Part shown: positions 1-29,454 of the stretch, piece after piece
How positions within the stretch are numbered: position 1 is the first letter of the stretch
Layout: each line of letters starts with the position of its first letter
Source: a virus
IMG/VR virus record: IMGVR_UViG_3300017769_000085
Coordinates: 1-29,454 of that record
Reading direction: 5' to 3' (one strand)
DNA: 29,454 nt
Made by a program: the position numbers and the translations under genes
Notes under the pieces: model-generated
What the model saw: the letters and a program-made list of their open reading frames with translations, nothing else
Databases searched by the model: none
Told to the model about the DNA's origin: nothing

Positions 1-875
1 AAAGAGGATGCATATCCAGTTACAGTGTGATTAAATACAAAATCTTCATTATCATCTAAATCATTAAATTCACCTTTTTTACTATTTAACCATAAATATA
101 AATTTGAGAAAGCAGTAGAGCCAAAGAATTTATCAAATTCACCATTAGAGCCTCTAGTGAATAATATACCATATTTTGATTCTATGGCCTCTATGATATG
201 TATTGCTCTTATTGCAGGTTTTAAATCAGTATATTCTAAACCTCTATTTCTATCTAAAGATGTTGGTAGATTTGATTCATCGCAATATAAATTTCCAGAT
301 GAATTGAAAAAACCACTAGCAACAGGGTCATCCGAATTAAAAAATAATCTTTTTTTAGACGTTATTAATGGATATATAATAGAGTTAGTTTGACTATTTA
401 AATTTAATCCTGTAGTAAAGCCATTTCTAACATTTGATTCTGAATATTCGTGATTGTAATTTTTTAGATTATCTAAATCAGTCAACTCATCATCACCTAT
501 TAAGTCTTTTAGAGATACTGTTTTACCATAAAATATAACCTCGTAAGCATAAGCCTTGTTGTTTTTCATCTTCACACTATTCAAAAATATTTTACCCTCC
601 CTGAATGGCTTATAGTTTATAAACAACCTAGCTTTTCTTTTCTTTCTAGCATCAAAAGCATTACCAGTAATGTTAAAATTGTAAAAATGTCTAAACATTT
701 TATTGTTAGTGTCTGATGCAGGTACTGTAAATGTGTGAGAAAAGTCAGTGAATACCTTACCTATATCCTTAACGTCTTGTATAGTTGATGTAAGTTGTAT
801 AGTTTCATTATCGAATAGATCAATAAGGACTTCTTGACTTTTATTATTTTCAATATATAACTGAAGTCTCTGCAT
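1..875 (-). CDS. Putative baseplate/tail structural protein, C-terminus cut by window edge
   Basis: The reading frame is open from an ATG at 875 to the left window edge, giving about 291 residues with no stop. It begins MQRLQLYIENNKSQEV. The next stretch contains VFTDFSHTFTVPASD, a pattern I associate with baseplate or tail-tip proteins of Bacteroidetes phages. The ATG overlaps the stop of the upstream gene as TAATG, which fixes the start and suggests coupled translation. Its place after tail-completion genes supports a virion role. No catalytic motif is visible in the part present. The family assignment rests on recalled similarity; the reading frame is certain. Confidence 0.75.
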   Translation of the reverse strand, partial: MQRLQLYIENNKSQEVLIDLFDNETIQLTSTIQDVKDIGKVFTDFSHTFTVPASDTNNKMFRHFYNFNITGNAFDARKKRKARLFINYKPFREGKIFLNSVKMKNNKAYAYEVIFYGKTVSLKDLIGDDELTDLDNLKNYNHEYSESNVRNGFTTGLNLNSQTNSIIYPLITSKKRLFFNSDDPVASGFFNSSGNLYCDESNLPTSLDRNRGLEYTDLKPAIRAIHIIEAIESKYGILFTRGSNGEFDKFFGSTAFSNLYLWLNSKKGEFNDLDDNEDFVFNHTVTGYASS

Positions 876-1963
876 TATCTAACTGAGTTTAATTCACTAA
901 ATGCGTAATCAAACCTTACTGTGAAATTGAGTAACTTATCGTATCTCTCGTTTTTATATTCTATATTATTATCTGAAGGTGTTACAGAATAAACTCTATT
1001 ATTTTCATGAATCCAAACAAATTCAGATTGCATCATTTGCTGTACTACTTCATTATATTCTTCACAAATAAATCCTGTATTTAAAACTAAAGATTTCTTT
1101 GACTCTAAATTATGAACCCTATTTGTAGGGCTATAGGTTGGATAAAATTTAGTTGTTGTAGTTGCCTCAACTGTATTTACTTTATAATACTCTTTAGTAA
1201 TGTTTGCACTTTCTTTTCTTCTACCGAAGAACCATATATCTTGTAGACTACCAAATTTATTTAAGAAGGTTACTTTGTAAGGAGTGTTTTTACACTCTTC
1301 AACATAGGTTATAAACAATGTAACGGTTTTGTTATCATCTGTTGTTATAACCACTTTATCTGTACCTACCGTAGCATTTATTCCAGATGTTATACTTTTA
1401 GAATTACCACTCATAAGGTGAGTAGCATCCGCTTTTATAAGTGTTGTGTCTGCTCTATAATCTGTAGTATCAGCAGTTAAATCAATTATTGTTTTACCAA
1501 AAGTTTGAGAACTAGTAGAGGTTGCTCCTTCAAAAAACTCTACACTATATAATTGGTTTTCTTTATATAAAGGTATTCTAACTTTTTCTCCTTTCTTCCA
1601 AAAGATACAAGTATTAGATTGCTGTAAAGGAGTTGTAAGCTGAGGGTTTATCTCATCCTCAAAATAACCATACCCATGAGTTACAAGTCTAGTTCCTTTA
1701 GTTACTGTAGTTGTTGGATTAGGTGTATCATCAAAGGTATTTGTTATTTCAAAAGATGCCCAAGATGATAGTTTAGCAGCATCATAATCTCCATCAAAAG
1801 ATACTTGAACATAGTCTTTTATTAATTCTGATATTTCAAATAGGATAGTTGTCTCACCTAAAATTTTACTTTTAGTTATTGTATATTGAGGGTCTCCTGT
1901 ATAGGAGTTTATCAACCCGTCATATATCCAAAGTTTTAATGTTGCTGAAGCTAATGCTGCCAT
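875..1963 (-). CDS. Putative tail/baseplate structural protein (362 aa)
   Basis: A 362-residue protein starting MAALASATLKLWIYDG. It is rich in Thr, Ser, Tyr and Asp, lacks a signal peptide or membrane segment, and looks beta-rich throughout, as expected of a virion protein. The middle has a Thr/Asp-rich stretch around residues 165-215 that could be an insertion or a repeat-bearing domain. The start lies 2 nt downstream of the stop of the vWA gene and the stop overlaps the next ATG as TAATG, so it is inside a coupled tail operon. I do not recognise a named family; the role is inferred from position and composition. Confidence 0.7.
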   Translation of the reverse strand: MAALASATLKLWIYDGLINSYTGDPQYTITKSKILGETTILFEISELIKDYVQVSFDGDYDAAKLSSWASFEITNTFDDTPNPTTTVTKGTRLVTHGYGYFEDEINPQLTTPLQQSNTCIFWKKGEKVRIPLYKENQLYSVEFFEGATSTSSQTFGKTIIDLTADTTDYRADTTLIKADATHLMSGNSKSITSGINATVGTDKVVITTDDNKTVTLFITYVEECKNTPYKVTFLNKFGSLQDIWFFGRRKESANITKEYYKVNTVEATTTTKFYPTYSPTNRVHNLESKKSLVLNTGFICEEYNEVVQQMMQSEFVWIHENNRVYSVTPSDNNIEYKNERYDKLLNFTVRFDYAFSELNSVR

Positions 1964-1965
1964 AA

Positions 1966-3654
1966 TTATATATTAAATCCGTAATCAGTTAAGGCTTGAA
2001 TAACAAAATCGAAGTAATAATTTGGGTTTGAAGAATATGGAACACCTGATTGAAGCACCCCAACACTTGATACCTCAGACCTGTCAGATAAACCTTTAGC
2101 ACCACCAAAACCTTCATTACCACTAAATATGTTTTGTAAGAATGTAGTCTGTGGAGTAGCATTATTTTCAACAATAAAAAATTTCATGAAATGCTCTCCA
2201 TAGCTCTTAGAATCTAAAAAAGTCCTGTATTCTGCTAAATCACTTATATAGTTTGGTCTAGCTTGAGTGTAGTCTGTTGGCCCTGAGTAAACGAAAGGGC
2301 CACCCCCTGCAGGAGTTGAACCTGAGATGTTACTTAAACTCTGATATGCACCAGAACCACCTACTTCATCTTGAAAATATATATATATACTTTTTGTAGC
2401 ATCAGAATTGACCTTTCCATGTGATGCAGTTTTTAAGAATCTCTCTTTGTTGTGTTGTGTTGGAGGTGACAAAGATGGAATTGTAAATTCAGTATTAAAC
2501 GCAAAATCATTTGATTTATATACCCTAACTCTTTTATTATACTCTGCAGTATCTCCATTATAGAATGATAATAATTTATTTTTTAAATTACCATCAACCA
2601 TACTCTTTAATTGTGGTAATGTGTTTGCCATCGAACCAGAACTATCAAATATTATTATTATCTCGACTTTGCTATCATATTCTTGTTCAGGAGTGCCTAA
2701 ATCAAAACTTTCGCCACCCTTTTCTGATGTACCTGTACAGGTTGCTACAGAAACAGTGTTTTCTTGTGCTGAGACTACTTTAGTAGCTCCATTCGCCAAT
2801 ATTTCATTCTGAGTAGCCCCATTAACATCTGTATATGTAAATGTAGTGTTGCCGCTAGAGCAAGTACCTGTTAACGTATGAAAGAATGTTGTTGTTGCTT
2901 GTACGTTTGGACAATTAAGTTTAAAACTATAACTATCGTTTGGTACAGGTGATAGAGCTGTTAAAGTTACTTCAGTGGGTGATGCTGTTGTTTTGTTTAT
3001 TGTTAATGTAGTTGATGTGCTTTTACTTGTAGGTGATGCTGTATTATTCACTGGTAGGTTTATACCTGACAGTACAGTAGAGTCTCCAATATACCCACTA
3101 CTTACTGTATTTCCATCCCAAGCTATATCAAATTGAACAGGTGAGTCTTGAATTCCTCCTCCGTCTAAAAACTCGATTTGTACATTACCAATTTTGTTTC
3201 CTACACCAGTTAGATTATATGTTTTTGCACCTATAAAAGAACCTTCATTTACAACTTCTCCACAACTAACATTTCTATCTAAATTCTCGTTTGGTTCTGG
3301 TCTTTCTTGCCAATTAATTGCTTTTATCGCTGTTGCTGTATCTCCATCATTATCAGTTACTGTTACAGTAAAAATCTGAGATTGAATTAAGGTTAAGTTT
3401 GTAGCTGTTATTGATTGAGTTGTAGCTGTGCTAAAACCACCCCACTGATAACCAACTATAGTACCATCACTGTCTGTTGCTACTGCTGTTAATGTAACTG
3501 TTTCTCCAACATAAGGATTCTCATTACTTACAGTTATTGTAACTGTAGGTGGAGTGTTATTCTCCACTGGAGTTGGTATTGTAGGTTGTGTAGGTTCGGT
3601 AGGATTTGCCTCAATATAATAAGGACTCCTAGTATTTATTCTAACATCACTCAT
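1966..3654 (-). CDS. Virion-associated PKD + von Willebrand factor A domain protein
   Basis: A 562-residue protein. Residues 1-35 form a Pro/Thr-rich tail. Residues about 36-115 match a PKD/Ig-like domain, with TVTLTAVATDSDGTIVGYQW and a closing FTVTVTDNDGDTA. Residues about 330-560 look like a von Willebrand factor A domain: the hydrophobic strand VEIIIIFD runs into DSSGSM, giving the metal-ion MIDAS signature Asp337-Ser339-Ser341. Between them lies a Cys/Thr-rich beta region (residues 130-325). PKD and vWA domains commonly mediate protein or glycan contacts, so a surface-exposed tail adhesin is plausible. No signal peptide is present, as expected for a virion protein. It lies between tail-completion and baseplate-like genes. 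Confidence 0.75.
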   Translation of the reverse strand: MSDVRINTRSPYYIEANPTEPTQPTIPTPVENNTPPTVTITVSNENPYVGETVTLTAVATDSDGTIVGYQWGGFSTATTQSITATNLTLIQSQIFTVTVTDNDGDTATAIKAINWQERPEPNENLDRNVSCGEVVNEGSFIGAKTYNLTGVGNKIGNVQIEFLDGGGIQDSPVQFDIAWDGNTVSSGYIGDSTVLSGINLPVNNTASPTSKSTSTTLTINKTTASPTEVTLTALSPVPNDSYSFKLNCPNVQATTTFFHTLTGTCSSGNTTFTYTDVNGATQNEILANGATKVVSAQENTVSVATCTGTSEKGGESFDLGTPEQEYDSKVEIIIIFDSSGSMANTLPQLKSMVDGNLKNKLLSFYNGDTAEYNKRVRVYKSNDFAFNTEFTIPSLSPPTQHNKERFLKTASHGKVNSDATKSIYIYFQDEVGGSGAYQSLSNISGSTPAGGGPFVYSGPTDYTQARPNYISDLAEYRTFLDSKSYGEHFMKFFIVENNATPQTTFLQNIFSGNEGFGGAKGLSDRSEVSSVGVLQSGVPYSSNPNYYFDFVIQALTDYGFNI

Positions 3655-3706
3655 CTCTGTATAATTGTGCCTTTATAATATAACTCTGTTTTAGTAAAGT
3701 GTAACC

Positions 3707-4219
3707 TTAACTTTTTTTAGCAGTAGGGGTTGCTTTATCTAAAGGTTCACTTAAATCTTTTAAATATGCATTAGCTAAGTCTATAGTCATTTTAGGTTCA
3801 ACTTTTTCTATAGCAATATCTATAAATCTAGTTGGTCTTATTCCGTTCTTATAAATAGACCTAGCTATTAAAAATGACAAATCCTCTAATTCAGATAATT
3901 TAGTAGACTTAAATGTTTTTGGTGTGACATTATTCCTCACAATCCAATCCTTTATCTTGTCTATGTTAGGCCATTTAACTTTATATGAATATGGACTACT
4001 ATAAGCACTTTGAGTCCCATTTACTCCACTATTTTTATAAATACCATATTCATTCATATAGATACCAAACCCATCCTTACCTCTTAGCTTTATACCTTTA
4101 ATACTTCTACTTAAGCTGCTATTGGGTTTGTTTAACTGGCGTTTTATCTCTTCAGCTAATATTCTTTTATATCTCTCTAATACTTTACCTGTATGTTTTT
4201 TAGTATACTTAGTGGCCAT
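3707..4219 (-). CDS. Putative HK97 gp10-like tail completion protein
   Basis: A 170-residue basic protein starting MATKYTKKHTGKVLERYKRI. An N-terminal helical region rich in Lys/Arg is followed by a Gly/Tyr-rich strand region (residues 45-85) and a C-terminal RPTRFIDIAIEKVEP segment. Size, charge and the RPxxFIxxA-like motif resemble HK97 gp10-type proteins, which join the tail to the head. The start overlaps the stop of 4219..4680 by 1 nt, so the two are coupled. Its neighbour is a candidate tail terminator, and the pair is usual in siphovirus genomes. The assignment is by pattern, not by a search. Confidence 0.6.
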   Translation of the reverse strand: MATKYTKKHTGKVLERYKRILAEEIKRQLNKPNSSLSRSIKGIKLRGKDGFGIYMNEYGIYKNSGVNGTQSAYSSPYSYKVKWPNIDKIKDWIVRNNVTPKTFKSTKLSELEDLSFLIARSIYKNGIRPTRFIDIAIEKVEPKMTIDLANAYLKDLSEPLDKATPTAKKS

Positions 4220-4680
4220 TAGCAGATAGTATGTTCATTGTTTGGCATCTCTATATTGATAGTTGCTGCCCAACCTGCTAATTGATTCTCAAAGTTATCC
4301 ATAAATGGTGAAGCTGTAATATCAGTTGTTATCTGCAAATTATCATCAAATAACCCACCCCTTCGTAATTCTTGCTGTATGTCATTTACAACTTGTAATT
4401 GAGTGTTTAGCACATCCTGCAAGTTATCATTACCATAGATGAGGTCTTCATCGGTTAACTCTTTAGTCTTATCCACTATATCTAAACAAAATATTTGTAT
4501 AGTTGTGTTTATAATTTGAGGTGAGAATGTCACATCACCCATTGATATGTGGGATAATGGATAGATAGTTGTTTTGTCCAAATCAACTTCCAATATATCC
4601 CCGAAGGTGACTGTATTAGTAATTCCATTTTGTTTAAGTTTTGTCTTTAATTTATCTATTACGGTATATACTTGCCTCAT
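4219..4680 (-). CDS. Putative tail terminator / tail completion protein
   Basis: A 153-residue protein starting MRQVYTVIDKLKTKLKQNG. An N-terminal helix is followed by alternating beta segments and a Gln/Asp-rich helix (residues 95-120) and ends NIEMPNNEHTIC. This layout resembles small tail-terminator proteins that cap the tail tube. Its ATG sits in an ATGA overlap with the stop of the -1 frameshift extension of the upstream chaperone gene, strong evidence for this start and for the extension. The position between a frameshifting chaperone and a gp10-like protein also supports a tail-completion role. Confidence 0.55.
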   Translation of the reverse strand: MRQVYTVIDKLKTKLKQNGITNTVTFGDILEVDLDKTTIYPLSHISMGDVTFSPQIINTTIQIFCLDIVDKTKELTDEDLIYGNDNLQDVLNTQLQVVNDIQQELRRGGLFDDNLQITTDITASPFMDNFENQLAGWAATINIEMPNNEHTIC

Positions 4681-4835
4681 TTGGTTTTTTGTTTTATCAT
4701 TTTAGCTTCTAACTCGTTCTTCTCCTTCTCGAATTCTAACCAAGTCAAACATTCGGAAGCCGATAGTTTTGCAACTTCTTTAAATTTTGTGACATCTCCT
4801 TTAGCGATTGCATATATTGATTGGTACCATCCCCA
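4677..4835 (-). CDS. Tail assembly chaperone -1 frameshift extension (52 aa)
   Basis: In the -1 frame relative to the 4745..5449 gene, the sequence is open from the A7 run (4842-4836) to a TGA at 4679-4677. The 52 residues begin WGWYQSIYAIAKGD and end EFEKEKNELEAKMIKQKTK. Two features show it is coding. The composition (Trp/Tyr-rich start, then an amphipathic Lys/Glu helix) is typical of G-T type chaperone extensions. The TGA also overlaps the next ATG as ATGA, the same coupling used across this genome. The zero-frame codons at the slip are GAA AAA AAT, so slipping on the A-run is possible. The fusion product would be 257 residues. The extension has no plausible start of its own. Confidence 0.75.
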   Translation of the reverse strand, partial: WGWYQSIYAIAKGDVTKFKEVAKLSASECLTWLEFEKEKNELEAKMIKQKTK

Positions 4836-5449
4836 TTTTTTTCCAAATCCTTTATTAGTTCCTTGTCCTCCATCATCTGATCCGTCAAAGAGTTCAGTAA
4901 ATAATCCGATAAAACGTTCCCTAAACGATAAAAAAAAACCGTTGCACCTAAGGCTACATTTACTGGAGCATCCTTCATTATTTCAGAATACTTATCTGAG
5001 CTTTCATAATCTTCTATTAAATATAAATCCCCTTTCTGAAATGTGATTGGCCTATATAGAACAGCCATAGCTTTATGAATCTGTTGCCAGTCACCTATAT
5101 AATTATCTAGGTCTATAAACTCACCTAAACTAATATCATCTAGCTTTGGCATAAACCCAAACTTAACTGTATCACCATTTGGGTCTTTCATTATGAAATC
5201 TCTCTGCAAAGGTGTCTCCTCCTTAAATATATTTATAACATGGTTTATGATAAATGAAAACTTTGCCAGAGGTAATTTATATGCTTGTTTCATAGTAACC
5301 CCACAGAATATCTCTAACACTTTTAGATTGATAAATTCTGTATCTTCAGCATCCTTATTATCCTCCATAACCTTCAGATATTTCTGATATTGTTTTAGTG
5401 GGATAGCGGACAGTTCTTGTGGTACTTCTAAAGTAAACTTCTCATTCAT
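4745..5449 (-). CDS. Tail assembly chaperone, zero-frame product (234 aa)
   Basis: A 234-residue, mostly helical acidic protein starting MNEKFTLEVPQELSAIPLKQ. The motif YLIEDYESSDKYSEIMKDAP lies in the middle and a hydrophobic helix VALGATVFFYRLGNVL follows. I recall proteins of this kind from Flavobacteriia phages upstream of tail genes. Tail assembly chaperones bind the tape-measure protein and are typically made in two forms by -1 frameshifting. This gene has a run of seven A at 4842-4836 near its 3' end and an open -1 frame beyond it, described separately. The zero-frame product ends NYRLPNV at a TGA at 4745. No convincing promoter is visible upstream in 5450-5640. Confidence 0.7.
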   Translation of the reverse strand: MNEKFTLEVPQELSAIPLKQYQKYLKVMEDNKDAEDTEFINLKVLEIFCGVTMKQAYKLPLAKFSFIINHVINIFKEETPLQRDFIMKDPNGDTVKFGFMPKLDDISLGEFIDLDNYIGDWQQIHKAMAVLYRPITFQKGDLYLIEDYESSDKYSEIMKDAPVNVALGATVFFYRLGNVLSDYLLNSLTDQMMEDKELIKDLEKNGDGTNQYMQSLKEMSQNLKKLQNYRLPNV

Positions 5450-5638
5450 ACATATATAACCCTAAACCATTATTTCTGTACTATATATCAATATAAAACA
5501 GTTTGTAAAAAGTCAGTTATATTTATAGATAATCAATAGAGGCTCTACAGAGACTCTTATAACTACAAACAAAGATTTAGATTATCAAAACGTTCTTAGT
5601 CAGGTTTAGGATAACTATGTTCTTTTCTCAAATACTCT

Positions 5639-5669
5639 TTTGTTATTTAAATTCCTTTTACTATATTTG
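5639..5669 (+). promoter_or_regulatory. Bacteroidetes-type promoter on the plus strand
   Basis: A TTTG at 5639-5642 and TATATTTG at 5662-5669 are separated by 19 nt, an exact match to the Bacteroidetes housekeeping consensus TTTG-N19-TAnnTTTG. The expected start of transcription is about 5675. It points away from the tail operon and into the terminator at 5711-5744. This is the only strong plus-strand promoter I see in the window. Confidence 0.65.
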
Positions 5670-5674
5670 AATGT

Positions 5675-5744
5675 AATTGTTGATTATTTATTTAGGTTTG
5701 TTTTTTAGATGCCCCCTGTTTAAGCTCTTCAGGGGGCTTTTTTT
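5675..5744 (+). ncRNA. Putative ~70-nt small RNA
   Basis: A consensus promoter lies just upstream and a strong intrinsic terminator ends at 5744, so a transcript of about 70 nt is predicted. The only ATG near its start is followed at once by TAA, so no peptide is encoded. The 5' half is A/U-rich and unstructured; the 3' half is the terminator hairpin, whose loop carries the GTTTAAG word also found in the nearby repeats. The target and function are unknown. The start is approximate. Confidence 0.45.
5711..5744 (+). terminator. Intrinsic terminator, plus strand
   Basis: A perfect 8-bp stem GCCCCCTG (5711-5718) / CAGGGGGC (5730-5737) with an 11-nt loop is followed by seven T (5738-5744). On the minus strand no T-run follows, so the orientation is plus. 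No plus-strand gene precedes it, which is why a small RNA is proposed. Confidence 0.85.
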
Positions 5745-5756
5745 ATACCCTTTGAA

Positions 5757-5854
5757 TTTTTTAAACCTCATACCTCAACATCCGTCACCTTCATTTTACG
5801 TTGATTTTATTAAACCAGTTACCTCAACCCTAACCGTATCCATTTTACGTTTGT
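5757..5854. repeat. Two tandem 49-bp degenerate units
   Basis: Units at 5757-5805 and 5806-5854 share TTAAACC, then TACCTCAAC, then CATTTTACGTT in the same order with nearly the same spacing; the stretches between are diverged. Conserved words separated by variable bases suggest protein-binding iterons or an old duplication. Confidence 0.6.
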
Positions 5855-5880
5855 ATGTACAACAGTTGTATGTACAACAG
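5851..5880. repeat. 15-bp perfect tandem duplication with internal dyads
   Basis: TTGTATGTACAACAG occurs twice without gap (5851-5865 and 5866-5880). Each copy contains the dyad TTGTA-TG-TACAA, and the junction forms a second dyad ACAAC-A-GTTGT. Two adjacent near-palindromes look like operator half-sites for a dimeric regulator. Confidence 0.6.
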
Positions 5881-5905
5881 TGAAAGATATTATAGCTTAA
5901 ATAAG

Positions 5906-5995
5906 GCGTTTTAAGGGACTTTCTATGTTTAAGTGGTATCTTAGTATGTTTAAGGGGCTGAAAGTATCGTGAAGGGCCTGAAAATGGGTTAAGGC
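5906..5995. repeat. Degenerate GTTTAAG-type repeat array
   Basis: GCGTTTTAAGGGACTTT (5906-5922) is followed by CTATGTTTAAG (5923-5933), GTATGTTTAAG (5944-5954) and weaker copies near 5967 and 5983, about 16-22 nt apart. The 17-bp first element matches 8334-8350 at 16 of 17 positions, and the others resemble the TACTGCGTTTAAG repeats at 8426-8530, in the same orientation. Confidence 0.55.
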
Positions 5996-6053
5996 GGTAT
6001 ATCCAGATATTAATTTACTTTCATTTTCAAATGATTAGCAAAATATTAAGCAC

Positions 6054-6094
6054 AAAAAAACCCTCTGTAATACGTTTAAATATTTTCAGAGGGT
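6054..6094 (-). terminator. Intrinsic terminator of the accessory operon
   Basis: On the minus strand, ACCCTCTG (6094-6087) pairs with CAGAGGGT (6067-6060) over a 19-nt A/T-rich loop and is followed by seven T (6060-6054). It lies 30 nt beyond the stop of the last accessory gene (6124). Confidence 0.8.
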
Positions 6095-6123
6095 CAACCA
6101 TCAAACAAACAAAAAAAAGTGTT

Positions 6124-6261
6124 TTAAATGCTGTCTAAATTAAGTTTTTCATACTGTTCAAATGTTATCCTTTTATTTATTCCGCCCATATCAGAAATAA
6201 AATATTTATTATTCTCTTCCACAGAATAAAAATTCTTATTTAGTTTTTTAATATATTTCAT
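6124..6261 (-). CDS. Small hypothetical protein (45 aa)
   Basis: A 45-residue protein beginning MKYIKKLNKNFYSVEENNKY and ending KLNLDSI. Its ATG overlaps the TGA of the upstream 78-residue gene as ATGA, the main reason to call it. It has no membrane segment or cysteines. It is the last gene of the accessory operon, just before a terminator. Its Lys/Asn/Tyr-rich composition matches its neighbours. I recognise no family. Confidence 0.65.
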   Translation of the reverse strand: MKYIKKLNKNFYSVEENNKYFISDMGGINKRITFEQYEKLNLDSI

Positions 6262-6494
6262 TTGGTTTTTTTGTTTAATTCTTTTACAATATACTTTTTA
6301 AGTTCCTTTAAGGTTTTATTATCAACCCAATTTAAAAACTCATATGGGTCAAAGTCTGTTATATATTCTTTATTGTCCCAATCTATAAAAGATAAGGTAA
6401 AATAAGAATTTTCTTGATTTTGTGGGTAAGATAAAGTAATGATTTCTTTTACTTCAATCCATGTCCTTTTGTTTTCTTTGTCTTCTATTGTCAT
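6258..6494 (-). CDS. Hypothetical protein, accessory operon (78 aa)
   Basis: A 78-residue protein starting MTIEDKENKRTWIEVKEI. The first part (residues 10-45) alternates hydrophobic and polar residues like a beta sheet and includes YFTLSFIDWDNKEYIT; the C-terminal third is a Lys-rich helix. The start follows the 40-residue gene by 11 nt behind an A-rich leader typical of Bacteroidetes, and the stop overlaps the next ATG as ATGA. Function unknown. A small beta-sheet protein followed by a basic helix could bind nucleic acid or a host protein, but nothing in the sequence decides this. Confidence 0.7.
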   Translation of the reverse strand: MTIEDKENKRTWIEVKEIITLSYPQNQENSYFTLSFIDWDNKEYITDFDPYEFLNWVDNKTLKELKKYIVKELNKKTK

Positions 6495-6505
6495 TTTATT
6501 TATTT

Positions 6506-6628
6506 TTAATAATTGTTAACTTTTCCGAAATTACAATATCTATTATCCAGAGAATTAAAATCTCTTTCTTTATTTAGGGCCTTTATAAATTCCCTTTCTT
6601 CTTTAATCTTTTTTATATCTAAATCCAT
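6506..6628 (-). CDS. Small hypothetical protein (40 aa)
   Basis: A 40-residue charged protein beginning MDLDIKKIKEEREFIKALNK and ending GKVNNY. The first 27 residues form a Lys/Glu-rich helix, possibly a coiled coil. The ATG lies 3 nt past the stop of the GP88-like gene and the stop lies 11 nt before the next ATG, so it fills the gap in the operon without overlap. Spacing and composition support it, but there is no recognisable family. Confidence 0.55.
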   Translation of the reverse strand: MDLDIKKIKEEREFIKALNKERDFNSLDNRYCNFGKVNNY

Positions 6629-6631
6629 TTT

Positions 6632-7384
6632 TTAAACTGTTATTAATTTATTAATTCTTTCCTGAATTGGTGCAGTAACTACAAAGCCTGATTTATCTTT
6701 TTTTGCGTCACCTTTAGCTCTAAGGCCTAACACTACATTTTTATTATATAGCATTAATATATCTGAAGTATCACCATCAATAACTTTAAACCCCCGCCAA
6801 TAATTAGGAAGTTCACCGTTAAAAACTATTGACACATTAGCCCCATCATTAAGGGCCGCAATGGCTGCACTTTCATTGTCTTCAGCTCTGGAAAAAGTTA
6901 AGTGGTAGTTTAAATGATTTTTATACTTTTTAACTTTACCCAGTATTTTAGTATAGTCATAAAATACAGAAGTATTTTTTAGATCTTCAATATCTAAATT
7001 AGCATACCTTTTTAATAGATAAATAAAATCTATGTCCGAAGTACCATTTAAACGAAAGGCAATTTTTTCACCTATCTTTTTAGCTTTGGCGGTTTCCCTT
7101 ATTATCTCACTAGATAACTTTTTAATAAATAACTCTTTATTATATATGAAGAAATTACTTTTGTTAATTCTAGAGCTTTGAACATTTGAAAACTTACCAC
7201 GCCCCGCAGTGAACAAACAGGCTGCGGCGCAACCTTTGGAAGCCATAGGACAAATATTAATTCCTTTGTCGTTTTGTTTATGCGGTGCCAGATATAAAAT
7301 AAATGTCTTTAAACTATTTTTAGAAGTTTTGGCATTTGTATTGCCTTTACTTAATAGGTTTTTAGGTATTGTATATTTTTCCAT
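6632..7384 (-). CDS. GP88 / DUF7227-like cysteine-motif protein (250 aa)
   Basis: A 250-residue protein starting MEKYTIPKNLLSKGNTNAKT. The diagnostic part is NICPMASKGCAAACLFTAGR: Cys45, Cys52 and Cys56 in a C-x6-C-x3-C arrangement, followed by a Gly/Arg stretch. This matches my memory of the 'Gene product 88' family of actinophages and Bacteroidetes phages (CPGASKWCLANC-type motif). No biochemical activity is established for that family as far as I know. Three closely spaced cysteines could hold a metal or iron-sulfur centre. Later conserved-looking parts include RLNGTSDIDFIYL (about residue 130) and YHLTFSRAEDNESA (about residue 165). It is the largest gene of the accessory operon and its ATG overlaps the upstream stop as TAATG. 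Confidence 0.75.
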   Translation of the reverse strand: MEKYTIPKNLLSKGNTNAKTSKNSLKTFILYLAPHKQNDKGINICPMASKGCAAACLFTAGRGKFSNVQSSRINKSNFFIYNKELFIKKLSSEIIRETAKAKKIGEKIAFRLNGTSDIDFIYLLKRYANLDIEDLKNTSVFYDYTKILGKVKKYKNHLNYHLTFSRAEDNESAAIAALNDGANVSIVFNGELPNYWRGFKVIDGDTSDILMLYNKNVVLGLRAKGDAKKDKSGFVVTAPIQERINKLITV

Positions 7385-7653
7385 TATGACAAAGATTTAA
7401 TAAAATATTTCTTTTGTTTTATAGTAACACTAATTAAAGTACTAAGATTAATAAATCTATATTCCTTTTTTTGTAAGTCAAATACTGGTAATAAACTTTT
7501 TGACATAGGGTCAAAATTTAACCCTTTGCCATTGGTGTACTTTTGAACACCAGTACGGCAGTTTATAATCCTTCTGGTATTATCTTTTTTGATAAATTCA
7601 GCGGTGAAGATTTTTCCGCTCTGCATCTGTTTAATTAATTCTTTTTTATTCAT
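7384..7653 (-). CDS. WYL_2-like SH3 beta-barrel protein (89 aa)
   Basis: An 89-residue protein starting MNKKELIKQMQSGKIFTAEF. The core pattern, FIKKDNTRRIINCRTGVQKY then LLPVFDLQKKEYRFINL, matches small phage proteins annotated as Sm-like SH3 beta-barrel (WYL_2, formerly DUF2693), whose members have the form VEFIKKDGTxRxMxCRxGV...LLTVxDMQKxxYRxINL. Such barrels are usually nucleic-acid or ligand binding; the role in phages is unknown. It is directly upstream of, and coupled to, the GP88-like gene, a pairing I recall from other Bacteroidetes phages. Confidence 0.7.
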   Translation of the reverse strand: MNKKELIKQMQSGKIFTAEFIKKDNTRRIINCRTGVQKYTNGKGLNFDPMSKSLLPVFDLQKKEYRFINLSTLISVTIKQKKYFIKSLS

Positions 7654-7664
7654 TTGATTTATTT

Positions 7665-7772
7665 TTAAAGGTTAATATATATAGCCCTGATTATTTGCCC
7701 TATTATATAAATAAGGAATAAACCGCAAAAGGCCAATGTAAAATAGTTGAGTAGTTTTATTAGTTGTATCAT
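7665..7772 (-). CDS. Small single-pass membrane protein (35 aa)
   Basis: A 35-residue protein, MIQLIKLLNYFTLAFCGLFL then IYIIGQIIRAIYINL. Residues about 7-28 form one strongly hydrophobic transmembrane helix with few charges on either side. The ATG overlaps the TGA of the upstream gene as ATGA, and the stop is 11 nt before the next gene. Small membrane proteins in phage early regions often act on the host envelope; that is inference here. Confidence 0.6.
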   Translation of the reverse strand: MIQLIKLLNYFTLAFCGLFLIYIIGQIIRAIYINL

Positions 7773-7978
7773 AGTCTTTTTATTTTGTTAAGTATTTTTG
7801 TTTTATCATTATGGGGTAATACATCTAATGAATTAATAAGTATATCATGTATGTTAGTTCTAGTGTCCAGAACTTTATTAAATATTTCAGGCGAAACCCC
7901 TTTATCTTTTTGCATAATATGTAAAGTATCATTTAATTTATTATATGTCTTTACTAATTTTTTAGATATTATTTTCAT
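7769..7978 (-). CDS. Hypothetical protein, accessory operon (69 aa)
   Basis: A 69-residue mostly helical basic protein, MKIISKKLVKTYNKLNDTLH at its start and HNDKTKILNKIKRL at its end. A longer frame is open to an ATG at 8008, but that would overlap the upstream 47-codon gene by 28 nt, whereas the ATG at 7978 follows its TAA by 2 nt; I choose 7978. The stop overlaps the next ATG as ATGA. No family recognised. Confidence 0.6.
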   Translation of the reverse strand: MKIISKKLVKTYNKLNDTLHIMQKDKGVSPEIFNKVLDTRTNIHDILINSLDVLPHNDKTKILNKIKRL

Positions 7979-7980
7979 TG

Positions 7981-8124
7981 TTATATAGTTTTTAAGTGTA
8001 AGTGCCAATACTCTCTTTTTAATTCATTTATTTTCTTATCCAATTTTATGGCATCATCTAGAAACTCACATCTTCTCCTTTTTGCTTGTAGATTTTTAAT
8101 CTGTCTGTTTATATCTTCTTTCAT
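7981..8124 (-). CDS. First gene of accessory operon, small basic coiled-coil protein (47 aa)
   Basis: A 47-residue protein starting MKEDINRQIKNLQAKRRRCE and ending HLHLKTI. It is a nearly continuous charged helix with Leu/Ile at heptad-like spacing and an Arg/Lys patch (residues 15-18), consistent with a short coiled coil or nucleic-acid binding. It is the first gene after a promoter-like element at 8151 and the next gene starts 2 nt past its stop. No family recognised. Confidence 0.55.
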   Translation of the reverse strand: MKEDINRQIKNLQAKRRRCEFLDDAIKLDKKINELKREYWHLHLKTI

Positions 8125-8150
8125 TGTTATTATGTTTTAAATTATTTATA

Positions 8151-8175
8151 CAAATATATAAAAATAATTAACAAA
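8151..8175 (-). promoter_or_regulatory. Candidate Bacteroidetes promoter for the accessory operon
   Basis: On the minus strand TATATTTG (8158-8151) matches the -7 consensus TAnnTTTG exactly, about 27 nt upstream of the first ATG (8124). The best upstream TTTG (8175-8172) is only 13 nt away instead of about 19, so the -33 part is weak. Confidence 0.45.
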
Positions 8176-8323
8176 ACCGTTAATAAGTATAAAATATTTT
8201 CACTCTATATAATTAAGGAACACGCACGAATACAACAAACTTTTTTATTGTGCAAGTTTAAACACAATTTTTTTTACTGTTTTATATTAGTTTTTTTGTA
8301 TTCAGTATAAAACACCATGAGAA

Positions 8324-8350
8324 GCATTTTAAAGCGTTCTAAGGGACTTT
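8324..8350. repeat. Second copy of the GCGTTYTAAGGGACTTT element
   Basis: GCATTTTAAAG (8324-8334) runs into GCGTTCTAAGGGACTTT (8334-8350). The latter differs from 5906-5922 at one position of 17. The surrounding stretch 8159-8420 is otherwise A+T-rich with no supported gene on either strand. Confidence 0.6.
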
Positions 8351-8425
8351 TACTATTTTGTAGTATTACCCTATATAAAAAATATTTGGAGGGCTTAGAG
8401 AGTAACTTGCAAAATGCAATTAACC

Positions 8426-8530
8426 TACTGCGTTTAAGAAGACCTACTGCGTTTAAGAGGGTACTGCGTTTAAGAACCTACTATGTTTAAGAAAATACCC
8501 TACTGCGTTTAATGACCCACTGCGTTTAAG
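8426..8530. repeat. Six iteron-like TACTGCGTTTAAG direct repeats
   Basis: A 13-bp unit TACTGCGTTTAAG starts at 8426, 8445 and 8462 (exact), 8479 (TACTATGTTTAAG), 8501 (last base T) and 8518 (first base C). Start-to-start distances are 19, 17, 17, 22 and 17. All are in the same orientation, in the gene-free region just downstream of the terminase stop. Regular spacing and A+T-rich flanks are typical of replication iterons; terminase recognition or regulation are alternatives. Confidence 0.8.
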
Positions 8531-8532
8531 AG

Positions 8533-8558
8533 AGTGTAAAGTGTAAGAGGTTTACACT
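8533..8558 (-). terminator. Hairpin at the terminase stop codon, possible weak terminator
   Basis: A perfect 8-bp inverted repeat AGTGTAAA / TTTACACT (8533-8540 and 8551-8558) with a 10-nt loop overlaps the TAG of the terminase gene. No T-run follows on the minus strand, so it may stabilise the mRNA end or terminate weakly. It could also belong to the adjacent iteron region. Confidence 0.35.
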
Positions 8559-9762
8559 ATCGAATAACGTAACTTCCTTTGTTTGCATTTGCAAGAAAGT
8601 ATTGAGCTGCATAACGTAATGAATCCATGTGGTGATTCCATTTATCTATTGGCCTTTCATTCCTACTATGCCATACATAGTTATTGAGTTCCTTTATAAG
8701 TTCTAAGGAATCTGGATCAACAATCAAATCATAATCCTGTATCAAGGCAATCCCAGTTAGGATACTACCTTGCTTCTTTATTGCAGGTTTTACATTGCAG
8801 TAAACTTTAAGCTCCTGTAATAATCTAGGTTCAGCACTATCACAGATAATAAGGTCTTCTTTAGCGTGTCTCCTATTAAGTTCACCTATCTCTTTTGTAG
8901 ATAACCCTACCTTACAATACATAGTCTTTAACCACATCTTCTTCCTATCCTTATCTACAGACACCTTTAGAAGCACTGTAGGGTCTACAGAGAAACCAAA
9001 GTCTTGTCCAAAGACATAAGGAGAATATTCATTGAATGGGCCAATACTCCATCTAGTAAATACAACACCATCAGCTTTATCTAACCATCCACCAAGTATC
9101 TGATGATTATATTTATCTGGTCTGCGTCTACGAATCTCCTCTATCTGTAGCAGGAATGAATCCGATAGATGTTCCATATTATCTTTGAATGTAGTGTGAA
9201 CATAAGTTACATTATCCTTCCATCCATTCCATCCTCCATTAACAGCTTTAGCTGCAAAGAACCTTTGGTATATCCAATGCTCTTTAGTTGTAGGATTAAG
9301 TATCAGGATTATCCTATTAGGTTTATTCTTAGCCCTAACAGACTGGTCAATCTTATCAAATGTATCTTCATCTACAAGCTCCTCTGCTTCATCCAATACA
9401 AATGTAGTAATACCTTGTAATGATTTAAGAGCTGCAGTTTGATTACCTGCTGAAGTTTTAATACCCTTAAATATAATAGAACTACCTGTAGACATATTTA
9501 ATATCTCATCTTTAGTTATCCTAAAATGTTCAGAGATACCATACAATTCTATCTTCTCAATAAACTCTGGAATAATAGATGTTGATGCTGAAGACATAGT
9601 GTACCTTGTAAACAATATCTTATGCCCCTGCTCCATTGTTAATAAAGCTAGGAATGATCCTATAGCAAATGATTTACCACTACCTCTACCGCCAGTAACT
9701 ACAAAGTATCTACTGTCATTACCTAGAGCTTGATACTTATGATTTAGTTGTGGTGGCTGCAT
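8557..9762 (-). CDS. terL: Terminase large subunit (ATPase and nuclease)
   Basis: A 401-residue packaging motor protein. Walker A is GGRGSGKS (residues 24-31) and Walker B is TTFVLDEAEE with Asp124-Glu125. The nuclease domain keeps its acidic metal ligands: Asp254 in FGQDFGFSVDP, Asp308 in LIICDSAEP and Asp380 in HHMDSLRYA. Length and motif order fit the Terminase_3 / PBSX-type family. The protein translocates DNA into the prohead and cuts it at start and end. It is the last gene of a long operon; its start overlaps the 91-residue gene by 26 nt. The iteron array begins just past its stop. It lies well away from the portal and capsid genes, on the other side of the replication module. Confidence 0.95.
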   Translation of the reverse strand: MQPPQLNHKYQALGNDSRYFVVTGGRGSGKSFAIGSFLALLTMEQGHKILFTRYTMSSASTSIIPEFIEKIELYGISEHFRITKDEILNMSTGSSIIFKGIKTSAGNQTAALKSLQGITTFVLDEAEELVDEDTFDKIDQSVRAKNKPNRIILILNPTTKEHWIYQRFFAAKAVNGGWNGWKDNVTYVHTTFKDNMEHLSDSFLLQIEEIRRRRPDKYNHQILGGWLDKADGVVFTRWSIGPFNEYSPYVFGQDFGFSVDPTVLLKVSVDKDRKKMWLKTMYCKVGLSTKEIGELNRRHAKEDLIICDSAEPRLLQELKVYCNVKPAIKKQGSILTGIALIQDYDLIVDPDSLELIKELNNYVWHSRNERPIDKWNHHMDSLRYAAQYFLANANKGSYVIR

Positions 9763-10012
9763 TAAGTTTATTTTTTAGGAATCTAGGTTTATTCTTATCA
9801 TCTGGCATATATCTATAACCTAAGATGGGATTGATACAATAGTTCCAAAAATCATATGGCATTTCTTTAACCTGATCTACAGGCTCTAATTTGTCTTTAT
9901 TGTTTTCTTTATAATCTTTAGCCCATTTTTCCCTCTTTTCTTTATTAGCCAACCTGTATGCCTTATCGTATATTTTTCTTTCTGCCTTTGTCATATCAGT
10001 CCTCTGTGACAT
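9737..10012 (-). CDS. Small basic protein between terminase genes (91 aa)
   Basis: A 91-residue very basic protein starting MSQRTDMTKAERKIYDKAYR. The first 40 residues form a Lys/Arg/Asn-rich helix, KEKREKWAKDYKENNKDK, like N-terminal extensions seen on HNH endonucleases, but no HNH catalytic histidines follow. The second half, MPYDFWNYCINPILGYRYMP, looks globular. It overlaps both neighbours by 17-26 nt and so belongs to the terminase operon. It may be a terminase accessory or DNA-binding factor. It is too small and motif-poor to name. Confidence 0.6.
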   Translation of the reverse strand: MSQRTDMTKAERKIYDKAYRLANKEKREKWAKDYKENNKDKLEPVDQVKEMPYDFWNYCINPILGYRYMPDDKNKPRFLKNKLNAATTTKS

Positions 10013-10385
10013 CTATTACATCAGGCTTATCATCATCCTCTTGATTACCTGCAAATAAATTCTTTATGTTTATATTAACTTTAGGCTTACCTTCATTGAG
10101 ACCAACATCTTCAGGTTTACCATACTTATATTCAAATAGTAATTTAAGATGAGGGAATGAATCCTTAGCTTTCTCTGCTAAAGACTCCCAAGCCTTCTCC
10201 TCAGACCCAAAGACTTCCTTCATTGCGTTTAAAGCATAGATATGTACTCTATCCTTCTTAGCTTTATTTAAAGCACTAGGAGTTGCTGTAATGGGCTTAT
10301 TAACCTTCTCACCTCTTTTCCTACCATTATTCTTTCGACCATCAGTAGGCTTGACATATTTCCTTTCTTTAGGTTTTCTTCCCAC
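9996..10385 (-). CDS. Putative terminase small subunit (129 aa)
   Basis: A 129-residue protein. Residues 1-30 are Lys/Arg/Gly-rich with two GRK-type repeats (MGRKPKERK, GRKNNGRKRGEK) resembling AT-hooks. Residues 40-95 are helical, and the end is acidic (NQEDDDKPDVIDVTED). A DNA-binding front, helical core and acidic tail, one gene upstream of TerL, match small terminases, which recognise phage DNA and recruit the large subunit. The family is too variable to confirm by eye. It could bind the iteron array at 8426-8530. Confidence 0.55.
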   Translation of the reverse strand: MGRKPKERKYVKPTDGRKNNGRKRGEKVNKPITATPSALNKAKKDRVHIYALNAMKEVFGSEEKAWESLAEKAKDSFPHLKLLFEYKYGKPEDVGLNEGKPKVNINIKNLFAGNQEDDDKPDVIDVTED

Positions 10386-10638
10386 TATGTTTATTGTATA
10401 AATAATTATAGACTGACCATATTGCTATACTCCATTCCTTTTGAGTATATTCTTTCTCACCCATTTTCTTTTCACTACCAAACTCTACAACAAGTTTAAA
10501 CTTAGTTGCAATCTTTTGTTTATACTTAGTTTCTTTATACTCTACAGCTTTAGGGTATATTTTATACCCTTTGTCGAAACACCACTTAGCAGCCTTCTCA
10601 TTAATTATAATTTCCTTTATTTGTTTTTTCTTAGACAA
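10369..10638 (-). CDS. Hypothetical protein (89 aa)
   Basis: An 89-residue protein starting MSKKKQIKEIIINEKAAKWC and ending YLYNKHSGKKT. An N-terminal helix is followed by a beta-rich middle with FKLVVEFGSEKKMGEKEYTQ and a C-terminal aromatic helix EWSIAIWSVYNYLYNKH. It is basic at both ends. It overlaps the upstream gene by 8 nt and the small terminase candidate by 17 nt. No family recognised. Its position suggests a replication or packaging accessory. Confidence 0.65.
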   Translation of the reverse strand: MSKKKQIKEIIINEKAAKWCFDKGYKIYPKAVEYKETKYKQKIATKFKLVVEFGSEKKMGEKEYTQKEWSIAIWSVYNYLYNKHSGKKT

Positions 10639-11128
10639 TTGGTTTTTCTATTAAATCATTAACATTATTCATGAATTTATCTTTCTTCACTTTAGCCAAC
10701 ATACCCTTAGCTTCATGGTTGTACTCTCTTATTTCTGATACAAGAAAATTATATCTAGCCAATAAGTCTTTATACTTTTTACTAACCTCTGTATATCTAA
10801 CCTCATATAACTTCTCTACTGAACCGTAAGTATAGTCTTGATCAATCCCTTTGAGTGCCTCTTTGATTAGACGTTGAAGTTCACTGTAATATGCAATAAT
10901 TCTTTTATCATATGTCAAAAAACCGTCAAGTCTATCTAGAGCATTAATAACACAGGCATGATCCCTACCCATAGTAATTCCTATAGTGTTTAAACTATCT
11001 TTTGTGTACATCCTACAGAATTTATAGTAGAAAGCCCTAGCTTCAATATATTGTCTTTTTCTAGTGTTTCTTTTGATATTGATGTTAAAGTATTGGTCTA
11101 CTATTTTCTTTATTAATTCTTGTCTCAT
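10631..11128 (-). CDS. DnaA domain IV-like DNA-binding protein (165 aa)
   Basis: A 165-residue protein. Residues 24-75 resemble the DnaA C-terminal (domain IV) fold, a helix-turn-helix that reads DnaA boxes: YIEARAFYYKF, then DSLNTIGITMGRDHACVINA. The segment GRDHACV (54-60) corresponds to the DnaA signature GRDHTTV. There is no AAA+ ATPase part, so it cannot act as a full initiator. It may bind the phage origin, mimic host DnaA or recruit it. The C-terminal 80 residues are a charged helix. It lies in the operon carrying nucleases and terminase genes. Similarity is by motif; the role is inference. Confidence 0.7.
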   Translation of the reverse strand: MRQELIKKIVDQYFNINIKRNTRKRQYIEARAFYYKFCRMYTKDSLNTIGITMGRDHACVINALDRLDGFLTYDKRIIAYYSELQRLIKEALKGIDQDYTYGSVEKLYEVRYTEVSKKYKDLLARYNFLVSEIREYNHEAKGMLAKVKKDKFMNNVNDLIEKPIV

Positions 11129-11140
11129 ATTTAAATTACA

Positions 11141-11389
11141 TTAAAAATTATATTGATCTTCTAACTCTTTTGCTATTAATTTTAATTCTTTATATGTTTT
11201 ATAATCCGCTTCCTCTATTGCTTTTTTTATGCCAGAACAAGCCTCGTAATTTTCTAGTTTCTCCTGAAGCTCCAACTCTAAATTTAAATCGTATACTGGA
11301 ACTCCTTCTAATAAACTCATTATTGTTAAGTAATAATATAGACATTCTTCTTGTTTAAACCTAGAGGATTCCTCTAATGGTATAGTCAT
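11141..11389 (-). CDS. Hypothetical acidic helical protein (82 aa)
   Basis: An 82-residue acidic, helical protein starting MTIPLEESSRFKQEECLYYY; the centre is LELELQEKLENYEACSGIKK. The ATG at 11389 lies 29 nt inside the exonuclease gene; an internal ATG at 11320 (MSLLEGVPVYDL) would avoid the overlap and is an alternative start. It follows the exonuclease and precedes the DnaA-like gene by 12 nt. No family recognised. Confidence 0.6.
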   Translation of the reverse strand: MTIPLEESSRFKQEECLYYYLTIMSLLEGVPVYDLNLELELQEKLENYEACSGIKKAIEEADYKTYKELKLIAKELEDQYNF

Positions 11390-12158
11390 TTATTTTACTT
11401 GTTTTATCTATAAAATATTCTTTATAGGTATTGACAGCCTGTTTAACTTTATTACCTCCAAGCTCTCTAGTCTCATCACTGAGTTCAAATATGCCGATGT
11501 CACCAGTTCCCTTTTCTATTACCACAAAAGTAAATCTATCAACACCGAAGAGTTCACTATATATCCACCCTTGCATATCATAATGCCATTGATACTTAGC
11601 TGTTCTCTCCCAACCATCTAACTTGCTAGTTGTCTTTAAATCAACAAGATGACCATCTTTCAAATAATCTGCTTTGGCCCTGAAAGGAACACCAAACAAC
11701 TCACCGATAGCAGGAGTCTCAGCAATACCATCAGTAAGTAACTTGTTAGCATCCTTATTAAACCTAATAGCGTTACACAACTCATTAGCCTTATTAAGTT
11801 CACTAGTAAGCATTATCTCCTTACCTCTAGATTTAGATTCATCCTGAGCTTTAGTAAATGCTTTTGTCCTACGACTAGCTATATTAATAAAATCATATTT
11901 GTCTTTAATCTTTTCCTCCTCCAGAACAACAGTATGTATAAGCCTACCTTCTCTTAATGCAGGAACATCTGCATTAACTTGTTTTATCTTATTAAAATAA
12001 GACTTTGGTGATTTATATAAATCTTTAGCTGCTGAAGATGAAAGAGCATTCTCACCTAGATAACCATAATAGAAGGAATCATCTTCCATCCTATCAAGTA
12101 TCTCACCTATATCCCAACACTTATCATCAAATAATTTTATTATATCCCTTGAGTCCAT
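11361..12158 (-). CDS. RecE-like PD-(D/E)XK exodeoxyribonuclease
   Basis: A 265-residue protein matching the exodeoxyribonuclease VIII-like PDDEXK family (DUF3799 type). Visible elements are GRLIHTVVLE with His75, KADYLKDGHLVDLKTTS giving Asp164 and the core Asp173-x-Lys175, and the QxxxY-like motif around Gln196 (YDMQGWIYSELF). Such enzymes resect double-stranded DNA ends for single-strand annealing recombination. The ERF annealing protein at 16713..17267 is the expected partner. A hairpin with 8-bp arms sits just upstream of its ATG (12166-12185). Confidence 0.85.
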   Translation of the reverse strand: MDSRDIIKLFDDKCWDIGEILDRMEDDSFYYGYLGENALSSSAAKDLYKSPKSYFNKIKQVNADVPALREGRLIHTVVLEEEKIKDKYDFINIASRRTKAFTKAQDESKSRGKEIMLTSELNKANELCNAIRFNKDANKLLTDGIAETPAIGELFGVPFRAKADYLKDGHLVDLKTTSKLDGWERTAKYQWHYDMQGWIYSELFGVDRFTFVVIEKGTGDIGIFELSDETRELGGNKVKQAVNTYKEYFIDKTSKINDYTIRGIL

Positions 12159-12165
12159 ATAGCTA

Positions 12166-12185
12166 ATCTAAAACTTTTTTTAGAT
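12166..12185. promoter_or_regulatory. Perfect 8-bp inverted repeat before the exonuclease gene
   Basis: ATCTAAAA (12166-12173) and TTTTAGAT (12178-12185) flank a 4-nt loop, filling most of the 35-nt gap before the exonuclease ATG at 12158. There is no T-run on the minus strand after it. It could be an operator or an mRNA hairpin that controls the start or is a processing site. Confidence 0.4.
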
Positions 12186-12193
12186 ATAAGCAA

Positions 12194-12442
12194 TTATTTC
12201 TGAGTTAAATCTTTTTCATTCATATGGGCCTCTAAGATGTATCCATCTAAAGGACTAAGAGTAGATATAGCTTTATATATCTTTCTACTCATCGATTTAA
12301 CTTTCTTCTTATCTGTAAGTGTAGAATTAGAACCTAAGTTGGTATACATATAAGCATCCTCCATTAACAGTTCATCAACCTTTTTTTTTATCGACCAAGT
12401 CTTGTACCCCTGTATCTTTCGTATTTTCTCCTCCGTTATCAT
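12194..12442 (-). CDS. Hypothetical protein (82 aa)
   Basis: An 82-residue basic helical protein starting MITEEKIRKIQGYKTWSIKK. Its first 68 nt overlap the 55-codon gene upstream in another frame; the overlap contains a run of nine A (12389-12381) that encodes Lys codons in both frames. The stop is 35 nt before the exonuclease ATG. The region MSRKIYKAISTLSPLDGYIL might form a helix-turn-helix, but this is weak. No family recognised. Confidence 0.65.
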   Translation of the reverse strand: MITEEKIRKIQGYKTWSIKKKVDELLMEDAYMYTNLGSNSTLTDKKKVKSMSRKIYKAISTLSPLDGYILEAHMNEKDLTQK

Positions 12443-12542
12443 TTTCTTTTTCTAATTGTTCTATTTTGTATAAGGCTACCGCCAATGCCTGTTGAAGAAT
12501 CTTTACATCCTTCTGCATCATTATAAGCTTTGATTCTTTCAT
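12375..12542 (-). CDS. Small coiled-coil protein (55 aa), overlapping the next gene
   Basis: A 55-residue protein beginning MKESKLIMMQKDVKILQQAL and ending DLVDKKKG. Residues 5-34 have heptad-like Leu/Ile/Val spacing, so a short coiled coil is likely; the rest is polar. The ATG overlaps the TGA of the MazG-like gene as ATGA, the main reason to call it. The last 68 nt overlap the 82-residue gene. The two frames share an A9 run, so frameshifting between them is possible but not needed. Confidence 0.55.
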   Translation of the reverse strand: MKESKLIMMQKDVKILQQALAVALYKIEQLEKENDNGGENTKDTGVQDLVDKKKG

Positions 12543-12802
12543 TTCTGTTTCTTTATTTTTTCTATATACAATGTAGCATCCATAAGCTCCTCTTGTAAAT
12601 GATTAAGGAATTTATAGAATCCATCTGGACTATCATAAAGAGTAGTACCATATTTTATTATACCATCTCTACTCCTAGCCTTCATTGTATTTATAACATC
12701 TTCAACTATAGGGTCTTTTGGTAAATGTTTATACCCTGTTGAATCTGAAGTCCATTCTCCAGATTCTATCATCTCATTATACTTTTTAATACTATCACTC
12801 AT
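12539..12802 (-). CDS. MazG-like nucleotide pyrophosphohydrolase-type protein (87 aa)
   Basis: An 87-residue helical protein. The pattern RDGIIKYGTTLYDSPDGF followed by FLNHLQEELMDATLYIEKI resembles small phage MazG-like / all-alpha NTP-PPase proteins of the type KYGttL...LqhaLEELmDaalYler. The EE-x2-D portion (Glu-Glu-Leu-Met-Asp) is the part of the metal-binding EExxE motif that can be seen; a full second ExxD is not clear. Members hydrolyse (d)NTPs or lost that activity. It overlaps the upstream nuclease gene by 8 nt. Confidence 0.6.
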   Translation of the reverse strand: MSDSIKKYNEMIESGEWTSDSTGYKHLPKDPIVEDVINTMKARSRDGIIKYGTTLYDSPDGFYKFLNHLQEELMDATLYIEKIKKQK

Positions 12803-13259
12803 AACTTATCTGTTGTATTTGTAGATGCTTAATATCTTCAAACTTATATTTAATTAAAAGATCATCCCTGTCTTTCCTAGAATATAGTTTTCTATATTCT
12901 GTCTTATCTTTAGTAGTCTCTGTTATGTTACTACAAAACTGAAGAAGCTCATCTCTCTTGAAGAAACAAAAGCTCTTGAGTTCTATAACATCAAAAACAA
13001 TATACTCAGCATCACCTTTCAACCAACCTTTATTACCTCTTACATTCTGTAATTCAACCCAGATGGTTTCTAAATGCCTATTACCCTTTACATCTACTCC
13101 AACATTATTTACATAAAAATCTATATGTTTATATATGTCATCATGCTTACTGCTCTTTACACAGGCATTACCTCTGCTATTCATTAACCTACTAAATTTA
13201 TCTTCAGCCTTATTGCCTTCAGATATTGAATAATTCATTCTAGACTGACTAACTATCAT
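12795..13259 (-). CDS. Putative PD-(D/E)XK nuclease-like protein (154 aa)
   Basis: A 154-residue protein. The segment HIDFYVNNVGVDVKGNR gives Asp47 and the core Asp56-x-Lys58, followed by Glu69-x-Gln71 in TIWVELQNVRGNKGWL, an arrangement compatible with restriction-enzyme-like nucleases. The first 25 residues are an Ala/Glu/Lys helix. Substrate unknown; a role in phage DNA processing or host DNA breakdown is inference. The start at 13259 is fixed by an ATGA overlap with the upstream gene. Confidence 0.55.
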   Translation of the reverse strand: MIVSQSRMNYSISEGNKAEDKFSRLMNSRGNACVKSSKHDDIYKHIDFYVNNVGVDVKGNRHLETIWVELQNVRGNKGWLKGDAEYIVFDVIELKSFCFFKRDELLQFCSNITETTKDKTEYRKLYSRKDRDDLLIKYKFEDIKHLQIQQISYE

Positions 13260-13690
13260 GAATATTCTTTATAAAGTTTCTCTAAGTCTTTAATCCTACT
13301 AGCGACACACGAGCCACAACCACTAGGAACATCAGCAGTATTAAAAACTCTATTATATATAACATATAAGTCTTTTACTTTAGCAGAGCTAATACTTTTA
13401 AATTGCCATTTCTCATCAGAAAATATCTCTGTCAAGAAGTCAAACTCATCCTCACTAAAGCAATTAGGTTTATTATAAGGAAAAAGGTTATTGAGTTTGT
13501 CTTTCCTCTGGTCACAGCCACAGTCCTCTCCTGCAAGGAATTTAACCACCTTCTTAATTCCAGTGGCCTCAGTTATTTTCTCTACAGTATCTCCAACTCC
13601 AGAAGATGATTTTTCATACTTAGCAACCCATTGTTTATATCGTTTAGTTCTTTTGTCTTTTGGTTTTGGTGGTATTTCTTTATTACTCAT
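13256..13690 (-). CDS. Hypothetical Cys-rich phage protein (144 aa)
   Basis: A 144-residue protein with a basic start (PPKPKDKRTKRYKQWVAKYE), a middle containing TGIKKVVKFLAGEDCGCDQR, and a C-terminal SGCGSCVASRIKDLEKLY. Cysteines 57, 59, 77, 125 and 128 could bind zinc. I recall similar proteins of the type GxGDTVEKxxKATGI...LAGEDCGCDxRK in Flavobacteriia phages, without known function. Starts and stops overlap both neighbours as ATGA, so it is part of the regulatory operon beneath the sigma-like gene. Confidence 0.7.
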   Translation of the reverse strand: MSNKEIPPKPKDKRTKRYKQWVAKYEKSSSGVGDTVEKITEATGIKKVVKFLAGEDCGCDQRKDKLNNLFPYNKPNCFSEDEFDFLTEIFSDEKWQFKSISSAKVKDLYVIYNRVFNTADVPSGCGSCVASRIKDLEKLYKEYS

Positions 13691-13806
13691 ATTTTATTAT
13701 TTAAAAAATACATATACATATTAACTATCTCTCTAGAGGATTTACCCTCAAGGTCTTCATACATTGCATTGTACCAATCTATAAAGTCTAGTAATTCATC
13801 TTCCAT
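13687..13806 (-). CDS. Small acidic protein following the sigma-like gene (39 aa)
   Basis: A 39-residue acidic protein beginning MEDELLDFIDWYNAMYEDLE and ending YMYFLNNKI. The ATG overlaps the sigma-like stop as TAATG and its TGA overlaps the next ATG as ATGA, so it is joined to neighbours on both sides. An acidic peptide coupled to a sigma-like gene could be a partner or inhibitor of that factor; this is only inference. Confidence 0.65.
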   Translation of the reverse strand: MEDELLDFIDWYNAMYEDLEGKSSREIVNMYMYFLNNKI

Positions 13807-14378
13807 TATTTCTTGTCTATTAAATCAAAATCGCCATTCAAGTAATCCTCGAAGTCTTCTCCAAATTTACTCTGGAGTATCTCCTTGTAATTCTTACAAC
13901 TATTAAAAATAGACGTAACTGATATCTTGGTTTCTTTAGCTAATTTACGCATACTCATATCGGTCTTATAATATAGCTTAAATAGCTTTTTATCATACCA
14001 ATGATCCCAAGATTCAACCTCTTGATTTATCTTCCTTAGAATGTACTCCTCAGCCTCCTCTCTCTCATAATTAACCTCTTCATAAACAACCCTATCTGAG
14101 CTGTCAAATACATAATCATTAGTATAATTATCTATACTATATATCACATACTTAGATTTGGCCTTAGAGTAATCACTCCAAAGATTCTTTATAGTTACAT
14201 AAACATAGAATTTATTTATCTCGGTTTCATTATACATTATCTTCTCAGGATTATCAATATACTTATTTAGTCTAAGATAAGTCTCATGAACAAAGTCCTC
14301 GACTATATCTTCAGGGATGCCAATTGACAAACCCATAGCGACCCAAGTATTATGATTTTTACTGAGAATCTCTAACAT
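13806..14378 (-). CDS. Sigma-70-family-like transcription factor (190 aa)
   Basis: A 190-residue protein. Residues 22-42 (PEDIVEDFVHETYLRLNKYI) match sigma region 2.1-2.2, the part that binds RNA polymerase. Residues about 145-175 (MSMRKLAKETKISVTSIFNS) form a helix-turn-helix like region 4.2. The middle is Glu-rich and variable. The size fits ECF-type or phage late sigma factors. It may direct late transcription in a genome where consensus host promoters are rare. The start overlaps the preceding 55-codon gene by 20 nt. Confidence 0.7.
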   Translation of the reverse strand: MLEILSKNHNTWVAMGLSIGIPEDIVEDFVHETYLRLNKYIDNPEKIMYNETEINKFYVYVTIKNLWSDYSKAKSKYVIYSIDNYTNDYVFDSSDRVVYEEVNYEREEAEEYILRKINQEVESWDHWYDKKLFKLYYKTDMSMRKLAKETKISVTSIFNSCKNYKEILQSKFGEDFEDYLNGDFDLIDKK

Positions 14379-14526
14379 TAAGTGGTATATGTATAAAAAC
14401 TATTCCTAAACTAATCCTAAATAAATCAAAAACAATATCCCCATTTTCAAGGTCTGAATGCGGTACATCCTCTAAATAGTCTATTCCAATAATAAACCCT
14501 TTAATAAATTCTAATTGTATATTCAT
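14359..14526 (-). CDS. Small hydrophobic protein (55 aa)
   Basis: A 55-residue protein starting MNIQLEFIKGFIIGIDYLED. An in-frame TTG lies at 14574, but the ATG at 14526 is in an ATGA overlap with the upstream 40-codon gene, so I choose it. The C-terminal part (FDLFRISLGIVFIHIPLNV) is hydrophobic and may associate with a membrane. No family recognised. Confidence 0.55.
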   Translation of the reverse strand: MNIQLEFIKGFIIGIDYLEDVPHSDLENGDIVFDLFRISLGIVFIHIPLNVRDSQ

Positions 14527-14645
14527 ATCGTATATTTTAATTTCTTTATCACTACTAACAATAAGTAAGTCCAAAGAGTACTGGTTAACATAAACCCTGA
14601 AATTAACAGGATGTAAGTGAAAAACTTTTTTATTAATTGTCTCAT
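14523..14645 (-). CDS. Small single-pass membrane protein (40 aa)
   Basis: A 40-residue protein starting MRQLIKKFFTYILLISGFML and ending VIKKLKYTI. Residues about 8-33 are hydrophobic with basic flanks on both sides, a clear single transmembrane helix. ATGA overlaps on both sides (with the resolvase-like gene upstream and the 55-codon gene downstream) make it very likely translated. Function unknown. Confidence 0.65.
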   Translation of the reverse strand: MRQLIKKFFTYILLISGFMLTSTLWTYLLLVVIKKLKYTI

Positions 14646-15088
14646 TTTCTTGAATTTTGGTTTTCTAATATTAACTCTATAACCCTATCACATTCTTTTT
14701 GGTTTTGTGGTTTGTATAGGGTATGTTCAGGATATTGCTTTGTTATTAATCTTTTAAACAATTTCCATCGCATAGGGAATGTTTCATTAGCCCTACCTTT
14801 AGTTTCAATTATAAAATCTTTACCAATAAAGTCTGGTGTGTATTTAATAGGTAATATTGTTTTAGAACCTCTATTCTTAAATTCACCTTTACTATTAGCC
14901 TGTCTCTCATAGCTTTCATTAGAAAATGAAAATCCATCTATCAGCACAAAGGTCTCACCTTCGTATTCAGATTTAATTTTATTTTTCTTTAACGCTATAT
15001 ACATATATCTTTCTAATCCAGAAGAAAAGTTAACTCCATTGTAAGTTATTTTTTTTGACTCTACTCTCTTCTTATACTTTCTTCTCAT
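14642..15088 (-). CDS. T7 endonuclease I-like Holliday-junction resolvase
   Basis: A 148-residue basic protein with the PD-(D/E)XK core in order: Glu26 in NFSSGLERYM, Asp86 in KYTPDFIGKD, then Glu95-x-Lys97 in FIIETKGRAN, followed by MRWKLFKRLI. This order and length fit the T7 endonuclease I family, which cleaves branched DNA during recombination and packaging. The N-terminus MRRKYKKRVESKK is strongly basic and suits DNA binding. It is linked to its neighbours by ATGA overlaps and sits beside the ATPase, ERF and exonuclease genes. Confidence 0.8.
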   Translation of the reverse strand: MRRKYKKRVESKKITYNGVNFSSGLERYMYIALKKNKIKSEYEGETFVLIDGFSFSNESYERQANSKGEFKNRGSKTILPIKYTPDFIGKDFIIETKGRANETFPMRWKLFKRLITKQYPEHTLYKPQNQKECDRVIELILENQNSRK

Positions 15089-15147
15089 TTATAATATCTT
15101 GCTATAATCAATGCAATTAAGATAATCAAAAAACAAGTATAGATCAT
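15085..15147 (-). CDS. 20-codon transmembrane micro-ORF
   Basis: A 20-residue peptide, MIYTCFLIILIALIIARYYK, which is essentially one transmembrane helix with a basic end. Its start overlaps the stop of the RepA-like gene as TGATG, and its own TGA overlaps the ATG of the resolvase gene as ATGA. With an overlap on each side, ribosomes would pass through it by re-initiation. Either the peptide or the translational coupling may matter. Too short for any family call. Confidence 0.55.
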   Translation of the reverse strand: MIYTCFLIILIALIIARYYK

Positions 15148-15980
15148 CACACTTTTAAATATTTATTCTTATCAATTTCATCTGGAATAGAATCCAGTAT
15201 ATTAGGCAAACCATTTGAATCTACTTCAAAAGCAAATTTGTCAAATGAGAAGCCTCTACTTCGCATACATTTTACTACTGCTATATTTTTATCTTCAGAC
15301 AGTTCTAGTGATATTTGAGTTTCTGCTTTTTTCTCCAAGAATGAACCTAAGTGTCCTGTAGGCTTTTCTGAATTCCAATTCGAATGAATTGCTGTGATTA
15401 TATGTATATTTAATTCCTGTGTCCATTTCATTAAATATTGAACGAGATTGCTTGATTCTTTAAGATCATTACTATCTAACATTAAATCTACAATACCGTC
15501 TATTATAACTAACCCAATATCATCAGTATTGTTCAAGTGCCAATCAATAAAATCTAATCTTTCTAATGGAGAATACTGTCGTAAAGCATAAGTAAAGTAA
15601 TCATCTGAGTCTCCACAAATATCAGTCACCCTACGGAATACTTTATGAGCATGGAATCTACCTTGCTCAGTATCATAATGTATCAACTTCTTACCTTCTC
15701 TATATCCTTTCATACCTTTAGTGTAGTCTGTTTCTCCACACATATAAGCAGTAGCTATTAGTGAGAGGAAAAATGTCTTTTTGCTTTTTGGAGGAGCTTG
15801 TACAAAACTGAAATTACCATAACTACCAATGCCAATGGGATGAGAATTATAACCACTACTGTAGCCATAAGAAACCGCAATCGGTGGGAGAGGTACATCT
15901 GTTTTAGGGTCAACATAACTATCCTCCAAGATTCTTTTGTATTTTGTTTCATAGTCAATTTTAAGTTGTTTCATATTCAT
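15147..15980 (-). CDS. RepA/DnaB-like replicative ATPase with unusual Walker A
   Basis: A 277-residue RecA-fold protein. The Walker A position reads QAPPKSKKTFF (residues 61-71), keeping Lys68-Thr69 but lacking the usual glycines. LIHYDTEQGR (around Asp103) and the Walker B strand LVIIDG with Asp161 follow, then MKWTQELNIHIITAIHSNWN. This fits phage RepA-like (AAA_25) helicases. It probably drives phage replication, as no DNA polymerase or primase is seen. The start overlaps the preceding gene by 20 nt; MNMK offers ATG at codon 1 or 3. Confidence 0.75.
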   Translation of the reverse strand: MNMKQLKIDYETKYKRILEDSYVDPKTDVPLPPIAVSYGYSSGYNSHPIGIGSYGNFSFVQAPPKSKKTFFLSLIATAYMCGETDYTKGMKGYREGKKLIHYDTEQGRFHAHKVFRRVTDICGDSDDYFTYALRQYSPLERLDFIDWHLNNTDDIGLVIIDGIVDLMLDSNDLKESSNLVQYLMKWTQELNIHIITAIHSNWNSEKPTGHLGSFLEKKAETQISLELSEDKNIAVVKCMRSRGFSFDKFAFEVDSNGLPNILDSIPDEIDKNKYLKV

Positions 15981-16389
15981 CTTTCGTATTGTGAACTATA
16001 GTGTCCATAACAAAAAGTTTTATAGCTTCTGAAACAGAACCATAATCTTTTATTTTATTATTGTTTTGTATATCCAAACCCAATACGTTATGTTCTATGC
16101 TTTTGTAGTTATGTTCAGAAGGAGTCTGTAAAGCTAACTTTAATCTCCTTAAAAGTATTTCAGTTATGAATTCATAAGTGACCTCACTTATATCATCCTG
16201 ATTCAACTCAAATATATGATCTATATAATGGGAGGCTAATCTCTCAAGATATAAAGTCTTTTCCTTGTAATGATTGTCTAAACGAATACAATGTTCAACC
16301 ATTTCATCGAATGCTTTAGATTCCCTCCAAGTAATATTGTTTTGTTTAGATAAATATTCGGACAATATTTTAATCTTGTTTTCTATCAT
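15961..16389 (-). CDS. Hypothetical helical protein upstream of the RepA-like gene (142 aa)
   Basis: A 142-residue protein starting MIENKIKILSEYLSKQNNIT. It is helical and acidic, with CIRLDNHYKEKTLYLERLAS in the middle and an Asn-rich loop near residue 110. It overlaps the RepA-like gene by 20 nt and follows a terminator (16393-16419), so reading past that terminator or a hidden promoter is needed. It could be a helicase loader by position alone. No family recognised. Confidence 0.65.
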   Translation of the reverse strand: MIENKIKILSEYLSKQNNITWRESKAFDEMVEHCIRLDNHYKEKTLYLERLASHYIDHIFELNQDDISEVTYEFITEILLRRLKLALQTPSEHNYKSIEHNVLGLDIQNNNKIKDYGSVSEAIKLFVMDTIVHNTKDEYETT

Positions 16390-16392
16390 AAT

Positions 16393-16419
16393 AAAAAAAA
16401 GGTGGCTTTTACACCACCC
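16393..16419 (-). terminator. Intrinsic terminator after the SSB-like gene
   Basis: On the minus strand GGTGGT (16418-16413) pairs with GCCACC (16406-16401) around a 6-nt loop, followed by eight T (16400-16393). It lies 10 nt past the SSB-like stop and ends just before the ATG of the next gene at 16389, separating ERF/SSB from downstream replication genes. Confidence 0.75.
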
Positions 16420-16428
16420 TTATTTAAC

Positions 16429-16695
16429 TTAGAAAGGCAATCCGTCTGTTGCGACTTTAACTTCACTTGGTTTATTATTACCATAGAAGATTCCATTACC
16501 TAAATAAACTCTATCTTTCTTAGCTTCTCTCTCTTCTTTAGTTTGGGACATAATCACAGAAGCGTTGTTCCCATACTCATCTTTCTCATCATTAATAAAT
16601 ACAGTAACATTTATATAGCTACCTTTTTTACCTTTGATTATTTTAGATTTTTCAATCTTTTCTAAATTTATACTTGCATTTACAAGACCACTCAT
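16429..16695 (-). CDS. SSB-like single-strand DNA binding protein (88 aa)
   Basis: An 88-residue protein starting MSGLVNASINLEKIEKSKII. Beta-rich pattern with KGKKGSYINVTVFINDEKDE and a C-terminal KVATDGLPF, resembling the acidic-hydrophobic tip (DDDIPF) of SSB proteins that recruits partners. Short OB-like proteins of this type follow ERF genes in many phages. It lies 17 nt downstream of the ERF gene. It is shorter than bacterial SSB and lacks the Gly/Gln linker. Confidence 0.65.
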   Translation of the reverse strand: MSGLVNASINLEKIEKSKIIKGKKGSYINVTVFINDEKDEYGNNASVIMSQTKEEREAKKDRVYLGNGIFYGNNKPSEVKVATDGLPF

Positions 16696-16712
16696 AATAA
16701 ATAATTAATTAA

Positions 16713-17267
16713 TTAAACAAAACTTTCTAACTCTTTTTTAAGTGTAGAGCTTACACTATACTTTTTAAGGACTTCACTTACATCCCCTCCACTTTTGACA
16801 TAACTAACAACCCTATCATAAGCAGCATCTTTCTTATTAAGAGATGGCCTAGAAGATATGTTAGTTGTTTTATGGTCATTAGTAGCATCAGCATCTTTAG
16901 TATCATCCAGAAGGAATAAATTACCAAGAGCATATTTTTTTGCATAAGAAGATGCAGCACCAGACTTTTGTGGCATTTGCATACCTTTTGCGTTTAATTC
17001 TACAAAAGCATCATCTGTAGCTTCTATAAATGAATTAGGGTCTTCTGCATCTATTACTTTAGCCGTAGCAGTAACACATGGCATACCACATATTTCTTTT
17101 GTAACATTATTTACCTTGACAGCTACTTTATATTTAGCCTCGTAAGGTTTAAGTGCTTCCAGAATATCCTCTGCACTTCTGTACTTGTAATTACCAAACT
17201 TATTGATTTGATTCTTAGGAGCTTTTAACTCTGTCTGAATCGCTAGTAGTTTTTCTACAATATTCAT
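16713..17267 (-). CDS. erf: ERF-family single-strand annealing recombinase
   Basis: A 184-residue protein with the ERF-family pattern: QINKFGNYKYRSAEDILEAL near the start, a beta-rich middle with MPCVTATAKVIDAED, then KSGAASSYAKKYALGNLFLL (about residues 101-120), which matches the conserved SYarKYaL signature. Such proteins anneal complementary strands during phage recombination and circularisation. The C-terminal part is polar and likely an interaction tail. It lies between the 64-codon gene and the SSB-like gene; the RecE-like exonuclease at 11361..12158 supplies the complementary activity. Confidence 0.9.
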   Translation of the reverse strand: MNIVEKLLAIQTELKAPKNQINKFGNYKYRSAEDILEALKPYEAKYKVAVKVNNVTKEICGMPCVTATAKVIDAEDPNSFIEATDDAFVELNAKGMQMPQKSGAASSYAKKYALGNLFLLDDTKDADATNDHKTTNISSRPSLNKKDAAYDRVVSYVKSGGDVSEVLKKYSVSSTLKKELESFV

Positions 17268-17277
17268 AATATATAAT

Positions 17278-17472
17278 TTAATCGATTATTAATTCTTCCT
17301 TAACTATTTCCTTTCTTACAACATCCTTATACATAGCAGGACATTCAGGATCAGTTACCTCAAACAAGAAAGTTCTAAGTCTATCTATTTCCTTGCTCTG
17401 TTCTCCAACCTTACTTTCTAACGCACTTATTCTAGCTGTAAAGTAAGATGATAAATCATAAAAATGTTTCAT
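17278..17472 (-). CDS. Small coiled-coil protein, first gene of the ERF operon (64 aa)
   Basis: A 64-residue protein starting MKHFYDLSSYFTARISALES. Residues 15-37 (ISALESKVGEQSKEIDRLRT) show heptad spacing of a coiled coil; the end is acidic, EIVKEELIID. It is followed by the ERF gene after 10 nt. The leader between the promoter at 17618-17649 and this ATG is about 140 nt and contains a terminator hairpin. Function unknown. Confidence 0.65.
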   Translation of the reverse strand: MKHFYDLSSYFTARISALESKVGEQSKEIDRLRTFLFEVTDPECPAMYKDVVRKEIVKEELIID

Positions 17473-17544
17473 AATTTTTAATTTAAGCTAATTTACAAAA
17501 AAAAAGTTATCTACAAATGTTTCAACAAACTTTAACATTTGAGT

Positions 17545-17582
17545 AAAAAAAAGAAGGTAGACTACTTTTTTTCATCTACCCT
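17545..17582 (-). terminator. Terminator / attenuator between M15 gene and replication operon
   Basis: On the minus strand AGGGTAGA (17582-17575) pairs with TCTACCTT (17561-17554) with one G-T pair, then TC... and eight T (17552-17545). It terminates transcripts of the M15 gene and also stands about 30 nt beyond the promoter start at 17612, so it may act as an attenuator for the operon starting at 17472. Confidence 0.7.
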
Positions 17583-17617
17583 CTACTCCAAGAATTAATG
17601 TCCGATTAATTACATAT

Positions 17618-17649
17618 CAAAGATAAATCATGTCATCTAAGAAACCAAA
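17618..17649 (-). promoter_or_regulatory. Bacteroidetes-type promoter for the ERF/replication operon
   Basis: On the minus strand TTTG (17649-17646), 20 nt, then TATCTTTG (17625-17618) match the consensus TTTG-N19-TAnnTTTG. The start of transcription is expected near 17612. It overlaps the last codons of the M15 gene and points to the 64-codon gene and ERF. It is the strongest minus-strand promoter I found. Confidence 0.65.
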
Positions 17650-17998
17650 TCATATTAGGTTTTAAATCATCATTGTCAACATGAATGTATTTACTTCCTA
17701 AACCAAACCTTTTAAAACCAACCATAGATAATGATTCAACTATTTTAAGTCGTTTCTTAGCGTTAACACATTCTATATGAGCTGCCCTACCAATTAAGTG
17801 TGTAGATGTAGTAGATGCCATGAAATGATTTGTATTGTACATAGGAGTTCTATAACCACTAAGTATTTTAAATCTTATCTTTGCTATATCTCTAGCCTCA
17901 TCTAACATTCCTATAAATTCCCTATCCATATACTTATAACCACTACCTAATTGTGTAGGGCAATCAAATTCATCAAATGAAAAATATTTATAATCCAC
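17633..17998 (-). CDS. Second M15-family peptidase-like protein, altered zinc ligand (121 aa)
   Basis: A 121-residue protein sharing the start pattern FSxxEFDCP and the layout of the M15 peptidase at 19068..19424, so the two are paralogues. The M15 zinc motif SxHxxGxAxD is present as STHLIGRAAH: His67 is kept but the Asp ligand is replaced by His74. The third ligand remains as His106 in KYIHVDND. The arginine motif SGYRT is kept. It may still bind zinc through three histidines, or have turned into a binding protein. It is followed by a terminator and by the ERF operon, away from the main lysis cluster. Confidence 0.75.
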   Translation of the reverse strand: MDYKYFSFDEFDCPTQLGSGYKYMDREFIGMLDEARDIAKIRFKILSGYRTPMYNTNHFMASTTSTHLIGRAAHIECVNAKKRLKIVESLSMVGFKRFGLGSKYIHVDNDDLKPNMIWFLR

Positions 17999-18208
17999 AC
18001 AATAAAATTAATTAAAAAAATATATCTTTGCAAAGCAGTAGCAGTAAATCTACTTTAAAAATTACTAGACTTCTATAGGAATATGGTTGGATCAGATAAT
18101 TTGAAATTTTGTTTTTCTAGGGGGCTTTTTCTTTTCTTTCTTTCTTTTTACTCTTTTTCTTTCTTTCTTTTCTTTTAAAGCTATATACTGAGTTTATATA
18201 TACTATGT
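17999..18208. other. Gene-free stretch with mirror repeat
   Basis: No open frame is supported on either strand. The plus strand has a TATCTTTG (18023-18030) that fits a -7 box without a matching -33. A GGGGGC followed by T-rich sequence at 18120-18130 looks like half a terminator but has no C-rich partner. The most notable element is the mirror repeat at 18127-18176, listed separately. Confidence 0.55.
18127..18176. repeat. Homopyrimidine mirror repeat, H-DNA type
   Basis: Two 23-nt arms made only of T and C (18127-18149 and 18154-18176) are exact mirror images about a 4-nt centre ACTC. From the centre outward both arms read T5-C-T3-C-T3-C-T4-C-T4. Mirror-symmetric oligopyrimidine tracts of this length can form intramolecular triplex DNA under supercoiling. 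The minus-strand transcript is pure A/G here and has no ATG. It lies between the lysis cluster and the second M15 gene. Confidence 0.8.
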
Positions 18209-18343
18209 TTAACGACCCTGTCCTCTATAATTCTTTCTGTAGTTCTTAGATGACTTTAGAGAGCTTGTTTTAGACTTAGAGTGTATATTAGGTCGTTTAA
18301 CTTTAGAACGTCCCTTATAAGTGCTTATTTGAAGTTTAGCCAT
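18209..18343 (-). CDS. Small very basic phage protein (44 aa)
   Basis: A 44-residue protein starting MAKLQISTYKGRSKVKRPNI and ending KSSKNYRKNYRGQGR. About one third of the residues are Lys or Arg. I recall near-identical short proteins (type MAKLQISTYKGKSKVKRPGIHAK) from marine Flavobacteriia phages, without known function. The start overlaps the upstream stop as TAATG. Basic, Ser/Lys-rich and disordered-looking; it could bind nucleic acid or a structural component. Confidence 0.75.
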   Translation of the reverse strand: MAKLQISTYKGRSKVKRPNIHSKSKTSSLKSSKNYRKNYRGQGR

Positions 18344-18633
18344 TATTTCTTATCTTCTAATAACTTTTCTATTTTATACTTAATAACTGCATTATCTACC
18401 TTCATTATATTGATTTCATCAACAGCTTTTTGTACTTCCTTAGGAGGCTCAAAACTATTCACCCATCTGTAATTAGATTGCACCTTCTCATCCATTTTAG
18501 ATACTTTAATCTTTAACATCTCTATTTCAGAAGTAAGATTAAACCAGATACTAGCAACTGTAACTACACCTATTATCATACCTATAAGTGCTTTAATATC
18601 TAAACTTATCTTAGAGCTTTCTGTAATATTCAT
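18343..18633 (-). CDS. Membrane-anchored coiled-coil, spanin-like protein (96 aa)
   Basis: A 96-residue protein. Residues 15-33 (ALIGMIIGVVTVASIWFNL) form one N-terminal transmembrane helix; the remainder is a Lys/Glu/Ile helix with coiled-coil character (SEIEMLKIKVSKMDEKVQ). This is the layout of inner-membrane spanins, which link inner and outer membranes at lysis; no lipoprotein partner is visible. It is coupled to the 3-TM holin by a TAATG overlap. Confidence 0.55.
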   Translation of the reverse strand: MNITESSKISLDIKALIGMIIGVVTVASIWFNLTSEIEMLKIKVSKMDEKVQSNYRWVNSFEPPKEVQKAVDEINIMKVDNAVIKYKIEKLLEDKK

Positions 18634-19049
18634 TATTGATGCATCTTATTACCAAACACCTTCTCGACCCCTCTAGAACCGAAGTACCCTCCGATTACAA
18701 TAGAAAGCAATCCAGTTATTGAGTCTAGTGGATAACCTAGATACCATCCTAATACATAACTAACAGTAAGAAAAACTAATGTTAATGGCCTAACATTACT
18801 AGCTAACCAAGAACCACTTCTAGCATCTGCTACCCATCTTCTAGTAGTACCATCAATCTCTGCTCTCTCTATCTCTAACTTCTTCAGTGCCACTTCTTTA
18901 TCAGAATCACTCATATCTGATCCACCAATAATAGCTTGAATAACACTACCTGCCAATGTATCACCTGCAACTGCACCGACTACATTAGGTATTTTGTTTA
19001 GTAAGAATTGACCTACTTTTGTATCTTTAAATTTCTTTTTTTCAGCCAT
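18633..19049 (-). CDS. Holin of the 3-TM / gene-transfer-release type (138 aa)
   Basis: A 138-residue protein with the segment EIERAEIDGTTRRWVADARS followed by WLASNVRPLTLVFLTVSYVL, the usual entry to the 3-TM holin family (PF11351 type). Two hydrophobic helices (about 91-106 and 112-127) end in GVEKVFGNK. The N-terminal region (residues 12-45) is a weaker hydrophobic segment. Holins permeabilise the inner membrane so that the peptidase reaches the cell wall; here the M15 gene is immediately upstream. Confidence 0.75.
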   Translation of the reverse strand: MAEKKKFKDTKVGQFLLNKIPNVVGAVAGDTLAGSVIQAIIGGSDMSDSDKEVALKKLEIERAEIDGTTRRWVADARSGSWLASNVRPLTLVFLTVSYVLGWYLGYPLDSITGLLSIVIGGYFGSRGVEKVFGNKMHQ

Positions 19050-19067
19050 AATGTACTACCTACAGTA

Positions 19068-19424
19068 TTAGTAAGTCCAAACTGAATTTGGCTTGGATTC
19101 ATCGGTATCGCAATGTATGAATGTTTTTGCAACTCCGATACGTTTAAACCCTGCTTTGATAAGGGCATTAAGTATAATGTATCTTTCACTTCCTGAACCA
19201 ACAGCGATGTCTGCTGCGACTCCGATTTTATGACTTGAGTTGGGAACTCCTCCAACCGCCTCATTATGAGATGTTGTTCTGTATCCGCTTGTAATTCTAA
19301 AGGGGATTGCTGCCAAGTCTCTAGCGTGTTCGAGCTTATAAAGAAAGTTAGTATCCATGTTCTTACCTGAATCAGGTAGGCTAGGACAATCAAACTCTGA
19401 AAGGGAAAAGAACTTAAGGTTCAT
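19068..19424 (-). CDS. M15-family peptidase endolysin (118 aa)
   Basis: A 118-residue D-Ala-D-Ala carboxypeptidase / L-Ala-D-Glu endopeptidase type protein. The zinc site is complete: SSHKIGVAAD gives His65 and Asp72, and FIHCDTD gives His104; the substrate-binding SGYRTTSHN is at 46-54. It cleaves peptidoglycan stem peptides at lysis. The ATG overlaps the TGA of the 51-codon membrane gene as ATGA. No signal peptide, so export depends on a holin. A paralogue lies at 17633..17998. Confidence 0.9.
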   Translation of the reverse strand: MNLKFFSLSEFDCPSLPDSGKNMDTNFLYKLEHARDLAAIPFRITSGYRTTSHNEAVGGVPNSSHKIGVAADIAVGSGSERYIILNALIKAGFKRIGVAKTFIHCDTDESKPNSVWTY

Positions 19425-19576
19425 GCGAATATGTTATAAAGTAGCTTCCATATCATAAAAAATAATACGACCGCTATAAATATAATTTTTGTTTTGTTAT
19501 AGTAACCATCACTTTTCCAATTAGAAACTACAAAGTCTGTTACCTTTTCTTTTATTAAATACCAATATTTTTTCAT
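19421..19576 (-). CDS. Small single-pass membrane protein, lysis region (51 aa)
   Basis: A 51-residue protein starting MKKYWYLIKEKVTDFVVSNW; residues 29-49 (TKIIFIAVVLFFMIWKLLYN) form one transmembrane helix. It lies 2 nt after the CDGSH-like gene and overlaps the M15 gene as ATGA. By position it may help lysis as a holin-like or spanin-like factor. Confidence 0.65.
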   Translation of the reverse strand: MKKYWYLIKEKVTDFVVSNWKSDGYYNKTKIIFIAVVLFFMIWKLLYNIFA

Positions 19577-19578
19577 AA

Positions 19579-19653
19579 TTATTGATTTAAGTGGCTACCA
19601 TCACAGTAACCTTCTGGGTTATTTGTGCATCCGCACTCACATTTAGGCTTCAT
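19579..19653 (-). CDS. CDGSH-like iron-sulfur micro-protein (24 aa)
   Basis: A 24-residue peptide, MKPKCECGCTNNPEGYCDGS then HLNQ. It contains a C-x-C-x2-T...P...C-D-G-S-H pattern: Cys5, Cys7, Cys17 and His21 match the four [2Fe-2S] ligands of CDGSH proteins, with one extra residue between Pro and the third Cys and an added Cys9. Known CDGSH domains are about 35-40 residues and dimeric, so this would be a minimal version. The ATG lies 8 nt before the TAA of the upstream gene, and the next ATG follows its stop by 2 nt. Function unknown. Confidence 0.65.
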   Translation of the reverse strand: MKPKCECGCTNNPEGYCDGSHLNQ

Positions 19654-20053
19654 TATTCGGAGGATTATTTTTTAAATCATATTTTAATGCAGCAGATAAT
19701 ATTATCTTATCCATAATTGCATCTTGGTTCTCTAATATTTGTTTTTGTAAATCTATTACCATAGCCTCTAATTGATCTTTAGCTGTTACTAACAATTCAA
19801 TATGATGCTCTTTCTTTTCTATTGTTGCTTTTAATGCATTTATGTCATCTGGCTTTGTTCCACTAATAGCACTTATTAAAACAGGTATTGAAGCTGCAAT
19901 AGAACCTATTAACATTAAAACGATTTCCTTGTTAGATTCTAAAACTGGAAACTGTACAAAAGTTATAATTATCCCTACTATGAAGAAAAATATAAGTAAG
20001 CTACCTAAATAGCTTCTTATCTCTTTTGCTGCACCGTTTTTAGGTAATGTCAT
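19643..20053 (-). CDS. Membrane protein with coiled-coil tail (136 aa)
   Basis: A 136-residue protein. Residues 16-35 (LGSLLIFFFIVGIIITFVQF) and 45-63 (VLMLIGSIAASIPVLISAIS) are two transmembrane helices, followed by a long helix with coiled-coil features (KATIEKKEHHIELLVTAKDQ) and an Asn/Pro-rich end. It fits a holin, a holin-antagonist or an i-spanin variant. The start overlaps the 47-codon gene as ATGA and the gene lies in the lysis region. Confidence 0.65.
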   Translation of the reverse strand: MTLPKNGAAKEIRSYLGSLLIFFFIVGIIITFVQFPVLESNKEIVLMLIGSIAASIPVLISAISGTKPDDINALKATIEKKEHHIELLVTAKDQLEAMVIDLQKQILENQDAIMDKIILSAALKYDLKNNPPNNEA

Positions 20054-20193
20054 TTCTTTAGTTTTTGTGTTATTGATATTACAGTATATCCAATGGCAAG
20101 TAAAAGACTTATAGCTTGTAGAACAGGATTTATAGCACTAACTGAAAATGCTAAAGCAACTGCATTTAAACCATAAATCTTTATATCTTCCAT
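20050..20193 (-). CDS. Small holin-like membrane protein (47 aa)
   Basis: A 47-residue protein starting MEDIKIYGLNAVALAFSVSA; two hydrophobic stretches (about 8-20 and 24-41) and a basic end TQKLKK. I recall small proteins starting ME/DxxKIYGxNAxALxIS in marine phages annotated as holin-like. It is linked to neighbours by TAATG upstream and ATGA downstream. A short two-helix holin is the most likely role. Confidence 0.65.
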   Translation of the reverse strand: MEDIKIYGLNAVALAFSVSAINPVLQAISLLLAIGYTVISITQKLKK

Positions 20194-21212
20194 TATGCTA
20201 TTGCTAAATAGAGGTAGGTTTGATTTGCGTTATTATAACCGTAGTTGAGAGAATAGCTTTTAATTTGGAATCCATCATCATTAAAATCTAAATCATAATT
20301 ATCGTTTTGTAATTCTATGGAATTTACGTTTGGATATATTCTTTTATCTCTTGGGTTTGATGTGCTTCTTAAACTATCATAGACTAACCACGCTGCTCCA
20401 CCACTTTCCTCTGAATCAACATTTTTAATCATTAAAAAGCGAGGTCTAAAACCCGTTGTTACTATCGGCCCTGTAGCATTAGCATTACCTTCATAAGTCC
20501 CTATCTTTTGATACCCTACAATACTTCGAAAGCAATACGCTATAAAATTGTAAGATGTTGAAGAATAAGCAAAAGATAATGTTGTGCTATTTATACCTGT
20601 TGGTGTATTTGTTCCATCATTAGTATTCCAACTTGATTGTATATCTGTTGTATTCCATTTTAATCTTTTGGTTTTACCAAGTAAATCAACATAAGTAAAC
20701 CAATCACTTTGAACATTTAGTCCTTTTATAAAAACTAACTCTGGTTGTCCACCAAGTCCGTGACCAAATGTATTTGTAGTACTATTGTTGTTAGAAAATT
20801 TCACAATGCTAAATCCTGCTGCTTGATTTGCACTTACAGTACTTGCAACTGTTCCATTTCCATTAGTAACTGCTGAACCACCACCTTTAAAACAATAAGC
20901 AACTAAATTGCCTGCATTATGTACTCCTCCTGTTGCATTTACGACAAAACCATCAGAGTTTGGAGTTGTATATTGAAAACTTATTTCTGTATTATCTAAG
21001 TTTAAAAATAAAGATTTACCTGACCTTGCGACATCATTAACCCACCAATGTTCTGCACTATCAAGCCTTTTACCTATTATCAGATCTGGTTGGAATCCTA
21101 CATCAACTACTTGCCCTGCACTACCACCTGAATAAAGTTTTGGTGTAAAATTAGCAGAACCATCAGCACCTCCTGCTGCATCGGTTGCTATTAACCTTTT
21201 TGTTAAACTCAT
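20193..21212 (-). CDS. DUF7483-like tail fibre / receptor-binding protein (339 aa)
   Basis: A 339-residue beta-rich protein with three diverged repeats of the form GFxPxLxxxK...AYCF: VGFQPDLIIGKRL (about 39-51), GLGGQPELVFIKG (about 154) and TTGFRPRFLMIKNV (about 250), with LVAYCFKGGG and FIAYCFRSIVGYQKIGTYEG between. This matches the DUF7483-type domain common in marine phage tail fibres. It likely forms the distal, host-contacting fibre part. The gene follows the fibre chaperone and precedes lysis genes, the usual order. Confidence 0.75.
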   Translation of the reverse strand: MSLTKRLIATDAAGGADGSANFTPKLYSGGSAGQVVDVGFQPDLIIGKRLDSAEHWWVNDVARSGKSLFLNLDNTEISFQYTTPNSDGFVVNATGGVHNAGNLVAYCFKGGGSAVTNGNGTVASTVSANQAAGFSIVKFSNNNSTTNTFGHGLGGQPELVFIKGLNVQSDWFTYVDLLGKTKRLKWNTTDIQSSWNTNDGTNTPTGINSTTLSFAYSSTSYNFIAYCFRSIVGYQKIGTYEGNANATGPIVTTGFRPRFLMIKNVDSEESGGAAWLVYDSLRSTSNPRDKRIYPNVNSIELQNDNYDLDFNDDGFQIKSYSLNYGYNNANQTYLYLAIA

Positions 21213-21679
21213 TATCTAAAAATTGGAAATTGATAATCTACAATAGAAGCCTTTGTACTTAAAGCGTTAATTTCTGCTTCTTTACTTTGACATTCTGTTC
21301 TTAAAGCTGCTCTTTCATCTAATATTGATTGTGGTGCAGCAATACCTTCTTGACCTCTTATTATATACCAATCTGTTTTTTCAAGTTTACTTTTATAAAT
21401 GTGTTTTAAGTTTTCTATTTTTTGTGTTTTTAGATCAGATACTGATTGACCATAAGTCTTATTTTTAATAGGATAAGTGAATACTTTATTATCAGAATCC
21501 CATTCTATAGCACCTAACTCTTGGCTGTCTTTTATAGTTGGTCTTACTACGTCATAAAAACCATAGCTTTCAAGTTTGTCTTTTGAAAATGAATCAAATC
21601 CACAAATTATAGCACCCCAATTTTTAGGGGTACTATTAAACACTTTTATATCTCCGTTACTGTCTTTTATTGCTTTCAT
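21212..21679 (-). CDS. Putative tail fibre assembly chaperone (155 aa)
   Basis: A 155-residue protein. The C-terminal half has the pattern YKSKLEKTDWYIIRGQEG followed by ILDERAALRTECQSKEAEIN, as in tail fibre assembly proteins (tDWyvIR..E.g..iP..i...R...R). The frame is open to an ATG at 21712, but that start would overlap the fibre gene; the ATG at 21679, 13 nt past the fibre stop and behind an A-rich leader, fits better. It lies between the two fibre genes. Confidence 0.6.
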   Translation of the reverse strand: MKAIKDSNGDIKVFNSTPKNWGAIICGFDSFSKDKLESYGFYDVVRPTIKDSQELGAIEWDSDNKVFTYPIKNKTYGQSVSDLKTQKIENLKHIYKSKLEKTDWYIIRGQEGIAAPQSILDERAALRTECQSKEAEINALSTKASIVDYQFPIFR

Positions 21680-21692
21680 ATTTTTATATAAT

Positions 21693-22754
21693 TTAATCTG
21701 CAGGAGTTGCATCGTTTAATACTAATGGAGCAACTGAATAATTTAAAAATGCTCCTCCGTCTGTATCGTCTAAACAAACAACTTGTATTAAGTTTTTAGC
21801 ACTTTGATCAAAATTAGTTGCACCTACTTTATTAAAAGTTTCTGTTGTAAAATCTGCAGCTAAAGTAATTACAGCACTACTTAAAGTCCCTTCAAATAGT
21901 ATATCAATTACTTGACCTTTTTTCATATTTTGAATAGTAAGTGTAGCTGTTGCTACATTACCTGTCAATCTGAAAGTTGCTGCGGCTGAGGCGTCTAGGT
22001 TTTGATTTCCTGTCGCTGTGCTTGTCGTTACCTCTTTATACCTGTTTTCTAGTTTTGCTTGAGTTATATTATTATCTGCAATGTGTGCAGTATCTATTGA
22101 GCCATCAGTATAGTGTTCACTATCTACAGCATCATCAGCTATTTTTGCTCCTGTAACTGCATCTGCAGCAAGTTTAGCAGTTGTTATTCCTAAGTCTTTT
22201 ACTCTTGCTGCATCTGAATTAATTTCTATTGTAGAATCATCTACTCCTAAAGTTAAAGTAACATCACCTGAACTGCCTCCACCTGTTAATCCATCTCCTG
22301 CTGTTACTCCTGTAATATCTCCTGTGTTTGCTGCTACCCAAGAAAATGTTCCATCACCGTCAGAAGCCAATAGTTGCCCATTACTTCCATTTCCTGAAAC
22401 GTTTAATTGAGTTGCTCCTATACCATTATCTGTAACTTGAACAGAATCAGCGTTAACAGTAATTGCAGTTCCTGCCACTACGTTTAAAGTTGCATCTCCT
22501 GTAGTTAACGAAGAACCTGTTAGACCATCACCTGCAATAATACTAGTAATATCTCCATCTAAGTAAGGAGCTAGGTTTACTGTATCGGTTGAGCCATCAG
22601 CCTTTGTTAAAGTAAGTGTGTTAGTTGATAACGTTAAGTCTGGTTTTGCATAAACCTCAGTAAAGTTATCATTGACTATATCAAAAGAATCCCTTAAAGG
22701 AGTTCCAGTACCATCATTGGCTGTAGTACCGATGTTAATAGTTTGCTTTGCCAT
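21693..22754 (-). CDS. Tail fibre / spike protein with repeats (353 aa)
   Basis: A 353-residue protein starting MAKQTINIGTTANDGTGTPL, a typical fibre N-terminus with RDSFDIVNDNFTEVY. Internal repeats: two GDITxIxAGDGLTG units (about 68-82 and 147-161) and several AxIADDAVDSEHYTDGSIDT-like units (about 200-235), as in long trimeric fibres. The C-terminal 100 residues are Thr/Ala-rich and probably the knob. It attaches to the virion by its N-terminus and binds the receptor directly or via the downstream protein. Confidence 0.75.
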   Translation of the reverse strand: MAKQTINIGTTANDGTGTPLRDSFDIVNDNFTEVYAKPDLTLSTNTLTLTKADGSTDTVNLAPYLDGDITSIIAGDGLTGSSLTTGDATLNVVAGTAITVNADSVQVTDNGIGATQLNVSGNGSNGQLLASDGDGTFSWVAANTGDITGVTAGDGLTGGGSSGDVTLTLGVDDSTIEINSDAARVKDLGITTAKLAADAVTGAKIADDAVDSEHYTDGSIDTAHIADNNITQAKLENRYKEVTTSTATGNQNLDASAAATFRLTGNVATATLTIQNMKKGQVIDILFEGTLSSAVITLAADFTTETFNKVGATNFDQSAKNLIQVVCLDDTDGGAFLNYSVAPLVLNDATPAD

Positions 22755-22765
22755 TTTTTATTTCT

Positions 22766-22990
22766 TTATAATTGTGTTTTATCTGCTTTAAAATCTGTAT
22801 TATCTGCTTTTATATTCCCTCCAAAATAGCTAATCAAATCAGCAGTAAACGGAGTTACTGGCACAAGCCCCCAACAAGTAGGAGCAGATAAATCATTGAT
22901 TGCAAATGTTGACCATTGTTCATCGACACCAAAGGCATCGTTAGTCTCCATATCACAATATACTTTTCCCCAATTTATTGAATTCGCCAT
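22766..22990 (-). CDS. Small structural protein near fibre genes (74 aa)
   Basis: A 74-residue protein starting MANSINWGKVYCDMETNDAF; it has FAINDLSAPTCWGLVP in the middle and ends NTDFKADKTQL. I recall similar short proteins next to fibre genes in marine phages. No signal or membrane segment. Acidic and aromatic-rich. Probably a virion-associated small protein, but no function is known. Confidence 0.65.
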   Translation of the reverse strand: MANSINWGKVYCDMETNDAFGVDEQWSTFAINDLSAPTCWGLVPVTPFTADLISYFGGNIKADNTDFKADKTQL

Positions 22991-23037
22991 CTTTCTTTAT
23001 TAAATAACTATTTAATTTAATTTCGTTTTCCTTTTTA

Positions 23038-23051
23038 GGTTTATAAACCTT
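23038..23051. promoter_or_regulatory. Perfect 14-bp palindrome in the gap before the 74-codon gene
   Basis: AGGTTTATAAACCT reads the same on both strands and lies in the 75-bp gap between the head-completion and 74-codon genes. Five T follow on the plus strand and A on the minus strand, so it does not look like a minus-strand terminator. It may be an operator or a plus-strand terminator. Confidence 0.35.
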
Positions 23052-23065
23052 TTTGTTCCTTCTTT

Positions 23066-23563
23066 TTACAATACCCATCCAGTAAAGTTTACATCCCTCT
23101 CAGGATACATACCGTCATTTTGATTACTAACATATTCAGGATATAAAGCACTGTTATAGTTCATATAATCCATGAATCTTTGTGTATAAAACTCAGCAGT
23201 TTCATTAGCATGAGCTGCTAGTGTCCTAATCTCAGACTCATCTACAGATGTAGCATTCTCTGAATTATGCTTGTAAATTCCACCATTAGATATTTGATAC
23301 GCTGCATAAGGAATATAAGTTGCTTGAGTATACCAAATAAGCATTGGTTTAATATAGTCATTTACTAATGTTTGATAGTTACCTGATAAACTACCTGCAA
23401 TAATATCAGCTTGTAATTTATCGTATAATTTAGTTCCTAAGAAAGTTTGAATCTCTGTATCTTGAGCTACCTCAACAAACTGAATTAATTTATCAGCATC
23501 AATATTACCATCAAATATTGACTTTCTCTTTAACTCTTTTAATGTTATAAATAATGCTTTCAT
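23066..23563 (-). CDS. Head completion / connector protein, DUF6712-like (165 aa)
   Basis: A 165-residue helical protein starting MKALFITLKELKRKSIFDGN. Elements IQTFLGTKLYDKLQADIIAG, then YIKPMLIWYTQATYIPYAAY, match a Bacteroidetes phage family (DUF6712 type) found directly after portals and related to head-tail connector proteins. It probably fits below the portal to receive the tail. It starts 2 nt after the portal stop. Confidence 0.7.
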   Translation of the reverse strand: MKALFITLKELKRKSIFDGNIDADKLIQFVEVAQDTEIQTFLGTKLYDKLQADIIAGSLSGNYQTLVNDYIKPMLIWYTQATYIPYAAYQISNGGIYKHNSENATSVDESEIRTLAAHANETAEFYTQRFMDYMNYNSALYPEYVSNQNDGMYPERDVNFTGWVL

Positions 23564-23565
23564 AT

Positions 23566-24870
23566 CTACTCTTCTTCTTTAGGTTCTTCTAATTCAAAAT
23601 CAACCTCTATATCTAATAACTCATCGTCATCTAACAACTCATCTTCTTCTACTGATTCTTCTTTGTCTGATGATAACTTTTCACCTGTCTCTTCCTCTCT
23701 CTTAATCTTAGTAGCAATATTATCTAATTCTGTAAATTCTATTGGTTGTAGAGTTGTAAAATATAAGTCAAGCATAACACCATTAAATGCAAGTAATTCT
23801 TTAAATGCATCTATAAGTAAAGTCTGGAATGGCCTAATTACAATGTTATCCATAAGTATAGAAGCTGTTCTAAGCTCCTCTGCATTATTACCAAAACCAG
23901 TATTATCTTTAATACCTAATAATATAGGCGATACAACACCATGACCAATCATAATTTTCTCCCTACTCTCCTTAGCTAAGAAATCATACTGTGCATGTGC
24001 ATCTGGTAAGTGAATAGGTTCTACTGTAGATTGATCCTCTGAGCTTTCATTAAACGCTAGTATAAATCTACCTGCATTAGAAGACCCACTGAATTTATCA
24101 TATATCTTTCTTTCTATTCTCTCTTGAATCTCATCTGAAGGAATTCCATTATTAAAATTAAGTAATAAAGAAGGCTGTAAACCATTCTTAATGTTGTTTA
24201 GATGATAATTAGATACCTCTTCCTCTAGTGAGCAATACTGTAAACATCCTTGATAATCTACAGGTGAATAGTAATAAAACCCTGCTCTGTATGGTTTAAC
24301 ACAATATATCTCGATAGTTTCTGACCTGCCACCATTCTTATATGAAGGTATTCTTTTAGGTTTATCAGATGGTTTTATATTAGCCCAATCTGGATGATAG
24401 TAGTATCCTTTAACTCTACCATCTTTAGCTTTCTCGGCTCTTAAAGTTTCCATAGGGAAGTGATAAAGACCTGATATTTCTCTCTTACCTTTCTTATAAA
24501 CAACTTGAATAGCTGCTTGACCTAACATTTTAAGGTCATTAACCATCTTCTTAACATCGTTAGGCCTAAGTACACTTTGCATTTTACCAAACATCTCAGG
24601 CTTCTCTGCTGAATCTGTTGCGTTTAGTCCTCTACCATAAACCATATCAACAATACCGTTTATACATCTTGAGTTTGTGGGGCTACCTAAATACCTCTCT
24701 ATAAGTTCATTGAAGTAATCGTTACCATCTCCATACTCAACCCAATCTTTTCTAGTATTTTCTTTTACTGTTGGAATTTCATAGCCAGATAAATTAACCA
24801 CTCTTAAACTAGGATTTACCTCTTTAGGAGCTTGTATTTTTCTTGCTGATTTTATTGTTCTTCGACTCAT
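23566..24870 (-). CDS. Portal protein (434 aa)
   Basis: A 434-residue protein. Features typical of HK97/PBSX-like portals are DWVEYGDGNDYFNELIERYL near the N-terminus, a long helical core with EKIMIGHGVVSPILLGIKDN (about residues 300-325), and NAEELRTASILMDNIVIRPF. The last 50 residues are acidic (EEDELLDDDELLDIEVDFEL) and may contact the terminase or scaffold. Portals form the dodecameric vertex through which DNA passes. The start overlaps the 118-codon gene as ATGA. Gene order (portal after capsid and tube) is unusual for siphoviruses. Confidence 0.85.
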   Translation of the reverse strand: MSRRTIKSARKIQAPKEVNPSLRVVNLSGYEIPTVKENTRKDWVEYGDGNDYFNELIERYLGSPTNSRCINGIVDMVYGRGLNATDSAEKPEMFGKMQSVLRPNDVKKMVNDLKMLGQAAIQVVYKKGKREISGLYHFPMETLRAEKAKDGRVKGYYYHPDWANIKPSDKPKRIPSYKNGGRSETIEIYCVKPYRAGFYYYSPVDYQGCLQYCSLEEEVSNYHLNNIKNGLQPSLLLNFNNGIPSDEIQERIERKIYDKFSGSSNAGRFILAFNESSEDQSTVEPIHLPDAHAQYDFLAKESREKIMIGHGVVSPILLGIKDNTGFGNNAEELRTASILMDNIVIRPFQTLLIDAFKELLAFNGVMLDLYFTTLQPIEFTELDNIATKIKREEETGEKLSSDKEESVEEDELLDDDELLDIEVDFELEEPKEEE

Positions 24871-25223
24871 ATTATTATATATTGTTGCCCTGCTGCATCA
24901 GAATCATAATTATTATATTCACTAGTATTTAAAGTGTGAGATATTGTAGTATCTGTTTTAGAAGTACAATAAACCTTATCTCTATATAGTAAAGTTGTTC
25001 CTTGTTTTACTTCTATTGAATAACTGCTATCTTCAGATAAAATACTAAAGGTGCAATCTATATTTAAAAAATTACCACTTATTACGGAAGTTAACGAACT
25101 TAAAGTTTCTGTCTTCTCCGTTCCATCCTCTCTAATAACTAACTGCAAATCACTAGCAACAGTATACTGTCTAGGAATAATGCTTAATGTTTGAGCATTT
25201 GTGTTTGGTAATAACCTTATCAT
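24867..25223 (-). CDS. Small beta-rich structural protein (118 aa)
   Basis: A 118-residue protein starting MIRLLPNTNAQTLSIIPRQY. The repeated alternation LSIIPRQYTVASDLQLVIRE and SYSIEVKQGTTLLYRDKVYC suggests an Ig-like or beta-sandwich fold. I recall similar short proteins before portals in marine Bacteroidetes phages. It may be a capsid decoration or head-tail joining part. It starts past the terminator at 25256-25284 and overlaps the portal ATG. Confidence 0.65.
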   Translation of the reverse strand: MIRLLPNTNAQTLSIIPRQYTVASDLQLVIREDGTEKTETLSSLTSVISGNFLNIDCTFSILSEDSSYSIEVKQGTTLLYRDKVYCTSKTDTTISHTLNTSEYNNYDSDAAGQQYIII

Positions 25224-25255
25224 ATAAGTATAACTAAAAAAGGTTGTTTATGTTC

Positions 25256-25284
25256 AAAAAAAAAGGGTAACATTTCTGCTACCC
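25256..25284 (-). terminator. Strong terminator after the tail-tube gene
   Basis: On the minus strand GGGTAGCA (25284-25277), a GAAA tetraloop and TGTTACCC (25272-25265) make an 8-bp stem with one G-T pair, followed by nine T (25264-25256). Stable tetraloop hairpin. Confidence 0.85.
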
Positions 25285-25309
25285 CTTAATTTCACAAATG
25301 AAAATCCTA

Positions 25310-25858
25310 TTAAGAATTTGTACCTTGAGTCACAGTTACAGTTCCTGTTAAACCTGCAAAAGGATCAGCTTCTGTAGCACCTTCTAAAAAGTTAGCAGGT
25401 ACTTGCTCCATAGCAGAGAATGTAAGTGTATAACCTGACATATCTCCCATAGCTGCACCTGTTGCAATAGTTCCACCTGTCACATCACAACCATGCTCCG
25501 CACCCATTAAAAAAGCATTACCGTTATAGTCTTGCACCACAATATGTGGTCTACCATAACTCATTAGCTTTAATTCTTTGTGGTCTTGTACAGTTAATTT
25601 CTTTAAAGTAAGGTTTAATGCCTGTTCAAAGAAAGTTGTACCATTTTCTCTTGAAGAAGTAATAGTTTGTTCAAAACTACTATTCCCCTTTAATTCATAT
25701 TTAAATACCGTTACAGTACCTAAATCATCTACTACGTCTGTATCTGTACTATCATACGCAATAGTTATATCTCCAAAGTCTGCAAAATAAACGGCTTTTA
25801 TACCACCAACCGAATCTTTACAGGGTTCTTTTCTACCTTTTGTTAAATCACAAGCCAT
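25310..25858 (-). CDS. Probable major tail (tube) protein (182 aa)
   Basis: A 182-residue protein starting MACDLTKGRKEPCKDSVGGI; beta-rich throughout. The middle has ELKGNSSFEQTITSSRENGT then FFEQALNLTLKKLTVQDHKE, and the end includes a TVTVTQGTNS strand. I recall this type as a common virion protein of Flavobacteriia phages. Its isolation between two strong terminators, next to the capsid gene, fits a protein made in high amount, as a tail tube subunit is. An alternative is a capsid decoration protein. Confidence 0.6.
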   Translation of the reverse strand: MACDLTKGRKEPCKDSVGGIKAVYFADFGDITIAYDSTDTDVVDDLGTVTVFKYELKGNSSFEQTITSSRENGTTFFEQALNLTLKKLTVQDHKELKLMSYGRPHIVVQDYNGNAFLMGAEHGCDVTGGTIATGAAMGDMSGYTLTFSAMEQVPANFLEGATEADPFAGLTGTVTVTQGTNS

Positions 25859-25875
25859 CTTAATGTGTTTTTAAT

Positions 25876-25912
25876 AAAAAAGGGCGAGTAGGCACTATTG
25901 GCTCACCCACCC
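25876..25912 (-). terminator. Terminator after the major capsid gene
   Basis: On the minus strand a 12-position stem GGGTGGGTGAGC (25912-25901) / GCCTACTCGCCC (25893-25882), mostly paired with three G-T pairs and one mismatch, is followed by six T (25881-25876). It sits between the capsid stop and the next ATG at 25858. Confidence 0.8.
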
Positions 25913-25937
25913 TTTTAAGTTGATTAATTATCTATTA

Positions 25938-26891
25938 TTAGTTAGCAGAGTTAGTTATACCGTATGTTACGATATCCTCAATAATCCCATACTGTACACC
26001 TGCTGTAAATCTCATAACGACTCTTACGTTTTGAGAACCATCAAGTTCAGACATATCGATAACTTTAACCTCATTATGGTCAGATAATAGACCAGTACCG
26101 AAGAAAAGGTTAGATTTTTCTGCTGCAATTGCTTTATTGTCAGCAAAACCTTTTGCTACAAATATCTTAACACCATCAAATGTTAATGAACCGTTGTTCC
26201 ACCATTGTGTTCCCATTGCATTTGTACCTGCTGCACCTAAACCTGAACTTCCAAATCCTCCTAAAGCTCTTACATAAGCACGAGCAATATTAGATGATAC
26301 ATAAAGGTTTAAATCTTCACTCCCATAAACTGTAGAAGGAATTGCATCTACAATGCTACCTAACTGTGCAATAACATTAGAAGCTGTTACAGTTGTTCCT
26401 GCAACTTCTTGTGCTGAAGGTAGTCCTGCATCTAATGAAACAAGTTTAGTTAGTCCGTCAAATTGACCGTTGTTAGATGTGTTACCATCCCAGATAGACT
26501 GCTCAGTCTTTTGTGCAACTTTAGCTGCAACATGAGCAATTAAGAAATCAGAGAAACTAGAAGGCAGGTCGCTGTGTGCAGAATAGCCCATAGAAATTGC
26601 TTCCCAGTCAGATACAAAGTCTTTCTTACATAATTGTAGGTTAACTTGTTGCTCTTCTGGTTGAAGAATTTTCTCAGTTAGTGTAATAGTTGAAGTAGGA
26701 TCAAAATCACAAGTTGCGTCCTTAACGATTCCGTCAGTACCCACTTTTTTAATAACCTCTTTTAACTTTACATTTGGTTTTACAGTAATACCACCGTTAG
26801 CGATAGTAGAACCTTCAAGTAGAGCAGCAGCGATATATTCCCCTGCAAACTCACCTGCATAAGTAGTAGTAATTGATGTAGTTGTTGCCAT
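25938..26891 (-). CDS. Major capsid protein, HK97-fold type (317 aa)
   Basis: A 317-residue protein starting MATTTSITTTYAGEFAGEYI. The segment LQPEEQQVNLQLCKKDFVSD followed by WEAISMGYSAHSDLPSSF matches a family of Flavobacteriia phage capsid proteins I recognise. Middle and end contain LGAAGTNAMGTQWWNNGSLT and VVMRFTAGVQYGIIEDIVTY, as in the A-domain and P-domain of HK97-type shells. It forms the icosahedral shell. The gene follows the scaffold-like gene by 24 nt and is followed by a terminator. Confidence 0.85.
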   Translation of the reverse strand: MATTTSITTTYAGEFAGEYIAAALLEGSTIANGGITVKPNVKLKEVIKKVGTDGIVKDATCDFDPTSTITLTEKILQPEEQQVNLQLCKKDFVSDWEAISMGYSAHSDLPSSFSDFLIAHVAAKVAQKTEQSIWDGNTSNNGQFDGLTKLVSLDAGLPSAQEVAGTTVTASNVIAQLGSIVDAIPSTVYGSEDLNLYVSSNIARAYVRALGGFGSSGLGAAGTNAMGTQWWNNGSLTFDGVKIFVAKGFADNKAIAAEKSNLFFGTGLLSDHNEVKVIDMSELDGSQNVRVVMRFTAGVQYGIIEDIVTYGITNSAN

Positions 26892-26915
26892 TTTTGGTAA
26901 TTTAAATAATTGTTT

Positions 26916-27368
26916 TTATTTGTTTAATCTAGCTAATACTCTGTCTAGAGTTGTTCTAGGGGCATTTTGAGAATACAAGTGTAAATCCTTGTTTTCTGTT
27001 GCATTTTCTGGGTTATGAGTTAAAGGAGCTTCATCAGTAGAAAGTTCTTGAGGAACTTCTTGCTTAGACTCTTCTTTAGCCTCCATTGCACCCATCAGTT
27101 TTTCAACCATAGCCTTAACTTCTGCTAATTCTTCTTTGGTTGCATAAGACATTTCAGCTTCTTGAGCTTCAACCTCTTCAGTAGCATCCACTTCTGGAGC
27201 TTCCTCTAGCTGTACTTCTTCTTTCACCTCTTCAGTATTCGCTTCAAGTTGTACCTCTTCCTGTACCTCTTCTTGCACTTGTTCTTGTGCAGAATCTTTA
27301 GCTTCAACTTCTTCGGATGAAGACAGAAGTACGTCCTTTAGTTTAGAAACGATTTCTGTTGCTTTCAT
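26916..27368 (-). CDS. Acidic scaffold-like protein (150 aa)
   Basis: A 150-residue protein with a very acidic repeat region (residues 17-70): repeated EVQEEVQ/EVKEEVQ motifs, then an amphipathic coiled-coil-like helix KEELAEVKAMVEKLMGAMEA and a basic end TLDRVLARLNK. Acidic helical proteins with a basic end immediately upstream of the capsid gene are typical scaffolding proteins, which hold capsid subunits during assembly and are then removed by protease. The protease gene is two genes upstream. Confidence 0.7.
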   Translation of the reverse strand: MKATEIVSKLKDVLLSSSEEVEAKDSAQEQVQEEVQEEVQLEANTEEVKEEVQLEEAPEVDATEEVEAQEAEMSYATKEELAEVKAMVEKLMGAMEAKEESKQEVPQELSTDEAPLTHNPENATENKDLHLYSQNAPRTTLDRVLARLNK

Positions 27369-27418
27369 AAAAATTGATGTTTATAATTATTACTGATTAA
27401 AATTAAAGTGTTGTATTT

Positions 27419-27574
27419 TCAAGTACCGTCACCAGTTATATTACCGATACCTTGACCTCTTAAAGTGCCATCACAACATTTTTTTGAATACGTTTTACCA
27501 TCTTTACATAGGCATCCTCTGTTACCACCTTTAGGTGAGGAATAACTAGGTGTTTCTTTCATTCTTTTTTTCAT
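27419..27574 (-). CDS. Cys-rich small protein between protease and scaffold (51 aa)
   Basis: A 51-residue protein: MKKRMKETPSYSSPKGGNRG then CLCKDGKTYSKKCCDGTLRG and an end GQGIGNITGDGT-like. Four cysteines (21, 23, 33, 34) in a C-x-C-x9-CC pattern could hold a metal. I recall short proteins with CLCxDGxTYSxxCCDGTLxxQGIG in marine phages near capsid genes. The ATG overlaps the protease stop as TAATG. Role unknown; possibly structural. Confidence 0.7.
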   Translation of the reverse strand: MKKRMKETPSYSSPKGGNRGCLCKDGKTYSKKCCDGTLRGQGIGNITGDGT

Positions 27575-29061
27575 TACTTTCTGCTTGACTTAGGGTGTTT
27601 ATTTGGTAGTAAATCATAGTCAGTTGTATACTTAGCATTCTGAGGCCTTCCATTCTTTAATAAATAAAGGAAAGCATTAACTCTAGCGAATGCCCATTGT
27701 GAAGCTGATCTAACTTGAGGTGACCTACTAGTGTTGAATGCACCTAAACCTCTTTGAAATACACTAGATAAAGAACCAACAGTTGCACCATAACCTAGCT
27801 TCTTCTTGTATTTTTTATTAAATTCATCAGCTTTATTTTGAAGTGTAGCCCTGTCTTTAGCAGACACCTTTGCACCAGTCTTACCACTAGCATCTCCCTT
27901 TGCACTTCCTTTTCCTTTTGGATTAGGGTTAGGAGTATTAGATTTAGGTGCTTTAGGTGATTTTCTGATACCACCTTTTGGGCCAACTTCAGCAAGGTTA
28001 TGAGATTCACAAGGCATATACCAAGTCTTTCCTTCAACATCGTGTGTATGATAACCACTACAACCAATATCTTTAGCTGCCTCTTCAGCCTCTTCCATTG
28101 TAGAGTAAGCTGCTCTTCCATCAATAATTGTAGCAGAAGCCTCTAGTCCTTTTAGCTTAGACTCAGTCCAATTCAACATACTTTTACCTCCCCAGAGAAG
28201 ATAACTTACAGTTCCACAAGCATCTGGTTTACTAGGATCATAATATTCAGCAGCTCTGCTTAAATAAGAGTAGATGCGTTTAAGAGTTGGTAAGGTAAAT
28301 TTCTCTTTTCTCTCTAACTGTCTAGCTCTAGTTTTACCTACTAAAGTTGCACACTTATTACCTAGTGCTTTATTTCTTTTTATTCCAAGTTTAGCATTGT
28401 TTGATGCAGATTCAGGATAACCACCATAAGATTCTAAATGAACCTCTTCAGAAAGTAAATCAATAGCTTCTAATAAGTCATACTCTGCATTTAACTCATC
28501 AAGATGTTCTGAATAGAAAGATTCCTGTATAGATTCTTTAGGTCCATCCATCTTATCAGCAAAATATCCTTCTATAGAGAATCCTTTTATCTCTCCTGCC
28601 TTAACTTGATTCCAAATATCATCATTATTAACTTTAACAGAAACCATCCAAGTACCTACAGGTAAATCAAAGTTGTATTTTCTAGATTTATCTTTAGTTT
28701 CATCCTCTATAATCCAAGATTCAACTACAGACATCCCTTCAAGCTCTACGTCATGCTCTAGAGTGCTATTATTTTGGTTTCCCTTCATTAAAAACAGCTC
28801 AGAAGCCTTTCTAACAGTTTCTTCAGCAAAAAAGATGTAATATTCCTCTAAACCACTGTTTCTATATATTTTTTTGTTAGGAATTAGGGCTGCACCCATC
28901 AAAATTCGCTTTTCTTTGTCTACTTCAGCTAATTTTACCTCTTTATGCTCTTTTAGAGCTATAAAATCCTCTTCTATAGCAGGATTTTCGACAACTGAGA
29001 TAGCTTCAATACCACTAAACTCGTTTTCTTCATCAATGATAAGTTCTATAATACGTTCCAT
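27574..29061 (-). CDS. XkdF-like protease fused to further domains (495 aa)
   Basis: A 495-residue polyprotein-like gene. Residues 1-175 match the XkdF-like putative serine protease domain (MERIIELIIDEENEFSGIEA; NNSTLEHDVELEGMSVVESW; GEIKGFSIEGYF), used for prohead maturation. Residues about 217-300 carry GGYPESASNNAKLGIKRNKA and PDACGTVSYLLWGGKSMLNW, a segment often attached to such proteins. Residues 325-372 have a C..GYH..HD....MPC..H motif. A Gly/Pro/Lys linker leads to residues about 410-495, which resemble DUF5824 (GAFNTSRSPQVRSASQWAFA, ending YTTDYDLLPNKHP). The C-terminal domains may be cleaved off or be cargo. Confidence 0.75.
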   Translation of the reverse strand: MERIIELIIDEENEFSGIEAISVVENPAIEEDFIALKEHKEVKLAEVDKEKRILMGAALIPNKKIYRNSGLEEYYIFFAEETVRKASELFLMKGNQNNSTLEHDVELEGMSVVESWIIEDETKDKSRKYNFDLPVGTWMVSVKVNNDDIWNQVKAGEIKGFSIEGYFADKMDGPKESIQESFYSEHLDELNAEYDLLEAIDLLSEEVHLESYGGYPESASNNAKLGIKRNKALGNKCATLVGKTRARQLERKEKFTLPTLKRIYSYLSRAAEYYDPSKPDACGTVSYLLWGGKSMLNWTESKLKGLEASATIIDGRAAYSTMEEAEEAAKDIGCSGYHTHDVEGKTWYMPCESHNLAEVGPKGGIRKSPKAPKSNTPNPNPKGKGSAKGDASGKTGAKVSAKDRATLQNKADEFNKKYKKKLGYGATVGSLSSVFQRGLGAFNTSRSPQVRSASQWAFARVNAFLYLLKNGRPQNAKYTTDYDLLPNKHPKSSRK

Positions 29062-29097
29062 ATATAATTAACTATTTTGATTGTATTCGTTTTAGAT

Positions 29098-29454
29098 TTA
29101 ACCTAAAGACCTATTGAAATCAATAGTCCTATCTAATTCTTGAGCATCTTTAATGTCTTTATTTACCACAAATGCTCTTAATGGCTTCTCTTGTTGGCCT
29201 CTAATAGATTGAGCTAATTGCGATTCAGGGGATGCACCGACTACATTAAAGTCTGGTGCTTCTACATTAGTATCGCTCCCAACTGCTCCTCCACCTCTTA
29301 ATTTACCTCTACCAGTCTCATCAACCTCTAATATCTTTCTAACATTAGCCAATCCTAATGCTATTATACTTGCAACAGCAAAAGGTTTTACTGCTGTTGG
29401 GATTAAAGGGTCTTTAAGAGCTTGGTTTGCAGCAACATAAGTATCAATAGTAGC
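29098..29454 (-). CDS. Tape-measure protein, C-terminal end (N-terminus outside window)
   Basis: The frame is open to the right edge; about 118 residues are present and no true start is needed, although an in-frame TTG occurs at 29352. The stretch IDTYVAANQALKDPLIPTAV, then ASIIALGLANVRKILE, followed by a Gly/Pro-rich linker and LAQSIRGQQEKPLRAFVVNK then QELDRTIDFNRSLG, is the typical C-terminus of tape-measure proteins in Bacteroidetes phages. Such proteins set tail length. Here it directly precedes the capsid protease gene, so tail genes lead into head genes. Confidence 0.75.
   Translation of the reverse strand, partial: ATIDTYVAANQALKDPLIPTAVKPFAVASIIALGLANVRKILEVDETGRGKLRGGGAVGSDTNVEAPDFNVVGASPESQLAQSIRGQQEKPLRAFVVNKDIKDAQELDRTIDFNRSLG

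Follow-up and report, generated by a model that had tools for sequence, protein, structure and literature searches.

The window analysed here is a 29,454-base virus record in which a minus-strand gene at 5449–4745 encodes a protein of 234 residues, probably the short form of a gpG-like tail assembly chaperone; its family, PHROG 32199, is of unknown function. Within this zero frame a run of nine T (4938–4930, minus strand, zero-frame context GTT TTT TTT TAT) is the candidate slippage site. Passing through the T9 run, the −1 frame stays open over 101 codons (gene nucleotides 467 to 773). From 4937 to 4677 on the minus strand it encodes a gpT-like domain, FFLSFRERF...KWGWYQSIYAIAKGD...KQKTK, which is conserved in alignments A2 and A6, is borne out by the pattern of substitution by codon position, and closes with the TGA at 4679–4677. 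This stop overlaps the start of the next gene (4680–4219, minus strand, 153 residues, PHROG 30964, unknown function) as ATGA, just as the original prediction described. That prediction had placed a programmed −1 frameshift in this gene further downstream, at an A7 run in GG-AAAAAAA-TGGGG (4842–4836, minus strand), and made no mention of the T9 run. The A7 run is indeed present, and the 52 codons reported as open are confirmed from TGG to TGA, but they are only part of the true opening. The predicted fusion has 257 residues, of which residues 1–173 are shared with the 234-residue form and 84, starting at a leucine, come from the −1 frame. The overlap in which both frames are coding extends for around 60 codons 3′ of the slip site in the window; among relatives the zero-frame tail varies from about 10 to 91 codons.

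Relatives were gathered by seven protein-similarity scans, which took as queries the window protein, zero-frame A1, −1 frame A2, A3 and A4, and a Nonlabens protein. The scans used degenerate back-translated peptides, none of which required an unbroken T-run; two peptides, FFYHLGND (Nonlabens-protein scan) and FF[LF]..FR, overlap the run but admit TTC besides TTT. Each scan contributed its best loci up to a maximum of 80, and the sample therefore follows the queries. For the T-run it comprises 384 listed loci with 288 unique 90-mers, falling into 133 clusters at <80% identity over 150 nt. Further relatives came from an N-terminal profile search of genomes. The isolate phages among the matches are solely Nonlabens P12024L and P12024S, and other searches yielded none more. 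The phage appears to be of flavobacterium type.

Both frames are coding. Between the T-run and a WGW motif the −1 frame is free of stops in all 296 unique homologues and the +1 frame is stopped in every one; the zero frame has ended before WGW in five of them, P12024L/S included. Upstream of the run, relatives compared in 101 disjoint pairs differ at rates of 0.106, 0.061 and 0.308 for codon positions 1, 2 and 3. In the overlap the same zero-frame positions give 0.074, 0.135 and 0.118, the fastest site being −1 position 3, and beyond the zero-frame stop the −1 frame gives 0.082, 0.049 and 0.192. The stretch from the run to WGW, taken alone, gives 0.117, 0.140 and 0.167, with zero-frame position 3 again far under its upstream value. 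Such a pattern, with the fastest-changing site moving to −1 position 3 in the overlap, is the mark of a genuine −1 protein, and the zero-frame tail is constrained too. The locus has the two overlapping frames and conserved −1 shift expected of a G/GT-type chaperone.

In the window the A7 run lies in frame for a ribosomal slip at A_AAA_AAT, and the −1 frame is open downstream of it. The run is not conserved, however, being found in just 23 of the 296 unique homologues, and the −1 frame is already open and under purifying selection some 30 codons upstream of it. In P12024L/S and a few other loci an A7 site would be unusable because the zero frame stops before the equivalent position. A ribosomal −1 frameshift at A7 is thus very improbable and we rejected this site. 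On the original prediction's own refuting condition, homologues in which the A-run is absent, the A7 site falls: the run is missing from 273 of the 296. The −1 frame is conserved, with stops in none of the 296 from the T-run up to where A7 would lie. What survives of the original prediction is a programmed shift into a conserved C-terminal domain within a probable chaperone architecture; in place of its site, and of the ribosome slipping at A_AAA_AAT, we put T9 and, probably, a slipping RNA polymerase.

The −1 domain could instead be a separate gene read from its own start, or the two frames could be split by a pseudogene or an assembly error. The public annotation of P12024L/S does divide the pair into two hypothetical proteins, gp40 and gp41, and begins P12024L gp41 (L012 5522–5689) at an internal ATG, 28 codons beyond T9. 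Conservation of the −1 sequence nevertheless sets in at the T-run, ahead of this ATG, and gp40 and gp41 should for that reason be joined; in the window the first ATG of the −1 frame occurs near its end. The same arrangement recurs in the isolates, in many independent metagenomes and in a chromosomal contig. An independent start of the −1 gene was rejected on these grounds, and an explanation by separate genes or artefact is hardly credible.

At the junction the T-run is 9 long in 344 loci, 10 in 38 and 12 in 2; no run is shorter than nine among the 384 listed loci, and none of the 133 clusters has seven or eight T. T9 was also seen in a 3.9-Mb chromosomal contig and in a distant relative, both from the N-terminal profile search of genomes. 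A T9 or A9 by itself is unremarkable in the window (four runs of nine A/T observed, 3.5 ± 1.8 expected); the conservation of this T-run exceeds chance. An A/T homopolymer of at least nine, conserved in length within a coding region, is what programmed transcriptional slippage calls for, and it was present in 384 of 384 listed loci. The run is placed in three phase classes, NTT TTT TTT TAY/TGG, TTT TTT TTT TAY/CTG and AGT/GGT TTT TTT TTG, and the flanks compensate, such that lineages without T on one side of the run carry extra Ts on the other. The conserved residues V/L/I-F-F-Y/W explain part of the run. In 108 clusters a T to C change at its last position would be silent in both frames; codon usage predicts it in 13% and it was seen in 0 of 108. 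The probability of this is approximately 10^-6.5 if the clusters are independent, a value that shared ancestry makes too extreme. Elsewhere in the same genes, other Phe-Phe pairs are written with runs of 2 to 9 T, 19 of the 25 having fewer than nine, and the upstream coding DNA holds 15 runs of 7–8 T vs 6 runs of nine. Shorter solutions are therefore readily available. Stops set bounds on the position of the shift: among 387 loci the closest −1 frame stop ends 2 nt before the run and the closest zero-frame stop comes 19 nt after it. In P12024L the shift could fall only within 82 nt around the run, and in locus L179 within 52 nt.

Bacterial RNA polymerase is known to slip on runs of nine A/T, and in many bacterial genomes it is at this length that slippage is visibly selected against (PMC1088944; PMC5009743). 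We propose, with a probability of roughly 0.6, that RNA polymerase slippage at T9 makes the fusion form of the probable tail assembly chaperone. The polymerase would slip on the run in a fraction of transcripts, adding one U. An extra U changes the reading just as a −1 shift does, so that the slipped mRNAs would yield the 257-residue fusion by normal translation and the unslipped mRNAs the 234-residue form; tail assembly would then be served by short and fused chaperone in a fixed proportion.

The chief competitor is a ribosomal −1 frameshift at the same T-run. As in classical G/GT chaperone genes, a pair of Phe-tRNAs would slip on U_UUU_UUU, and the run would owe its length to the heptamer together with the conserved amino acids. 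Each of the listed phase classes contains an in-frame heptamer of the X_XXY_YYZ type, T_TTT_TTT. In lambda it is the ribosome that shifts in G/GT, and frameshifting of this kind is conserved widely among long-tailed phages; programmed ribosomal frameshifts also occur in Bacteroidia, for example +1 in prfB (PMC8710568). Yet such a heptamer needs only seven Ts, and runs of seven or eight are missing from all the clusters although they are the commoner kind upstream. Three distinct phase solutions all give at least nine T, and T_TTT_TTC is never used. Stimulators in the form of a downstream structure or an upstream Shine-Dalgarno-like element, which are common though not obligatory for ribosomal −1 shifts, are not conserved here. 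Folding without pseudoknots gave no excess of RNA structure up- or downstream of the run (downstream mean z −0.07 and 0.04), and a Shine-Dalgarno-like motif occurs in 5% of the 133 clusters. Sites of the lambda type can function, at low efficiency, even where strong stimulators are absent. We regard ribosomal slippage at the T-run as a possible but distinctly less likely account. The polymerase is favoured because of the floor of nine Ts without conserved RNA structure or Shine-Dalgarno-like stimulator; the variable phase, the missing T to C change and the shorter Phe-Phe runs elsewhere likewise speak for a rule of length. Polymerase and ribosome may also both contribute. The sequences themselves establish where the T-run lies, that it and the two reading frames are conserved, and that RNA stimulators are not; the slipping of the polymerase in preference to the ribosome, the proportion of the products and the role as a chaperone are inferences. 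One point against the polymerase is that slippage levels published for comparable runs often lie at 15–55% (PMC4256274). This exceeds the ratio of near 30:1 of the ribosomal lambda G/GT frameshift, so that the product ratio would differ from that of lambda.

An AlphaFold model of residues 1–173, common to both products, has a mean pLDDT of 91.5. The model of the −1 part (mean pLDDT 69, rising to the 80s in its second half) has a poorly defined N-terminal stretch, a linker, followed by three helices. A Foldseek search of the N-terminal model against the PDB gave no match below E 0.6, and Pfam and PDB sequence searches returned no family for the gene products. On re-alignment of 986 chains, the HK97 tail assembly chaperone 2ob9 ranked second, a weak match (Z 3.5, 67 residues, 3.8 Å) covering residues 3–78 of the window protein. 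PHROG 166, annotated as "tail protein", is touched by 8 of 66 relatives; it had no match in one related record. Both in the window and in P12024L the gene sits between the terminase and the tail-module genes. A G/GT-type chaperone gene is expected between those for the major tail protein and the tape measure; neither of these was named by the libraries searched, and a likely tube protein lies in the head module at 25310–25858. Given the two-product architecture, the neighbourhood, the weak HK97 fold match and the PHROG 166 matches, the most likely role of the gene is that of lambda gpG/gpGT, tail assembly chaperone, in a siphophage-like virus of Bacteroidota. Two BFVD models, A0A516L611 and A0A516L5A8 (258–260 residues), match both domain models and hint at single-frame fusions in some lineages.

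We note several further features of the window. Genes are cut at both record ends (29101–29454 and 3–875, minus strand), and the stretch 29101–29454 matches the last 95 positions of PHROG 32985 (686 long, the same length as P12024L gp50); the record is therefore probably incomplete or a permuted genome. A 495-residue protein (27574–29061, minus strand) combines an XkdF-like prohead protease (Pfam PF14550) with DUF3721 and DUF5824. The tail module includes a 562-residue protein with a PKD domain (1966–3654, minus strand, Pfam PF22352), whose DSSGS motif resembles a von Willebrand A metal site, an unusual feature for a protein of the phage virion. On the minus strand a pair of paralogous small M15-type peptidases is encoded at 17633–17998 and 19068–19424, the second matching PHROG 894 (endolysin). 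The first has His where the SxHxxGxAxD motif calls for Asp (STHLIGRAAHI vs SSHKIGVAADI), so that this copy may be inactive or reprogrammed. A second slippage candidate, an A9 run at 12389–12381 (minus strand), was considered and rejected. There a 55-residue open reading frame (12542–12375) ends two codons after the run and an overlapping one of 82 residues (12442–12194, minus strand) continues in another frame; conservation of the 82-residue gene reaches back to its own start, and in the 13 of 80 relatives in which a simple motif recognised the spot the longest A-run measures 2–8, the other 67 being unrecognised.

Like lambda gpG/gpGT and systems of the HK97 type, the locus would make a short form and a −1 fusion from one tailed-phage gene in the morphogenesis region, and as in gpGT the C-terminal part is read only after the shift. 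It shares no sequence family with lambda; the homopolymer of at least nine T is obligatory here where lambda has a seven-base heptamer, the dual-coding overlap 3′ of the site is long, and the tape measure gene is not directly next. P12024L/S gp40 and gp41 share the T9 (ATA CTT TTT TTT TAT) and the −1 domain with the window gene and lie immediately behind the terminase gene; they differ in being around 30% identical in the zero frame, which stops about 24 codons past the site. Transcriptional slippage at long A/T homopolymers in coding regions, giving two products, is known for Thermus dnaX (nine A), Shigella mxiE and spa13, and Citrobacter tssM1 (eleven A) (PMC5009743; PMC4256274). These examples come from bacteria, and in most of them the run is of A on the coding strand, whereas here slippage is predicted at a T run in a phage morphogenesis gene across 133 divergent clusters.

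G/GT frameshifting is a standard case of ribosomal recoding. It and slippage at A/T runs are each known, and their union in one gene is unreported in the literature searched; we found no report there of slippage in tail chaperones, which is weak evidence as most subscription journals lay outside the search. The annotation is corrected in that PHROG 32199 and PHROG 38404, both of unknown function, become the N- and C-terminal parts of one fusion. Uncultured phages with this fusion would number in the hundreds, and the two families together offer a recognisable marker of the tail module. On balance we lean towards the view that in at least 133 Bacteroidota phage lineages (counted at <80% identity at the slip site), mostly uncultured, the ratio of chaperone forms is set by polymerase slippage, the G/GT switch having moved from the ribosome. 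If true, this would show, in a host phylum whose ribosomes rely little on Shine-Dalgarno sequences, that ribosomal recoding and polymerase slippage are interchangeable in serving one function.
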